This document shows, piece after piece, positions 1 through 64,000 of a stretch of DNA of 64,000 nucleotides (positions within the stretch are counted from its first letter, which is position 1; every line of letters starts with the position of its first letter). The notes beneath the pieces were generated by a model that saw only the letters and a program-made list of their open reading frames with translations, did not search any database and was not told where the DNA came from. A program made the position numbers and the translations under genes. This stretch comes from Gammaproteobacteria bacterium (GTDB lineage: Bacteria; Pseudomonadota; Gammaproteobacteria; Ga0077554; Ga007554): assembly GCA_040183005.1 (NCBI GenBank), contig JAMPIW010000002.1:1-64000 (forward strand). Reading direction: 5' to 3'.

Positions 1-45
1 GAAGTCAGACCATTGCCAAGATACTTGGTTCAGATGCTTTTGCGT

Positions 46-1047
46 TTAGGCATCCAGCGGCAGATCCTCTGTCCGGCCCAGCAGCTTGTTGATCGCGGCC
101 ACGCCAAACAGCTTGAAACCACGCAGCGCCTCGGGCGGATGGCCTGCCACGCAGACGATGGGTTTGCCATGGGCTACGCCCATGATCAGGGGACGTCCCG
201 AGCGCATCGGCACGCCGTCCACCAGCAGTTCTCCGAGCGCCCGCACCAGGTCTGAGATAAAATCACGCCCGCCCACCGCAGTGCCGCCCGAGATCACCAG
301 CATGTCGGCATCCTTCAATGCCTGCGTGGCGGCCGCAACAAAACCATCAAAATCGTCCCGCATGATACCACCAAACACTGGAACGCCCCCAGCCTGACTA
401 ATCGCCGCCGCCAGCATCACGGAATTGCTGTCGCGGATTGCGCCGGGGTGCATGGGCTCAGTAGAGGGAATCACCTCATCGCCGGAGGAAAACACCGCCA
501 CCCTGGGTGCGCGCGCCACGTCCACGGTGTCGATACCAAGGCTGGCAACCGTTCCCAGATTCATGGGGTCAAGCACCGTCCCGGCGCTCAGTACCACAGC
601 ACCCTTCTTGATATCACAGCCCTGATCTTCAATAAAAAAGCGCGGAGGGAAAGGGCGGGTGATGGTGAAACTATCGCCCTGCCGCGTGGCCTCCCACATC
701 CGCACCACGGAAAGTGCGCCATCGGACACAATACTGCCAGTGGATACCGCCAACGCCTGACCCGGCGCAGTAGCGGGGAAGGTGCTATCCCCAGGCTTCA
801 CCTCTCCAATGATCGAAAATGACACGGGATTGGACTCGGAGGCTTCATGGGTATCCGCCGCATTGACCACAAAACCCTCGACAATGACACGATGATAAGG
901 CGGGGAATCCTCTGGCGCGACGAGATCGCTGAACAGGGTCCGCCCCAACGACGCAGAGAGCGCGCAGCGTTCCGCACCCAAGGTGCGAAATGGCACTGCG
1001 GCGGCAAAACGTTGTTGAGCCTCGATTAAGGGTGATGTATCGGTCAT
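46..1047 (-). CDS. Divergent MoeA-like molybdopterin molybdenumtransferase, lacks domain IV
   Basis: About 333 residues. MoeA inserts molybdate into adenylated molybdopterin. Family features visible are G-A-I-R-D-S-N near residue 205, an S-G-G-T-A-V-G-G-R-D motif near residue 255, and A-G-H-P-P where MoeA normally has P-G-N-P-V. Several usual active-site features are altered: the M-D-G-Y motif reads V-E-G-F (residues 56-59) and G-A-D-A-V-V reads G-A-L-S-V-V (about 110-115). The protein ends just after the catalytic domain, so the C-terminal domain IV of about 70 residues is absent. The ATG at 1047 is chosen because AAAGGA lies just upstream; a longer frame to 1089 has no better signal. It stands alone on this strand, divergent from mtnA. 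Cofactor transfer is therefore uncertain; it may be a specialised paralogue. Confidence 0.75.
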   Translation of the reverse strand: MTDTSPLIEAQQRFAAAVPFRTLGAERCALSASLGRTLFSDLVAPEDSPPYHRVIVEGFVVNAADTHEASESNPVSFSIIGEVKPGDSTFPATAPGQALAVSTGSIVSDGALSVVRMWEATRQGDSFTITRPFPPRFFIEDQGCDIKKGAVVLSAGTVLDPMNLGTVASLGIDTVDVARAPRVAVFSSGDEVIPSTEPMHPGAIRDSNSVMLAAAISQAGGVPVFGGIMRDDFDGFVAAATQALKDADMLVISGGTAVGGRDFISDLVRALGELLVDGVPMRSGRPLIMGVAHGKPIVCVAGHPPEALRGFKLFGVAAINKLLGRTEDLPLDA

Positions 1048-1207
1048 GCGTGATCCTTTTTCAATAACGCCAGAGTAAGACCAAGACAATACCGGAAAGT
1101 GTGCGAGAGTGCATCTACTTCAAAGGATCGACTTCGCGTTTTTCTTTGCTCGACACGTGGCGCGCCGGTATCATGGACGCTTCTCAACTCATCGGTTTTC
1201 AATACAC

Positions 1208-2260
1208 ATGTCGAACAATCATTATGACTCGATCCGCGCCGTGGAATGGCATGACGACGCACTGAAGCTGCTGGATCAACGCGTGCTGCCGCACCGGCGC
1301 GAATATCTCGTGATAGAGGATGCCGCAAGCACGGCGCAGGCCATCACGGACATGGTGGTGCGCGGCGCACCCGCGATAGGCGTCACCGCAGCCTATGGCG
1401 TGGTGCTGGCAGCACGTGACCGTTATGCGCACTCCCCCGCTACGTGGAAACAAGACATCGAGGCCGACCTGGAACTGCTTGCGCGCTCCCGCCCCACCGC
1501 CGTCAATCTGTTCTGGGCCCTGGAGCGGATGCGCCGCTACCTGGCAAACCTCAGCGGTGATCCGCACCAGTCCTTGCTCGCCGAGGCGCGCCACATCCAC
1601 GAGGAAGACATCGCCGCCAACCGGCGCATGGGTACGCTGGGGGCCGCCCTCATCGAGGATCGCTGCACGGTGCTGACGCATTGCAATACCGGATCGCTGG
1701 CTACCGGCGGCTACGGCACAGCGCTGGGAGTGATTCGCGCGGCCTACGCGGCGGGCCACATCAGCCAGGTGTTTGCAGACGAGACACGCCCCTGGCTACA
1801 GGGCGCGCGTCTTACCGCCTGGGAGCTGGTGGAAGATCGTATCCCGGTAACACTGCTGGTCGAGGGGGCGGCGGCGCACCTGATGAAGCAGGGCGGCGTG
1901 CGCTGGGTGATCGTCGGCGCGGACCGCATCGCCGCCAACGGCGACGCCGCCAACAAGATTGGCACCTACAGTCTGGCCATATTGGCGCGCCATCATGGCG
2001 TGAAATTCATGGTGGTGGCACCCACATCCACCGTCGACATGAACATCGCCAGCGGCGCGGATATCCCCATCGAGATCCGCTCGCCCGCCGAAGTGCTGAC
2101 CCACGCTGGCCATCCCGTCGCAGCAGAAGGCGCACAGGCCTGGAATCCGGCCTTCGATGTTGCGCCAGCCGAACTGATCGACGCAATTGTCACGGAGCGC
2201 GGTGTAGTCCTCGCCCCTACTGCCGCAAAAATGGCCGCCATGATGGGAAGCGGGGCTTAA
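1208..2260 (+). CDS. mtnA: Methylthioribose-1-phosphate isomerase
   Basis: MtnA converts 5-methylthioribose-1-phosphate to methylthioribulose-1-phosphate in the cytoplasmic methionine salvage pathway. The 350 residues match the family length. Visible motifs are V-V-R-G-A-P-A-I-G near the N-terminus, T-H-C-N-T-G-S-L-A with the catalytic cysteine near residue 158, and [11 protein letters not shown] with the catalytic aspartate near residue 240. The ATG at 1208 (MSNNHYDS...) gives the normal N-terminus; the frame runs open upstream to 1109, but that extension has no family similarity. The Shine-Dalgarno is weak. In some gammaproteobacteria mtnA lies beside gyrA; here it is far from gyrA and is followed after 9 bases by a permease gene. 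No other salvage gene is in the window. Confidence 0.95.
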
Positions 2261-2269
2261 CACGACCCA

Positions 2270-3058
2270 TTGGAGACATTGCTCCTCTATCTTGCTACCG
2301 GCGCGGTCGCCGGGGTTCTCGCCGGGCTGCTGGGCGTCGGCGGCGGGCTGATCATCGTCCCGGCACTGGTATTTATCTTTGCAACCCAAGGCGTGCCGGA
2401 TGCTATCGTCATGCACATGGCGCTCGGCACGTCACTGGCGACCATCGTGATGACCTCGATATCTTCTGTGCGCGCTCATCACAAGCGCGGCGCAGTGTTG
2501 TGGCAGGTGGTCTGGCGCCTCACCCCCGGCATTGTAGTGGGCACGCTGATGGGGGCTATGCTCGCCGATATGCTGTCTGGAGGGGTGTTGAAGCGCATCT
2601 TCGGTATCTTTGCGCTGCTAGTGGCTTTGCAGATGGGGCTAGCCGCAAAACCCGCGCCGCACCGGCGGCTCCCCGGACGATCAGGCATGGGGCTGGCAGG
2701 GTGGATCATCGGCGGCGTATCGGCCATCGTCGGCATCGGCGGCGGCTCCCTGACCGTACCGTTCCTTACCTGGTGCAAGATCAACATTCACAACGCCGTG
2801 GCCACCTCCAGCGCGTGCGGCCTACCCATCGCCCTGGCGGGCAGCCTGGGGTTCGTCATCACCGGCTGGAATGAAACCGCCCTGCCCGCCTTCAGCAGCG
2901 GCTATATCTACTGGCCCGCAATGGCCAGTATCGCCACCGCCAGTGTGCTGTTCGCACCCCTGGGCGCAAGGCTCGCGCACGCCTTGCCTGCGGATACTTT
3001 GAAGAAGTTTTTCGCTATTTTTCTTGCGCTGCTTGGGGCACGAATGCTGGTGGGTTAA
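2270..3058 (+). CDS. TauE/SafE family membrane permease
   Basis: 262 residues, about seven or eight hydrophobic segments, with the duplicated glycine-rich motif of the TauE/SafE (DUF81) family: G-V-L-A-G-L-L-G-V-G-G-G near residue 18 and G-V-S-A-I-V-G-I-G-G-G near residue 152. Members export or import sulfite, sulfoacetate or other small organosulfur anions; the substrate cannot be read from sequence. The start is a TTG at 2270, nine bases after mtnA, so the two are probably co-transcribed. A link to methylthio-compound metabolism is only suggested by this neighbourhood. Its stop codon overlaps the stop of the convergent Wzz-type gene inside the palindrome GTTAATTAAC. Confidence 0.85.
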   Translation: METLLLYLATGAVAGVLAGLLGVGGGLIIVPALVFIFATQGVPDAIVMHMALGTSLATIVMTSISSVRAHHKRGAVLWQVVWRLTPGIVVGTLMGAMLADMLSGGVLKRIFGIFALLVALQMGLAAKPAPHRRLPGRSGMGLAGWIIGGVSAIVGIGGGSLTVPFLTWCKINIHNAVATSSACGLPIALAGSLGFVITGWNETALPAFSSGYIYWPAMASIATASVLFAPLGARLAHALPADTLKKFFAIFLALLGARMLVG

Positions 3059-3903
3059 TTAACCGCCATCCGCGCCCGCGTCTTGCCGACAAACTCGGCA
3101 AAAAAAGCCCCAAAAACACCCAGCATCAACCCCAGAACAGCGGCCAACGCCAAGTAAAGCGCAGGTTTGGGTTTGACGGGCTTGGCAGGCAGCGTCGGCT
3201 GCCTAAGCAAGATCGTCGGCCTGGATTGCAATTCGGACATCGCCAGCCTTACTGCCGCCTGCTGCTGTTCAATCTGCGGCAACTGCTGCAGCAACCGGTC
3301 TTGCTCCAGGGCCAGCAAGCCTGCCAGCGCGGCATCGCTGCCAGCCACCGAAGTGACCCGGCTCCTTAGCAAGATCAACACTTGTTCGACTTGATCCTTT
3401 TGCTTTTCTAGCGATTCCAATTGTTTCTGTTGTTCATTCCGTGCCATGTCATACAATTTCAGATGTTGCCGCAGCACCTTGGTCGTGACATCCGCAAGAA
3501 ATTTCTGCGCCTCGGCCGCGCTATGGGCCTGGGCGGTGATTTCAATACCATTTGCCAGCGTCTTCTCCATGGTTTTTGCTTCCTTGATCAAGGGGAATTT
3601 CTGCTCTCCCTCGCTGTCATCCTTGATCCGGTATTCTTCTTTCAGCCTCTGCACGAGGAGCTGCGGTGACTCCAAAGGTCCCACCTGCCCTATTCCCAGC
3701 ACGGCGCGGCTTTCGTACACAGGTTTAGTGATCGCTATCCACGCCCCCACCAACAGCAAAGACAGCAACAGACTGCCGATGATCATTTTTTTTCTTTTAA
3801 CAATCACCCGCCACAGATCAATCAAACTGATTTCGTCTTCCTGCAAAGCCTCCCGCGTCTCATGGGCTTGGTCAAGCTGGTCCGTTGAATTTTTATCTGA
3901 CAT
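3055..3903 (-). CDS. Wzz-type polysaccharide chain-length determinant protein
   Basis: 282 residues with the Wzz/PCP layout: a short acidic cytoplasmic N-terminus, a transmembrane helix at about residues 39-58, a periplasmic region rich in predicted coiled coil (about 65-235), a proline/lysine stretch P-A-K-P-V-K-P-K-P, and a second transmembrane helix at about 247-270. Such proteins sit in the inner membrane and set the modal length of O-antigen or exopolysaccharide made by Wzy. No kinase domain follows, so this is the short PCP-1 or PCP-2b type rather than a BY-kinase fusion. No polymerase, flippase or glycosyltransferase adjoins it. It lies 111 bases downstream of pyrF on the same strand and may have its own promoter. 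Confidence 0.85.
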   Translation of the reverse strand: MSDKNSTDQLDQAHETREALQEDEISLIDLWRVIVKRKKMIIGSLLLSLLLVGAWIAITKPVYESRAVLGIGQVGPLESPQLLVQRLKEEYRIKDDSEGEQKFPLIKEAKTMEKTLANGIEITAQAHSAAEAQKFLADVTTKVLRQHLKLYDMARNEQQKQLESLEKQKDQVEQVLILLRSRVTSVAGSDAALAGLLALEQDRLLQQLPQIEQQQAAVRLAMSELQSRPTILLRQPTLPAKPVKPKPALYLALAAVLGLMLGVFGAFFAEFVGKTRARMAVN

Positions 3904-4014
3904 TACATCTCCACATATATCAATTACTTTATTTCAATAGCTAACCAGACGCCCACCGTCGCGCTCCAACGGCACTCTTTGGCCGAGCGCAGGTTACCAC
4001 GACTTTACATGGGG

Positions 4015-4746
4015 TCAAACAGCAAGTGCAGCTTCGATTTCCGCTTGTATTGTAAGTAAAACACCATTGGGGTCTTCTGATGCGGTAATGGGCCGTCCTA
4101 TCACGAGATAATCCGATCCGGCACGGATGGCATCATAGGGCGTCATGATGCGCTTTTGATCGTCGCGCAGTGCCCCTTGCGGACGAATACCCGGCGTCAC
4201 CAGGCAAAAATCCGTGCCCTGGTTTTGGCGCAGATCAGCTACTTCCAGTGATGAGCAAACAACACCATCCAATCCGGATTGTTTCACCAGCGCGGCAAGA
4301 CGCAGGACATTTTCACGCGGGGTGCCCGGCAAACCGATCTCATGCAGATCGTCCTCATCCATACTGGTCAGGACAGTCACGCCAATCAACAAGGGGCGCT
4401 GCGGCGCTTTTTCAACGGCATTGCGCGCCGCATCCATCATGCGCCGCCCGCCCAGGGCGTGGACATTGACCATCCACACGCCAAGATCGGCAGCCGCAGC
4501 ACAGGCCTGCGCTACGGTGTTGGGAATGTCGTGGAATTTGAGATCGAGAAAAATGTCGAAGCCATTGCCCGCCAGTCGTTCCACCAACGCCGGGCCACTG
4601 CGGGTAAACAGTTCTTTTCCAACCTTGAGACGACAACGGCGGGGATCCAGCCTGCTTGCCAGCGCCAGCGCCTGAGCGGCATCGGCACAATCCAAGGCAA
4701 CGACAATACGAGGCCCGTGAGGCTTAACTTCAAACATGTCTGCCAT
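4015..4746 (-). CDS. pyrF: Orotidine 5'-phosphate decarboxylase
   Basis: PyrF catalyses the last step of UMP synthesis, decarboxylating OMP. The 243-residue TIM-barrel protein shows the catalytic [10 protein letters not shown] motif with its Asp-Lys-Asp array near residue 66, the phosphate-binding L-V-T-P-G-I-R-P segment near 183, and [12 protein letters not shown] near 215. The ATG at 4746 directly abuts the TGA of lapB (4747-4749), so translation is probably coupled; a second ATG at 4737 is possible. pyrF closes the rpsA-ihfB-lapA-lapB-pyrF run, a known gammaproteobacterial arrangement. Confidence 0.97.
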
Positions 4747-5943
4747 TCATGCCCTTTGGGTAGTCTTCGATTGCACACAGGGCAGGGCCTGCATCTGTAT
4801 CGGTTTTACGCTGCCCCAGGTTTTACAGCCAGGACATTGCCAGTGTATGGATTTTCCCGAAAAGCCGCAGTGATTACACCTGTATAAGGGGTTTTCCTTT
4901 AGCAGTTTTTCAATCCCTTCCTTGATCATCAGCAAGCTGGACTGCGCATTGCCATCGCTATCGGCAAGTTGCAAATCGATCATCGAAACCAATCCCGTAA
5001 GCGTAGGTTGCTTTTGCAAATGATCCGTGACAAACACCATTGCATCACGTTCGCCATATTGATTGCGTAAAAATTCAACCAACGCGGATATGGGCACAAT
5101 GCGGGGGTATTTCTGCACCAGTTTCTTCAGGTAGTCCATCATCTCCGTCGGATTGTCCAAGACGTGATAGCAGCCCAGCATCGGTGGAATCACCTCGGAG
5201 AGATACTCCGGATCCTGCGCTTCAACACGCTGATAGGTTCGCAATGCAGCCTTGCAATCTCCTGCCCCCCTCTCCATATCACCTTGCATAATGGTGGCGC
5301 GAACACAACCGGGATCAGCAGACAAGGCGCGCTTGGTCATTTGTGCGGCACGTGCGTCATCCTTCTGCACGCGGGCCTGATCGGCAATTTCGCAATAATA
5401 TTGGGCAATAAGACTGTTCAGCTTTTTGCCTGTTGCGACCTCAAGCTTGCGGGCCATGTCTATAGCCTTGTCCCATTCCTTTTCCTGCTGATAGATATCA
5501 CACAGCAAACGCAACGCCGACGTGGCTTGCCCGCTGGCTTCTATCAATTCCAAAAAGAGGGCTTCGGCGCGGTCAAGAAGTCCGGCACGCATATAATCCT
5601 GCCCCAGCTCCAGGAGTGCCTGATTGCGCTGATCGAGACTCAGCGTTGGTCTGGCGATAAGATTCTGATGGATACGTATTGCGCGGTCTACTTCTCCGCG
5701 CCGACGAAACAGGCTTCCCAGTGCGAAATGGGTTTCGACCGTATCCGAGTCCACTTCAAGCATCCTGACAAACACCTCAATGGCCTTGTCAGGTTGCTCA
5801 TTGATCAGATAATTGAGCCCCCTGAAATAATCGGGGCGAAGTCCTGCTGCCCCTTCGTCATGCTTGCGCCGGGTTTCCTGCTTGGCCATCCACCAGCCTG
5901 ACGCAGCCGCCACCGGCAGCAATAGCCACAATAAATCCGACAT
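4747..5943 (-). CDS. lapB: Lipopolysaccharide assembly protein B (TPR protein)
   Basis: LapB (YciM) is an inner-membrane-anchored adaptor that targets LpxC for FtsH proteolysis and so tunes LPS synthesis. The 398-residue protein has an N-terminal membrane anchor (S-D-L-L-W-L-L-L-P-V-A-A-A-S-G-W), a body of TPR-like helical repeats from about residue 40 to 360, and a C-terminal rubredoxin-type metal site with two CxxC pairs (C-N-H-C and C-P-G-C) near 375-392. The ATG at 5943 is preferred over a TTG at 5949. The gene overlaps the end of lapA and abuts pyrF, consistent with a lapA-lapB-pyrF transcription unit. Confidence 0.95.
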   Translation of the reverse strand: MSDLLWLLLPVAAASGWWMAKQETRRKHDEGAAGLRPDYFRGLNYLINEQPDKAIEVFVRMLEVDSDTVETHFALGSLFRRRGEVDRAIRIHQNLIARPTLSLDQRNQALLELGQDYMRAGLLDRAEALFLELIEASGQATSALRLLCDIYQQEKEWDKAIDMARKLEVATGKKLNSLIAQYYCEIADQARVQKDDARAAQMTKRALSADPGCVRATIMQGDMERGAGDCKAALRTYQRVEAQDPEYLSEVIPPMLGCYHVLDNPTEMMDYLKKLVQKYPRIVPISALVEFLRNQYGERDAMVFVTDHLQKQPTLTGLVSMIDLQLADSDGNAQSSLLMIKEGIEKLLKENPLYRCNHCGFSGKSIHWQCPGCKTWGSVKPIQMQALPCVQSKTTQRA

Positions 5944-5945
5944 GC

Positions 5946-6239
5946 TCAACGCTCATCCCGGATCGGCAGTGAGCGTAAATTGACAAGCTCTGTCTCGGTA
6001 GACTTGGCTACCTTGCGCAGCCCGGCAATTTCCCGTTTTAATTGTATGATCACGCTCAGGCTGGCCAGAATACCGCAAAGGGCACCTATTACCAGGGAGA
6101 TCACTACCACGAGGGACAAGGATAGCTGCCAGCTACCGAAATAGTAGTCGAGCTGTACGGGCTGAGAATTAAGAACGGCAAAACCCAGGCCGATTGTGAG
6201 CACTACCAGAAAGATGATGAGATAGATAATGCGCAACAT
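5946..6239 (-). CDS. lapA: Lipopolysaccharide assembly protein A
   Basis: About 97 residues from the ATG at 6239 (MLRIIYLIIFL...). Two transmembrane helices (about 3-22 and 41-63) flank a short loop with the family's N-S-Q-P-V-Q-L-D-Y motif, followed by a cytoplasmic coiled coil. LapA (DUF1049/YciS) cooperates with LapB in controlling LPS synthesis in the inner membrane. The start at 6239 is supported by GAGGAGGGG immediately upstream and by family length. The frame stays open to 6323, but that extension is made of dispersed-repeat DNA (6250-6295), not family sequence. Operon order ihfB-lapA-lapB is typical of gammaproteobacteria. Confidence 0.92.
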   Translation of the reverse strand: MLRIIYLIIFLVVLTIGLGFAVLNSQPVQLDYYFGSWQLSLSLVVVISLVIGALCGILASLSVIIQLKREIAGLRKVAKSTETELVNLRSLPIRDER

Positions 6240-6249
6240 ACCCCTCCTC

Positions 6250-6295
6250 GGCAACTGCTCCATGCGTTGCACTACCTCGTCCATCCATGGACTCG
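6250..6295. repeat. Dispersed repeat copy A, lapA leader
   Basis: Reads GGCAACTGCTCCATGCGTTGC at 6250-6270 and TACCTCGTCCATCCATGGACTCG at 6273-6295. Both blocks recur, with one change each, at 6722-6742 and 6793-6815, where about 50 bases separate them. Here they lie only two bases apart between ihfB and lapA, just upstream of the lapA ribosome binding site. Read in frame, they give a spurious N-terminal extension of LapA. Confidence 0.75.
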
Positions 6296-6378
6296 TCTCT
6301 TTGGGCTGCAAACGGACGGTCATTCAACACAACCAAAGGGTAGCGGGTGCTTGAAACCCTCTACTATATATCGCCCGC

Positions 6379-6684
6379 CTACTGCTCCATGCTGCTGTTA
6401 ACCCGGTCACGCAACTCCTTGCCCGGCTTAAAGTGCGGCACATACTTACCCGGCAGAGGAACGGCTTCGCCGGTTTTTGGGTTTCTCCCCATGCGCGGTG
6501 GCCGGTGGTGCAAGGAAAAACTGCCAAATCCGCGAATTTCTATACGCTCCCCACCCGCCAGCGCCTGAGCCATTTGCTCGATGATGGTCTTGACCGAGAA
6601 TTCAACATCTTTATAGGTCAAATGATTCAGTTTTTGCGCAAGTGCCTCGATTAACTCGGATTTGGTCATTGCTTTTATATCCAT
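6379..6684 (-). CDS. ihfB: Integration host factor beta subunit
   Basis: IHF beta pairs with IHF alpha to bind and sharply bend DNA at consensus sites, acting in recombination and transcription. The 101 residues contain the HU/IHF fold: helical N-terminus with [10 protein letters not shown], the G-F-G-S-F-S motif near residue 52, the DNA-intercalating arm with R-N-P-K-T-G-E near 68-74, and the C-terminal helix G-K-E-L-R-D-R-V. The start at 6684 (MDIKAMTK...) is favoured because GGGGAG lies seven bases upstream; many homologues start at the internal MTKSEL (6669). The gene lies between rpsA and lapA as in related genomes. Confidence 0.97.
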
Positions 6685-6720
6685 GCTTCAACTCCCCAAT
6701 AGACTTTTGGCTGAATCATT

Positions 6721-6815
6721 CGGCAACTGCTCTATGCGTTGCTCTCGGCCGCCGCTACCGGCGCGGCCCTACCTCCTCCCTCCCTGGAGTCGTACCTCGT
6801 CCATCCATAGACTCG
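6721..6815. repeat. Dispersed repeat copy B, ihfB leader
   Basis: CGGCAACTGCTCTATGCGTTGC at its left end and TACCTCGTCCATCCATAGACTCG at its right end match copy A at 6250-6295 with single substitutions. The 50 bases between them are GC-rich and include GCCGCTACCGGCGCGGC. The order and orientation of the two blocks are the same as in copy A, so copy A looks like an internally deleted version or copy B an expanded one. Confidence 0.75.
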
Positions 6816-6915
6816 CGCGCGACGGAAAGTTTGGTTTGAGATATCCGTAACCAGAGCAGTTTGCCAGATTGGCTGACGCACCGAGGAAAAGCCGTCTCAC
6901 ACTAAACTGCTGCTT

Positions 6916-7020
6916 AGAACTTATCCGTGAAAAAACCGTGCCCGCAGGCCACTGCTCCATGCGCTGCTCTCGGCGACCTTTAGGTGGCAACACAACGCGA
7001 AATCTTCACGGATAAACTCT
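6916..7020. repeat. 105-bp inverted-repeat-bounded element (MITE-like)
   Basis: The left arm AGAACTTATCCGTGAA (6916-6931) is matched by the right arm TTCACGGATAAACTCT (7005-7020) in inverse orientation, 14 of 16 positions. The interior carries CACTGCTCCATGCGCTGCTCTCGGCG (split here at about 6950-6975), which resembles the core of repeat copies A and B. It has no coding capacity. A small non-autonomous mobile element or REP-like structure is the simplest reading. Confidence 0.6.
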
Positions 7021-7033
7021 TTGCTCAATACAG

Positions 7034-7063
7034 AATAGAGGCGCAGGTGTCTGCGCCTCTATT
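7034..7063 (-). terminator. Hairpin downstream of rpsA
   Basis: AATAGAGGCGCA (7034-7045) pairs perfectly with TGCGCCTCTATT (7052-7063) across a six-base loop. It lies 31 bases past the rpsA stop. The sequence after it on the minus strand is not a clean T-tract, so termination may be partial, or the structure may protect the rpsA mRNA 3' end. Confidence 0.6.
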
Positions 7064-7094
7064 ACTGGCACACCATTTATTTACTTCTTACTAA

Positions 7095-8768
7095 TTATTC
7101 GGCCCTGCTTTCCATCTTTTCCTTGATGAGATCACCCAGAGTGGTCGCACCGCCGGATCCCTTGGTGTATTCCTGCATCACCTCGGCCTCTTCCTCGTTA
7201 TCCTTGGCTTTAACGGACAAGACGATGGTGCGGTTTTTACGGTCAACGCCCATGTATTTGGCCTCGACCTGGTCGCCCACCTTCAGCACTGTGCGAGCAT
7301 CTTCCACACGCTCGCGGCCCAGCTCGGAAGCACGCAACTGCCCTTCTACGCCTTCTTCCAGCTCAATAACCGCACCCTTGGCATCCACTTCTTTCACCAC
7401 ACCCGTGACGATACTGCCCTTCACGTGATCAGCAACGAAGTTAGAGAAGGGGTCTTTCTCAAGCTGCTTGATGCCCAGCGAGATACGCTCACGCTCGGGA
7501 TCAATGGCCAGCACCACTGCCTCGACTTCATCGCCCTTCTTGTAGTTGCGCACGGCTTCTTCGCCAGGGATATTCCAGGAAAGGTCCGTCAGGTGCAGCA
7601 ATCCGTCGATACCGCCGTCGAGACCAACGAAGATACCAAAGTCGGTGATGGATTTGATCTGCCCAGCAACTTTATCGCCCTTGTTGTGAGTCGCGGAGAA
7701 CTCTTCCCAGGGATTAGGACGGCACTGTTTCATGCCCAACGAGATGCGGCGGCGACCTTCGTCGATGTCCAGCACGGTGACTTCCACTTCGTCACCCATA
7801 TGCACCAGCTTGGAAGGATGAACATTTTTGTTCGTCCAGTCCATTTCCGAGACATGCACCAGGCCTTCGACACCGCTTTCGATTTCAACAAAGCAGCCAT
7901 AATCGGCAATGTTGGTAATCTTGCCGAACAGGCGGGCGCTGACAGGATAACGGCGTGCAATATCAACCCAAGGATCTTCGCCCATCTGCTTGAGGCCGAG
8001 CGAGACGCGATTGCGCTCACGGTCAAACTTGAGCACCTTGACGTCGATCTCGTCACCCACGTTGACGACTTCGGAAGGATGCTTAACACGCTTCCACGCC
8101 ATATCGGTGATGTGCAGCAAACCATCGACGCCGCCCAAATCGACAAATGCGCCGTAGTCGGTGAGGTTCTTGACCACACCCTTGACCATCTGTCCTTCTT
8201 CCAGGTTCTCCAGCAGGGCCTGGCGCACGGCGCCGCCTTCGCTTTCAACCACGGCGCGGCGTGACACCACGACATTATTGCGTTTGCGATCAAGCTTGAC
8301 GACTTTGAATTCGAGCTCTTTGCCTTCCAGATGGGTGGTGTCGCGCAACGGACGAACATCCACCAGCGATCCCGGCAAGAAGGCACGTACACCGCTGGTA
8401 TCGACGGTGAATCCACCTTTGACCTTGCCGCTGATAATACCCTTGACGATCTCGCCGGCTTCCATGGCGCGCTCAAGGCGGGTCCAGGATTCGGCACGCT
8501 TGGCTTTCTCCCGCGACAGGCGGGTTTCACCCGTACCGTCTTCCATCATCTCCAGCGCGACATCCACGATATCGCCAACAGCGACTTCGGCAACACCCAT
8601 CTCGTTATAGAACTGCTCCATGGGGATGGCGCTTTCGGACTTCAGTCCGGCGTTCACGATCACCATATCCGGTGTCATACGCACCACGGTTGCCGTTACT
8701 ATGGCACCGGGACGAATGCGGGTTACAAAAAGACTCTCTTCCAATAATTGTGCAAAGCTTTCGCTCAT
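7095..8768 (-). CDS. rpsA: 30S ribosomal protein S1
   Basis: S1 binds mRNA on the 30S subunit and allows initiation on structured or weak ribosome binding sites. The 557 residues contain six S1/OB-fold repeats, seen as recurring motifs such as [18 protein letters not shown] near residue 207 and [15 protein letters not shown] near 379. Length equals the usual gammaproteobacterial form. AAGG precedes the ATG at 8768. It follows cmk, as in most gammaproteobacteria. The 132-base leader between cmk and rpsA contains two small hairpins that could be part of S1 autoregulation. Confidence 0.98.
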
Positions 8769-8845
8769 TGATTCTTACCTTGCCCCATAAAGAACGCTGG
8801 GACGACTGTTGATCCGCGTTGATCGCGGGTGATTTATAAACGCCT

Positions 8846-8890
8846 GATTCAGCAGTGAATCAAGCTCCTAAATAAGCCGGAAACCGGCTT
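8846..8890 (-). promoter_or_regulatory. Hairpins in the cmk-rpsA leader
   Basis: Two small structures lie between cmk and rpsA. AAGCCGG (8874-8880) pairs with CCGGCTT (8884-8890) across AAA, and GATTCA pairs with TGAATC at 8846-8861 across GCAG. In E. coli the rpsA leader folds into hairpins used by S1 for autoregulation; a similar role here is inferred only from position. Confidence 0.4.
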
Positions 8891-8900
8891 CTAACTTCCA

Positions 8901-9587
8901 TCAAGAAGACTCGCCCCGCCATAAATCCATGAGCTGTTGTACGACCGCATCAATGCCAATACCCGTCGTATCGACAACAATAGCGTCGTCAGCCGCCTTC
9001 ATGGGAGCGAAGCTGCGCGTGCTGTCACGCACGTCACGTTCGGCAATCTCTTTTAGAAGATTGCCAAGATTAACATCCAAACCTTTATCTTTCAACTGTT
9101 TATACCGGCGTGTTGCGCGCTCTTCGGCGCTCGCCGTAAGAAAGACCTTGAGTTGGGCGTCCGGAAAAACCACCGTACCCATATCGCGCCCATCCGCCAC
9201 CAGCCCAGGCGGCTCAAGAAAGGCGCGCTGGCGATCCAGCAGGGCAAAGCGCACACCAGGCAGCGCGGCCACACGGGAGGCATCGTTGCCACATTCCTCG
9301 CTACGCAAGGCGTCGGTAACCTCCTCCCCCTCCAGGATAACCCGGATTTGCACTTCCTCGTCGGTATCGAACTGCACATCAAGATGCGCCGCCAGGGTTT
9401 CCAAGGCAGGCTCGTTATCCAACGCGATGGCATGGCGCTGGGCGGCCAGACCGACAAGACGGTAAAGAGAACCACTATCGAGAAAGTGCCAGCCCAGCTT
9501 TTTGGCCAGGATGCGGCTCACCGTCCCTTTGCCGGAGCCGCCGGGACCGTCGATAGTAATTACTGGCGGGGGAGTTTTGGGCATCAT
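8901..9587 (-). CDS. cmk: Cytidylate kinase
   Basis: Cmk phosphorylates CMP and dCMP using ATP. The 228-residue protein starts with a P-loop, G-P-G-G-S-G-K-G-T near residue 14, and has the [11 protein letters not shown] motif near 135 and the R-R-Y-K-Q-L lid region near 161, all characteristic of bacterial CMP kinases. Its ATG overlaps the end of aroA by four bases (ATGA), so it is translationally coupled to aroA. The aroA-cmk-rpsA order is conserved in gammaproteobacteria. Confidence 0.97.
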
Positions 9588-10915
9588 GGCTGGCGATTAT
9601 CTCCGACGACACCCAGACCGGCGGCGCGCGCCAGATCGACGAAGCCGGGGAACGAGGTGCCGACATTGGCGCAATCATCAATCATGATCGGACCAGTGGC
9701 GCGCAATGCCGCCATGGCGAAGGCCATGGCAATGCGATGATCGCCGTGGCTGTTGATGCGGCCGCCGCTCAGACCGCCGCCGCGGATCACCATGCCATCG
9801 GGCGTGGGTCGGGCATCAACCCCCAGCGCCACAAGACCGTCGGCCATCACCTGGATACGATCGCTCTCCTTGACGCGCAGCTCTTCCGCGCCGCTGAGCA
9901 CCGTCTCACCCTCTGCGCAGGCCGCTGCTATAAACAGCGCGGGGAATTCGTCTATCGCCAATGGCACTTGATCGCGCGGGATGGTTATCCCGCGCAGATG
10001 GCTGGAACGCACCCGGATATCGGCGACCGGCTCGCCGCCCGATTGGCGCAGATGGCTTATTTCGATACTCGCACCCATCAGGCGCAAGATGTTTATAACA
10101 CCGACGCGCGTCGGATTGATTCCGACATGCTCCAGGGTCAAGTCCGAACCCTCGGCGATGGCCGCACCCACCATGAAAAACGCCGCCGATGAGATATCGG
10201 CAGGCACATCAATCGAGGTCGCGATGAGTTTTCCGCCGCTGCCACCCACACATATTTTCCCGTTTTTGCATTCAACGGGATAACCGAACCCCATCAACAT
10301 GCGCTCGGTATGATCCCGCGTGGGTGCCGGCTCGGTCACGCTAGTGACCCCTTCAGCATAGAGGCCGGCGAGCAACAGGCAGGACTTGACCTGCGCGCTG
10401 GCCACCGGCATCACATAATCTATGCCCTTGAGATGCGCACCGCCCCAAACGTGCAACGGTGGCGTACCTTTTTCGCTGGTCTCGATGCGCGCCCCCATCA
10501 GGCTTAATGGGTCGGCGACACGCTTCATGGGACGGCGCGACAGGGATTCATCGCCGGTCATCACCACATCGAACGGCTGGGCCGCCAGCAGCCCCGCCAG
10601 CAGGCGCATGGAGGTACCGGAATTGCCGAGATAGAGCGGACCCGCCGGAGCCTTCAAGCCGTGGAGGCCGACACCGTGAACAGTGACGTGTCCATCATGG
10701 GGACCTTCAATATTTACACCCATCTCACGAAAGGCATTGAGCGTCGCCAGGCTATCATCGCCTTGCAGAAAACCAGTGATCTCGGTCGTGCCTTCGGCCA
10801 GCGCACCCAGCATAATGGAGCGGTGAGAGATCGACTTATCACCTGGGACGCGCAGACGGCCCTGCAGGTGCCCGCCGGGTGCAACAAAAAACGTGTTTGG
10901 ATGCGGTGCGCTCAT
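9584..10915 (-). CDS. aroA: 3-phosphoshikimate 1-carboxyvinyltransferase (EPSP synthase)
   Basis: AroA transfers enolpyruvate from PEP to shikimate-3-phosphate, the sixth shikimate step. In 443 residues it shows the substrate-binding P-G-D-K-S-I-S-H-R near residue 24, [10 protein letters not shown] near 96, and the C-terminal D-H-R-I-A-M-A-F-A motif near 397. The internal G-N-S-G-T-S-M form resembles class II EPSP synthases rather than the E. coli-type G-N-A-G-T-A-M. It sits between tyrA and cmk and overlaps cmk by four bases. Confidence 0.97.
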
Positions 10916-11040
10916 TTGATTCCAATTATGTTAATCACCATACAAGGGGACAATGGGTGGCAATGTCACGGAGGACAAGGAGAATGCTTTTTCAGGAGTC
11001 CAAAGATTCGATCATGGCGGAAGTAAAGTGGTAAATCCTA

Positions 11041-11916
11041 TCAACCATTGTTCTCTTGCCGGCAAAACCGGTCGCGCGCCGTTTTGGCGCGGTCAAACGT
11101 GACCAAGATCCGTTCGCTGTCGCCTGCACGAATCGCCTCGCCCAAAGAGGCGATATCCGCCATAAAACGCTCCAGCACAGACAACACTGCCGCCCGATTC
11201 GCCAGGCAGATGTCGCGCCACATCGCCGGATCACTGGAGGCGATACGCGTAAAATCGCGGAATCCGCCGGCGGCGAAACGGAATATCTCCTCGCTCTCAT
11301 CCATGCGCACCAATGTATCGACCAGTGCATAGGCCAGCAGATGCGGCAGATGGCTGGTCGCCGCCAGCACTTCGTCGTGATGCTCAACGCCCATTTCCAC
11401 CACTTCGGCGCCGGTATGCTGCCACAATACACGCACGCTTGCCAGTGCTTCCGGCTGGGTGTGGGGCAAAGGTGTGAGTATCACACGTCGCCCTTCGAAA
11501 AGGCCGGTGAACGACGCCTCAACACCGCTCTTTTCAGTGCCGGCAATAGGATGGCCTGGCACGAATGTCGGCGGGACTTCGCCGAAAACAGCGCGGGCGG
11601 CATCCACGACACTGCCCTTGGCGCTACCCACATCAGTAATGATGGTATCCGGACGGATATGCCCGGCGATTTGCCGGAACACCGCCTCCATCGCCCCCAA
11701 CGGCACCGCCACAACAACCATGTCGGCATCATGCACCGCAGCGGCGATATCGATCTCATACCTGTCGATAACACCCAGCTCCAGCGCCTTGCGTAGCTGA
11801 GCCTCATCACGCCCGCCGCCGACGATTTCCCGGCACACCCCCGCCCGCTTTACAGATCGCGCCAGCGAACCGCCGATCAGACCGACACCGATGATCGCAA
11901 GGCGTTTGATCATCAT
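11041..11916 (-). CDS. tyrA: Prephenate / arogenate dehydrogenase
   Basis: About 291 residues from the ATG pair at 11916/11913. An NAD(P)-binding Rossmann motif, I-I-G-V-G-L-I-G-G-S-L-A, opens the protein. The family H-P-I-A-G-T-E-K-S-G motif near residue 120 supplies the catalytic histidine, and A-T-S-H-L-P-H-L-L near 190 is also typical. The enzyme oxidatively decarboxylates prephenate or arogenate on the route to tyrosine. A GTG at 11934 gives a longer N-terminus but no family match. It is a stand-alone dehydrogenase with neither a chorismate mutase nor a fused AroA domain. It lies between the DAHP synthase gene and aroA. Confidence 0.95.
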   Translation of the reverse strand: MMIKRLAIIGVGLIGGSLARSVKRAGVCREIVGGGRDEAQLRKALELGVIDRYEIDIAAAVHDADMVVVAVPLGAMEAVFRQIAGHIRPDTIITDVGSAKGSVVDAARAVFGEVPPTFVPGHPIAGTEKSGVEASFTGLFEGRRVILTPLPHTQPEALASVRVLWQHTGAEVVEMGVEHHDEVLAATSHLPHLLAYALVDTLVRMDESEEIFRFAAGGFRDFTRIASSDPAMWRDICLANRAAVLSVLERFMADIASLGEAIRAGDSERILVTFDRAKTARDRFCRQENNG

Positions 11917-11975
11917 TTTTGCCACATGGACCACGCAGGTTTAAACATCAAGAATATCCTCCGTGTTCTCCGTGA

Positions 11976-12992
11976 CTACAAATCCCGCCCTATCACCTGC
12001 GCGATGCCGCGCAGTTCGCCCATCAATTGCATCAGTTGTGGCGGGCTAAGAGCCTGATCGGCATCGCACCAGGCCTCGGCGGGCATGGGGTGCATCTCCA
12101 CCAGCAGTCCATCGGCGCCTGCCGCGATTGCGGCGCGCGACAACGCGGGCACCATCCACGCCTTGCCACCGGCATGACTGGGATCAATGATCACCGGCAG
12201 ATGGGTCTCACGCTTGAGTACCGGGATAGCGGTGACATCGAGCATGTTGCGGTAATAGGTCTCGAAGCTGCGCACGCCGCGCTCGCAGAAGATGATATTG
12301 TGATTGCCGCCCGCAGCAATGTATTCCGCCGCCATCAGCCACTCGGAGATTGTCGCCGACATGCCACGCTTGAGGATCACCGGGGTCTGGATGCGGCCTA
12401 CCTCCTTGAGTAGGTCGAAATTCTGCATATTGCGCGTGCCGATCTGGATCACATCCACCTTGTGTTCGAGAAAGGTGTCGAGCATGCGCACATCCATCAG
12501 CTCGGTGACTATCGGCAGGTTGTGCCGATCCGCCGCGCGCCGGAACATATCCAACCCCTCGACGCCCGCCCCCTGAAAGGCATAAGGGCTGGTGCGCGGC
12601 TTGAACGCACCACCACGCATCAGACGGCAACCTGCGGCAACGACACTTTGCGCTGCGCTGTCCATCTGCGACTGGGTTTCCACCGAACAAGGTCCGGCGA
12701 TGATCTGCACCGTATTGCCGCCGAGCTTGATGCCGCCAATGTCGATAACGCTGTCTTCCGGGTGGGATTCGCGCGACACGATCTTGTACGGCTTCATCAC
12801 GCGAATGACATTTTCCACGCCACCCAGCGCTTGCAAGGCCTCCATGTCCACCTTGCGCTCATCGCCGATGGCGCCGATCACGGTGCGCTCGATGCCGCGT
12901 GACACATTGGAACCCATACCCATGGACTCCAGCTTTTTCTCCACCGCCCGGATTTCCTCATCGGCGACATGGGACTTCATAATAATGATCAT
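11976..12992 (-). CDS. DAHP synthase, type I-beta with N-terminal ferredoxin-like domain
   Basis: 338 residues. Residues 1-70 form the small ferredoxin-like regulatory domain, and the rest is the TIM barrel of the AroF/KdsA group: I-A-G-P-C-S-V-E near 99, R-G-G-A-F-K-P-R-T-S-P-Y near 126, C-E-R-G near 240 and D-P-S-H-A-G-G near 270. It condenses PEP and erythrose-4-phosphate in the first shikimate step. This subtype, well studied in Thermotoga, uses the N-terminal domain for feedback inhibition by aromatic amino acids; that role is inferred here. It lies between pheA and tyrA, so the locus pairs the entry step with both terminal branches. Confidence 0.95.
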   Translation of the reverse strand: MIIIMKSHVADEEIRAVEKKLESMGMGSNVSRGIERTVIGAIGDERKVDMEALQALGGVENVIRVMKPYKIVSRESHPEDSVIDIGGIKLGGNTVQIIAGPCSVETQSQMDSAAQSVVAAGCRLMRGGAFKPRTSPYAFQGAGVEGLDMFRRAADRHNLPIVTELMDVRMLDTFLEHKVDVIQIGTRNMQNFDLLKEVGRIQTPVILKRGMSATISEWLMAAEYIAAGGNHNIIFCERGVRSFETYYRNMLDVTAIPVLKRETHLPVIIDPSHAGGKAWMVPALSRAAIAAGADGLLVEMHPMPAEAWCDADQALSPPQLMQLMGELRGIAQVIGRDL

Positions 12993-13017
12993 TGTCTCGA
13001 TTTAACCTCTTAAACAT

Positions 13018-13075
13018 GTAGGGTGCGTCCCACGCACCGCATCAACAATGTAATGGTGCGCACAGCGCACCCTAC
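13018..13075. repeat. 58-bp palindromic intergenic repeat (GTAGGGTGCG type)
   Basis: Terminal GTAGGGTGCG (13018-13027) and CGCACCCTAC (13066-13075) are perfect inverse repeats. The inner parts of the arms also pair imperfectly, so about 21 bases on each side can form a stem. It fills most of the gap between pheA and the DAHP synthase gene. Similar GTGGG-type palindromes occur in many proteobacterial intergenic regions. Confidence 0.7.
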
Positions 13076-13078
13076 GAT

Positions 13079-14170
13079 TCAAAGCACCGCGCCTGGATAA
13101 GAACCCAGCACTTTCATCATTGCCGCCTCATCACCCAGCTCCTGCAGCGCCTTGGCCACGCCAGGATCCTGGCTATGGCCTTCGATATCAATAAAAAACA
13201 CATAGTCCCACATGCCGCGCCGGGACGGGCGTGACTCGATGCGCGTCATGGATATGCCATGACGGAAGAGCGGCTCAAGCAGACGATGTAAAGCCCCTGG
13301 ACGATTACGTGCCGAGAGCAGCAATGACGTTTTGTCATTACCGCTGGGCGGCGGCGATTTCGTGCCGATCACCAGAAAGCGCGTAGTGTTGTCCGGCTCA
13401 TCCTCGATATTGGCCGCCAAAATATTGAGTCCATAGATCTCCGCCGCCGTGGCGCCTGCGATGGCCACTGCCCCCGCATCCTGGGCGGCGCGGCGCGCGG
13501 CCTCCGCATTGCTGCTCACGGTCACATGCTCCACGCCGGCAAGATGCTCTTCGATCCATCCGCGACACTGGGCCAAGGCCTGCTGATGCACATACAAACG
13601 GCTAACGCCATTGCCAACGCTATTGATGCCATCCATCTTGCCCAGCAGGTTATGATGAATGCGCAGCTCCACCTCGCCACAGACCCTGAGCGGTGAGCTG
13701 ATGAACATATCGAGGGTATGATTGACCACGCCCTCCGTGGAATTTTCCACCGGCACAACGCCATAATGCGACGCCCCCGCCTCGACATCGCGGAACACCT
13801 CGTCAATGGCGCCATGCGACACGGTACGTACCGAATGGCCAAAATGTTTGAGGGCGGCAGCCTGGGTAAAAGTGCCTTCCGGGCCGAGAAAGGCTATTTT
13901 CATAGGCTGTTCCAAGGCCAGGCAAGCTGACATGATCTCGCGGAACAAGCGCGCCATTTCCTCGCCGCTCAACGGGCCGGTGTTGCGCGCCAACACATTA
14001 CGCAACACCTGCGCCTCGCGCTCAGGGCGGTAGTAGTCAGCGGCCTCGCCACCCAGTTTAACCTTGGCGACTTCCTGGGCGCACGCGGCACGCTCATTGA
14101 TCAATATCTGAATTTGCTCATCCAGATGGTCAATGCGTGCGCGAATAGCTTGTAGTGCGTTGTTGGTCAT
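13079..14170 (-). CDS. pheA: Bifunctional chorismate mutase / prephenate dehydratase
   Basis: 363 residues in three parts: an AroQ-type chorismate mutase helix bundle (1-90; I-R-A-R-I-D-H-L-D-E-Q-I...Y-R-P-E-R-E), prephenate dehydratase (about 95-275; F-L-G-P-E-G-T-F-T-Q, then N-T-T-R-F-L-V-I near 270), and an ACT domain with the phenylalanine-binding E-S-R-P-S-R region near 316. It makes phenylpyruvate from chorismate and is normally feedback-inhibited by phenylalanine. The ATG at 14170 (MTNNALQ...) is preferred over an upstream frame opening at 14209. The gene lies between serA and the DAHP synthase gene. Confidence 0.97.
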   Translation of the reverse strand: MTNNALQAIRARIDHLDEQIQILINERAACAQEVAKVKLGGEAADYYRPEREAQVLRNVLARNTGPLSGEEMARLFREIMSACLALEQPMKIAFLGPEGTFTQAAALKHFGHSVRTVSHGAIDEVFRDVEAGASHYGVVPVENSTEGVVNHTLDMFISSPLRVCGEVELRIHHNLLGKMDGINSVGNGVSRLYVHQQALAQCRGWIEEHLAGVEHVTVSSNAEAARRAAQDAGAVAIAGATAAEIYGLNILAANIEDEPDNTTRFLVIGTKSPPPSGNDKTSLLLSARNRPGALHRLLEPLFRHGISMTRIESRPSRRGMWDYVFFIDIEGHSQDPGVAKALQELGDEAAMMKVLGSYPGAVL

Positions 14171-14245
14171 AGTAAATTTTGCGTAACACACCAAGCGTGC
14201 GAAACACACAATCCGTTACTTTAATGAGTGCCTAATGGCACGGCT

Positions 14246-14285
14246 GGTGGGTTACGGCACAAAAAACGCGCCTAACCCACCCTAC
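14246..14285. repeat. Palindromic intergenic repeat (GGTGGGTTA type)
   Basis: GGTGGGTTA (14246-14254) is the perfect inverse of TAACCCACC (14273-14281), separated by about 18 bases. This GTGGGTTACGG...TAACCCACCCTAC form is a common proteobacterial palindromic unit. It occupies the serA-pheA gap and differs from the repeat at 13018-13075. Confidence 0.65.
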
Positions 14286-14290
14286 ATCGA

Positions 14291-15454
14291 CTATAAAACC
14301 CGCACCGCCAGAACACCCTCAATGGCGGCGAGTTCCCGGATCACGGATTCGGGGATAGGCGTCTCCACGTCGGCCAAAGTATAGGCCAGATTGCCTTTGG
14401 ATTTGTTGAGCAGATCGACAATATTCAACCCGGCCTTGGCCATGGCGGTGGAGATCTGCCCTACCATGTTGGGGACGTTGGCGTTGGCGATACCGACCCG
14501 GTAGCCTTCGGTACGCGGCATAACCACTTCAGGGAAGTTCACGGAGTTGGTGATGTTGCCGTTTTCCAGGAAATCACTCACCTGGTCCGCCACCATCACC
14601 GCACAATTATCTTCCGCCTCCTCGGTAGATGCGCCGAGGTGTGGCAGGGTAATCACGCGTGGGTGGTTTTTGAGCAGATTGCCAGGGAAGTCACACACGT
14701 AGCTATAGATTTTGCCGGCGTTGATCGCCTCTACCAGCGCCACATCATCAACGATACCGCTGCGCGAAAAGTTGAGCACCACGGCCCTCTTTTTCATGAG
14801 TTTGATGCGCTCGGCGCTAAGCATGTTGCGCGTGGCATCCATCAGCGGTATGTGGAACGTGACGAAATCAACCTTGGACAGCAAATCATCGACGCTGGCG
14901 GCCTGTTGCACGTCGGAAGACAGCTTCCAGGCGGCCTGCACGGTGATCGCCGGGTCAAAGCCGATCACCTTCATGCCCAGCTTGATGGCAAGATTCGCCA
15001 CACGGACGCCGATAGCACCCAAGCCGATCACGCCCAAGGTGCGGCCCGGAAGCTCGTAACCGACGAAATCTTTTTTGCCTGCCTCGACCTGCTTGTCGAT
15101 ACTGGCGTCGTCGCCCTCGACATGGCGCGCGAAATCCCACGCTTGGCAGATGTTGCGGTAGGCCAGCAACATACCCGCAAGCACCAATTCCGCCACCGCA
15201 TTGGCGTTGGCGCCCGGCGCATTGAACACCGGAATGCCGAGTGCGCTCAACTTGTCCACGGGTATATTGTTGACGCCCGCACCGGCCCGGCCCACCGCCT
15301 TCACCGATGGGGCGATCGGGTAATCGTGCATTTTGAACGAGCGCAGCAGGATCGCGTCGGGGTGCTGAATTTCGGAAGCAACCTCATACCTGTTGCGCGG
15401 CAGCCGCTCCAGCCCTGCGGCAGAAATATTGTTCAACGTCAGTATTTTGAACAT
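14291..15454 (-). CDS. serA: D-3-phosphoglycerate dehydrogenase
   Basis: SerA starts serine synthesis by oxidising 3-phosphoglycerate with NAD. The 387 residues show the D-isomer 2-hydroxyacid dehydrogenase pattern: G-R-A-G-A-G-V-N-N-I-P-V near residue 54, the dinucleotide motif G-V-I-G-L-G-A-I-G near 139, catalytic R (N-F-S-R-S-G-I-V-D-D), E (E-A-I-N-A-G) and H (T-L-P-H-L-G-A-S-T) in the usual order, and a C-terminal ACT domain (about 320-387) that in relatives binds serine as inhibitor. AGGG precedes the ATG. It directly follows serC, so the two consecutive serine enzymes sit in one unit; serA at this point is not universal in the gyrA-serC-pheA cluster. Confidence 0.95.
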   Translation of the reverse strand: MFKILTLNNISAAGLERLPRNRYEVASEIQHPDAILLRSFKMHDYPIAPSVKAVGRAGAGVNNIPVDKLSALGIPVFNAPGANANAVAELVLAGMLLAYRNICQAWDFARHVEGDDASIDKQVEAGKKDFVGYELPGRTLGVIGLGAIGVRVANLAIKLGMKVIGFDPAITVQAAWKLSSDVQQAASVDDLLSKVDFVTFHIPLMDATRNMLSAERIKLMKKRAVVLNFSRSGIVDDVALVEAINAGKIYSYVCDFPGNLLKNHPRVITLPHLGASTEEAEDNCAVMVADQVSDFLENGNITNSVNFPEVVMPRTEGYRVGIANANVPNMVGQISTAMAKAGLNIVDLLNKSKGNLAYTLADVETPIPESVIRELAAIEGVLAVRVL

Positions 15455-15477
15455 TTTTTCGACCCTAATTTATCAGA

Positions 15478-16563
15478 CTATCCGTGGCGTTTCTCAAAAT
15501 CGGCCATGAAGGCAATCAGCGCATCCACACCTTCTTCCGGCATGGCATTGTAGATACTGGCGCGCATTCCGCCCACCGAGCGATGACCTGCCAGCGCCAC
15601 CAGGCCCACAGCCTCCGCCTCTTTGAGGAAGGTTTTGTCGAGATTGGCGTCGGCCAGGGTAAATGGCACGTTCATCCACGAACGGCAGGTCGGGTCCACC
15701 GGGTTGGCGTAGAAGGGAGATGTGTCGATAGCGGCATACAGCTTGTCCGCCTTGCGCTTATTGACTTCGGCCATCGCTTGCAAACCCCCGCCGCGCTTAA
15801 TCCAGTCGAATACCAGTCCGGCGCAGTACCAGCCGTAGGTCGGCGGGGTGTTATACATCGAGCCGTTATCGGCATGCGTCTTGTAATCCAACATGATGGG
15901 TGTACCGGCCATGGCCTGACCGATCAGGTCGTCGCGGACGATCACCACCGTCAGCCCCGCCGGGCCGATGTTCTTTTGCGCCCCGGCGTAGATAATGCCG
16001 AACTTGCTGACATCAATCGGGCGCGACAGTAACGTGGACGACATGTCTACCACCAGCGGCACGTCACCACCAACCTGCGGCACCCAATGGAATTCCACAC
16101 CGCCGATGGTCTCGTTCGGCGTGTAATGAACATAGGCGCTGGAGGCGTCAAGCTGCCACTGCGTTTGCGCAGGGATCGTCGAGTAGTTGCTCGCCTTTGA
16201 GGTGGCGGCGACGTTCACTTCACAGTAACGCTTCGCCTCGCCAATGGCCTTTTCCGACCACATGCCGGTATTGATATAATCCGCCTTGGTTTTGCCGCGC
16301 AGAAGGTTCATCGGCACCATCGCAAACTGACTGCTCGCCCCACCTTGCAGAAACAGCACCTTGTAGTTGGCGGGAACGGCCAGCAGCTCGCGCAGATCAG
16401 CCTCGGCCTGCTCTGCAATGGACACAAATTCCTTACCGCGGTGGCTCATTTCCATCACCGACATGCCCGATCCCTGCCAGTCGAGCATCTCGTCCCTGGC
16501 CTTCTCGAGAACTTCCTGTGGCATCACCGCCGGTCCGGCGCTGAAATTGTATATGCGTGACAT
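15478..16563 (-). CDS. serC: Phosphoserine aminotransferase
   Basis: SerC is a PLP enzyme converting 3-phosphohydroxypyruvate and glutamate to phosphoserine; it also acts in pyridoxal phosphate synthesis. The 361 residues include the N-terminal Y-N-F-S-A-G-P-A, the [10 protein letters not shown] phosphate site near 73, and the PLP-lysine motif [11 protein letters not shown] near 193. The ATG at 16563 is supported by AGAGGAG ten bases upstream; a TTG at 16572 would lie too close to that site. It lies just downstream of gyrA (23-base gap after the serC start). Confidence 0.97.
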
Positions 16564-16595
16564 TGTGAACAAGCTCCTCTTGTTATGAGTGTTGA

Positions 16596-19193
16596 TTATT
16601 CCGACCCCTGGTCCTCGACCTCTGGCGACTGCTCCGCCTGATCCCCGGCCTCGCCTCCTTCATCCGCAAGGCTTTCAACCCTCTCAACGACAACCAGCTT
16701 CTCGCCCTTGCCAAGGCTGATCAACTTGACGCCCTGGGTATTGCGTCCCAGCACCGACACTTCGCTCACGCGGGTACGCACCAGCGTGCCGCCGTCGCTG
16801 ATCAGCATGACTTCATCCTCATTGCCAACAAGCGCCGCGCCGATCACGGCGCCGTTACGCTCGCTGCTTTGGATCGAATTTACACCCTGGCCACCGCGGC
16901 CATGCACAGGGTAATCGCTGATCGGCGTGCGCTTGCCGTAGCCCCTTTCGGTGGCGGTGAGCACATCCCCCTCTCCGCCGGAAATAATCAGCGAAATCAC
17001 CTGGTGGCCCGGCGCCAGGGTGATGCCGCGCACACCGCGCGCGGTGCGGCCCATCGGGCGCACATTGTCTTCGCTGAAGCGCACTGCCTTGCCGCTGCTG
17101 GCGAACAACATCACGTCCTTCGTGCCGTCCGTGATATCCACGCCGACCAGGCGGTCATCGCCAAACAACTCCAGGGCGATAATGCCGCTGGTGCGCGGAC
17201 GTGAGAAATCCTCAAGCGGGGTCTTTTTCACGGTGCCACTGCTGGTTGCCATGAACACATACTTGTCTTTCTCATACTCGCGCACCGGCAGGATGGCGTT
17301 GATGCGCTCGCCTTCTTCCAGCGGCAGCAGGTTGACCATCGGCTTGCCGCGCGCGATACGGCTGGCCTGGGGAAGCTCGTAGACTTTCATCCAGTAGACC
17401 TTGCCACGGCTGGAGAAACATAGAATGGTGTCATGCGTGCTGGCAACGAACAGCTTGTCGATAACATCCTCTTCCTTCATGCTGGTGGCCGTCTTGCCTT
17501 TGCCGCCACGCTTTTGCGCGCGGTACATCGAGAGCGGCTGGGACTTGGCGTAACCGGCATGAGAAAGCGTAACCACCACGTCTTCCTCGGTGATCAGGTC
17601 TTCCAGGCTGAGATCCTGGTGAGTGGTGATGATTTCGGTACGACGCGCATCGCCGTATTGCTCGCGGATGGCGAGCAACTCGTCACGGATCACCTGCATC
17701 AGGCGCTCGGGGCTGCCCAAAATATCAAGCAGGTCATTAATTTTGATGAGTATTTCTTTATACTCACCCACTATCTTGTCCTGCTCCAGTCCGGTCAGGC
17801 GGTGCAGACGCAGATCTAGGATCGCCTGGGCCTGAACCTCGGACAGACGATAACCCGCCACATCCATGCCAAACTCCGGCGCCAGACCCTCGGGGCGAGA
17901 CACGGCAGCCCCGGAGCGCGACAGCATCTCCGTCACCAGTCCCGGCGCCCAAATGCGCTGCATCAGGCCAAGCCTGGCCTCGGCGGGGCTGGGTGCAGCC
18001 TTGATTAGCGCAATGATCTCGTCGATATTGGCCAGCGCAACCGCCAGCCCTTCCAGGATATGCGCGCGCTCTCGCGCCTTGCGCAACTCAAACAGGGTAC
18101 GGCGCGTCACCACTTCGCGTCGGTGGCGGATGAAGGCCTCAAGGATCTGCTTCAGGTTCAGCAGGCGTGGCTGCCCATCTATCAGGGCCACCATGTTGAT
18201 GCCGTAGACATTTTGCATCTGGGTCTGCTGCCACAGATTATTGAGCACCACCTCGGCCACTTCGCCACGGCGCAGCTCGATCACCATGCGCATGCCATCC
18301 TTGTCGGACTCATCGCGCAACTCGGTGATGCCCTCAAGCTTTTTCTCTTTCACGAGATCGGCGATTTTCTCCAGCAGCATCGCCTTGTTCACCTGATAGG
18401 GCAGCTCGGTGACGATAATGCTGTGCTTGCCGCTCTTGTCGTCAGTCTCAACATGGCTGCGTGCCCGCACATAAATGCGCCCGCGCCCGGTGTGGTAGGC
18501 GTCGACAATGCCGCGCGCGCCGTTAATAAAGGCGGCTGTGGGAAAATCCGGCCCGGGGATATATTCCATCAATCCAGCGATATCGATACTGGAGTCGTCA
18601 ATCAGCGCAATACAGGCGTTGACGACCTCAGTCAGATTGTGCGGCGGGATGTTGGTCGCCAGACCCACCGCGATACCCGCCGAACCATTGATAAGCAGGT
18701 TGGGGATACGAGCGGGGAAGACCCTGGGTTCGCGTTCGGATTCGTCATAATTGGGGACGAAATCGACGGTTTCTTTGTCGATATCGGCGAGCAGCTCATG
18801 CGCAATGCGCGACATGCGCACCTCGGTGTACCGCATCGCCGCCGGGGCGTCGCCATCTACCGAGCCGAAATTGCCCTGCCCATCGACCAGCATGTAACGC
18901 AGCGAAAATGGCTGGGCCATGCGCACGATAGTGTCATATACCGCAGTATCACCGTGCGGATGGTATTTACCGATGACATCACCCACTACACGGGCCGATT
19001 TCTTGTAGGATTTGTTCCAGTCGTTACCCAGCTCACGCATGGCAAACAGAACGCGCCGGTGCACCGGTTTGAGGCCATCGCGAACATCGGGCAACGCGCG
19101 CCCAACGATAACGCTCATGGCATATTCCATGTACGACTGCTTCATCTCCTCTTCAATATTGACGGGGAGAACTTCTTTGGCGAATTGATTCAT
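16596..19193 (-). CDS. gyrA: DNA gyrase subunit A
   Basis: GyrA is the breakage-rejoining subunit of gyrase, acting as A2B2 to introduce negative supercoils. The 865 residues contain the quinolone-resistance region [14 protein letters not shown] with the catalytic tyrosine in A-A-M-R-Y-T-E near 122, and C-terminal beta-pinwheel blades including the GyrA box R-G-G-K-G near 560. Position 83 (E. coli numbering) is threonine, as in pseudomonads, and position 87 aspartate. The ATG at 19193 (MNQFAKEV...) keeps the canonical N-terminus; an upstream in-frame extension to 19232 is unlike the family. The tail is acidic and glutamate/glutamine-rich. Confidence 0.98.
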
Positions 19194-19594
19194 CGGGAAC
19201 GCGGCATCCTTACAGGCTTCATGCAAGCCCAAGAGCTTTTTGGTGTGGGGTTAACGATAACCTGCCGATCTTTTTGCATAAGCCGGAAATGTTACCATAA
19301 ACATGGGACTTGCTGCACTTTAAGAATTGATCGCGCGCCTTTGCTTTGGACAAAACCCGCACTGCCAAAATACTGAAAATCGCGTAATCCACCCCATACC
19401 CGTCAAGGGCACAATGTAGCGGGACCACCAAGCAGGCGAACCCACAAACCATCATAAAGATTATGAAAAACAAATAATTAACTAAAAATCGAGCGGCCAA
19501 TCACCGTTTTCGGGATAAATACCGCACACGCGCCAAACTTGCCTATCCGCCTTGCGCGCTGCCCACCCCTTGCGCGCAAGGGGTGGGCATTGCC
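19194..19594. other. Intergenic region upstream of gyrA with a 28-bp perfect palindrome
   Basis: About 400 bases carry no supportable gene. A minus-strand frame of 93 codons here (19219-19500) has no ribosome binding site or family resemblance. The region should hold the gyrA promoter. At 19561-19588 lies a perfect 28-base palindrome (GCCCACCCCTTGCG and its inverse), just past the stop of a small upstream gene, probably that gene's terminator stem although no T-tract follows. Confidence 0.55.
19561..19588. terminator. Perfect 28-base palindrome after the small basic peptide gene
   Basis: GCCCACCCCTTGCG is followed immediately by its exact inverse complement, giving a stem of up to 12-14 pairs. 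It begins six bases after the peptide's stop codon on the minus strand. No clear T-tract follows in either direction, so it could be an mRNA 3'-end stabiliser or a protein site instead. Confidence 0.5.
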
Positions 19595-19702
19595 TCAGAA
19601 GCCCTTAGTTTCCTTCTTCGCCTTCTTTGCGGCCTTTTTTTCTTTCATGGTCTTGGCCGGCTGTTTCTTGGTTTCCTTCTTGCTGTCGACGCCTTTGCTC
19701 AT
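19595..19702 (-). CDS. 35-residue lysine-rich basic peptide
   Basis: A short gene: ATG at 19702, TGA at 19595-19597, preceded by AAGGAG at a spacing of about nine bases. The product begins MSKGVDSKKETKKQPAKT and continues with alternating K/A/E, about 43 percent lysine, ending K-G-F. No hydrophobic segment. Similar short lysine/alanine-rich proteins starting MSKG(V/I)D are annotated in many proteobacteria; their role is unknown to me. High charge and small size suggest nucleic-acid or ribosome association, but this is inference. It stands alone between a glycosyltransferase gene and gyrA, with a strong palindrome at 19561-19588 after its stop. Confidence 0.75.
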   Translation of the reverse strand: MSKGVDSKKETKKQPAKTMKEKKAAKKAKKETKGF

Positions 19703-19842
19703 GTTTCTCGCTCCTTGATGATGCAGTTATGAAAAGTGGGACGATCCCGCCGTGGGTTGGTTGACCAGAGTATTTTCACAGGATATCACCAGAGAGAAAA
19801 TACAGACAGGCTCTTTTGCCACTGTTTTATTCTACCTGCATT

Positions 19843-20925
19843 CTACGAGCTACGGGATGACCCAAGCCCCGGGGCCGCTCCTTGATGTTTGCTCACAATC
19901 TGCTCGATTGCGCCAACCAAACCGCCAACAAAAGGCTGAATCGAATGGTGCGCTTCATAATGTGCTCTGGCCGCATTCCCGATGCTTGATCGCAGACTTG
20001 GATCCGCCATAAGGAAATTAATAGCGGAACGTAATTCATCAGCTGAATCAGGCTCTATGAAGTACAGGGTATTCATATGCTCACCATACTCCACAGTTGT
20101 GGCTGTTTTCGTAATAATTACTGGCTTGCCTAACGCCATCGCATCGAGAAGCACCATCTGGCCGGAAGATGTCTTTTCATTTTTAAGTGGCAGCACCACA
20201 ATATCCGCGCCAGCGAGTTGTTTAATGTAGTCACGGCCATAGCATTGCCGGAGTATCGTTACATTTGCAGGATGCTTCACCTCCTGAAGTGCGAAGGCGG
20301 AGTCGCAAATGATATGTGCTTGTATTGGAAGCTGCGAGACTGCCTCACAAAGCCGCTTGTAATCCCTCCCCGAGCGGCCAGCTGACAGCACGTACCCGGA
20401 ATTGCTTGGCTCCAGGTCGTCCGGCTTGTTAAAGACGCCACCAAACAGGGTTGAGATAAACGTGGTGCGCTCTAAACCAAAAAGCTCAGAATAGTACTGC
20501 TGCTCGAATTTCGAAAAGCATATCACCCCCAAGGCTTGCGATAACACAGCCCTAAAGTAACGCCATCGTATTGCGCTTATGATGGCTGATTCACGTGTGG
20601 TGTATATAAATCCCATTAAGGCTATGGGAAACCGTTTTCGGGATATGAGCCGGGCTATTACAAGTCCGATCAGCTCCATATCGGAACTGACACAAACAAG
20701 ATCAGGCTGCACATCCCACCGAGCAATCCTTCGTCCGCTCCGGAATGCAAACCATATTAATCTGGGCAGCTTAAGAGCCAACTGAATGCGGTTTTGATAG
20801 CGAAGCCCAGACAAACCGCCACAATCAAATGAAGCCTCGGGAATCGCCTTTTGCAATAACTGAACAAGAGGCCAGTTGGATCTCGCCAAGGGAAATATAA
20901 AATGAATCTTCATCACTTTATCCAT
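19843..20925 (-). CDS. Glycosyltransferase, GT4-like family
   Basis: About 360 residues (ATG at 20925 or 20913). The C-terminal half has the GT-B donor-binding pattern: V-L-S-A-G-R-S-G-R-D-Y near residue 175, and V-L-L-D-A-M-A-L-G-K-P-V-I-I-T-K-T near 270 followed by an E-Y-G-E-H-M-N segment, as in glycosyltransferases group 1. It probably transfers a sugar from a nucleotide donor to a cell-envelope glycan or lipid at the cytoplasmic face. The N-terminus (MKIHFIFPLARSNWP...) is normal for the fold. No other polysaccharide gene adjoins it; it follows pgpA on the same strand with about 50 bases between. Substrate unknown. Confidence 0.8.
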   Translation of the reverse strand: MDKVMKIHFIFPLARSNWPLVQLLQKAIPEASFDCGGLSGLRYQNRIQLALKLPRLIWFAFRSGRRIARWDVQPDLVCVSSDMELIGLVIARLISRKRFPIALMGFIYTTRESAIISAIRWRYFRAVLSQALGVICFSKFEQQYYSELFGLERTTFISTLFGGVFNKPDDLEPSNSGYVLSAGRSGRDYKRLCEAVSQLPIQAHIICDSAFALQEVKHPANVTILRQCYGRDYIKQLAGADIVVLPLKNEKTSSGQMVLLDAMALGKPVIITKTATTVEYGEHMNTLYFIEPDSADELRSAINFLMADPSLRSSIGNAARAHYEAHHSIQPFVGGLVGAIEQIVSKHQGAAPGLGSSRSS

Positions 20926-20977
20926 TCGATTGTGTATTTCGGGCGATGTCGCGACACCAGAGCGTAGCATTGGAGCC

Positions 20978-21472
20978 TTACACACCAACAACCACCACAA
21001 CCCCATACATCACCACCCACGCATACACCCCCGCCACGACATCATCAATCATAACCCCTATCCCGCCACTGACGTGACGGTCAAGCAGATGAATCGGCCA
21101 AGGTTTCCAGATGTCGAACAGGCGGAACAGGCCAAATCCTATCAGCACCCATAGCCACCCCGGCGGGGCGGCGGCCATGGTGACGAGGTAGCCTACGATT
21201 TCATCCCACACGATGCCGGGGTGGTCATGCACGCCGAGGTCATGCGTGGTGACATGGCATAGCCAGATGCCTAGCGCGAACAATGCGGCGGTGACGGCAA
21301 GATATCCGGTGAGCGGCAGGTGTTGCAACAACAGATAAAAGGGGATGCCAACCAGCGTGCCGAAGGTGCCGGGGGCAACTTTTATCGCGCCCGCGCCGAA
21401 TCCGAAGGCGGCGAAATGGATGGGGTTCGACCAAATGCTGGCGGGGACATGAGGTTTTTTCACGGCACTCAA
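20978..21472 (-). CDS. pgpA: Phosphatidylglycerophosphatase A
   Basis: PgpA dephosphorylates phosphatidylglycerol phosphate in the inner membrane. The 164-residue protein has four hydrophobic segments and the family pattern F-G-F-G-A-G-A-I-K-V-A-P-G-T-F-G-T-L, the D-H-P-G-I-V-W-D-E metal site near residue 88, and L-F-R-L-F-D-I-W-K-P-W-P-I near 115. The first in-frame start, TTG at 21472, overlaps the thiL stop (TTGA); a GTG at 21463 is a possible alternative. thiL-pgpA is a conserved gammaproteobacterial pair. Confidence 0.95.
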   Translation of the reverse strand: MSAVKKPHVPASIWSNPIHFAAFGFGAGAIKVAPGTFGTLVGIPFYLLLQHLPLTGYLAVTAALFALGIWLCHVTTHDLGVHDHPGIVWDEIVGYLVTMAAAPPGWLWVLIGFGLFRLFDIWKPWPIHLLDRHVSGGIGVMIDDVVAGVYAWVVMYGVVVVVGV

Positions 21473-22440
21473 GCACTAAAATGCTGGTAGCCGCTGGCAG
21501 TGGGCTCAAAGACCTCACCGTTGAGCAGATTACGCAGACCGTGCGGGCTTTCGATCACGCCGATGCGTGTGCAGCCGCCGGGAAAACGGGCGAGACGCTG
21601 TTCGGCCTCCGCCTGCTTTTCGGGGGGAACAGTAAAGCATAACTCATAATCATCGCCGCCGGAGAGCGGCAAATTCCACCGCTCTTTGTGCTTTGCCATT
21701 ACGGTGAAGGCGGTGGACACCGGCATATGCTCGACTTTCACCGTCGCGCCAACGCCGCTGGCATTGAGGATGTGGCCGAGATCGGCGGCCAGACCGTCGG
21801 ATATGTCGATAGCCGCAGATGCAATGCCGCGCAAGGCCATCCCTGCCTGGATACGCGGCGTGGGGCGCTCCAGCCGCTCGGCAAGAAAGGCGGCATGGGC
21901 GTGCGACAACTCTTCCGCGCTGCCGCTCCGGACACGCAAGGCCAAGGCGGCATCACCCAGTGTGCCGGTGACATAAATCACATCGCCAGGGCGCGCACCT
22001 GCACGGCGCAGCGCCATGCCTTCCGGCACAAAACCGTGCATCTGCACGGTCAGGGTGAGCGGCCCACGGCAGGTGTCGCCGCCGACCAGTTGCACACCGT
22101 ATTGCCCGGCCAGAGCAAGCAGACCCGCGCTGAAGGCGGCCAGCCAGGCCTCGTCGGGCTGCGGCAGGGTGAGCGCAAGGGTAGCCCACGCGGGTTCGGC
22201 GCCCATCGCGGCCATATCGCTGAGGTTGACGGCCAGCGCCTTGTAACCAAGCGCAGCAGGATCGGCATCGGGGAAGAAATGCACACCGGAGACCATGGTA
22301 TCCATCGCCACCACCAGATCACTGCCGGGCGGCACACGCAGCACCGCGCCGTCATCGCTGATGCCGAGCACCACATCTGAGCGCGTAGCACCATGATGGG
22401 CAAAGTAGCGATTGATAAGATCGAACTCTGATAGCGGCAT
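21469..22440 (-). CDS. thiL: Thiamine-monophosphate kinase
   Basis: ThiL phosphorylates thiamine phosphate to thiamine diphosphate. The 323 residues show the AIR-synthase-like fold: G-I-S-D-D-G-A-V near 25, D-T-M-V-S-G-V-H-F near 47, G-G-D-T near 120, and D-I-S-D-G-L-A-A-D-L near 214, with S-G-G-D-D-Y-E-L-C-F near 261. It lies three bases after nusB and overlaps pgpA, giving a compact nusB-thiL-pgpA tail of the riboflavin operon. Confidence 0.97.
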   Translation of the reverse strand: MPLSEFDLINRYFAHHGATRSDVVLGISDDGAVLRVPPGSDLVVAMDTMVSGVHFFPDADPAALGYKALAVNLSDMAAMGAEPAWATLALTLPQPDEAWLAAFSAGLLALAGQYGVQLVGGDTCRGPLTLTVQMHGFVPEGMALRRAGARPGDVIYVTGTLGDAALALRVRSGSAEELSHAHAAFLAERLERPTPRIQAGMALRGIASAAIDISDGLAADLGHILNASGVGATVKVEHMPVSTAFTVMAKHKERWNLPLSGGDDYELCFTVPPEKQAEAEQRLARFPGGCTRIGVIESPHGLRNLLNGEVFEPTASGYQHFSA

Positions 22441-22443
22441 GGT

Positions 22444-22950
22444 CTATCCGCCTTTCGGCCCTGCCCTCATCTGCATTTCAGTTGCGCGCAGTTTGCGCGC
22501 GACCTTATCAAGTATACCGTTGACATATTTGTGGCTCTGATCGGCGCCGAATACCTTGGCCAGATCCACGCTTTCGTTGATGATCACCCGATACGGTATC
22601 TCAAGACGGAATTTAAGCTCGTAGACGCCGATGCGCAGAATGGCGCGCTCCACGGGATCGAGTTCCGGAATGGGGCGGTCGAGCAGGGAGGCGAATTGCG
22701 CATCCAGCTCGTCCAGGTGCGCGGGCACTTGATGCAGCAACTCCTGAAAATAGGCCACATCGGCCTTTTTCATGTCATGCTCGGTAACAAACTGGCTGTC
22801 GATGTCGCTGACATTCTGGCCGGTCACCTGCCATTGATAGAGGGCCTGTACGGCGCGGTGACGCGCCAGGCTACGGGCGTGGCCAGGGTGCAATCTGCTT
22901 GGCCCGCGCCGTGCGGACGCATTCTTTTTTTCTTCTATGGGCTGCGTCAT
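22444..22950 (-). CDS. nusB: Transcription antitermination protein NusB
   Basis: NusB pairs with NusE (S10) on boxA RNA in rRNA antitermination. The 168-residue protein has a basic N-terminal extension, then the all-helical NusB core with A-V-Q-A-L-Y-Q-W near residue 35, I-L-R-I-G-V-Y-E-L near 107, and [14 protein letters not shown] near 122. Its start overlaps the ribH stop by four bases. The ribH-nusB pair is conserved across proteobacteria. Confidence 0.96.
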
Positions 22951-23426
22951 GATTTATCGATCTGCTGCAACAGATTGATCATCTCGATGGCGGTCATTGC
23001 CGCGTCCACACCCTTGTTTCCTGCCTTGGTGCCGGCACGCTCAATGGCCTGCTCGATGGTGTCAACAGTCAGCACGCCGAAGGCCACCGGTAGGTTATGC
23101 TGCATGGCGACGCCCGCCAACCCCTTGCTGCATTCACCGGCGACATAATCGAAGTGTGGCGTGCTGCCGCGGATCACCGCACCCACGGCAATGATGGCGT
23201 TGTAACGCTTGCCTGCGGCGATGCGTTGCGCCACCAGCGGCAGTTCATACGCACCTGGCGCATACACCACGTCGATATCCTGCTCCGTGGCGCCATGGCG
23301 CAACAGGGCATCCACCGCGCCATTGACAAGGTGCTCGACAATAAAGCTGTTGAAGCGCCCGGCAACAATCGCAAAGCGCGCGCCACGCACAGTGAAATCG
23401 CCTTCGATGGTTTTGATGTTTTTCAT
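22947..23426 (-). CDS. ribH: 6,7-dimethyl-8-ribityllumazine synthase
   Basis: RibH condenses the DHBP produced by RibB with the ribityl-aminouracil, forming lumazine, the substrate of riboflavin synthase. The 159 residues show A-R-F-N-S-F-I-V near 26, the G-A-Y-E-L-P-L-V-A motif near 58, [13 protein letters not shown] near 82 with the catalytic histidine, and F-G-V-L-T-V-D-T near 117. It assembles as a pentamer or icosahedral shell in relatives. It follows ribB by 43 bases and overlaps nusB. Confidence 0.97.
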
Positions 23427-23469
23427 AATTTATGACTCGTTGCTTAAAAAATATGGGCCAATTCAAGGC

Positions 23470-24576
23470 CTATTGCACATACTCGATCACTTCCAGGCCG
23501 AATCCTGCCAGCCCATGCACCTTCTTGGGCGCGCCTAATATCCGCATCTTGCCCACGCCTATATCGGCAAGAATCTGCGCGCCCACGCCATAGGTGCGCA
23601 AATCAATCCCCGCTGCCGGTTTCGGCAAGTGTATACCCTTATCTTTGAGCTGATAATCCCTGATGCGCCGCACCAGGTCAGCGCCCTTTTCCGGTTTGCG
23701 CAACATCACTGCCACGCCGGCGCCTTCTTGCGCTATACGCCGCAAGGCATCGCGCAGCGGCCAGCCGCAATCATCGCGCCGCGTATCAAACACATCGCAC
23801 AGTGTATCCTGCATATGCACGCGCACCAGCGTGGGCTGTTCCGCGCGCACCTCGCCCAGCACCAGCGCCAAATGTAACTCCTGGTCTATGGCATCCTGAT
23901 AGGCCAGGAGACGGAACATGCCATACTCAGTCGGCAGATTGCACTCGGCGACGCGCGCCACGGTCTTTTCATTTTCCAGCCGGTAGTGGATCAGATCGGC
24001 AATCGTGCCGATCTTCAATTTATGCTCCAGCGCAAACTTCTCCAGCTCGGGGCGGCGCGCCATGGTGCCGTCTTCGTTGAGAATCTCGACAATCACGCAG
24101 GCCGGCTCCAGCCCCGCCATCCGTGCCAGATCGCAACCTGCCTCGGTATGCCCGGCACGCGTCAGCACGCCGCCGCGTTGCGCCATGATTGGAAAGATAT
24201 GCCCCGGCTGCACAATGTCCGACGGCTTGGCATCCGGCGCCACCGCGGCGCGCACCGTGACGGCGCGGTCGGCAGCGGAGATGCCCGTCGTCACACCCTC
24301 GGCGGCTTCGATGGACACGGTGAAATTGGTCATATGCTTGTCGTTGGTATCGCTTACCATCAGCGGCAAGCGCAACTGTTCGCAGCGCTCACGCGTCAGC
24401 GTAAGACAGATCAAGCCGCGCCCGTAACGCGCCATGAAATTGATATCCTCGGCGCGCACGCACGACGCGGCCATTACCAGATCGCCTTCGTTCTCGCGAT
24501 CCTCATCGTCCATAATGATGACCATCCTGCCTTGGCGGATGTCTTCGATAATCTCTTGGGTGGTGCTTACGGACAT
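23470..24576 (-). CDS. ribB: 3,4-dihydroxy-2-butanone-4-phosphate synthase with degenerate GTP cyclohydrolase II domain (RibBX type)
   Basis: Residues 1-200 are Rib[13 protein letters not shown] near 21 supplies the metal-binding acidic loop, and G-H-T-E-A-G-C-D-L near 141. Residues 205-368 resemble GTP cyclohydrolase II (RibA), but the zinc site is damaged: where RibA has C-L-T-G...R-C-D-C-G, this reads [14 protein letters not shown], keeping one of three cysteines in register. The end, L-G-A-P-K-K-V, lacks the usual T-N-N-P-R-K. Such hybrids are known in proteobacteria as RibBX, where the second domain is not an active cyclohydrolase. The cell then needs a separate ribA, not present here. 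Confidence 0.9.
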
Positions 24577-24582
24577 ATCAAC

Positions 24583-25245
24583 TCAGCTTTTAACAAATCC
24601 ATGCTCTACCAGAAAGGCGCGGCTAATCCCCGCACTCCCCGGCTGCGCGGCACGCTCGCCCAGTAGCAACCGCTCAAGATACCGGGCCAACACATCCACT
24701 TCGAGATTGACGCGTCTGCCTGCGGTAAATTCATCCATCGTCGTCTCTTTCAGGGTATGAGGCACGATATTGAGATCGAACTCTGCGCCGTTCACGGCAT
24801 TGACCGTGAGGCTGATGCCGTCGACACAAATCGAACCCTTTTCCGCGATGTACCTGGCCAGCGCATCCGGCGCCCTGATAGTAAAACGCACCGACCGCCC
24901 ATCTTCCCCGCGCCTCACCACCGTTCCCGCACCATCCACGTGCCCGCTCACCAGATGGCCACCGAGGCGCGTAGTGGGCGTCAACGCCTGCTCCAGATTC
25001 ACTCGGCTACCCTGCTTCAATTCGGAAAACGTGGTGCATGCCAGCGTCTCGCCGGACACGTCTACCCAGAAACCGTCACCTGTATAACTCGTCACCGTCA
25101 AACACACACCGCTCACGGCGATGCTGTCACCGATCCGTGCAGCGGAAAGGTCTAGCTTTCCCGCTGCGATACGCATACGCAGATCGGCGCTCATGGATTC
25201 CAGGGCAGCAACCGTGCCTATGGCTTGTATGATGCCTGTGAACAT
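24583..25245 (-). CDS. ribE: Riboflavin synthase, alpha chain
   Basis: This enzyme dismutates two lumazines to riboflavin. The 220 residues consist of two similar barrels: the first begins M-F-T-G-I-I-Q-A-I-G-T and contains S-I-A-V-S-G-V-C-L-T-V; the second contains G-S-I-C-V-D-G-I-S-L-T-V near 135. G-G-H-L-V-S-G-H-V-D-G near 95 is the inter-domain signature. It lies six bases from ribD and six bases from ribB, so all three are one transcript. In E. coli nomenclature this is ribC (also called ribE). Confidence 0.96.
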   Translation of the reverse strand: MFTGIIQAIGTVAALESMSADLRMRIAAGKLDLSAARIGDSIAVSGVCLTVTSYTGDGFWVDVSGETLACTTFSELKQGSRVNLEQALTPTTRLGGHLVSGHVDGAGTVVRRGEDGRSVRFTIRAPDALARYIAEKGSICVDGISLTVNAVNGAEFDLNIVPHTLKETTMDEFTAGRRVNLEVDVLARYLERLLLGERAAQPGSAGISRAFLVEHGFVKS

Positions 25246-25251
25246 GATGAG

Positions 25252-26367
25252 CTACGAATCTCCCACAACTTTAGCAGTAATCCGCCAATCCTTCCCTACT
25301 GCACGGATGTCGATGATATCCATCGCGATGCGCTGATCCATGCCCACCAACTCCGGCAAATGAAACAGGCCGCGCGCAGCATCACCCATCAGGTGCGGGG
25401 CCATATAGATGATCAACTCGTCGATCAGCCCTGCCCGCAACATGGCCCCACTCAGCGTAGGACCCGCCTCCAGCAGGACCTCATTGACCTCCAGTGCCGC
25501 GAGATGGCGCATCACGGCAGGCAGATCAATGCCATTGATCTGTTCAGGCAGCGTTACAACCGTAACATTGTCCCGCGCCAGCCTGTCATGCAACACCTGA
25601 TTCCGCGAGGCCGTCACAATCAGCGCGCGCCCCGGCGCATCGAGCAGACGCGCCTGCGGCGGGGTACGCAAATGGGTATCCAGCACGACGCGCAACGGCT
25701 GCCGGATCCTCTCGTCGTCCAGCCTCGCTGTCAGCGCGGGATCATCCGCCAGCACCGTGCCGACGCCCGTCATGATTGCCGAACTGCGGGCGCGCAAATG
25801 GTGAACATCGTGGCGCGCCGCGCCGGAAGTGATCCATTTGCTCTCGCCGTTCGCCATGGCGGTGCGCCCATCCAGGCTCATCGCCAGTTTGCAGCGCACG
25901 AACGGCTGGCCAAGGCGCATACGCATGATAAAACCGGGATTCAGCGCCTCGGCCTCGGCCTGCATCAGACCACTTTCGACGGCGATGCCCGCCGCCACGA
26001 GCCGCGCCAGTCCCGCACCGCCAACCTTTGGATTAGGATCCACCATCGCCGCCACCACCCGCGCCACGCCGGCCGCAACCAGCGCATCGGCGCAGGGCGG
26101 GGTGCGGCCATGATGGCAGCAGGGCTCCAGCGTCACATAGGCAGTCGCGCCGCATGCGCGTTCGCCAGCCTGCGCCAGGGCGTGGACCTCCGCATGCGGG
26201 CCGCCTGCCCGTTCGTGCCAACCTTCACCGACGATTTCGCCGTCACGCACCAGCACGCACCCAACCCGCGGGTTGGGATCAGCGCCGTACAGGCCGCGCC
26301 TGGCGAGCCGAAGGGCGCGGGCCATCCATTGGTAATCGCTTTGACAATTCATAGGGAATTGCGGCAT
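25252..26367 (-). CDS. ribD: Bifunctional riboflavin deaminase / reductase
   Basis: RibD carries out two steps: deamination of diaminohydroxy-ribosylaminopyrimidine phosphate and reduction of its ribose. The 371 residues begin with a zinc deaminase domain (G-G-P-H-A-E-V-H-A-L near 57, and T-L-E-P-C-C-H-H-G-R-T-P-P-C near 79), followed by the reductase domain (A-M-S-L-D-G-R-T-A near 170, E-A-G-P-T-L-S-G near 305). The start could be 26367 or the ATG at 26352; neither has a strong ribosome binding site. It follows nrdR at 41 bases. Confidence 0.96.
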   Translation of the reverse strand: MPQFPMNCQSDYQWMARALRLARRGLYGADPNPRVGCVLVRDGEIVGEGWHERAGGPHAEVHALAQAGERACGATAYVTLEPCCHHGRTPPCADALVAAGVARVVAAMVDPNPKVGGAGLARLVAAGIAVESGLMQAEAEALNPGFIMRMRLGQPFVRCKLAMSLDGRTAMANGESKWITSGAARHDVHHLRARSSAIMTGVGTVLADDPALTARLDDERIRQPLRVVLDTHLRTPPQARLLDAPGRALIVTASRNQVLHDRLARDNVTVVTLPEQINGIDLPAVMRHLAALEVNEVLLEAGPTLSGAMLRAGLIDELIIYMAPHLMGDAARGLFHLPELVGMDQRIAMDIIDIRAVGKDWRITAKVVGDS

Positions 26368-26408
26368 ACCGGTGAAAATTTAATGAAGGGTGCGCACGGC
26401 ACGCCCTG

Positions 26409-26882
26409 CTAACGTTCGGAGGACAACGGCGCTTCCTGCTCCAGCCGCGCTATCTCCTCGCGAAAAGCATTTACATCCTGAAAGCTGCGGTACACCGAGG
26501 CAAACCGCACATAGGCAACCTGATCCAATTGGCGCAATTCATCCATCACCCACTCACCCAGCACGCGCGAATTGACCTCGCGATCACCCGCAGTGCTCAG
26601 GCGGTGTTTGATATGATTGATGGCGTCGTCCATCCGCTCTGTGGGCACAGGACGTTTTTCCAGCGCACGCAACATTCCGGCGCGCAGCTTGCCCTCATCA
26701 AAAGGAGCACGACTGCCATCGCGCTTCACAATACGCGGCATCACCAGCTCCGCCGTCTCGAAGGTGGTGAAGCGCTCGGCACAGGTGAGACACTCGCGGC
26801 GGCGGCGCACCACGGCACCCTCGTTCGCCAACCGCGAGTCGATGACCTTGGTGTCGTCAGCGCCGCAAAAGGGGCAGCGCAT
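26409..26882 (-). CDS. nrdR: Transcriptional repressor NrdR
   Basis: NrdR represses ribonucleotide reductase genes by binding NrdR boxes, sensing ATP and dATP. The 157 residues begin with a zinc ribbon (M-R-C-P-F-C-G...C-L-T-C), then an ATP-cone domain with V-V-K-R-D-G-S-like [10 protein letters not shown] near residue 51. The start at 26882 (MRCPFCG) overlaps the glyA stop by one base (TAATG); upstream frame to 26912 lies inside glyA and is not family sequence. The glyA-nrdR-ribD order is conserved. No nrd genes are in this window. Confidence 0.97.
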
Positions 26883-28138
26883 TACTTGCCGTACACGGGA
26901 AACCGCCCGCACAGCTCCAGCACGTGATGCTTGACGCGCTCGATGGCAGCGGCATTACTCACATTATCCAGAACATCGCAGATCCAGCCCGCCAAGACGC
27001 GAACCTCGGCTTCATTGAAGCCACGGGTGGTCACCGCCGGGGTGCCGATACGGATGCCGCTGGTGACGAACGGTGAGCGCGGGTCATTGGGAACGCTGTT
27101 CTTGTTGACGGTGATGTTCGCCGCGCCCAATGCCTCTTCTGCTTCTTTCCCACTGATTTCCTTGCCGGTCAGGTCGACCAAAAACAGATGATTATCGGTG
27201 CCGCCGGAAACCACCTTGTAGCCACGCTCGATCATCACCTTTGCCATGACGCGGGCATTGGCGACCACCTGGGCCTGGTACACCTTGAATTCGGGCTGCA
27301 GCGCCTCCTTGAAGGCCACCGCCTTGGCGGCGATGACGTGCATCAGGGGGCCGCCCTGAATGCCCGGGAATATCATCGAATTGAGTTTCTTTTCAATGTC
27401 GGGATTGGCCTTCGCCAGAATGATGCCACCGCGCGGGCCACGCAAGGTCTTGTGCGTGGTCGAGGTAGTGATATCGGCGATCTGCACCGGGCTGGGATAA
27501 ACCCCGGCAGCGACCAGTCCAGCTACGTGGGCCATATCGACGAACAGGTACGCACCCACCTTGTCGGCAATAGCACGGAAGCGCTGCCAGTCAACCACTC
27601 TTGAATAGGCACTGAAGCCGGCAACAATCATCTTCGGCTTGTGCTCCAACGCCAGAGCCTCCACCTGTGCGTAATCGATCTCGCCCGTGGCGACATCCAG
27701 ACCATACTGCACGGCGTTGTAAATCTTGCCGGAGAAATTGACCTTGGCACCATGAGTGAGATGACCGCCGTGGGCAAGGCTCATGCCCAGGATGGTATCG
27801 CCGGGATTGAGCAGCGCCATATACACGGCGGCATTGGCCTGGGAGCCGGAATGCGGCTGGACATTGGCATAATCAGCGCCAAACAGTTGTTTTACACGAT
27901 CAATAGCAAGCTGCTCAGCCTTATCGACATATTCGCAACCGCCATAATAGCGCTTACCGGGATAACCTTCAGCATATTTATTTGTTAAAACAGAGCCTTG
28001 CGCCTCCATTACGCGCGGGCTGGCATAATTCTCTGAGGCGATCAGCTCGATATGCTCTTCCTGGCGAACCACCTCGGCCTGCATGGCAGCCCACAACTCA
28101 TCATCAAAACCGGCAATGGTCATTTTTTGCGTAAACAT
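26882..28138 (-). CDS. glyA: Serine hydroxymethyltransferase
   Basis: GlyA is a PLP enzyme that interconverts serine and glycine while loading one-carbon units on tetrahydrofolate. The 418 residues show the N-terminal [27 protein letters not shown] near 50, and the PLP-lysine motif [14 protein letters not shown] near 225. The ATG at 28138 has AGG eight bases upstream; a GTG three codons earlier would overlap that site. It heads the one-carbon/riboflavin run and is divergent from the diguanylate cyclase gene. Confidence 0.98.
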
Positions 28139-28322
28139 CCGACTCACCTGTTGGAAATCTGTTCAAATAGCCCTCAATCATACCCGATTTGCATGGATTG
28201 CGCATTTGCCATTTTAGCGTTGGATGATGGAAGAGCTTATTTATGTTATATTTTTAATGTGATCCGGCTTGCCACAAGGGGCGTGGAACATCGGACTGAA
28301 TACACACATCAAGAGGCAATCC

Positions 28323-29693
28323 ATGTCGGCGGAAACAATATCAAAATTATCCGAATCACCCGCACCCCAAAAAGTCCTCCTCCTGCTGGACGATTTCAAG
28401 CGGACCCGAACTGGCGCCGTTGTTCATCAGCATATCAGACATATTCTTGAAGAAAGCGAAGCCACGCACACAGAGTCCGCGCGGGCCTATGCCAGCCTGC
28501 TGGGCACTCTGCTGAATGCTTATGCGCAACAACTCCCCGCCGACTCGCTACTGCGCACTCATATCAAGCTGGTGCAAATGCGCCTTATGCCACCACTACT
28601 GGCATCCGAGTTTGCCGCTTTACGCCGCTACATCGAGGTTTATGCAACTGATATCAGGCGTAACCATCGGGAAATCACGGAGACCTTGATAGAGGCATTG
28701 AGTCCTCTGCTGGAAGATTTTGGCGTCAACGTCGAGGAGGCTGCTGAGACTACCCCAGAGCGTGCCCATACAACACACGAAGCCCCAGCGCCACTGCATG
28801 TCGCACAACGCGTCGATCAAGCCTATCGCCAACATCTCGATGCCAAGCACAAAGGCATGCAGGAGATTCAAGAGACCCTCGCCGGGCAAATTGTGGACGC
28901 CATCCACCAGAATGAAGAATTCAGCGTGCGCCTGGAAATCGCTTCAGGAAGATTGCAACGGGCGGGAAGCATCACAATTCTCAACACGCTCAGGCAGATG
29001 CTCGTAAATGAAACAAAAAATATCCTGGATAGCAATCGCGCATTGGGAGAGCAACTCTCAGGCGCCCACAATCACCTGAAAACCATTCAGTCCGACACCC
29101 AGCAACTAAACGATGAGCTTACCCGGGTGCATCTGCTCAGCCTCACCGATGAATTAACGAACCTACCTAACCGACGCGCCTTTATGCGTCGGCTGGAAGA
29201 CGAGGTGGCGCGCGTGCAGCGCTATGGCAATCCACTCACACTGGCCATCATTGACCTGGATGACTTCAAATCCATCAACGATAAACTCGGCCATGCAGCG
29301 GGTGATGAAGTGTTGCGTAGCTTTGCATCCAACGTGTTATCAACCTTCCGCCACCACGACATGGTGACGCGCTACGGCGGCGAAGAGTTCGCCATACTGC
29401 TGCCTAATACGGACAGTGAAGGCGCAATGCACGCCCTGAGAAAGGTGCAAAAACGCGCCGCTGAATCGTCCTACATGCATGGCAACGCGGCACTGCCCAT
29501 GCCCACGTTCTCCGCTGGCATTGCACTGCACAAACCCGGCGAGACGCCCAGCAACTTGATTGAACGCGCCGACAGCGCGCTATACCGGGCAAAACATCTG
29601 GGGCGCAACCGGCTGGAGGTGGATGCCGCGTCAGGCGCGCATATCGCCGCCAGTCTTGCCACTCCAGACAGTCCGTCAGCGCATGCTGACTAA
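28323..29693 (+). CDS. Diguanylate cyclase with GGEEF domain
   Basis: 456 residues. The first 270 or so are soluble and largely helical, without transmembrane segments or a domain I recognise; residues 225-285 look like a coiled-coil linker. The C-terminal GGDEF domain has L-T-N-L-P-N-R-R-A near 292, the active-site R-Y-G-G-E-E-F near 368, and a product-inhibition I-site R-H-H-D exactly five residues before GGEEF. It should make cyclic di-GMP and be feedback-inhibited. The ATG at 28323 follows AGAGG at six bases. It converges with the hybrid histidine kinase gene 11 bases downstream; any link is only by position. Confidence 0.93.
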   Translation: MSAETISKLSESPAPQKVLLLLDDFKRTRTGAVVHQHIRHILEESEATHTESARAYASLLGTLLNAYAQQLPADSLLRTHIKLVQMRLMPPLLASEFAALRRYIEVYATDIRRNHREITETLIEALSPLLEDFGVNVEEAAETTPERAHTTHEAPAPLHVAQRVDQAYRQHLDAKHKGMQEIQETLAGQIVDAIHQNEEFSVRLEIASGRLQRAGSITILNTLRQMLVNETKNILDSNRALGEQLSGAHNHLKTIQSDTQQLNDELTRVHLLSLTDELTNLPNRRAFMRRLEDEVARVQRYGNPLTLAIIDLDDFKSINDKLGHAAGDEVLRSFASNVLSTFRHHDMVTRYGGEEFAILLPNTDSEGAMHALRKVQKRAAESSYMHGNAALPMPTFSAGIALHKPGETPSNLIERADSALYRAKHLGRNRLEVDAASGAHIAASLATPDSPSAHAD

Positions 29694-29704
29694 CGATCAG
29701 GAAC

Positions 29705-32700
29705 TCACTGAATACTTTGCTTGATCAGCGCGCTCAACGTATCGACCAGCTCCTGATTCGAGGCCTGAGACTTCACCAAAGCGGCGGCCGTCTTGTGTAT
29801 ATCTTCGGCTGCGACATTCTGCACTGAAAATATCACCACCGGAGGCTGGGGATTCAGCATGCTGAGCAGCGGCAGCACATCCCAGCCCGAGCCATCGGGC
29901 AAGTCCAGGTCAAGAATAATCAAATCATAGCGCTGCCGTTCGAGCTTGTCGGCCACTTGCCGCAGATTCCCGGCATAATCAAAATCAGCAATATCTTGCG
30001 CCATGGTAGAGACCACGTGCCGGACATCAGGGTCATCCTCAACATGCAGAATACGCGGCCTGTGATTGCCACCGCTCTCCGCAGCTTGTTTTAATGCGCC
30101 CAGAAGCCGCCCCTGATCAATTGGCTTGCTGAGCCAATCCAGCACGGCGAAACCACCGCCATTCATCTCCTCACGGGCCTGCTCGACCTGCGCTGATATG
30201 ACAATGATAGGCAATGCCCGCGTAGCCTCCTGGTCACGCAGCTCACGGATCAACAACACGCCATTCTGATCCGGCAAACCGATATCCAGCGTCATCGCGG
30301 TATAGCGATTCACGCTGAGCATCTGCTTGGCGTGCGCCGCATCATGCACAACATCGACATCAAAACCGCCCCCCTTCAGCATCACTTCGAGAAATGCTGC
30401 CACATCGGGATCATCTTCACAGACCAAAACCCGCAGAGGCGAAGAAACAACGTTACCACTGTCCGCCACACCTTCCTCCCGCCACTCCGGCAAATCAAAA
30501 TAAAACGTGGCGCCAACATCACGCTGCACGTCAAACGCAAACTGCCCGCCCATTTTCTCGATAATCGCATTCGAGATGCTCAAACCCAAGCCGGTGCCGC
30601 CCTTCTGGCGTGTATCGGACGTGTCGGCCTGGGAAAATTTCTGAAAAATTTTGTCCCGGAAGGCGGGGGGAATGCCGGAGCCTTGGTCGGTCACTGACAC
30701 CCTGATCATCGGGCCATGCCGTTCCACACTTATATCAACACGGCTGTTCAGTGGGGAAAACTTCGCCGCGTTTGAAAGCAGGTTGGACATGACCTGCATC
30801 AGGCGGTCACTATCTATGCTGACCTTGACATCCGGCAGTGCCGCAACCAACTCAAATTTCACGCCATACTGCTCACCGTAGGCATGATTTGACTCCAGCG
30901 CGAGATCGATGAGCGGCATCAACGCTTGCGGATGCATATCGAACGTCATCTTGCCGGACTCAATCTTTTCAATGTCCAATATATCGTTGATGAGATGCAC
31001 CAGCCGTTCACTGTTTTTGTAGGCAATATCGATCAGCGGCTTGGCTCGCGCAGGCAATTCGCCGGCCACACCACCCGCGAGCAGTCCAAGCGAACCGCGT
31101 ATCGAGGTCAGCGGGGTTCGCAATTCATGGCTGACCGTGGAAACAAACTCATTCTTCATCAGATCGACCTTCTTGCGCTCGGTAATATCACGCACGATGG
31201 CGACAAACAATCCTTTTACGTCCTCCGTTTTCACTAACTGCAAAAATACTTCGACCGGAAAGTCATGACCATCTTTGTGACGATGCACCGTTTCGAACTG
31301 CATGGACTGCTTCTCGCCGGAAATCATGGGCGCTATCGCACCGCGAAATATAGGCTCCGGCATTAGCGGCTTGATTTGATAGGGCGTCATGGCCAGTAAC
31401 TCATCACGCGCATAACCCATACTCTCCACCGCCCCCCTGCTCAGATAAACAAAACGCAGACTGTCCGGTTCAAACATGAAAATCATATCGAGCGTATTAT
31501 CCAAGGCATGTTTAAACCTATTCAGATCATCCGCGATCCGCATACGCTCTGTAACATCGTAAGCAATCCCCAAAAAACCTGTAACATCGCCCTGGCTGTT
31601 ACGTAAGGCTGTCACCGACAAGTTTACTTTGAAACGCCCACCATCCTTGCGAATATAAGACCACTGGTTTTCATCCGCCTCACCCAGACGTGCCTTGGCG
31701 ACAAACACATCAAACCCAGGCTCAATGTTGGCACCCAGTTCTGCGCTCAACAACCGGGCACGGCGTGCAACCTCATCAGGATCATGCAGGATAGCCGGCG
31801 TGCATTTACCTACCAGGTCTTGCGCGGCATATCCCAGCATGTGTTCGGCTGCGGCATTGAAAGTACTGATCACTCCACTCTGATCAGTCGAGATGATCGC
31901 GAAATTCGCGCTATCAAGGATGGCTTGCTGCAAAGCCGTTGTCTCGCGCAATACGGCCTCATTTTTCCTCAACTCGCCTGTCATGCGGCTTGCCAGAGCA
32001 AGCGCTCTCACTCGATAAGTTGACAATATCCAAATAACTGCTGACAGCAGGATGCTCAAAACCACCCCGCCAACCAAGATTATCCACGATTCTTGCTGAT
32101 CGATATTCGCATCAAAAGTTGGGCTGGAGGAAAACCGCAATGTCCATGGATGCCCGCCCACATCCATTGATGCTGTTTGCGTAAAAAGAGGAGAGTAATT
32201 TTCTTGGTTCTCCGGAGCCTCTCCGTACAAACACGCTTCTGGCGTGGCCTGCTTGCCGTCAAATACTTCAAGCCTGACATCTGGCCATTGCCGGCCCAGG
32301 ATGCCCTTCATCAAATCATTAGCGCGAAACGGAATGTAGACAAATCCCCGCATTGCCGCGCGGCGCTCGGCCGGCATGCCATTAGATTGCCCGCTGGCGT
32401 AAAGAGGCAAATACATCAGGAAGCCGGCCTGCTGATTCTGATCTGTTTCCTGAACCAGCATCACCTTTCCCGAAATCGCAGCCAACCCTGTATCCCGTGC
32501 CTGATCCATGGCGGCACGCCTCACACTTTCGGAATACATATCAAAACCAAACGCGCGCAGATTACGCCCTGCAAACGGTTCTAGATAAATGATCGGATAA
32601 TATTCGGGGCGGCCGCCCTGCGGCTTGATACTATATTCAGGAAATCCCTCAGCGCGCACGGTTTGCTCATGAGCATCCCTTTCCGACAAAGCAACTCGCT

Positions 32701-33028
32701 TGGCAAAACCGACCCCCTGAATCCCTGGAAAGCTTCTTGCCAAATCCAAGCCTGTGGCATACGTATGCCACTCGTCACGCTCAACAAACCTTGAGGCAGC
32801 AAAATAAGCCGCCCCACCACGCAGCACCTGCTCATAAGCCTGCATGCGGCTTTTTATAGCCCCCGTCATCTCATTGGCCTGCCCGTCAAAATACAGGCGG
32901 CCATGCTCCAGGGCGTTCTCCCTCGACACAATCCATCCCCAAACAGTCAGCAACAAGCATACCAGCAGCACCATCCAGGCGATGAGGCCACCTCGCATCC
33001 TCTCATTCTTGTCACTGCTACCAGGCAT
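29705..33028 (-). CDS. Hybrid sensor histidine kinase: CHASE, two PAS, HisKA, HATPase, two receivers
   Basis: About 1107 residues from the ATG at 33028. An N-terminal transmembrane helix precedes a periplasmic CHASE domain (about 60-280; G-I-Q-G-V-G-F-A-K-R and F-G-F-D-M-Y-S-E motifs), then a second helix near 315. Two PAS domains follow (about 370-490, 500-620), then HisKA with S-H-E-L-R-T-P-L-T-S near 635, and a HATPase with the N box (N-L-L-S-N-A-A-K-F) and G-T-G-L-G-L. Two receiver domains end the protein; their aspartates lie in L-D-I-G-L-P-D-Q-N-G and L-D-L-D-L-P-D-G-S-G. It senses an external, probably small-molecule, signal. No response-regulator gene or obvious output partner adjoins it, except the convergent diguanylate cyclase. 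Confidence 0.93.
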   Translation of the reverse strand: MPGSSDKNERMRGGLIAWMVLLVCLLLTVWGWIVSRENALEHGRLYFDGQANEMTGAIKSRMQAYEQVLRGGAAYFAASRFVERDEWHTYATGLDLARSFPGIQGVGFAKRVALSERDAHEQTVRAEGFPEYSIKPQGGRPEYYPIIYLEPFAGRNLRAFGFDMYSESVRRAAMDQARDTGLAAISGKVMLVQETDQNQQAGFLMYLPLYASGQSNGMPAERRAAMRGFVYIPFRANDLMKGILGRQWPDVRLEVFDGKQATPEACLYGEAPENQENYSPLFTQTASMDVGGHPWTLRFSSSPTFDANIDQQESWIILVGGVVLSILLSAVIWILSTYRVRALALASRMTGELRKNEAVLRETTALQQAILDSANFAIISTDQSGVISTFNAAAEHMLGYAAQDLVGKCTPAILHDPDEVARRARLLSAELGANIEPGFDVFVAKARLGEADENQWSYIRKDGGRFKVNLSVTALRNSQGDVTGFLGIAYDVTERMRIADDLNRFKHALDNTLDMIFMFEPDSLRFVYLSRGAVESMGYARDELLAMTPYQIKPLMPEPIFRGAIAPMISGEKQSMQFETVHRHKDGHDFPVEVFLQLVKTEDVKGLFVAIVRDITERKKVDLMKNEFVSTVSHELRTPLTSIRGSLGLLAGGVAGELPARAKPLIDIAYKNSERLVHLINDILDIEKIESGKMTFDMHPQALMPLIDLALESNHAYGEQYGVKFELVAALPDVKVSIDSDRLMQVMSNLLSNAAKFSPLNSRVDISVERHGPMIRVSVTDQGSGIPPAFRDKIFQKFSQADTSDTRQKGGTGLGLSISNAIIEKMGGQFAFDVQRDVGATFYFDLPEWREEGVADSGNVVSSPLRVLVCEDDPDVAAFLEVMLKGGGFDVDVVHDAAHAKQMLSVNRYTAMTLDIGLPDQNGVLLIRELRDQEATRALPIIVISAQVEQAREEMNGGGFAVLDWLSKPIDQGRLLGALKQAAESGGNHRPRILHVEDDPDVRHVVSTMAQDIADFDYAGNLRQVADKLERQRYDLIILDLDLPDGSGWDVLPLLSMLNPQPPVVIFSVQNVAAEDIHKTAAALVKSQASNQELVDTLSALIKQSIQ

Positions 33029-33123
33029 AGGCACTAAATTCCCGCCAAAATTCCGACCAAATGATTTCCAATGCAATTTTAGCGCCGCTGATTACAAATG
33101 CGGCTATCGAATAGTAATAAGGG

Positions 33124-33129
33124 TATAAT
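33124..33129 (+). promoter_or_regulatory. Possible -10 element upstream of rimO
   Basis: TATAAT matches the sigma-70 -10 consensus perfectly and lies 105 bases before the rimO start, in the divergent gap between the histidine kinase gene and rimO. No convincing -35 hexamer is found at the usual spacing, so this is a weak call. Confidence 0.35.
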
Positions 33130-33233
33130 CCGGCACATATCCAACGCCATATCAATCCGCCCCACACTGGAAAGCAGCACCGTCCCAGCGTACCGTGGCA
33201 ACCCACTATCGTAATGAATGATGAGCAACTAAC

Positions 33234-34565
33234 ATGACACAGGCCTCACCCAAAGTTGGCTTTATCAGCCTCGGCTGCCCCAAGGCTCTCGTTGATTCAG
33301 AACAGATCCTCACCCAGTTGCGCGCCGAAGGCTATGCCATCTCGCCTTCTTATCAGGATGCCGATCTGGTGGTCGTCAACACCTGCGGATTCATTGACAG
33401 CGCGGTAGCGGAATCGCTGGACGCCATTGGTGAGGCACTGGCGGAGAATGGCAAGGTCATCGTCACTGGCTGTCTGGGCGCGCGCGAAGACGTTATCCGG
33501 GAGGCGCACCCCCACGTCCTGGCCGTCACCGGCCCCCACGCCATGCAGGAAGTCATGCATGCCGTGCATAAGCACCTTCCACCCTCACACGACCCTTACA
33601 CCAGCCTGATACCGCCCCAGGGCATCAAGCTGACGCCAAAACATTACGCCTACCTGAAAATATCCGAGGGATGCAACCATCGCTGTAGTTTTTGCATCAT
33701 CCCCTCGATGCGCGGCGACCTGGTGAGCCGCCCCATAGGCGAAGTCATGCAGGAAGCCGAACATCTGGTCAATGCGGGTGTACGAGAATTGCTGGTCATC
33801 TCGCAAGACACCAGCGCCTATGGCGTCGACACAAAATACCGCACCGGTTTCTGGAAGGGCAGGCCTCTCAAGACCCACCTCACGGCGCTCGCAGATGCGC
33901 TGGGAGATCTCGGCGCATGGATACGCCTGCATTATGTATACCCCTATCCCCATGTCGACGATCTCATTCCCCTCATGGCCGAAGGCAAACTCCTGCCTTA
34001 CCTGGACGCCCCCTTGCAGCATGCCAGCCCCCGCATACTCAAGGCCATGAAACGCCCCGCCAACAGCGAAAACACTCTGAAACGGCTACAGCTATGGCGC
34101 AGCATTTGCCCAGACATCACGATACGCAGCACCTTCATCGTCGGCTTTCCGGGGGAAACGGAGGATGATTTCGAATATCTGCTGGATTTCCTCCATGAAG
34201 CCGAGCTGGATCGTGTCGGATGCTTTACTTATTCCCCCGTGGAAGGCGCTAGCGCCAACGCTTTGCCGAACCCGGTCCCTGAAGAGATTAAACAGGAACG
34301 CCTGGAACGATTCATGGCTGTCCAAGCCGAAATCAGCGCCACAAAACTGCAAAACAAAATCGGAAAAACGTTCAAGGTACTGGTGGACGAAGTTGGGGAT
34401 CAAGGTGCAATCGCCCGCTCAGCCGCAGATGCGCCGGAGATTGACGGTCAGGTGTATATCGAAGATGCGGGGGGGCTAAGCCCAGGAGAATTCGTGGAGG
34501 TGGAAATTATCGGCGCTGACGAACATGACCTTTGGGGCAAAATCAAGGGAAAGAGTTCAGGATAA
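33234..34565 (+). CDS. rimO: Ribosomal protein S12 methylthiotransferase
   Basis: RimO is a radical-SAM enzyme that methylthiolates Asp88 of ribosomal protein S12. The 443 residues contain the N-terminal UPF0004 domain with three cluster cysteines (S-L-G-C-P-K near 14; N-T-C-G-F near 51; T-G-C-L-G near 80), the radical-SAM motif C-N-H-R-C-S-F-C near 149, and a C-terminal TRAM domain from about 375. The [12 protein letters not shown] motif separates RimO from MiaB. It is followed by a bidirectional terminator hairpin at 34574-34601. Confidence 0.97.
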
Positions 34566-34573
34566 AACAACCT

Positions 34574-34601
34574 TTAGCCACAGAGAGAACTCTGTGGCTA
34601 A
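34574..34601. terminator. Bidirectional terminator between rimO and the redox cluster
   Basis: TTAGCCACAGAG (34574-34585) and CTCTGTGGCTAA (34590-34601) form a perfect 12-pair stem with an AGAA loop. On the plus strand it is followed by CTGCTTTTTA, a T-tract that fits rimO termination. It also lies just past the end of the convergent minus-strand cluster and may serve both. Confidence 0.8.
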
Positions 34602-34622
34602 CTGCTTTTTATAGGTCTATTT

Positions 34623-35081
34623 CTACTTATAAACCTGCAAGAACGACTTGGCGTCCTTGAACTGAGACTCGTCGGCGAACTGTCCCAGGTGAAAAACATA
34701 CTGCTGCTTTTTGCCGGACAAATCCAGCCCGGTCAAGGCAAAACTCTTACCCGCAAAATCCGCAAAAAACCGCACACCCTGCACCAGCTCCACCTGCGTA
34801 CCGCTGCGCAACTCCAGGCGTACACGCTGCTTGCCGATATCAATGGCAACCGGCGCCGCCGGTAATATCATCAAGCGGGTTTTTAGGATGCGGTTGGCGC
34901 CTGTCAGTAGAAAAAAAGTGGCCATAAAAACCAACAGATACGCCCAACTCTGGTTCGGTCCAAACCATACTTTAAGGGCGATCGCCACGAGGAATACCAC
35001 AGTCGGTGCGTACAGCAGCAAATCCCAGGTCATGCCCTTGCGGTCCTGAACCAGGACGTAACGCTTTTCTGATTCCGCCAT
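34623..35081 (-). CDS. Small membrane protein of unknown function, end of redox cluster
   Basis: 152 residues that I do not recognise. Two transmembrane helices (about 20-40 and 45-65, the second with W-A-Y-L-L-V-F-M-A-T-F-F) follow a short charged N-terminus; the C-terminal 85 residues are soluble, beta-rich in appearance (V-R-L-E-L-R-S-G-T-Q-V-E-L), reminiscent of small membrane-linked PH-like domains, though that is only an impression. No cofactor-binding motif is visible. It starts one base after the stop of the thioredoxin-like gene, so it is translated as part of the cytochrome/oxidase-like operon, where it might be an assembly or accessory subunit. Confidence 0.65.
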   Translation of the reverse strand: MAESEKRYVLVQDRKGMTWDLLLYAPTVVFLVAIALKVWFGPNQSWAYLLVFMATFFLLTGANRILKTRLMILPAAPVAIDIGKQRVRLELRSGTQVELVQGVRFFADFAGKSFALTGLDLSGKKQQYVFHLGQFADESQFKDAKSFLQVYK

Positions 35082-35082
35082 A

Positions 35083-35682
35083 CTAACCCTTCACCGGCAA
35101 AACGCGGGTAATGGCCGCCTCAAGCTCACCATACAACATACGTCCGGGCTGTTTCGACCGCACCACGCCATCTTTGTCGATCACAAACGTCCAAGGGTCA
35201 CCTTTTACGCGAAAGGCAATAAAAGCTTCGGTATTTTGATATTGATCCATATGCAGGAAAAGCACTTGAGATTCATATTTGGTAAGCAGGGATTTTAACA
35301 TTTGCAACTGCACATCGCACACGGTGCAATGGCCGGGCGTGGCAAATTCCAGAACAATAGGCTTCCCTGTTTTAAGAGCCTCGTCAATCGAATACTGATA
35401 CATCCGTTCATCGGGCTGGCGATAACTGGTGATCTTGCTAAAATCCCCCCCAACATCCGCCAGTGTCTTGGTCCTGAGACTGGGCGCTTTCTGGCCGACC
35501 AACAGGGTGTCCTTGTTATTTCCCCCGTCACACCCGGCAAGCATCAAGCCAACAAACAACGCACAGGCGATACTTGTGCCCTTTAGGGTGCTTGTCCACC
35601 GGAGGGGAGGCTGCGCGCTGCCCTTCAAGGCGTAACGCCGGTTGCCGATATGATTGCCCCCGTGACCGCCAGTCGTTTTCAT
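35083..35682 (-). CDS. Thioredoxin-fold lipoprotein of the redox cluster
   Basis: 199 residues. A basic N-terminus of about 35 residues leads to a hydrophobic stretch and lipobox L-M-L-A-G-C near residue 53, so it is probably a lipoprotein facing the periplasm; the leader is unusually long. The mature part has a thioredoxin-like domain with G-H-C-T-V-C (CxxC) near 120 and a W-T-F-V segment in the cis-Pro position, G-D-P-W. It may reduce disulfides or deliver a metal to the cytochrome partners. The start is fixed by ATGA overlap with the stop of the upstream oxidase-like gene and GGAAAGAG upstream. It lacks the CxxxC of SCO copper chaperones. Confidence 0.78.
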   Translation of the reverse strand: MKTTGGHGGNHIGNRRYALKGSAQPPLRWTSTLKGTSIACALFVGLMLAGCDGGNNKDTLLVGQKAPSLRTKTLADVGGDFSKITSYRQPDERMYQYSIDEALKTGKPIVLEFATPGHCTVCDVQLQMLKSLLTKYESQVLFLHMDQYQNTEAFIAFRVKGDPWTFVIDKDGVVRSKQPGRMLYGELEAAITRVLPVKG

Positions 35683-36206
35683 TGACGCTCTTTCCATCCC
35701 GAGCATGTGCGAAAGATGTTGTATGCCCAAATGCAATTGGCCAGCAATACTATTGAGCCAAACACGCCAACCAATATCATGAAGGGCTTTACGATCGTTT
35801 TAACTTCGTCAGGCGGCATATCCATGCTCGCCAGCCCGCCCATTGTGCCTGCGGCGACAAAAAACACCACCATACCCAACAGCCCAAGATTGTGCGTCCA
35901 GAAATGAACCTTCACTAATTTTAGACTAAAAATGGGCCGCTTCACCAAGCGCGGCACAATGAAGTACACAGACCCAAAAATGGCCATCTCCACCCAGCCC
36001 AGCAAATTGATATGCCCATGACCAAGCATGATCAAATGCGCATGGGGGCGGTTATTAATAAAATCCCGCAGGTCCGGCAGCATGCCTACTACCACACCCC
36101 AGGAAAAACCAATCAAGCTATATATTACGCAGGCATAAAAAAACCATAATGTATAACGCTTATATTCTATTTCGTTCTCATGCAGCCAAGGTTCATTATT
36201 GCTCAT
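35679..36206 (-). CDS. Four-helix relative of heme-copper oxidase subunit I
   Basis: 175 residues with four transmembrane helices (about 20-45, 56-86, 99-122, 139-167). The second helix carries H-A-H-L-I-M-L-G-H-G-H-I-N-L-L-G-W, resembling the region of NorB and cbb3 subunit I that holds the low-spin heme ligand (H-x-N-L), followed by Y-F-I-V-P. Helix three adds H-F-W-T-H. The full enzyme family has 12 helices and over 450 residues; here the helices that carry the copper and high-spin heme ligands are missing. The gene is intact at both ends, not a broken remnant. It overlaps the cytochrome gene before it and the thioredoxin gene after it. It may bind heme b and carry electrons, but cannot reduce oxygen as a normal oxidase. 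Confidence 0.72.
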   Translation of the reverse strand: MSNNEPWLHENEIEYKRYTLWFFYACVIYSLIGFSWGVVVGMLPDLRDFINNRPHAHLIMLGHGHINLLGWVEMAIFGSVYFIVPRLVKRPIFSLKLVKVHFWTHNLGLLGMVVFFVAAGTMGGLASMDMPPDEVKTIVKPFMILVGVFGSIVLLANCIWAYNIFRTCSGWKERQ

Positions 36207-36799
36207 TAGTGCTGATGTTCCTCTCCGACAGGGCCACTACCCTGTGGCTTGTCGCGTATATCTTGATATTTATCCTTCCAGGTTTCCGGTGCGAAGGCTC
36301 CCACCATTCCATCAATAAAGCCAGAGCGTTCCTTCGGGGGCTGGGCAGCAGCCGCGGAGCCGCGATCCGCTCTCAGCTCCGAAAGGAAGACGGCGATTTT
36401 ATGGAGATTCTCTTTAGGCAACGATGATACATAGGCAGCTTCTTTAGGTGGCAAACCATGATCGACTGTCGGTCCGCCATAAGTCTTTTCCGGATCAATG
36501 AAAAAACTTTCGATCCATTGTAAAGAACGCTTGGAGCCAATGCCATCGAGACTCGCGCCCATGTTTGTGCCATTGCGCAACGCCCGATGACAGGAGTTAC
36601 AACGAGCCTCACGATAAATCGCGGAACCCTCCAGCCCCACCGGCGAGAAATCGAAGTGGGTGGTTACGGTAAACATCGGGGCATCGGAGCGCGAGCGTAC
36701 TACTTCCATGGCAATGAATGCGATGATCCCCAATATAAAAAACGCGCCAAAAATACTGAATAGTATCTTTTCGCCGGACTTGAGACGTTGTTTGCTCAT
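36206..36799 (-). CDS. Membrane-anchored monoheme cytochrome c, NorC/CcoO-like
   Basis: 197 residues: an N-terminal anchor at about 13-32 (L-F-S-I-F-G-A-F-F-I-L-G), then a periplasmic domain with a single heme c site C-N-S-C-H near residue 68. The layout resembles NorC or the cytochrome subunit of cbb3-type enzymes. No clear M-P or similar distal methionine pair is seen after the heme site; the nearest methionine is in N-G-T-N-M-G-A-S, too close to be the usual ligand. The tail is rich in P, G, E and H. The stop overlaps the next gene's start by one base. Together they look like the cytochrome and membrane subunits of one complex. Confidence 0.8.
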   Translation of the reverse strand: MSKQRLKSGEKILFSIFGAFFILGIIAFIAMEVVRSRSDAPMFTVTTHFDFSPVGLEGSAIYREARCNSCHRALRNGTNMGASLDGIGSKRSLQWIESFFIDPEKTYGGPTVDHGLPPKEAAYVSSLPKENLHKIAVFLSELRADRGSAAAAQPPKERSGFIDGMVGAFAPETWKDKYQDIRDKPQGSGPVGEEHQH

Positions 36800-36992
36800 G
36801 TGATTCTAGCGCCTTTAAAAGTATCGGAAATCACCAAGCACCGCGGACACACTGCGTGTGATTCGCGCCGCCAGAAAATGTAACCAAGCGACAAGGCGAC
36901 GTTAGTGAGACAAAACCGCAGGCGTGAAGTTCCGTCGACCCACTTAAAATTAAGGGTGAGGAAGCATCCCCACCCCTAGATAACTCTGATGA

Positions 36993-37012
36993 AAACCAGC
37001 GAACGCCGGTTT
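36993..37012 (-). terminator. Hairpin overlapping the cytochrome c4 stop codon
   Basis: On the minus strand AAACCGG pairs with CTGGTTT around a short loop, directly at the stop codon of the cytochrome c4 gene and followed by TTTTCATC. It could end the c4 transcript or limit readthrough into the membrane cytochrome gene 211 bases on. Confidence 0.5.
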
Positions 37013-37751
37013 AGTGCGGATCGTAAGCGTGGCGCGTATTGCCGCTGGAGTAGAATGAGGTAATCGCCAGATAAGCAGCTGCGTTATTGATGTCATCATC
37101 GGACATCTTTTGCGCGACAGCCCGCATCGCACCCTTCGGGTCATTGGCGCGGCTACCATCACGCCATTTCTTCAATTGATTGACAAGATACACATAACGC
37201 TGCTGGCCAATCATGGGGAAAACCGGCGGGGCGCCCATGCCGTTATATCCGTGGCATGCCTTACAGGCAGGAATGCCCTTTTCGTTCCCGCCCCACTCGA
37301 CCAGCGACTTACCCTTGTGCGGCAAACCAACCACCTGACCTGCGGCCTTCAACTCTTCAAGGTTGGAGACCTTGGTGTCACCATGTTTGCGCAGGCTCGC
37401 CAAGTAAGTCGCAACATCCTTGCGGTCCTGCTCGCTCAGACCCTTGGCGTTAGTATTCATGACGAACATGGTTGTGTCGGTACGTTTGTCGGTTGCGAAA
37501 TCTTCCAGCTGCTTCAAGAGGAAATTATAAAACTGACCGGAGATGCGGGGTGTACCCATGTTGTCGTCGCCCAGCCCTTCGGGACCGTGGCATGAATTAC
37601 ACGCGGGAACACTGCCCTTGCCTTCCGTGAAAATCTTTTTACCATTGGCAAGATCACCGTCACCCTTGGGCCACGCCACACTTGCCATGACTACCGATGG
37701 CAACATTGCCGCCATAAGTACCGCCGCAGTCGAAACTATTACACGTTTCAT
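37011..37751 (-). CDS. Diheme cytochrome c4
   Basis: 246 residues with a Sec signal peptide (MKRVIVSTAAVLMAAMLPSV, cleavage after V-M-A) and two c-type domains: C-N-S-C-H near 52 and C-K-A-C-H near 152. Each is followed by a candidate methionine ligand (T-M-F-V-M-N and Q-K-M-S-D-D). Cytochrome c4 is a periplasmic or membrane-associated electron carrier that delivers electrons to cbb3 oxidases in gammaproteobacteria. It lies upstream of the membrane cytochrome and oxidase-like genes on the same strand and is probably their electron partner, although a hairpin at its end suggests separate control of expression. A strong AGGGTG precedes its ATG. Confidence 0.92.
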   Translation of the reverse strand: MKRVIVSTAAVLMAAMLPSVVMASVAWPKGDGDLANGKKIFTEGKGSVPACNSCHGPEGLGDDNMGTPRISGQFYNFLLKQLEDFATDKRTDTTMFVMNTNAKGLSEQDRKDVATYLASLRKHGDTKVSNLEELKAAGQVVGLPHKGKSLVEWGGNEKGIPACKACHGYNGMGAPPVFPMIGQQRYVYLVNQLKKWRDGSRANDPKGAMRAVAQKMSDDDINNAAAYLAITSFYSSGNTRHAYDPH

Positions 37752-37924
37752 CTTAAAGACACCCTCCCAAGTATTTAACCATTCTTATCACCCTGCGGCT
37801 CAAGCTCGGCAGGCGGGCAGATCCAGCATGGGATCGCCAACCATAAACAGAGCCGACCCGCAGGGTCCCACCCGCACGACACACCGCCTCTTTTGTTGAA
37901 AGCCCTCAACCCCATCAAGCGGGA

Positions 37925-38017
37925 TCAGGAGTTCATCTTAACCAAAAGTGCCGCAAAAACAAACGCCCCAGTAAACCAGATCGCGTAGATAGTAAAGACT
38001 TCAGCCGAGTACATCAT
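37925..38017 (-). CDS. 30-residue single-helix membrane peptide upstream of cytochrome c4
   Basis: A very short gene starting ATGATG at 38017 with GTGGAGG upstream at a good spacing. The product begins MMYSAEVFTIYAIWFTGAFV and ends K-M-N-S, essentially one transmembrane helix with a short polar end. Such peptides are common as small subunits of respiratory complexes (for example CcoQ-like or CydX-like). I do not recognise this sequence. It is co-directional with the cytochrome c4 gene 173 bases downstream and divergent from the membrane glycosyltransferase-like gene. A small subunit of the neighbouring cytochrome complex is a reasonable inference, not shown. Confidence 0.65.
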   Translation of the reverse strand: MMYSAEVFTIYAIWFTGAFVFAALLVKMNS

Positions 38018-38277
38018 ATTTAATCGCCTCCACTTTTTATGAGTCACCCTATAACTAGAGCCTGAATATTATATTTTTTTATCCAAGCTTTGGGATATAT
38101 AACATGACACATAATATTAATGCAAGCACTATCCCCTCCAATCCATGAGTGATAATTTTACCTAATTAAATTACCCTGCTGTCCTGCTGCTGTCATAATA
38201 GAACAGATGCTTCAAGCCGCATATCTATCCAAACATGTTACGCTAAAAAAGAAAACTTAAACTCCAAAGGAAAGTCA
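38018..38277. promoter_or_regulatory. AT-rich divergent intergenic region
   Basis: This 260-base gap separates the 30-residue peptide gene (minus) from the glycosyltransferase-like gene (plus). It is clearly richer in A and T than its surroundings, with runs such as TATTATATTTTTTTAT near 38065 and ATAATATTAAT near 38112, as expected for a divergent promoter region. I could not assign a convincing -35/-10 pair or an FNR-type site by eye. Confidence 0.4.
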
Positions 38278-39660
38278 ATGCAATACCGCATGTCAGGCCG
38301 CCATCTGGGCCTGTTAGCCATGATTATCTGGGGCGGCGCGATACTAGCGCTGGGTCTGGTCAGCTTTGAACCCTACAGACTGGATGAAGGCGCCGCCAGG
38401 GGGCTGCTGCTAAATTGGTCTGTCGTCGACAATATTGCCAGCCCCATTGTCATTTTTGGACTCCCTGACTTCCGGGCATTGTTTTTTATTCCGCTGGGGC
38501 TGTATTGGTCAGGCAGCATTATCGCGGCCAAGGTATATACCTTAATGATGGCCTTCTCTGCCATCCTACTCCTCTACTCCTGGAGCCGCAAAATCAGCGG
38601 CATAGAAGCCGCACTGATTTCCAGCGCATTACTGGCAATCTCACCGCTCATGATCACACAGGTTGACGCCATTGGCGCGGGTCCCTACCTACTTCTGATA
38701 TTTGGCCTGGGCGCTTGGCTGGACAAGACTTATCGCGCGGCACAACGTCCACTGAGCGGCTGGTTTTTCCTGCAACTTTTGGCCGTCGGCACCAGCGTTA
38801 CCCTGCATCCTGCCGGGCTGGCTTACCCGCTGGCTCTGATGTGGCGATGGTATAAAGATCCCACCGATGCCCGCCAGAAAAGACATGTACTTATCGGCGC
38901 CACCCTAATCACGACCATCGTCTTGATCATGCGGCTGGGATGGCCCGACATAGCGTGGTGGAACAACCCTGTCGCCACACTGGGCCTGGTGAATCTGGGC
39001 AATCCACTGGAAGAACCAAGCTGGATCGTCGGCGTCCTGTCCTCTACATTATTGCTGTTGGTACTGTGGCTGGAGAGACGTGCGCTACTGAATGATCTAA
39101 TGGGCACTATGCTGCTACTGAGCCTGTTGATCGGCCTTGCCGCCGCTGACGCCACATGGGCCATGCTGGCGCTGGTGCTGGTTTTATACCGTGGGGTGCC
39201 GCGCCTGATCGCCACAAACAAAACCAGCATGATGGGCCGTTATGGGGTGGTGATGATAGTCATGCTGATTGTTTCTATGTCGTTCATGCTTGCGGATAAA
39301 AGCTATGCGCGCATCATACAAGACGGCGAATTAAGCCCCGAAGATCAGCTCATCAAGCTGCTCGCCATGGAGGCATCGGACACCAAGCAGCCCTTCCGCG
39401 CCGCCAGCCAATGGCCGGCCCGCACCATGATCGCATGCAAGCGTGACGTGCTGCCGTTGCCGCCGCCCGCCAAGGACGGGGAAACCCTGCTCAAGACGAT
39501 CAAGGGCATTACGCACCTTACCTTCAACCCCTACAATCCCGCCTTTCGGGAGCTTGGGCGCAACATTGCTCAATTGGGCGCTGCAACACAAACGCTGGCG
39601 CTGCAACAAGGGGGGGTGATTATTAAAATACGGCAGCCGGCCAAACCGGCCGCCCAATAG
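38278..39660 (+). CDS. Polytopic membrane protein, GT39/PMT-like glycosyltransferase
   Basis: 460 residues with about ten hydrophobic helices spread over the first 350 residues, then a soluble C-terminal part of about 110. Near the N-terminus it has Y-R-L-D-E-G-A-A-R-G after the first helix, matching the position of the catalytic acidic motif in ArnT/PMT-type GT-C enzymes, which transfer sugars from polyprenyl-phosphate donors on the periplasmic side. The rest is too divergent for a firm family call. AAAGGA at good spacing supports the start. It stands alone with no sugar-donor genes nearby. The stop codon is embedded in the palindrome GGCCGCCCAATAGGGCGGCC, probably a terminator. Confidence 0.65.
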   Translation: MQYRMSGRHLGLLAMIIWGGAILALGLVSFEPYRLDEGAARGLLLNWSVVDNIASPIVIFGLPDFRALFFIPLGLYWSGSIIAAKVYTLMMAFSAILLLYSWSRKISGIEAALISSALLAISPLMITQVDAIGAGPYLLLIFGLGAWLDKTYRAAQRPLSGWFFLQLLAVGTSVTLHPAGLAYPLALMWRWYKDPTDARQKRHVLIGATLITTIVLIMRLGWPDIAWWNNPVATLGLVNLGNPLEEPSWIVGVLSSTLLLLVLWLERRALLNDLMGTMLLLSLLIGLAAADATWAMLALVLVLYRGVPRLIATNKTSMMGRYGVVMIVMLIVSMSFMLADKSYARIIQDGELSPEDQLIKLLAMEASDTKQPFRAASQWPARTMIACKRDVLPLPPPAKDGETLLKTIKGITHLTFNPYNPAFRELGRNIAQLGAATQTLALQQGGVIIKIRQPAKPAAQ

Positions 39661-39665
39661 GGCGG
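39646..39665 (+). terminator. Hairpin across the stop of the GT39-like gene
   Basis: GGCCGCCC and GGGCGGCC pair across AATA, with the TAG stop codon in the loop and stem. No good T-tract follows at once, so efficiency as an intrinsic terminator is uncertain. Confidence 0.45.
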
Positions 39666-39773
39666 CCTAACAAGCAATAGCGCCGCCACTTTTTTGCGAA
39701 CCTTTTGGAAGCGTGAAGCCTGTCCTCGCACTTCCAGACTCCCAAAAGGGGCAAAGTATTGGCGGCACCATCA

Positions 39774-40244
39774 TCATTCCGGTGCTTTTTCTTGCGCTGC
39801 GGCAGGCTTGTTCACCATATCAGCCATCCGTCTCTCGCGTTGATACACCACCACCGAGCCGATACGCAATACGGTTAGCACCAGCATCAGGGCACTCAGC
39901 GCGTAGATCTCCTCCGTCAGGATTTTGTGCTCAAACAGACCAATCATCAACTCCCGCAAAACAAACACAATCCCGGCGTCGACGATAAACGTCATGCGCA
40001 GGCGCTGGGTATGGAAGTACTCCACCAGCGAACGCGATAGTTCGACCAGAATGAAGAGCGTCAAGACATCGGAGATGATCTTGGTGTAGTGTTTACCCAG
40101 CTCCTTCTCGACCAGCAGGTCACCGACAGACATGAACAGGTGCAGCACCCCAATGATCATGCCTAACGTAATGAATAGCAGCATGGCACCGAATACTACG
40201 CCGATAACTTTGTTGAACAGCTTCAGAAAGTCGATTTTCATCAT
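39774..40244 (-). CDS. PsiE family membrane protein
   Basis: 156 residues with four transmembrane helices (about 13-33, 60-77, 84-102, 110-130) in the pattern of the phosphate-starvation-inducible PsiE family, including E-L-S-R-S-L-V-E-Y near 72 and R-E-L-M-I-G near 98. The molecular function of the family is not established. The start is an ATGATG pair preceded by GAGG. It lies 30 bases after mutM on the same strand and may be read from the same transcript. No PhoB box was identified by eye. Confidence 0.8.
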   Translation of the reverse strand: MMKIDFLKLFNKVIGVVFGAMLLFITLGMIIGVLHLFMSVGDLLVEKELGKHYTKIISDVLTLFILVELSRSLVEYFHTQRLRMTFIVDAGIVFVLRELMIGLFEHKILTEEIYALSALMLVLTVLRIGSVVVYQRERRMADMVNKPAAAQEKAPE

Positions 40245-40274
40245 ATTGTATCCCTCATCTTTTTTTGTTGTAGA

Positions 40275-41090
40275 TCATCGCTGGCACGCCGCACAGAAAA
40301 ATGTCGAACGTTGTCCCTGCCTAATCTGCACAATAGCGCGCCCACAGCGAACACAAGGCTGATCTGTTCTGCCATACACCTTGAGCTGCTGCTGAAAATA
40401 GCCCGGCTTGCCCTCGCCATTATAAAAATCGCGTAGCGTGGTGCCGCCTTGGGCGATCGCGTCGCTCAATACCTGCTGGATGGCGAGCGCCAGGCGCTGA
40501 TATCGCTGTTGCGAAATGCGACCCGCTGCTCGCAGGGGGTGGATGCCGGCGAGAAACAGTGTCTCACTCGCGTAAATATTACCTACGCCCGTGACAATAT
40601 GGCTATCCATAATAAATTGCTTAACGGCAAGGCTGCGGCTACGGGCACGCTGATGCAAATAACCACCATCAAATTCATCACTGAACGGCTCGGGACCGAG
40701 GTCACGCAACAGCGCATGCTGCAGCGGGTTATCCCGCGTCCACAACACGGCGCCAAAGCGCCGCGGATCACGCAGCCGCAGGCAATCGCCACTGGCAAGC
40801 ACGATATCCACATGATCGTGTTTTTCGGCAGGGGTTGTGCTTGGCAGGATGCGCAGGCTACCCGACATACCCAAATGGATGATCACACTGCCCACAGGGG
40901 AACGCAACAACAGATACTTGCCGCGCCGCTCCACCGCACGCAGTGTTTGCCCGGCCAAGTCACCGGCAAGTTCCGGGGAGACAGGCTGCCGCAGACGGGC
41001 GTTGCGAACAATAATGCGTGCGACACGCTGCCCCTCAACGTAGGGGGCAATGCCGCGGCGGGTGGTCTCGACCTCAGGAAGTTCGGGCAT
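40275..41090 (-). CDS. mutM: Formamidopyrimidine-DNA glycosylase
   Basis: MutM (Fpg) excises 8-oxoguanine and formamidopyrimidines and nicks the abasic site. The 271 residues start with the catalytic P-E-L-P-E-V-E-T (Pro1, Glu2), have K-x-L-like L-G-M-S-G-S-L-R near 72, the helix-two-turn-helix [12 protein letters not shown] near 166, and a C-terminal zinc finger with C-V-R-C and C-A-A-C. The ATG at 41090 is required for the N-terminal proline to be residue 2. It starts two bases after the DUF4340 gene, so it is coupled to the ABC cluster. Confidence 0.97.
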
Positions 41091-41091
41091 A

Positions 41092-41973
41092 TTATTGATC
41101 CTGACCGTTGCCTTGACGACCCTTTGAAGTCTCATGCAAAAACAGGCGTTTTGCCTGTTCTGCGGTAAAATGATACTGCATGCCGATGTCGCGGCGGGCC
41201 AGAATCAATTCCGGCTCTCTGGCAACAATTTCAAAACGCAGCTCTGCCGTCGGCTCAAGACGCACCACAATCTCACCCAGCGCCTTGCCGTCCGGGGCAT
41301 ACGTCTCAACACTGTGCGCCTCGGCGCGTTGCCATTCATCCACCAGACGCTGAATCACATCCGCGGAAAGATCCGCCCTTGCGGGTGCGGACGTCCAGCG
41401 CCCATCTTCCGCGCGGCTGATCGTGGCATTAGGCAGCTTGATTTCCATCTGCTTGAACCCTGCCGGAAGTAAGGCGGGACTCACCAGCGCTGCCAGCGCG
41501 ATGTTTGCATCCCGGTAGCCGCTATCGTCGATCAGATGCACGACCTGCCCCACCCGCACGTATCGCCGCCCTTCCAGTGGTTCGGTACCGCCAAAGACAA
41601 GCTCCAGACCATCGAACTCCACATAAAGGCCAGGGGTATCAAGCTTGTATTTTGCCATATCCACGCCACGCACATCGAATTGCGCGTAACTCGATGTGCG
41701 TGCCAGCCCCAGTAATTGCTGCACATTTCCGCTATTGGCGGGCACGCTGATGGGCTGATTGAGGCGCCAGCCCTGGACATCTTTAATCAGGCTAATAATT
41801 TCGCCATCCTTGTGGTTAATGCGGATTTGGCTGATCTTGCCGGGATCAATAACCGTCAGAGTGGATTGCTGTCCTGGCGGCTCCTTGCCAGCCTCATAAA
41901 ATGCGAACACTGCCAATCCCGCCAGCAGGATAAACAATGCCAGATTGACCCAAGCGCGCGAACTTATTTTCAT
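41092..41973 (-). CDS. DUF4340 protein of the Gld-like ABC cluster
   Basis: 293 residues: an N-terminal transmembrane anchor ([14 protein letters not shown]) and a long periplasmic beta-rich region typical of DUF4340, with [15 protein letters not shown] near 128 and Y-V-R-V-G near 147. Members are found next to GldG-type proteins and an ABC exporter. Function is unknown. It follows the GldG-like gene by 13 bases and runs into mutM with two bases between. Confidence 0.85.
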
Positions 41974-41986
41974 CCCTGCGTCACCG

Positions 41987-43345
41987 TTAACGTTTGCGGC
42001 GCCGCAGCCAGATCAGCAAACCGCTGCCGGCCAGCATGGCTGGAATGACGACGAGGAAACCGATGCCAATAACGGCATAGTGCGTTTGCGACAAATTGAG
42101 CGACGGGTCAGGGGCGGTCTTAACGGGAATGGCGATGAAAGCATCGTCATGAGACAGCCAGTTCACGATGTTCATCCCCAGGTTCAGGTTGCCGCCATTG
42201 CCGAGGTAGGCATTGGAGAGAAAATCGCCATCTCCCAACACCACAATACGCTGCTGCATGTCCTTGTCGCCGGTATCCTTGACCGCACGGTTCAAGCTCA
42301 CGCCTATGGCCAGCGGCCCCGCAACATCGCCACCTTGATTAAAGCTGATCTCACCGGAAAGCCTACCGCTTTCCGACCAGCTGCGCTCTCCCGTCATCAG
42401 GAATGGCTGTCCCTCCCAGCCTGCGGGCACGGTTAATTTCAGGCCGTTTGCCAAGGGAAATAAAGTAACCACGTTGAAACCCTGTGTGATGGGATGATCG
42501 CCATAATCGGCCACCAACGCAAAGGCAGGATTATTGATCGAAAACGCCTGCGTGGCGGGATCAACTATCACACCGGGCAGAAATTCAACGCCAAGCTGTT
42601 GGGCCAATGGCTTCAGGCCGTGCAATGAGCCGGGATCACTAAGCCACAGGAGATTGCCGCCGTGCGCCATGTAATCCTGGATTAAATTCACCTCGCCCGG
42701 CAGAAAATCCACCTGGGGGCCGGCGACAACCAAGGTCGTGGTGTTGGCGGGGATCTGCGTATGGCTGGCCAGATTGATGGTTTGCGCCTTGAAACCCTTG
42801 GCTTCGACCTGTCCGATCCACGACCCCAGATCGTGATTGGCCCGGCCATGCGGGTTGCGCTCGCCATGCCCTTCCAAAAACACAATCCAGCGTTCTCCGC
42901 CGCGCGCGAGACGCTGCAAGGCATTGGTCAGGCTCTGCTCGCCAAGATCCTTGATCTTTTCCGTACGCCCCGCGTACTGGATGACCATTTCACCATCAGC
43001 TGTGATGCCCTGTTCACGTACCCTATCCGGTTCGGCATCGGGATTAATGAAGGTAAGGCGCATATCGCTTTTATGACGCTGGTACAAGCCCACGATTTCG
43101 GAAATACGCTTGCGTAGCGGCTCCGCCTCACGGGCAAAGGCGGTGACCAAGACAGGCCCCCGCACCTCTTTGAGCAGTGCCACGCTTGCCTGGGAAAGGG
43201 TGTTACGCCCCGCGGCTGTCCAATCCGCTTGGTAGTGATAGCGCGTACTTAACCAAGCCAGCAGGCCAAGCACACCCATAAACAACACCACGAACAGGAT
43301 GTTTTGCAGCCGCACTTGACGACGGGATTTGCGTGTAACCTCCAT
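41987..43345 (-). CDS. GldG-like auxiliary protein of ABC exporter
   Basis: About 452 residues from the ATG at 43345: N-terminal transmembrane helix (about 15-35), a large periplasmic ABC_transp_aux domain of the GldG type (residues 50-410; W-I-V-F-L-E-G-H-G-E-R near 147, a thioredoxin-like or glutamine-amidotransferase-like fold), and a C-terminal transmembrane helix with a basic tail L-R-R-R-K-R. In Bacteroidetes GldF/GldG with an ATPase are linked to gliding, but homologues are widespread in non-gliding proteobacteria with unknown cargo. GCGGA precedes the start. It lies 16 bases after the permease gene. Confidence 0.88.
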   Translation of the reverse strand: MEVTRKSRRQVRLQNILFVVLFMGVLGLLAWLSTRYHYQADWTAAGRNTLSQASVALLKEVRGPVLVTAFAREAEPLRKRISEIVGLYQRHKSDMRLTFINPDAEPDRVREQGITADGEMVIQYAGRTEKIKDLGEQSLTNALQRLARGGERWIVFLEGHGERNPHGRANHDLGSWIGQVEAKGFKAQTINLASHTQIPANTTTLVVAGPQVDFLPGEVNLIQDYMAHGGNLLWLSDPGSLHGLKPLAQQLGVEFLPGVIVDPATQAFSINNPAFALVADYGDHPITQGFNVVTLFPLANGLKLTVPAGWEGQPFLMTGERSWSESGRLSGEISFNQGGDVAGPLAIGVSLNRAVKDTGDKDMQQRIVVLGDGDFLSNAYLGNGGNLNLGMNIVNWLSHDDAFIAIPVKTAPDPSLNLSQTHYAVIGIGFLVVIPAMLAGSGLLIWLRRRKR

Positions 43346-43361
43346 GGGATTTTTCCGCCAA

Positions 43362-44132
43362 TTAATGCTGCAGGCGATCGGCATCCAGACGACGCACGCT
43401 CAACCCGAGAAAGAAAACAATAAACAACAGGTAATAAATCATATCGGCGCTGTCAAACACCCCTTTGAGCAGCGGCTCATAGTGGCGCAGCAGGGAGAGA
43501 TAGGTGAGTATGCTGCTGATATTTTCATCCATCACGCCAGCCCCCGCGTTGCCCGCCCAGTCCAGCACCCACAGCAGGAGCAACATGCCGAAACTGCCAA
43601 CGGCGGCGATAGCAGGCTGCACGGTGAGAGTGGACATGAACAGACCTACAGCAGCGAAGCTGGCCAGCAGCAAGGTCAATCCGAGCAGTCCAGATAGAAA
43701 CATGCCCATGTCGATAGAGCCGCCCAGCAGCAGGGCCAGCGGCATCACGGCGATCATCGCAAGCACCAGCAGTAGAAACGCCATGATTCCAAGATACTTT
43801 CCAACGATGATCTCACTCATGGAGACTGGCGCGGAAAACAGCAGGCTAATGGTCTGCGCCCTGCGCTCCTCACTGATCAGACGCATCGTCACCAAGGGTA
43901 CCACCAGCAACAGCACGATGGCGGCACTGCCAAACAGCGGCGCGATGACCAGCCCGGTGACGCCGGGCGCACCCTCAAGCCCCGCGAGGCGCGGCTGGAT
44001 CTGCATGAATGTCTCGATCTGGGCCAAATACAAATACGCGAGAATAAATTCGACCACAGCCATGATGGACCAGGCCAGTGGCGAGAGAAACAGGCTACGC
44101 AACTCGCGCGCCGCTATCGTGAACACCATCAC
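43362..44132 (-). CDS. ABC-2 type permease, GldF-like
   Basis: 256 residues, six transmembrane helices, ABC-2 membrane family. Family features include an N-terminal A-A-R-E-L-R-S-L-F-L-S-P-L-A-W and the cytoplasmic R-L-I-S-E-E-R-R-A-Q-T-I-S-L-L-F-S-A-P-V segment near 85 that contacts the ATPase. It probably forms the export channel with the adjoining ATPase. Its start overlaps the ATPase stop by four bases (ATGA). Confidence 0.92.
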   Translation of the reverse strand: MMVFTIAARELRSLFLSPLAWSIMAVVEFILAYLYLAQIETFMQIQPRLAGLEGAPGVTGLVIAPLFGSAAIVLLLVVPLVTMRLISEERRAQTISLLFSAPVSMSEIIVGKYLGIMAFLLLVLAMIAVMPLALLLGGSIDMGMFLSGLLGLTLLLASFAAVGLFMSTLTVQPAIAAVGSFGMLLLLWVLDWAGNAGAGVMDENISSILTYLSLLRHYEPLLKGVFDSADMIYYLLFIVFFLGLSVRRLDADRLQH

Positions 44133-45085
44133 GCTGCTTCCTCCGCAATTACGGCATGCTGCTCCGCACGCGTGATGTCGACAAAGATCTGCTCCAGTGA
44201 CATGCGCTCGGGCGTCAACTCATACAATCCCCAATTGCGCTGCACGGAACGTTCAACCAGATCTTGCGCTGGGCTAGCATCGGGAAAATAGTGCAACCGC
44301 AGGCGGCCATCCGGCAGAGGCACCACCGACCTGACACCGGGGAACGACTCCAACTCCAGCACCGGAGGAGGATTGCGCAACGCCACCAGCATGCTGGAAG
44401 ACTGCATGCGCGCCAGCAATCCATCGATACTATCGTTCAACAGCAGCTTGCCCTTGTTAATGATCTGCACTCGGTCACACGTCGCCTGCACCTCGGGCAG
44501 AATATGCGTCGAGAGAATCACGCTGTGCTCGCCACTCAACTCCCTGATCAGTGCGCGAATCTCGCGCACCTGGATCGGGTCCAGCCCCACCGTCGGTTCG
44601 TCGAGAATCACCAGTGCAGGTGTATGAACAATCGCCTGGGCGATGCCCACGCGCTGCTGATAACCCTTGGAGAGATTTCCGATCAAACGCGCGCCTACCT
44701 CGGTCAGCCCGCAGCGCTGCTTGGCCTTGCCTACGGCGGCACTGCGCCTGTCACGCGGGATACGGTTGAGACGCGCACAATAATTCAGATATTCATCGAC
44801 GGTCAGCTCACGGTACAACGGGGGCTGATCCGGCAAGTAACCGAGCGCGGCCTTGGCGAGCTTCGGTTGATCCAGGATATCAATGCCGTTGATCCACACC
44901 CTTCCCGCACTGGGCGCCAGATTGCCGCTGAGAATTTGCATGGTAGTGGACTTGCCCGCACCATTGGGCCCCAGCAACCCCAGCACCTCACCTTTGCCGA
45001 TGTCAAAAGTGACATCGTGCAAAGCGCAGGTATCGCCGTAATAGCGAAAAAGGTGTTCAACACGGACCAGAACGTCGTTACTCAT
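44129..45085 (-). CDS. ABC transporter ATP-binding protein, GldA-like
   Basis: About 318 residues from the ATG at 45085. Walker A G-P-N-G-A-G-K-S-T-T near residue 40, signature L-S-K-G-Y-Q-Q-R near 136, Walker B L-V-I-L-D-E-P near 156 and the H-loop S-T-H-I-L near 190 are all intact. The C-terminal extension of about 90 residues is typical of ABC-2 exporter ATPases. With the permease, the GldG-like and the DUF4340 protein it forms an ATP-driven envelope system whose cargo is unknown. Confidence 0.93.
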   Translation of the reverse strand: MSNDVLVRVEHLFRYYGDTCALHDVTFDIGKGEVLGLLGPNGAGKSTTMQILSGNLAPSAGRVWINGIDILDQPKLAKAALGYLPDQPPLYRELTVDEYLNYCARLNRIPRDRRSAAVGKAKQRCGLTEVGARLIGNLSKGYQQRVGIAQAIVHTPALVILDEPTVGLDPIQVREIRALIRELSGEHSVILSTHILPEVQATCDRVQIINKGKLLLNDSIDGLLARMQSSSMLVALRNPPPVLELESFPGVRSVVPLPDGRLRLHYFPDASPAQDLVERSVQRNWGLYELTPERMSLEQIFVDITRAEQHAVIAEEAA

Positions 45086-45241
45086 GGAATCATTATACAT
45101 GAAGCACAGCCGCTATATTGCCATGGACATTGCCCTGAGTCCCTGTTCGTACTCTTGGCGAATCCGCAAACACTAAAATGTGAGTAGAACACACCGTCCG
45201 GCCTCATAAATTGAACGTCCCTAAGTTTTCACAAGGCACCA

Positions 45242-45709
45242 TCAACTTCCAAGACGAAGCGTAAGGCCTTTCAGAAAATTCCTGAGCAACTGATCACCAC
45301 ACTCCCTGTAGTTTTTTTGTCCTTTTTTTCTAAACAATGCGCTTAACTCAGACTTGGACACCTCAAACCCTGCTAGCGCCAAAACTTCATGCATACCATC
45401 TTCTTTCAATTCGAAAGCAACCCTGAGTTTTTTCAATATATCGTTATTTGTCAACAAAGAAGATGGCGCTTTATGCTTCTCCGGCCCACGCTCGCTCTTG
45501 CCTCTCTTGAGCATAATCAACCCATCCAAAAAAGACTCCATGACATTATTGTCACACTCAAGGTAACCCTCTTCATCTTCCTTTTTCAAAAGATTTTTTA
45601 CATTTTCCTGGTCAATTTCACGACCCGACAACTTTATTATCTCGACCATTTTTTCGTCGCCAATATTCAGCGCGTACCGAAGCCTTCGTAATACATCGTT
45701 ATTTACCAC
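45242..45709 (-). CDS. DUF1456 (YehS-like) protein
   Basis: 155 residues made of two copies of one ~65-residue helical unit: N-N-D-V-L-R-R-L-R-Y-A-L at the N-terminus and N-N-D-I-L-K-K-L-R-V-A-F near residue 88, each followed by E-(V/I)-x-x-L(A/S)G and ending in L-x-G-L(I/T). This is the DUF1456/YehS family, cytoplasmic, of unknown function. A basic linker (K-R-G-K-S-E-R-G-P-E-K-H-K) joins the units. It stands alone between the ABC cluster and a 280-base gap. Confidence 0.88.
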   Translation of the reverse strand: MVNNDVLRRLRYALNIGDEKMVEIIKLSGREIDQENVKNLLKKEDEEGYLECDNNVMESFLDGLIMLKRGKSERGPEKHKAPSSLLTNNDILKKLRVAFELKEDGMHEVLALAGFEVSKSELSALFRKKGQKNYRECGDQLLRNFLKGLTLRLGS

Positions 45710-45975
45710 ACATACTCCCGTTTATTGAAAATTCAATGATCCTGGTCATACCCATGCCCCCGAACACGGCAACTTAGTGGGCAGACACACCGCGGCTTTT
45801 CCTTCGGCATAGACTGGCAAGGAAAATATCATATTACAAGATAACAGACCTAAATGAATCTTCCTCCAACTTAACGAACGCCCGGCCAAGTCAAGCCCCA
45901 AAACGACCAGTTCATAATCTATCGCAAAATGGCTGTGCTTGCGATTGCCGATATATCTGCATATCTCACGAATGG

Positions 45976-45981
45976 TATAAT
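45976..45981 (+). promoter_or_regulatory. Possible -10 element for the DUF2288 gene
   Basis: TATAAT lies 24 bases before the chosen ATG (46005), a typical leader length if transcription starts near 45988. No good -35 hexamer is seen at 17 bases upstream, where the sequence is rich in ATATCT. Confidence 0.4.
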
Positions 45982-46004
45982 TTTCATCTTTGAGCAGACA
46001 ATAT

Positions 46005-46307
46005 ATGGGCAACTTTGACGAAGAACTCCGACCCAGACTTAACGTTGAGACCGGGAAATTGGCATGGCATGAGCTTGAGCGGCATTTTGCCCGTGGGGTA
46101 GTGGTCAAGGTTTCGGTTGATCTTGACTTGGTCGAGATCGCAGCGTCCATGTCCAAGGATGACAAGGCCGCCATTGAGCGCCTGATACAGGCCGATAAAC
46201 TGTCGCGCGTATCGGTGGAAGATGCCAAGGACTGGCATGAGCGTAAACCGACATTTTGGGCGGTGGTGGTCGCACCTTGGGTACTCGTCCAAGAAGCCAA
46301 ACTCTAA
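46005..46307 (+). CDS. DUF2288 family protein
   Basis: 100 residues, no signal or transmembrane segment. It matches the DUF2288 pattern: L-N-V-E-T-G-K-L-A-W-H-E-L-E-R-H-F-A-R-G near the N-terminus, then V-D-L-D-L-V-E-I-A near 40 and W-V-L-V-Q-E near the end. Function unknown. The ATG at 46005 gives family length; a TTG at 45990 is less likely. It is immediately followed by the IS30-family element, the only insertion on this side. Confidence 0.85.
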   Translation: MGNFDEELRPRLNVETGKLAWHELERHFARGVVVKVSVDLDLVEIAASMSKDDKAAIERLIQADKLSRVSVEDAKDWHERKPTFWAVVVAPWVLVQEAKL

Positions 46308-46444
46308 TATTCCTCGTGGATGGGCCTTGATCGCTCTCAACGGCGCTCCTCGTATTCATGCGCCGCAACACCGCGACAGTCTCGACACAAACACAGGCAA
46401 ATATCCTTTTGGACAGTATGCGCTATAAATAGGCGCGCTCAAAA

Positions 46445-46455
46445 ACCAAGTGCAA
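46445..46455. repeat. Left inverted repeat of the IS30-family element
   Basis: ACCAAGTGCAA, perfect inverse of 47532-47542. It lies 23 bases before the transposase ATG. Confidence 0.75.
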
Positions 46456-46477
46456 CATTTTTAGGGGATAATGTTGC

Positions 46478-47548
46478 ATGGGAAAAAACTACGATCAATT
46501 GAGTATTGAAGAGCGGGCAATGATACAAACGCAACTGGAGATGGGGGTCAAACCTGCCGCAATTGCCAAGTCCATAACCCGGTCAGCCTCTACCGTCTCA
46601 CGTGAACTTCGGCGCAATGGCTGGAGCCGCCCGAAAACGCCTCGCGGCCCTGGACGACCGGCTGTGGCGGGAGGCTATCGTGCCGAGGCAGCCCACAAAC
46701 GTGCGCATGGCTGCACGATCAAGCCGCGTGTTGAGGGTCGCCTGCGACTGGGAACCACGCTGTGGGATTCAGTCATGCGCCACCTGAAAGCAGGCTACTC
46801 ACCGGAGCAGATTGCTGGCACACTGGCGCTTGTGCATCCAGATACCCCTACCTTGCAGGTTTCCCATGAGACCATCTACACCGCCATCTACGCCATGCCG
46901 CGTGGCGAACTGCGCACGGAAGTGATTGGCTGGTTGCGTTTCGGCCATGCCAAGCGCCGTCCCCGTGCGCGTGGCGAAGACCGGCGCGGACGGATTCCTG
47001 ACATGGTCAGCATTCATGACCGTCCGCCTGAGATTGAAGAGCGGTTGATCCCGGGCCACTGGGAGGGTGACTTCATCAAGGGCGCGCATAATCGCTCATC
47101 TGTCGGTACGCTGGTGGAACGGACCACGCTGTTCACGGTACTGGCAAAAATGGAAAATGCCACTGCTGAGGCGACGTTGACCGGCTTCAGTCATGTGCTC
47201 AACCGCATTGATGCGCAAAAGCGCCTCTCGTTGACGTACGATCAAGGCAGGGAAATGGCGGCACACCAACGGCTGACAGAAACCACAGGGGTGAAAGTAT
47301 ATTTTGCCGATCCACACAGCCCCTGGCAGCGCGGCATCAACGAGAATACCAATGGTCTGTTGCGGCAGTACCTGCCCAAGGGGAGTGACTTGAGTGGTTT
47401 CACGCAGGAGGAGCTGGATGCGATTGCCTGGCAACTCAATACCCGACCACGCAAGTCACTGGGCTTCAAATGCCCAGCCGAGTTGTTTACACCAGACTCT
47501 TTCGATTTCAGGCAGCATCACGCTGCGCTTTTTGCACTTGGTCATTGA
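46478..47548 (+). CDS. IS30-family transposase
   Basis: 356 residues. N-terminal helix-turn-helix (L-S-I-E-E-R-A-M-I and I-A-K-S-I-T-R-S-A-S-T-V-S-R-E-L-R-R-N near 27-47) typical of IS30, then the DDE core: D in H-W-E-G-D-F-I-K-G near 195, D in L-T-Y-D-Q-G-R-E-M near 252, and E in G-I-N-E-N-T-N-G near 288. The frame is complete, so the enzyme is probably active. A ribosome binding site AGGGGATAATGTTGC precedes the ATG with unusual spacing. Codon use is similar to neighbouring genes. Confidence 0.95.
   Translation: MGKNYDQLSIEERAMIQTQLEMGVKPAAIAKSITRSASTVSRELRRNGWSRPKTPRGPGRPAVAGGYRAEAAHKRAHGCTIKPRVEGRLRLGTTLWDSVMRHLKAGYSPEQIAGTLALVHPDTPTLQVSHETIYTAIYAMPRGELRTEVIGWLRFGHAKRRPRARGEDRRGRIPDMVSIHDRPPEIEERLIPGHWEGDFIKGAHNRSSVGTLVERTTLFTVLAKMENATAEATLTGFSHVLNRIDAQKRLSLTYDQGREMAAHQRLTETTGVKVYFADPHSPWQRGINENTNGLLRQYLPKGSDLSGFTQEELDAIAWQLNTRPRKSLGFKCPAELFTPDSFDFRQHHAALFALGH
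47532..47542. repeat. Right inverted repeat of the IS30-family element
   Basis: TTGCACTTGGT, inverse of 46445-46455, lying within the transposase's last codons and three bases before a possible TTG start of the phosphoesterase gene. Confidence 0.75.
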
Positions 47549-48432
47549 AACCGCCATACCTTTCTTGGGCTGTGATCACTTTTCTGTGCCAGCACGTGCC
47601 AAACGTGTACGCGGCACAGACGGCCACCGCCGATCAGACCGATCCCGTGCTGCTTGTCGCGGGCGACGTCGCTCAGTGCAACGTGCGCGGAGCTCAGCTA
47701 ACAGCAGACTTGATTAATCGGACAGCGGGTACAGTGCTGGCGCCCGGCGACTTGGCCTATCAGAATGGATCCCTCAAGGATTTCGCGCAGTGTTACGAAC
47801 CTGCGTGGGGAAAATTCAAGGAGCGAACGTGGCCAGCCCCCGGGAACCACGAATACAACACGCGCGGCGCGGCGGGTTACTTCGAGTATTTTGGTCGCCG
47901 CGCCGGGGAGCCAGGCAAGGGCTACTACAGCATCACTATCGGTAAGTGGCATGTGGTGGCGCTGAACAGCAACATCGACACTGGCCCGGATTCGGAGCAA
48001 GTCCAGTGGCTACACAAAGTTCTGGCCGCACATCCAGCCACCTGCACGCTCGCGTTTTGGCACCATCCACGATTCAGCTCGGGCCTGCATGGCAACCATC
48101 GCTCGATGGCCGCGCCGTGGGAAACACTCTATCAACATGGCGCAAGCATCGTGATTGCAGGCCACGATCACCACTATGAGCGCTTCACCCCTCTCAATGG
48201 CAAGGGTGAGCCTGACAACACCCGAGGTATCCGCTCGTTCGTTGTTGGCACCGGTGGGACAAGGCTCTACAATTTTGGCATGCGCAACAGCAACAGCGTC
48301 GCCTGGAACGGTACTGTATGGGGCGTGCTGAAACTTACTCTGCACACAAACAGTTATGACTGGGAATTTCTACCGGTAGAAAATGGGACGTATCATGACG
48401 CAGGAACCGGCCAGTGCGCGGGTAAAGAATGA
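47545..48432 (+). CDS. Secreted metallophosphoesterase, 5' end altered by the IS30 element
   Basis: The metal-site motifs of calcineurin-like, purple-acid-phosphatase-type enzymes are all present: V-A-G-D-V-A-Q near residue 35, A-P-G-D-L-A-Y near 65, P-G-N-H-E-Y near 98, W-H-H-P-R near 174, and G-H-D-H-H-Y-E-R near 206. Just before them is a hydrophobic stretch (Y-L-S-W-A-V-I-T-F-L) and V-Y-A-A-Q, a plausible signal peptide. The frame opens inside the IS30 transposase gene, and no ATG or ribosome binding site is seen after the IS; the first candidate is a TTG at the IS boundary (47545). The original start was probably removed or displaced by the insertion. The family and context suggest a horizontally acquired periplasmic phosphatase. 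Confidence 0.8.
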   Translation: MKPPYLSWAVITFLCQHVPNVYAAQTATADQTDPVLLVAGDVAQCNVRGAQLTADLINRTAGTVLAPGDLAYQNGSLKDFAQCYEPAWGKFKERTWPAPGNHEYNTRGAAGYFEYFGRRAGEPGKGYYSITIGKWHVVALNSNIDTGPDSEQVQWLHKVLAAHPATCTLAFWHHPRFSSGLHGNHRSMAAPWETLYQHGASIVIAGHDHHYERFTPLNGKGEPDNTRGIRSFVVGTGGTRLYNFGMRNSNSVAWNGTVWGVLKLTLHTNSYDWEFLPVENGTYHDAGTGQCAGKE

Positions 48433-48460
48433 CCTGAAAAGATATTTTTTCGGCGTGCCA

Positions 48461-48468
48461 TAAAAAAA
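48461..48468. repeat. Left target-site duplication of the ISL3 element
   Basis: TAAAAAAA, identical to 49847-49854 on the other side of the element. The 8-base length fits the ISL3 family. Confidence 0.85.
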
Positions 48469-49846
48469 GGCTCTTCGCGTGATCGTGTGGGTAAATTTCA
48501 TGTTTTTTAGAGCCTCGGGAGCATAGACGTGAGTATTTTTAGTCGCAGATATTCTTCATCGCGCAGACCATATGCACGGCGTTGGATTACGCGTATCTTA
48601 TTGTTGAGCCCCTCAACAAAGCCGAGTGAAACTTTATTCTCTGGCTTGCAATAGGCTGCGATCCCATCCCAATGGCGCTCAATCATCTCGGCAAATTTCT
48701 CGTAAGGTTTCAGGCGCTGCCACTTCAGGCTGGTTTTCCAATTCTCGAAGAAACGCCGCGCCCATGCTTCGCTCCTGTAATCCCACAACTGGCCAAACGA
48801 CTCTTTCAGCAGGTACGCCGTGTTCAGCCGTTTGTTCGCTGCCAGCAAAGCCTTCAAAGAACGTCTGCCGTCCAGTGTCATATTTTCGTGATTGGAAAGC
48901 AGTACGTATTTCTGCCCCTTAATGTAGCGCCTATCCTTGCCCTGAAGACGTGCATATTCCATCTTTCTGACTTTATCCAGAGCATCGCCGAGATGGCTCA
49001 TGATGTGGAATTTGTCGAACAGGATGGCCGCCTGCGGGGCGCGTTCGTTGGTTACGTTACGAAAGGGCTTCCACATATCCATCACTGCAAGACAAATGCC
49101 TTTGGATTTCTTCTCTCCCAGCCAGTCATAGAACTGTCGCATGCTGTCCTCCGAACGGTCGGCACCGCCAAACCAGATGGGACGACCACGGATCAAGTCG
49201 CTGACTACAATGCGATAGGTATGTCCTTTGCGAATCGATATTTCGTCGATGCCAATGGCCTTGGGTGCTGGCGTTCCGGCGCGTTCCAGTTGCGCGGTCA
49301 TGTATTGCTTGTCCAGTTCCTTGACGGTGTGCCAGTCCAGAAGCAATTCGCGGGCAATGTCCGACACCGTGCTGGCGCGACACCGTCTGCCTACATACCA
49401 AGAAAATCGCTTTGTATAGAGTGGGTTGTCGGCGAGAAAGTCGAGTCGTTCGCGTTTCACTTTCCCGCAGTGCCGACAAAGCACCCGTCGAATTTCGATT
49501 TCCAGATAGATACGTGTGTCGCCACAGGAGAGGTCGCGAACTCGTCGAAGCCTCTTGTCGTACCAACCAGAGCGCGTTCTGCCGCAACTGTTGCAGGCCG
49601 TTTTTTTGAGCGCCGAACGAGCGTGATGATCCGTGCTTTGGAGTCGCCAAAGATGCCGCGTATCTTTTCCAGCGGGCGAAAACAGGGGAATCGGTATGCG
49701 TCGAGAATGCGTTTGGGTTTGCGTGAAATAGCCATTGAAAAAACCTCCCATTTTCTGCAACAGGTGCAGGATGCATTTTGCCTGATGCCACAAGGCTTGC
49801 GGAGGTTTTCATGTTAAATTTCACCCACTCGATTTCACGAAGACCC
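48469..49846 (-). mobile_element. ISL3-family insertion sequence
   Basis: About 1378 bases. The ends are imperfect inverted repeats: GGCTCTTCGCGTGATCG...GTGGGT at 48469-48495 and, read inward from 49846, GGGTCTTCGTGAAATCG...GTGGGT, matching at about 19 of 24 positions. It is flanked by an 8-base duplication TAAAAAAA. The single transposase gene runs on the minus strand. The target is the T-tract of the rpoC terminator. Confidence 0.9.
48507..49793 (-). CDS. ISL3-family transposase
   Basis: About 428 residues from the ATG at 49793. N-terminal zinc-finger-like pairs (C-N-S-C near 68 and C-R-H-C near 107) are followed by a helix-turn-helix, then the DDE core: D in I-G-I-D-E-I-S-I near 183, D in A-V-M-D-M-W-K-P-F near 238, and E in G-F-V-E-G-L-N-N near 392, the standard ISL3 signature. 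The frame is unbroken. The N-terminal 60 residues are less certain, and the true start may lie a few codons away. A second, overlapping frame on the same strand is not family sequence. Confidence 0.93.
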   Translation of the reverse strand: MWHQAKCILHLLQKMGGFFNGYFTQTQTHSRRIPIPLFSPAGKDTRHLWRLQSTDHHARSALKKTACNSCGRTRSGWYDKRLRRVRDLSCGDTRIYLEIEIRRVLCRHCGKVKRERLDFLADNPLYTKRFSWYVGRRCRASTVSDIARELLLDWHTVKELDKQYMTAQLERAGTPAPKAIGIDEISIRKGHTYRIVVSDLIRGRPIWFGGADRSEDSMRQFYDWLGEKKSKGICLAVMDMWKPFRNVTNERAPQAAILFDKFHIMSHLGDALDKVRKMEYARLQGKDRRYIKGQKYVLLSNHENMTLDGRRSLKALLAANKRLNTAYLLKESFGQLWDYRSEAWARRFFENWKTSLKWQRLKPYEKFAEMIERHWDGIAAYCKPENKVSLGFVEGLNNKIRVIQRRAYGLRDEEYLRLKILTSMLPRL

Positions 49847-49854
49847 TAAAAAAA
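49847..49854. repeat. Right target-site duplication of the ISL3 element
   Basis: TAAAAAAA, identical to 48461-48468. It is also the T-tract (TTTTTTTA on the minus strand) of the rpoC terminator. Confidence 0.85.
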
Positions 49855-49879
49855 AGGGGGGGGGTAGTTCACCCCCCCC
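49847..49879 (-). terminator. rho-independent terminator of the rpoBC operon
   Basis: On the minus strand eight G, TGAACTA, then eight or nine C form a stem-loop, followed by eight T and A. It lies 56 bases after the rpoC stop. The T-tract coincides with the ISL3 target duplication, so the insertion left the terminator intact. Confidence 0.88.
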
Positions 49880-49935
49880 TCAAATCATCGTAGAACAGCA
49901 GACCCACGGGCTTCCCCGTATGTCTGCGAAGGCAT

Positions 49936-52900
49936 TTACAGGCCCGACACAGGCGTACTGAACACTTCCTCCGCTTCACTGCCAACCGCTTGCGGCACCG
50001 CCTTGGCAACAACATTTGTCTCCACCTTGTACAACTCACGCTTGCGGCGCCTTTCAGTGTGATAGGCCAAACCTGTTCCGGCCGGTATCAAACGTCCGAC
50101 AATCACGTTTTCCTTCAGGCCGCGCAGATCGTCACACTTGCCGCTCACCGCCGCTTCCGTCAAGACGCGAGTGGTCTCCTGGAAGGAGGCTGCGGAGATA
50201 AAGGATTCCGTCGCCAGCGAGGCCTTGGTAATGCCCATCAGCAAGATTACATAGGATGCAGGCAACTTACCCTCGGCCAGAACACGCTCGTTTTCTTCGA
50301 GCACGCGCGGCCGGTCAAGCTGCTCGCCCTTGATGAACTTTGTGTCGCCCGGGTTGGTGATTTCCACCTTGCGCAGCATCTGACGAACGATGACTTCGAT
50401 GTGCTTATCGTTGATCTTCACGCCCTGCAGGCGATACACATCCTGCACTTCATTGACGATGTAATTAGCCAGCGGCGCAACACCCAGCAGGCGCAGGATG
50501 TCATGCGGATCGGGCGCACCGTCCACAATCACTTCGCCACGTTCCACATATTCACCTTCGAACACCGTCACGTGACGCCACTTCGGAATCAACTCCTCAT
50601 GCTGCTCACCATCTTTGGCAGTGATAACGAGGCGACGTTTACCTTTGGTTTCCTTGCCGAAGCTTACAGTACCCGAAGTCTCGGCAAGAATCGCCGGATC
50701 TTTAGGCTTGCGCGCCTCGAAGAGATCGGCGACGCGAGGCAAACCACCTGTAATATCGCGGGTTTTGGTGGTTTCTTGCGGAATACGCGCGATAACATCG
50801 CCCACACCCACTGCTGCCCCATCTTCCAAGTTAATGATGGCACCCGCAGGCAGGAAGTAGATTGCCGGGATCTCGGTGCCTGCAAGACGCAATTCCTTAT
50901 CATCCGCGCCTACCAATTTGATCATTGGGCGCAGATCCTTGGCTGTCGCACCACGCTGCTTCGGATCAATGACAACCAAGCTGCTCAAGCCAGTGATGTC
51001 GTCAGTCTGACGCTGCACGGTAATACCGTCAATAACATCGCTGAACTTGAGGCGGCCTTCCACCTCGGTGACCACGGGGTGGGTATGCGGATCCCAGTTG
51101 GCAACTACTTGGCCGGCTTCGACCATATCGCCATCGCTCACAGTCAACACTGCACCGTAAGGGATCTTGTACCGCTCACGTTCACGGCCGAAATCATCGA
51201 CCATGGTCAACTCACCGGAGCGCGATACCGCCACGTTGTTGCCGCTGGTATGACGCACCAGCTTGATATTGTGCAGACGCACTTTACCTTTGGTCTTCAG
51301 CTCCACGCAGTTGACTGCCGCGGAACGCGATGCCGCGCCACCGATATGGAAGGTACGCATGGTGAGCTGGGTCCCCGGCTCACCAATCGACTGAGCTGCG
51401 ATAACACCCACCGCTTCACCGCTGTTGACCTGATGCCCACGCGCAAGATCACGCCCGTAACACGCGGCGCAAATCCCGTAACGCGTCTCACAGCTAATGG
51501 GCGAGCGCACCTTGACCTGATCAACGCTCATTGCTTCGAGCCTGTCCACCCAGCGCTCATCGAGCAGCGTACCCGCCGGCACCGCCACTTCGTGTTCCTT
51601 GCCAGGTGTCATGACATCGGTCACTAGAACACGGCCCAGAACGCGCTCGCGTAGGGGTTCGACCACGTCGCCGCCTTCGATCAACGGGGTCATCAGCAAA
51701 CCATGAACCGTGCCGCAGTCAACCTCGGAAATCACCAAGTCCTGCGCAACGTCCACCAGACGGCGGGTCAGGTATCCCGAGTTTGCAGTCTTCAGCGCGG
51801 TATCGGCCAGACCCTTACGAGCACCGTGCGTAGAGATAAAGTACTGCAACACGTCCAGCCCCTCACGGAAGTTGGCCGTGATGGGCGTCTCGATGATGGA
51901 GCCGTCAGGCTTGGCCATCAGGCCGCGCATTCCTGCCAGCTGACGAATCTGCGCCGCGCTACCACGCGCCCCGGAGTCAGCCATCATGTAAATGGAGTTA
52001 AAGGAAGGCTGTTTGACCTGGTTGCCCTTGGCGTCGGTCACAATGTCCGACCCCAATTTGTCCATCATGGCCTTGGCCACCTGGTCGTTGGTATGCGACC
52101 AGATATCCACCACCTTGTTATACCGCTCGCCATTGGTGACCAGACCGGAAACATACTGATTTTCGATCTCTTTCACCTCCTGCTCGGCGGCATGGATAAT
52201 AGCCTCTTTCTCATCCGGAACCACCATGTCATCCGCGCCTATGGACACGCCTGAACGGGTAGCAAAGGCAAAACCGGTGTACATGAGCTGATCGGCGAAA
52301 AGTACGGCCTCTTTCAAGCCCAACTGACGGTAACAGCCATTCAGGAGACGCGAAATTGACTTCTTGGTCATGTTCTGATTGACCAGGTCAAAGGACATCC
52401 CATCGGGCAAAATTTCAAACAGCAAGGCACGCCCCACCGTGGTATCGACACGGCGAATGCTCTCGTGCCTCACGCCGTTCTCATCAATGGATACTTCACG
52501 GACGCGTACTTTGATTTTGGCCTGAAGGTCGACGAGCCTGCCCTCATAGGCGCGATGCACCTCGGAGATATCGGCAAAGATCATACCCTCGCCGCGTGCG
52601 TTAATGCTTTCGCGCGACATGTAGTAGAGTCCAAGCACCACATCCTGCGACGGCACAATGATGGGCTCGCCATTGGCGGGCGACAGCACGTTATTGGTGG
52701 ACATCATCAGAGTACGCGCTTCAAGCTGCGCCTCAAGCGACAGGGGCACATGCACCGCCATCTGGTCACCGTCAAAGTCTGCGTTGAACGCAGTACACAC
52801 CAACGGATGAAGCTGAATTGCCTTGCCTTCAATCAATACCGGCTCAAACGCCTGAATACCCAGACGGTGCAGGGTCGGCGCACGGTTCAATAACACCGGG

Positions 52901-54156
52901 TGTTCGCGTATCACCTCTTCCAGGATATCCCAGACCTCCGGCCCTTCACGCTCGACCAGCTTTTTGGCAGCCTTGATCGTAGTTGCAAGACCCCGGCGCT
53001 CAAGCTTGCTGAAGATAAAGGGCTTGAACAATTCCAGCGCCATCTTCTTTGGCAAACCGCACTGATGCAACTTGAGGGTTGGTCCCACCACAATCACGGA
53101 GCGCCCCGAGTAATCGACGCGCTTACCCAGCAAATTCTGACGGAAACGGCCCTGCTTACCCTTGATCATGTCGGCAAGTGACTTCAAGGGGCGCTTGTTG
53201 GAGCCGGTGATCGCCTTGCCACGGCGGCCGTTATCGAGCAGCGCATCCACGGACTCCTGCAACATGCGCTTCTCATTGCGCACGATAATGTCTGGGGCGC
53301 TAAGATCGAGCAGACGCTTCAAACGGTTGTTGCGGTTGATCACGCGGCGGTACAAATCATTCAGATCAGAGGTTGCGAAACGCCCGCCATCCAGCGGCAC
53401 CAGCGGACGCAATTCGGGCGGCAGCACCGGCAGCACCGTCAGCACCATCCATTCCGGGTGGTTGCCGGACTCAAGAAAAGCCTCCATCAACTTGAGGCGC
53501 TTGGCGAGCTTCTTGCCCTTGGTCTCGGACGTGGTAACAGGGATATCTTCGCGCAGCTTGGCAATCTCATCCTTGAGCTTCATGCCCTTCAACAACTCAT
53601 AAATGGCTTCCGCACCCATGCGCGCATCGAACTCATCGCCATACTCTTCGATAGCTTCCAGATAGGTTTCGTCGGACAATAACTGACCACGCTCCAAGCG
53701 CGTCATGCCCGGATCGATCACCACAAAGGCTTCGAAGTAGAGTACGCGCTCGATATCGCGCAACGTCATATCCAGCAACAACCCCATCCGCGAAGGCAGT
53801 GAGCGCAGGAACCAAATGTGGGCCACCGGGCTGGCCAGCTCAATGTGACCCATACGCTCGCGGCGCACCTTGGCGAGCGTCACTTCCACACCACACTTTT
53901 CGCAGATCACACCGCGGTGCTTTAGGCGCTTATATTTGCCGCACAGACATTCGTAATCCTTGATCGGCCCGAAAATTTTGGCGCAGAACAAACCATCACG
54001 CTCAGGCTTGAAGGTGCGGTAGTTGATGGTTTCGGGTTTTTTGACTTCGCCGAATGACCAGGTGCGGATTTTATCAGGCGAGGCCAAGCCGATGCGAATT
54101 GCATCAAACTCTTCGACCTGGCCTTGCTGCTTCAATAAATACATTAAATCTTTCAA
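49936..54156 (-). CDS. rpoC: RNA polymerase beta' subunit
   Basis: The second largest core subunit contains the catalytic center. About 1406 residues from a TTG start. The N-terminal zinc finger (C-L-C-G...C-E-K-C-G-V), the active-site [10 protein letters not shown] near 460, the bridge helix and trigger-loop region ([13 protein letters not shown] near 915), and C-terminal clamp elements are all seen. The TTG at 54156 (then K-D-L-M-Y-L-L-K) is chosen because AGGAGA lies seven bases upstream and it gives the canonical N-terminus; a frame from 54210 would include the intergenic sequence. It follows rpoB with an 88-base gap. Confidence 0.97.
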
Positions 54157-54244
54157 TGCCGTATCTCCTAACTCATAAGGGATGGGGCAGGAAGCCCGCA
54201 CGCATAGCATGCCGCCTCTCCCTGCCTATGCATTAGCCGCGCGC

Positions 54245-57200
54245 TTAGTTTTGCTCCAGCTCGATGTCGATGGCCAACGACCGAATCTCTTTGATCAGCA
54301 CGTTAAAGGACTCCGGCATCGCTGCCTCCATGCGGTGGTCGCCATCCACGATGTTCTTGTACATCTTGGTACGTCCTATGACATCGTCCGACTTGACGGT
54401 GAGCATTTCCTGGAGGGTGTATGCGGCGCCATAGGCTTCCAGCGCCCACACCTCCATCTCACCGAATCGCTGCCCACCGAACTGCGCCTTACCGCCCAAG
54501 GGCTGCTGGGTCACCAGACTGTAGGGACCCGTGGAACGCGCATGCATCTTGTCATCCACCAAGTGGTTCAACTTGAGCATGTACATATAACCCACCGTCA
54601 CCGGACGATCGAAGGCATTGCCTGTACGACCATCAAACAGCGTCGTCTGCCCGCTGGGTGGCAAATCGGCCAATTCCAGCATCGCCTTGATCTCCGCTTC
54701 GGTCGCACCATCAAACACCGGTGTCGCCATCGGAACACCTTTGGACAGATTTTGGCTAAGTGCAACAATATCGTCATCGGTCAGCGAGTTCAGATCTTCC
54801 TTTTTGCCGCTGCTGTCATAAATACGACCGAGGAAGGCGCGCACCTCGGAGACTTTGCTTCTAGCCTCCAGCATGCGCCCAATCTTCAGACCCAAGCCCT
54901 TCGCCGCCCAGCCAAGATGCGTTTCGAGGACCTGGCCGACGTTCATACGCGACGGCACACCCAGCGGATTCAGCACAATGTCAACCGGCGTACCATCCGC
55001 CATGTACGGCATATCCTCAGCCGGGACAATCATTGACACCACACCCTTGTTACCGTGACGCCCAGCCATCTTGTCACCAGGCTGAATGCGGCGTTTCACG
55101 GCCAAATACACCTTGACCATTTTAAGCACGCCGGGCGCCAGATCGTCACCCGCTATCAGCTTGAGACGCTTTTCTTCGAGTTTGGCTTCAAAGTCCTTGC
55201 GCTGTTGCTTAAGCTGTTCGCCGAGCAGTTCCAATTGCTGGTTGGCCTCCTCGTCGCGCAAGCGGATCTCAAACCACTTGTCACGCGCCATGCCTGACAA
55301 GTACTCGGCGGCAACCTTGCCGCCCGCCTTCAGGCCCTTGGGGCCACCTTCCGCGACCTTGTCCAGCAATAGCTGCTCGACACGCTGATAGGTATCGTCT
55401 TCCAGGATACGGTACTGGTCATGCAGATCTTTCTTGACTCCCTCCAGCGCGCTGCGCTCGATATCCTGAGCACGTTTATCTTTTTGCACACCATCACGGG
55501 TAAACACCTGAACATCGATCACCGTACCGTTCATGCCGGATGGAACACGTAGCGAAGTGTCTTTCACATCGGAGGCTTTCTCACCAAAAATAGCCCGCAA
55601 CAGCTTCTCTTCCGGGGTCAACTGGGTTTCACCCTTCGGGGTCACCTTGCCCACCATGATGTCACCCGGCACCACTTCCGCACCAATATAGATAATCCCG
55701 GACTCGTCCAGCTTGGCCAAAGCCGACTCGCTCACGTTCGGAATATCCGCAGTGACTTCCTCAGGCCCAAGCTTGGTGTCACGCGACACGCAAGTCAGCT
55801 CTTCGATGTGGATGGTGGTGAAGCGATCCTCCTGCACCACCCGCTCCGAAATCAGGATCGAATCCTCGTAGTTGTAGCCGTTCCACGGCATGAAGGCGAC
55901 CAGCATATTCTGCCCCAGCGCCAGCTCACCCATGTCGGTCGAAGGACCATCCGCCAGCACATCGCCGCGCGCCACTACATCACCCACATTCACCAGCGGA
56001 CGCTGGTTGATACAGGTGTTCTGGTTGGAACGGGTGTACTTCGTCAGATTGTAAATATCAACGCCCGGCTCTCCCGGCACCGTCTCATCATCGTTGACAC
56101 GCACCACGACGCGACCAGCATCGACAGAATTGATCACGCCGCCACGCAACGCAACAACTGTCACACCAGAATCAATGGCCACGATCCGTTCCATACCAGT
56201 ACCCACCAGCGGCTTTTCGGCGAGCAAGGTCGGCACCGCCTGGCGCTGCATGTTAGATCCCATCAAAGCACGGTTGGCGTCATCGTGTTCCAGGAACGGG
56301 ATCAACGATGCCGCCACCGACACAATCTGCTTCGGCGAGACGTCCATGTATTCGGCCCGGTCAGGGGTTGCGAGCGTAAACTCATTCTGGTGACGACAGG
56401 AAACCAATTCATCAATCAGGTTGCCTTCCGCATCCAGCGTCGCACTGGCCTGGGCGATCATGTACTGCCCTTCTTCGATGGCCGACAGATACTCGATCTG
56501 ATCGGTCACCTTGCCATTCAGCACCTTGCGATAGGGCGTTTCCAGGAAGCCATAACTATTGGTGCGGGCATACGCCGCCAACGAATTGATCAGTCCAATG
56601 TTAGGGCCTTCCGGCGTTTCAATCGGGCATACCCGACCATAATGGGTTGGATGCACGTCGCGCACTTCAAACCCGGCACGCTCGCGCGTCAAACCACCTG
56701 GCCCCAGCGCCGATATACGCCGCTTGTGCGTTATCTCGGACAATGGATTATTCTGATCCATGAACTGTGACAACTGACTGGAACCGAAGAACTCCTTGAT
56801 CACTGCAGATACGGGCTTGGCATTGATCAATTCCTGCGGCATCAAGCCTTCGGATTCAGCCAGGCTGAGTCGTTCTTTGACGGCGCGCTCAACGCGCACC
56901 AAGCCCGCGCGGAACTGGTTCTCCACCATCTCACCGACACTGCGGATACGGCGATTTCCAAGGTGATCAATATCATCCACGGTACCATTGCCGTTCTTGA
57001 TATCAATCAAGACCTTCATGACATCGATAATGTCTTCGTTGGACAGCACGCCGGGGCCGGTAATCTCGGTACGCCCCACGCGCCGGTTAAACTTCATGCG
57101 CCCAACAGGCGAAAGATCGTAACGTTCGAAGCTAAAGAACAGATTATTGAACAAGGCTTGCGCCGCATCTTTGGTCGGCGGCTCGCCCGGACGCATCATG

Positions 57201-58324
57201 CGATAGATTTCAACCTGCGCATCCAAATCGCTGCGCGTGTGGTCAATGCGCAAGGTATCGGAAATATAAGGGCCGCGATCCAGATCGTTGGTATAAAGCG
57301 CCTGAATTTCCCGAACGCCCGCCTTAATAAGTTTGTTCAACAGCTCGCCAGTGAGCTCATCGTTGGCGTTTGCCAGAACTTCACCCGTGACCTGATCGAT
57401 CACATCATGCGCAACCACTTTACCTATCACATACTCAGGAGGCACAGTGAGCTGCGTGATATTGGCCTTCTTCAGTTCGTTGATATGACGCGCCATGATG
57501 CGGCGGCCCGCTTCTACTATGACCTTGCCCTTGGCATCTTTAATATCAAACCCAGCACTCTCACCACGCAGCCTGTCGGCCACCAGCTCCAGATGAATGC
57601 CATCCTGCTCGAACCTAAAGGTATTCATCTCAAAGAACAGGCCAAGCATCTGCTGGGTGTTATAACCCAGCGCGCGGAGAATCATCGTCGCCGGCAACTT
57701 GCGGCGGCGATCGATACGCACGAACACACAGTCATTGGGATCGAATTCGAAATCCAGCCAGGAACCACGGTAAGGGATAATCCTCGCAGAGAACAGCAAT
57801 TTCCCGGACGAATGGGTCTTGCCCTTGTCGTGCTCAAAAAACACGCCGGGCGAGCGGTGCAACTGAGACACCACAACACGCTCGGTGCCATTGATCACAA
57901 AGGTGCCGTTACCCGTCATCAACGGCAGCTCGCCCATATAGACTTCCTGCTCCTTGACATCCTTGATAGCCTTGGCGCCAGCAGGTGCTTCCTTGTCGTA
58001 AATCACCAAGCGCACTTTGACACGCAGCGGAGCCGCATAGGTCATGCCACGAGACTGGCACTCTTTGACATCGAAAACCGGGTTGCCCAAGCGATAGCTC
58101 ACATACTCAAGCGCAGCATAGCCGGTGTAGCTAACAATCGGAAATACTGATTTGAACGCGAGATGCAAACCCTTATCCAAGCGACTTTCCAGGCTAACGC
58201 CTTCTTGCAGAAAGTCACGATAAGATTCCACCTGAATCGCCAGCAGATAAGGCGTCTCCAAGATGCTGGGCCGCTTACCAAAATCCTTGCGAATTCTTTT
58301 TTTCTCAGTAAAGGAGTAGGACAT
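54245..58324 (-). CDS. rpoB: RNA polymerase beta subunit
   Basis: 1359 residues, the usual gammaproteobacterial length. Visible are the rifampicin-binding region ([17 protein letters not shown] near 508 and [13 protein letters not shown]), G-N-K-G-V-V-S near 1075, and the C-terminal S-I-D-I-E-L-E. No substitutions at the common resistance positions were seen in this region. GAGGAA precedes the ATG at 58324. It heads the second half of the rplKAJL-rpoBC operon, separated from rplL by 683 bases that include an attenuator-like terminator. Confidence 0.98.
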
Positions 58325-58553
58325 CAGAGTTCCTCAGATTCAATCACTAAATCGGGCAGAAGCCATAAACATACGGCAAACTAAATAATTCGCTGAAAAG
58401 TCCATTCACAGGCCTTTTCGGATCGAAAAACAAAAGGCATGCTTTGCATTAATCCATGCTTAAACATGCAACACGTTCAAACATGGTGACACAACACTAG
58501 GCCATACAACGAACAACCAAAAAAAACAGCTTGTCCGAACGCAGCTGAAACAG

Positions 58554-58575
58554 AAAAAGGCCGGTGGCGCCGGCC
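58554..58575 (-). terminator. Attenuator-like terminator between rplL and rpoB
   Basis: On the minus strand GGCCGG, loop CGCCA, CCGGCC, followed at once by TTTTTCTG. It has all parts of an intrinsic terminator, inside the rplKAJL-rpoBC operon. It lies 230 bases before rpoB. A matching partial terminator is known at this position in E. coli. Confidence 0.7.
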
Positions 58576-58834
58576 ACCAGCCAAAAAATAACTTATCCCG
58601 GCATCACATTGATTGGTGGGCCTGCCGGGCGCCCAGCTGTTGATAACTCGTTCAGTGTCAGATGCGATTCGCCTGAATATTTCACAAATCTTTCCGTCAA
58701 GCATACCCGAAAAACTTCATCCCTAAGCAATTCAGATCGGCCAGTCAAAAAAGATCCCATGTTTATCAAGAACAAAGGAGACAAGCGGAAAACTCAAAAA
58801 ACACGCCGCTCCACTACCCATGAAGACTCAGGGT

Positions 58835-58870
58835 TTGCCATCAATGGCAAGACGACAACCCCTTCGGGTT
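58835..58870 (-). promoter_or_regulatory. Tandem hairpins after rplL
   Basis: TTGCCA and TGGCAA pair across TCAA (58835-58850), and AACCC/GGGTT pair across a four-base CTTC loop (58857-58870, part of a longer imperfect stem). They lie about 140-170 bases past the rplL stop. They may be an RNA processing or stability element, as the RNase III site in the same gap in E. coli. Confidence 0.4.
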
Positions 58871-59007
58871 GCCATCTTATACCACTTCACTTCTATTCAT
58901 TAACTTCTGCAGCAAGGGAAAGTATTGATAGGCTAATTGAGATCCGTCCACAACCTTTATATATCAACAACAAACCACTCAATTTACAGACTTATGAGTC
59001 AATACGC

Positions 59008-59382
59008 TTACTTGAGTTCAACCTTGGCGCCAGCTTCTTCCAACTGCTTCTTCATCGCTTCAGCATCAGCCTTGCTCACGCCTTCCTTGACTACAGCGGG
59101 AACGGCCTCAACCATATCCTTGGCTTCTTTCAGACCAAGACCAGTGATGGCGCGCACTACTTTGATCACGTTGACCTTGTTGTCACCAAAGCTGCTCATC
59201 ACAACATTGAACTCGGTCTGCTCCTCGGCAGCCGGGGCAGCACCCGCAGCAGCTGGTGCGGCAACCGCTACAGCAGCAGCAGAAACGCCGAATTTCTCTT
59301 CCATTGCAGAAATCAGATCTACGATTTCCAGCACGGTCATGTTTGAAATGGTATCCAGAATATCTTCTTTGCTTACAGCCAT
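59008..59382 (-). CDS. rplL: 50S ribosomal protein L7/L12
   Basis: 124 residues: N-terminal dimerisation helices ([12 protein letters not shown]), an alanine/glycine-rich hinge ([12 protein letters not shown]), and a C-terminal factor-binding domain ([20 protein letters not shown]). It forms the multimeric stalk that recruits elongation factors. ATTTAGGAGCGTAAC before the ATG is a strong ribosome binding site. rplJ lies 63 bases upstream. Confidence 0.98.
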
Positions 59383-59445
59383 GTTACGCTCCTAAATGAA
59401 AATGTATGACCGCGGTTTTATGACGCGGATAAAAATAAATGGGAA

Positions 59446-59970
59446 TCAAGCCGCCTGCTTTTGATCGCGGATAGCCGCCACGGTACGGACCATCTTGCTG
59501 GTAGGCTCGGCCAAGGTGCGGACAAATTTCTCCACAGGAGCCTTCATCACCGCCATCAACAGACTGATCGCCTGATCGCGTGTCGGCATGTTGGCCAAGG
59601 CCTCGACATCACCGGGGGCCAACAACTTGCCGCCCAGTGCAACAACCTTGACGACCAGCTTGTCATTGCCCTTCATGAAGTCACGCATCAGACGGGCAGC
59701 AGCAGCAGGCTCTTCTACCGAGAAGGCCAGAACCAGTGGACCAACCATGGAGGACTGCATGCAAGCAAAACCCGTCCCCTCGAATGCACGCCGGGCAAGT
59801 GTATTCTTGACAACGCGCAGATAAACACCCGTTTTGCGCGCCTCAGCACGCAACTTGGTCATCTGCTCTGCTGACAAGCCACGGTACTCGGCCGCAATCG
59901 CAGCTTGAGCGGTACTCGCAACTCCGGCCATTTCAGCAACAATGGCCTTTTTATCTTCTAGTGTTAACAA
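59446..59970 (-). CDS. rplJ: 50S ribosomal protein L10
   Basis: L10 anchors L7/L12 to the ribosome and, with L12, represses its own operon by binding the mRNA leader. The 174 residues include L-E-D-K-K-A-I-V-A-E-M-A at the N-terminus, R-G-L-S-A-E-Q-M-T-K-L-R near 30 and V-K-N-T-L-A-R-R-A near 54. The start is a TTG at 59970 with GGGGAG five bases upstream; no ATG fits the family N-terminus. The leader (59971-60263) shows L10-leader-type structure, consistent with feedback control. Confidence 0.97.
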   Translation of the reverse strand: MLTLEDKKAIVAEMAGVASTAQAAIAAEYRGLSAEQMTKLRAEARKTGVYLRVVKNTLARRAFEGTGFACMQSSMVGPLVLAFSVEEPAAAARLMRDFMKGNDKLVVKVVALGGKLLAPGDVEALANMPTRDQAISLLMAVMKAPVEKFVRTLAEPTSKMVRTVAAIRDQKQAA

Positions 59971-60089
59971 GAGAGCTCCCCTGTATATAAACGCGAGAGA
60001 CCACTACCAGCTTTTCAGTAAGCCAAGCAGCAACCTTTTCACGCTTACCACGTAAACCACAGGACACCCATCGGTAGATCGCTAAAGCG

Positions 60090-60250
60090 TTCAACCAAGA
60101 TAGTGCCCCACCCTACGGCAACCGTCACCAGGGAAAATCCTGCCTCGGGTACGCCATCTGCGTAGGTGGTGCCGACTTTAATCCGGCCCCATTAAGCGAA
60201 GCACCTACGGTCTTTGACGGCCAGCGGCGTTGCCGCCGCCAACCCAAAGT
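60090..60250 (-). ncRNA. Ribosomal protein L10 leader (autoregulatory mRNA element)
   Basis: Between rplA and rplJ, the minus strand carries CAAAGACCGTAGGTGC (60216-60201) pairing with the GCACCACCTACGCAGATGG region (60172-60153), the arrangement of the L10 leader in gammaproteobacteria, with a GC-rich hairpin (60244-60216) before it. L10 with L12 binds this structure to shut off rplJ translation. Exact ends are approximate, and no covariance search was possible. Confidence 0.75.
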
Positions 60251-60263
60251 CTGACATTCCTAC

Positions 60264-60965
60264 TTAGGCTGTAGCAGCCAGTGATGCCTGATCTACAATA
60301 ATACCTGGACCCATGGTACTGGATACGGAGATCTTCTTCAAATAAACACCTTTTGCAGTGCTCGGCTTTGCCTTATTCAAATCAGCGAGCAGCGCGTGAA
60401 GGTTGCCGCGCAATGCGTCAACATCAAAGCTTACCTTGCCGATTGTGCACTGGATAATACCAGCTTTGTCAGTGCGGTAACGCACCTGGCCACCTTTGGC
60501 ATTTTTCACCGCCGTAGCGACATCGGCTGTCACGGTGCCAACTTTCGGGTTGGGCATCAATCCACGCGGACCGAGAATCTGGCCCAACTGTCCAACAACA
60601 CGCATGGCATCGGGTGTGGCAATTACCACATCAAAATCCATGCTGCCTGCCTTTACGGATTCCGCCAGATCATCAAAACCTACGATGTCAGCACCTGCGG
60701 CCCTGGCTGCGTCGGCATTCGAACCTTGGGCAAAAACAGCAACGCGCACAACTTTTCCGGTGCCATTGGGCAATACTGTGGAACCGCGAACTACTTGATC
60801 TGATTTACGTGGATCAACGCCAAGATTGACAGCGACATCAATTGATTCGTTGAATTTCACCGATGAGAATTGCTTGAGCAAACCCAGTGCCTCATCGATT
60901 GAATATTGCTTGCCCGGCTGCAATTTTTCTCTGATGGGTTTAAAACGTTTTGCAAGTTTAGCCAT
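60264..60965 (-). CDS. rplA: 50S ribosomal protein L1
   Basis: L1 binds 23S rRNA at the E-site stalk and in E. coli also represses rplK-rplA. The 233 residues from the ATG at 60965 match the family, with K-R-F-K-P-I-R-E-K near the N-terminus, [12 protein letters not shown] near 40, and [11 protein letters not shown] near 125. An upstream frame to 61013 overlaps rplK and is not family sequence. The gene starts two bases from the rplK stop, so the pair is coupled. Confidence 0.98.
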
Positions 60966-60966
60966 G

Positions 60967-61398
60967 TTATACCCCTTCCGTCTCAATGCCCATGCTGCGT
61001 GCGCTACCTGCAATCGTACGCACTGCTGCGTCCATGTCAGATGCTGTCAGGTCAGACATTTTGACCTTGGCGATATCTTCCAGTTGCTCACGGGTGACCT
61101 TACCAACTTTGTTGGTGTGAGGGGTTTTGCTGCCACTTGTAATACCAGCTGCTCTCTTCAACAGAATTGATGCCGGCGGGGTCTTGGTAATAAAGGTAAA
61201 ACTACGATCACTGTATACCGTAATGATCACGGGGATCGGGGTGCCCGGCTCTATGCCCTGCGTTTGGGCATTGAAAGCCTTACAGAATTCCATGATATTG
61301 ACGCCGCGCTGACCCAGCGCCGGGCCGACGGGAGGACTTGGGTTGGCCTGAGTGGCCTTGACCTGCAACTTAATGTAGGCCGTAATTTTCTTTGCCAT
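60967..61398 (-). CDS. rplK: 50S ribosomal protein L11
   Basis: 143 residues. The N-terminal domain with the proline-rich loop ([14 protein letters not shown] near 20) and the C-terminal rRNA-binding domain ([10 protein letters not shown] near 92) are intact. L11 is part of the GTPase-associated centre and is needed for RelA activation. GGAG lies six bases before the ATG. It follows nusG by 110 bases. Confidence 0.98.
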
Positions 61399-61508
61399 TT
61401 TCTACTCCGCGGGTTCAAACGCCTTGCGGCTCCCCATTAAAATAAAAAGATTATGCCTGCTATTTCAATGCGCTTCGAGTCGTCTGTACAACCCGAAACT
61501 TCCCGAGA

Positions 61509-62042
61509 CTATCCTTTCTCGACTTGCCCGAACTCCAGCTCCACTGGAGTCGAACGTCCAAAAATCAAAACTGCGACGCGCAAGCGGCTCTTCTCGTAAT
61601 TAACCTCTTCAACCACGCCATTGAAATCGGCAAATGGCCCTTCAGTAACACGCACAACTTCACCCGGCTCAAACAGCACTTTCGGCCTGGGTTTCTCGAC
61701 CCCCTCCTGAACGCGCAGCAGAATTCTTTCAGCTTCCCGATCAGTAATAGGCGCAGGACGCTCGGTCGTGCCGCCGACGAAACCCAACACCTTGGGCACT
61801 TCTTTTACCAGATGCCAAGTCGCGTCGTTCATCTCCATCTGCACAAGGACATAACCGGGGAAGAACTTGCGATCACTTTTGCGCTTCTGGCCGGCGCGCA
61901 TCTCTATCACTTCTTCAGTCGGCACCAGGACATCGCCGAACTGATCCTGCAAACCACTACGGACAATGCGCTCCTTGAGGGAGCGCACCACTTGATTCTC
62001 AAAATTGGAATAGGCGTGAACCACGTACCAGCGCATCGCCAT
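61509..62042 (-). CDS. nusG: Transcription termination/antitermination factor NusG
   Basis: 177 residues: N-terminal NGN domain ([11 protein letters not shown] near residue 5, [10 protein letters not shown] near 62) that binds RNA polymerase, and a C-terminal KOW domain ([14 protein letters not shown] near 127) that binds Rho or ribosomal S10. It couples transcription with translation. It starts four bases after secE, the usual pair. Confidence 0.98.
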
Positions 62043-62046
62043 GCGT

Positions 62047-62394
62047 TCAGCCTCCCTGACCGGTCAACAATCGAACCGCCCACAACAAAAACATATCAAC
62101 CAGCCATAGAAAAATGGCTACCACGACAACCATGACCATGACAACCAGCGTCGTTTGCAATGTTTCTTTACGTGTCGGCCAAACCACCTTACGCACTTCA
62201 ACCTTAGACTCACGGATGAAGCCCAACGTCTTTTGGCCAACTGCGGTCTGCATCGCAATGGCGGTGGAAATGCCCATCGCCACCAAGATGCCAATGACAC
62301 GCAACAACATGGAGTGATCGGCGTAGTAATAAAAGGCGCCTATAGCGCCACTCACTACCAGAACCGCCAATGTTAATTTTATTTTATCTGCCAT
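62047..62394 (-). CDS. secE: Preprotein translocase subunit SecE
   Basis: 115 residues from the ATG at 62394 (M-A-D-K-I-K-L-T). Three hydrophobic helices, the E. coli-type long SecE, and the conserved [13 protein letters not shown] segment near 74 that contacts SecY. The frame continues upstream through the tRNA-Trp gene, which shows that the longer reading is not real. secE clamps SecY in the SecYEG translocon. It lies 35 bases downstream of tRNA-Trp and four bases before nusG. Confidence 0.96.
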
Positions 62395-62429
62395 GCCTGC
62401 TTCTAATAATTCCGGTAACCACCGGATTG

Positions 62430-62505
62430 TGGCAGGCCAGGAGGGAATCGAACCCCCAACCTGCGGTTTTGGAGACCGCCGCTCTGCCAATTGAGCTACT
62501 GGCCT
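62430..62505 (-). tRNA. tRNA-Trp (CCA anticodon)
   Basis: The minus-strand sequence folds as a full 76-base cloverleaf: acceptor AGGCCAG pairs with CTGGCCT, the D-arm contains AGCTCAATTGGCAGAGC, the anticodon loop TCTCCAAAA gives anticodon CCA, and the T-arm is GGGGGTTCGAATCCCTC-like with discriminator G and encoded CCA at the 3' end. It lies between tuf and secE, the standard gammaproteobacterial place. Confidence 0.97.
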
Positions 62506-62588
62506 AGAACCTTACGTTTTTTTAGTTGCGGCTCCGGGTTTGCCAGCCCCAACAACTGGGGTCTGCAACACAAGATCCGAAACTGTCT

Positions 62589-63779
62589 TTACTCAATCAC
62601 CTTAGTTACAACACCGGCGCCGACAGTACGGCCACCCTCACGAATCGCAAAACGCAATCCTTCGTCCATAGCAATCGGGGCAATCAGGCTCACCGTGACA
62701 CGCACGTTGTCACCCGGCATCACCATCTCGATCCCCTCCGGCAGATCCACCGAACCGGTAACGTCGGTGGTGCGGAAGTAAAACTGCGGACGGTAGCCAT
62801 TGAAGAACGGGGTGTGACGTCCACCTTCGTCCTTGGACAAGACGTACACTTCGGCTTCGAACTTGGTGTGCGGCTTGATTGAACCCGGCTTGCACAGTAC
62901 CTGTCCGCGCTCGACGTCTTCGCGCTTGGTGCCGCGCAACAGGACGCCGACGTTGTCACCGGCACGGCCTTCGTCCAGCAGCTTGCGGAACATTTCCACG
63001 CCGGTGCAGGTGGTCTTGACGGTGGGCTTCAAGCCGACGATTTCCACTTCTTCGCCAACTTTGACAATGCCCTTTTCAACACGGCCCGTCACGACGGTGC
63101 CACGGCCAGAGATCGAGAACACGTCTTCGATCGGCAGCAGGAAGGGCTTGTCAATCGGACGCTCAGGCAAGGGAATGTACGAATCCATCGCTTCGAGCAG
63201 CTTGATCACGGCAGGCACGCCGATATCGCTCTGGTCGCCTTCGAGCGCCTTGAGGGCGGAACCGGTGATGATCGGGGTGTCGTCGCCGGGGAATTTGTAT
63301 TTATCCAGCAGCTCGCGCACTTCCATTTCCACCAGCTCCAGGAGCTCGGGATCGTCCACCATGTCGGCCTTGTTCAGGAATACGACGATGTAGGGCACGC
63401 CGACCTGGCGGGCCAGCAGGATGTGCTCGCGGGTCTGCGGCATGGGGCCGTCGGCAGCGGAGACGACCAGGATCGCGCCGTCCATCTGCGCTGCGCCGGT
63501 GATCATGTTTTTTACATAGTCGGCATGGCCGGGGCAGTCCACATGCGCATAGTGACGGGCGTCGGATTCGTACTCGACGTGCGCGGTGGCAATGGTGATG
63601 CCGCGCGCGCGCTCTTCGGGCGCCGAGTCAATCTGGTCATAGGCCTTGAATTCGCCGCCATGACGCTCTGCCATCACTTTCGTCAACGCTGCCGTCAACG
63701 TGGTCTTGCCATGGTCTACGTGACCAATCGTGCCTACGTTAACATGCGGCTTGGTACGCTCAAACTTTCCCTTGGACAT
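62589..63779 (-). CDS. tuf: Elongation factor Tu
   Basis: 396 residues. GTPase motifs G-H-V-D-H-G-K-T-T (residues 19-27), D-C-P-G-H-A-D-Y near 81, N-K-A-D near 136 and S-A-L near 174 are all present; domains II and III follow. EF-Tu delivers aminoacyl-tRNA to the ribosome. GAGGGGG precedes the ATG. It lies between tRNA-Thr and tRNA-Trp, corresponding to tufB of enterobacteria. A second copy (tufA, near rpsL/rpsG/fusA) is likely elsewhere but is not in the window. Confidence 0.99.
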
Positions 63780-63899
63780 TCCGCGACCCCCTCACTAGAT
63801 ATTAAGTAAACTTTTCAACAAGAAACCTGCGACGATGCCAACAACCGCCCGTCGCACTTAAAGAATTCAACCAGCCTGGGCCGATAATCCATCAAATTT

Positions 63900-63975
<76 letters not shown>

Positions 63976-64000
63976 ATTTTTATTTCCAGCAGCTCGCTCG

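Follow-up and report, generated by a model that had tools for sequence, protein, structure and literature searches.

CcoM is a single helix whose gene is not known to lie beside a c4 gene, and CydX/CbdX of cytochrome bd is likewise a small single-helix respiratory subunit. In the ccoQ-ccoP gene order, the CcoQ (FixQ) gene lies directly before the gene of the diheme cytochrome CcoP, which is membrane-anchored. The part of PMC10433244 dealing with known cbb3 oxidases lists CcoM (36 aa) and CcoQ (61 aa) as their small subunits, and passages of PMC7029218 and PMC8788666 place 'proximal' and 'distal' cbb3 types in Zetaproteobacteria and Sideroxydans. A section of PMC5371394 describes Cyc1 as a shuttle of the diheme c4 type; sections of the same paper and of PMC7029218 and PMC8788666 propose it as an electron carrier and present the electron route from periplasmic carrier to terminal oxidase as unsettled in lithotrophs, among them a biocathode organism and the neutrophilic iron oxidisers. 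Two solved entries (8smr and 8snh) list a cytochrome c4 chain, and since the title of 8smr names a bc1-cbb3 supercomplex from Pseudomonas aeruginosa, c4 can belong to a membrane complex.

In the window (the whole stretch of 64,000 nucleotides analysed here), we found a gene for a 30-residue peptide with one predicted helix ahead of a cytochrome c4 gene. As with CcoQ (FixQ), the gene of a single-helix peptide immediately precedes that of a diheme c-type cytochrome, but the peptide has no sequence match to CcoQ, is about half as long and has a signal-peptide c4 as its partner instead of CcoP; nor does its cluster have the ccoNOQP gene order. Like CcoM of the Pseudomonas stutzeri cbb3 oxidase it is a short respiratory peptide, whereas it differs from CydX/CbdX, for which the best E value was 0.14 (2 of 28 peptides) and whose cydAB genes were not present in the peptide's cluster. 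A likeness also exists with the Cyc1-type c4 of neutrophilic iron oxidisers: in Mariprofundus ferrooxydans PV-1 a single c4 matches that of the window (E <= 1e-10), and a peptide of the same kind precedes it; we infer that this PV-1 c4 is the published Cyc1.

The peptide gene and its conservation

The gene occupies positions 37925..38017 of the minus strand, from its first ATG (38017-38015) to its stop codon (37927-37925), and its 30 codons encode MMYSAEVFTIYAIWFTGAFVFAALLVKMNS. A GGAGG ribosome binding site was localised at 38027..38031 on the same strand, 9 nt before the ATG. The plus strand of the same interval contained no start codon and its translation was charged and non-hydrophobic. 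The sequence-only reading had proposed a 30-codon single-helix gene with a strong GGAGG site at this place, heading a cytochrome cluster and on the same strand as c4 and oxidase-like genes. Its coordinates proved correct, the gene being real, conserved and on the minus strand; c4 is the next gene, followed by the CcoO-like and CcoN-like genes, all on the minus strand.

The helix is predicted from a single hydrophobic segment of the peptide, whose 19-residue hydropathy is 2.07. Acidic residues precede this segment and a lysine follows it, hence the predicted N-out, C-in topology. When both strands of the 64 kb were scanned for ORFs of 25-60 codons that combine a ribosome site of 5 nt or more with a 19-residue hydropathy of 1.8 or more, this ORF alone qualified; the peptide was found as a single copy in the window's genome.

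The peptide was present in all seven other family genomes examined, and its frame, its length of 30 codons and its ribosome site were kept in all eight. Synonymous and nonsynonymous changes, whose ratio across homologues the earlier reading had proposed as a check, gave a pS of 0.556, a pN of 0.073 and a pN/pS of 0.131 when the eight family genomes were pooled. Between the window and its relative L034, 23 nucleotide changes produced only 6 amino-acid changes, while random placement of the same 23 changes produced a mean of 14.8, with fewer than 9 in none of 2000 trials. Three genome pairs, which share members and are not independent, had fewer amino-acid changes than random placement (P of 0.0015 in one pair and 0/2000 in the other two). 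The peptide gene is under purifying selection. Loss of the frame or of the ribosome site in close relatives, which had been named as the sign of a spurious gene, was not seen, because peptide and site occurred in all the family genomes examined, with fewer amino-acid changes than random placement gives. The selection test and the 64-kb scan together ruled out a chance ORF as the origin of the frame.

Among 28 aligned peptides, Y11, A22 and K27 were invariant and most of the sequences ended in KxNS. A ribosome site of at least 4 nt preceded the peptide in 50 of 51 relatives, where the starts had been picked with the site in view. A predicted helix, conservation and a fixed partner gene were all found, and they make the peptide a candidate, as a functional kind, for the small single-helix subunits of respiratory complexes.

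Genes downstream of the peptide

The conserved cluster runs in the order peptide, c4, CcoO-like, CcoN-part, thioredoxin-like and a 152-aa ORF, all on the minus strand. The diheme c4 (37011..37751, 246 aa) has two CXXCH motifs in two Cytochrom_C-type domains and, by eye, an apparent cleavable signal peptide. It is followed by a membrane-anchored monoheme cytochrome c that is weakly CcoO/FixO-like (36206..36799, 197 aa), a COX1-like membrane protein similar to the C-terminal part of CcoN (35679..36206, 175 aa), a thioredoxin-like protein with CTVC (35083..35736, start codon uncertain) and, as the last gene, a 152-aa protein with a hydrophobic segment that belongs to no family (34623..35081).

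The only strong match of the CcoN-like protein was to the last third of CcoN (about residues 331-461); other CcoN helices and the start of NorB gave weaker ones. Its structure model, built from 9 sequences (mean pLDDT of 74), was closest to CcoN (TM-score of 0.56-0.72 according to query length, best E of 1.4e-3). In all nine aligned sequences H63 and H65 were invariant, and we take them to be heme ligands. The operon had been called oxidase-like; having 175 residues against about 470, the CcoN-like neighbour is too short for a full oxidase subunit and is not a full-length catalytic subunit I.

A full-length ccoN does exist in the window's genome, at about 369 kb of the same contig and outside the cluster. 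That region (L153, G000 C2:360000-379000) carries ccoN together with a FixO-like gene and, apart from these, a monoheme cytochrome that is also FixO-like, with no diheme CcoP among the ORFs listed around ccoN; c4 might stand in for CcoP. A second part-size CcoN relative (L042) was localised at C2:122736-123206 of G000 (COX1, E of 6e-11), near an iron-sulfur protein that is presumably CcoG-like.

This neighbourhood could mean that the peptide is a structural subunit, CcoQ- or CcoM-like, of a membrane complex formed by the CcoN-part and CcoO-like proteins, with c4 a mere neighbour. The CcoN/CcoO-like genes lie on the same strand and in the same cluster as the peptide, four sister genomes (L038-L041; ORFs listed for L038 and L039) have a full-length ccoN shortly downstream of the cluster, and small subunits are a feature of cbb3 oxidases in the part of PMC10433244 devoted to them. 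We nevertheless consider this explanation rather unlikely, since FixQ/CcoQ models did not match the peptide, the 22 zetaproteobacterial CcoO/CcoN-like clusters lacking c4 also lacked the peptide, and in zetaproteobacteria the peptides adjoin c4 genes located elsewhere, as described below.

Association of the peptide with cytochrome c4

The set of named loci was formed by the best 80 of 218 relatives in a scan with the CcoN-like protein. In 51 of these 80 loci c4 was accompanied by a peptide detected with the profile, and in four more (L059, L066, L100 and L121) by a divergent peptide recognised by inspection; thus all 55 cluster c4 genes with visible upstream DNA carried the peptide or a divergent version of it. 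In L083 the c4 gene was cut by the contig end, and L061 and L071, without c4, lay at contig ends. The other 22 loci, all zetaproteobacterial, had visible upstream DNA and no c4, and the gamma profile detected no peptide in any of these 22 among the best 80. Because the gamma profile performs poorly on zetaproteobacterial peptides, the 22 c4-less clusters were scanned again without a profile and with zetaproteobacterial profiles; the best match of the latter had 12.1 bits (E of 0.087, in L097), in a frame starting just before the CcoO-like gene.

The seeds of the peptide profile were drawn from the loci that were later counted, and therefore a profile-free test was used, in which a membrane ORF with a strong ribosome site was sought before c4. 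Within the best 80 of 218 relatives, such an ORF preceded the gammaproteobacterial cluster c4 in 53 of 54 cases, L091 being the exception because it lacks a good ribosome site; it also preceded 10 of 12 zetaproteobacterial c4s. It preceded none of 13 other c4s, which were those non-cluster matches of a longer list that had a locus available and which include L224, placed inside the peptide-bearing group by the tree; nor was it found before the CcoO-like gene in any of the 22 c4-less clusters of the best 80.

The zetaproteobacterial c4s came from 10 of the 12 genomes searched, after one of 13 initial matches (L206, with seven CXXCH) was dropped as a non-c4. Only one of the 12 (L121 and L197, which are the same gene) lay close to a CcoO/CcoN-like cluster. 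Immediately upstream of ten of them lay the gene of a single-helix peptide of 44-48 residues, preceded by a GGGAGG site, and all ten c4-bearing genomes held at least one peptide-c4 pair. One such pair belongs to the iron oxidiser M. ferrooxydans PV-1, whose c4 sequence runs into scaffold Ns. Divergently upstream of four zetaproteobacterial pairs (L199, L202, L205 and L201) there was a short protein resembling, by eye, the part-size CcoN.

Searches of 369 genomes from the class found the CcoN-like gene in 34 (E <= 1e-30) and the peptide in 30 (E <= 1e-5), with 29 in common. All six mismatches are explained by contig ends or by a divergent peptide. Among the genomes with the CcoN-like gene and no peptide detected by the profile, the contigs of G016 and G357 stop inside c4, and G235, G332 and G119 (the last apparently through L066) have a divergent peptide; in the sole peptide-only genome the contig also stops inside c4. 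Weaker matches of the peptide profile (E of 9e-4 to 0.05) look like chance, because many sit inside long reading frames. The locus and genome surveys are not independent, since named loci and genomes overlap (L045 appears to be in G001, and L121 is L197).

A tree of 48 c4s placed 35 with the peptide and 3 without it on one side, with 100/100 support, and the 10 others apart. The peptide label required 3 changes on this tree versus 11.5 after shuffling. Besides that of the window, the tree included 22 of the 51 gammaproteobacterial c4s; L230, L236 and PV-1 (cut by N) were omitted and the root served only for drawing. The three peptide-less c4s inside the group were L195, L198 and the long-branch L224. 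L195 and L198 are second c4 copies in two zetaproteobacterial genomes whose other c4 has the peptide, and we regard them as natural losses of the peptide that are worth comparing.

The peptide tracks c4, not the CcoN/CcoO-like genes, because clusters without c4 are without the peptide while the relocated zetaproteobacterial c4 genes have it. It accompanies the Cyc1-like c4 clade, and its gene is kept by selection.

Relatedness of the peptides and family searches

The divergent f113-type and the zetaproteobacterial peptides are clearly related by sequence, with median scores of 20 and 36 bits in the two directions and shuffled maxima of about 12. A gamma-only profile scored above the shuffled 99th percentile for 4 of 9 zetaproteobacterial and 0 of 5 f113-type peptides, and the 30-residue form is tied more weakly to the longer peptides, by a shared T-G-D/E-V...Y start and by its position. 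The 30-residue gammaproteobacterial and the 44-48-residue zetaproteobacterial peptides are likely to be one family, short of proof because the direct profile similarity between these two forms is weak.

Neither the window peptide nor the 28 aligned members had a credible match in Pfam, NCBIfam or the PDB, including the FixQ/CcoQ family models of Pfam and NCBIfam, and nothing in NCBIfam fell below an E of 0.11. The kinship with CcoQ or CydX that had been suggested for the peptide was not supported: in these searches the peptides cleared the cut-off of no Pfam or NCBIfam model, and none of the solved chains was a credible match, a comparison of low power at 30 residues with a set that may lack a CcoM chain. 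Several candidates remained under their cut-offs, namely DUF2788 (E of 0.019, 2 of 28 peptides), DUF4212 (0.039), YoaP (0.12) and Gram_pos_anchor (0.19) with one peptide each, DUF5325 with a divergent f113-type peptide (0.0061) and HRG with a zetaproteobacterial peptide (0.044). PsbT was also rejected (E of 0.14, one peptide), and a PDB profile match to viral 3C proteases (E of 1.4) was discarded as a short 'AFxxAxxxKxNS' match.

One of these searches bears on the idea that the peptide is a helper in the maturation or export of c4, acting in heme attachment as a CcmD-like adaptor and absent from the mature complex. The peptide of L106 scored 20.4 bits (E of 5.6e-4) against Pfam CcmD_alt, and a thioredoxin-like protein is encoded in the cluster. 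However, this score is under the cut-off of 23.5 and was obtained by 1 of 28 peptides, three others scored up to 19.0 bits against a different model that they also failed to pass (DUF4244, best E of 9.3e-4), and other c4 genes manage without the peptide, as none of the 13 outside the clusters had one. We judge a helper of this type to be quite unlikely.

Upstream element and the interval between the peptide and c4

A promoter-like element is proposed, from its conservation, at 38096..38125 of the minus strand, consisting of TTGCAT (38125-38120), 18 nt and TATATA (38101-38096). The motif CATGNTATAYA lies 89 nt before the peptide ATG in the window. Besides the window gene, 16 of 51 related genes (the 16 being non-independent) carried it in their upstream 250 nt, as compared with 9 of 2040 pieces drawn at random from these loci. 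A scan with the sigma-70 consensus called no promoter at this element.

The interval between the peptide and c4 (37752..37924, minus strand) measures 173 nt and is poorly conserved. In Gammaproteobacteria it varied from 87 to 284 nt; the 409 nt of L107 are doubtful, the c4 start having been chosen automatically. As the first ORF of the presumed transcript at such a distance before c4, with a conserved C-terminus, the peptide could be a regulatory leader that controls c4 expression through its translation, its product itself being unimportant. The intervals of 49 relatives folded with a mean z of -0.71 versus -0.60 for c4 coding DNA, and although 4 of the 49 had a z below -2, a structured RNA element in the interval was unsupported on average. 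A leader is disfavoured because the intervals do not, on average, exceed coding DNA in structure and because that of PV-1 spans just 29 nt, c4 having its own ribosome site there; amino-acid conservation spanning the entire helix also argues against it, and we hold it to be very improbable.

Proposed role of the peptide

The explanation we prefer, and regard as somewhat probable, is that these peptides form a new single-helix family whose role would be to dock, tether or assemble Cyc1-like c4 at the inner membrane. We infer that the gene is translated and co-transcribed with c4, so that the peptide would be made together with the diheme c4 of the Cyc1-like clade. It would cross the inner membrane once, its acidic N-terminus probably periplasmic and its KxNS C-terminus cytoplasmic, and most likely it would bind c4, or the membrane receptor of c4, and hold or assemble c4 at the membrane. 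There c4 may be kept beside the CcoO-like and CcoN-part-like proteins of the cluster and may pass electrons on as a docked subunit instead of acting solely as a free shuttle. The sequence of the c4s does not itself point to docking, since their apparent signal peptide is of the ordinary kind. By analogy, our best reading is that the peptide may resemble CcoQ or CcoM in its way of working, without a match to any known family.

A broader proposal, which we advance tentatively as possible and less than probable, is that Cyc1-type c4, in Gamma- and Zetaproteobacteria alike, has this unnamed micropeptide family as its obligate partner in the membrane, and that the 'free shuttle' is a membrane-docked subunit associated with part-size CcoN/CcoO relatives. 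If true, neutrophilic iron oxidisers would have, as a docked subunit of an electron-transfer complex, the carrier that is supposed to shuttle freely in their periplasm. A peptide staying with c4 even away from the oxidase-like cluster would offer a specific handle on the electron route of c4, and a family of 28-48 residues occurs in two classes with no model in Pfam or NCBIfam. The consulted portions of PMC5371394, PMC7029218, PMC8788666, PMC3179512, PMC10433244 and PMC10654088 make no mention of a peptide ahead of c4, nor was one found in the titles and abstract openings covered by a literature search; an unannotated or 'hypothetical protein' entry may exist.

Other genes of the window

Thiosulfate oxidation was rejected as a lifestyle, no SoxB having been found above the cut-off in the window's genome. 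Divergent from the peptide, at 38278-39660 of the plus strand, there is a 460-residue hydrophobic protein with no Pfam family, whose synteny is kept in family members and in several sister genomes. Two transposase genes lie close together, one of the ISL3 type at 48507-49793 (minus strand) and one of the HTH_38/rve type at 46478-47548 (plus strand), which we take to be IS30-like.
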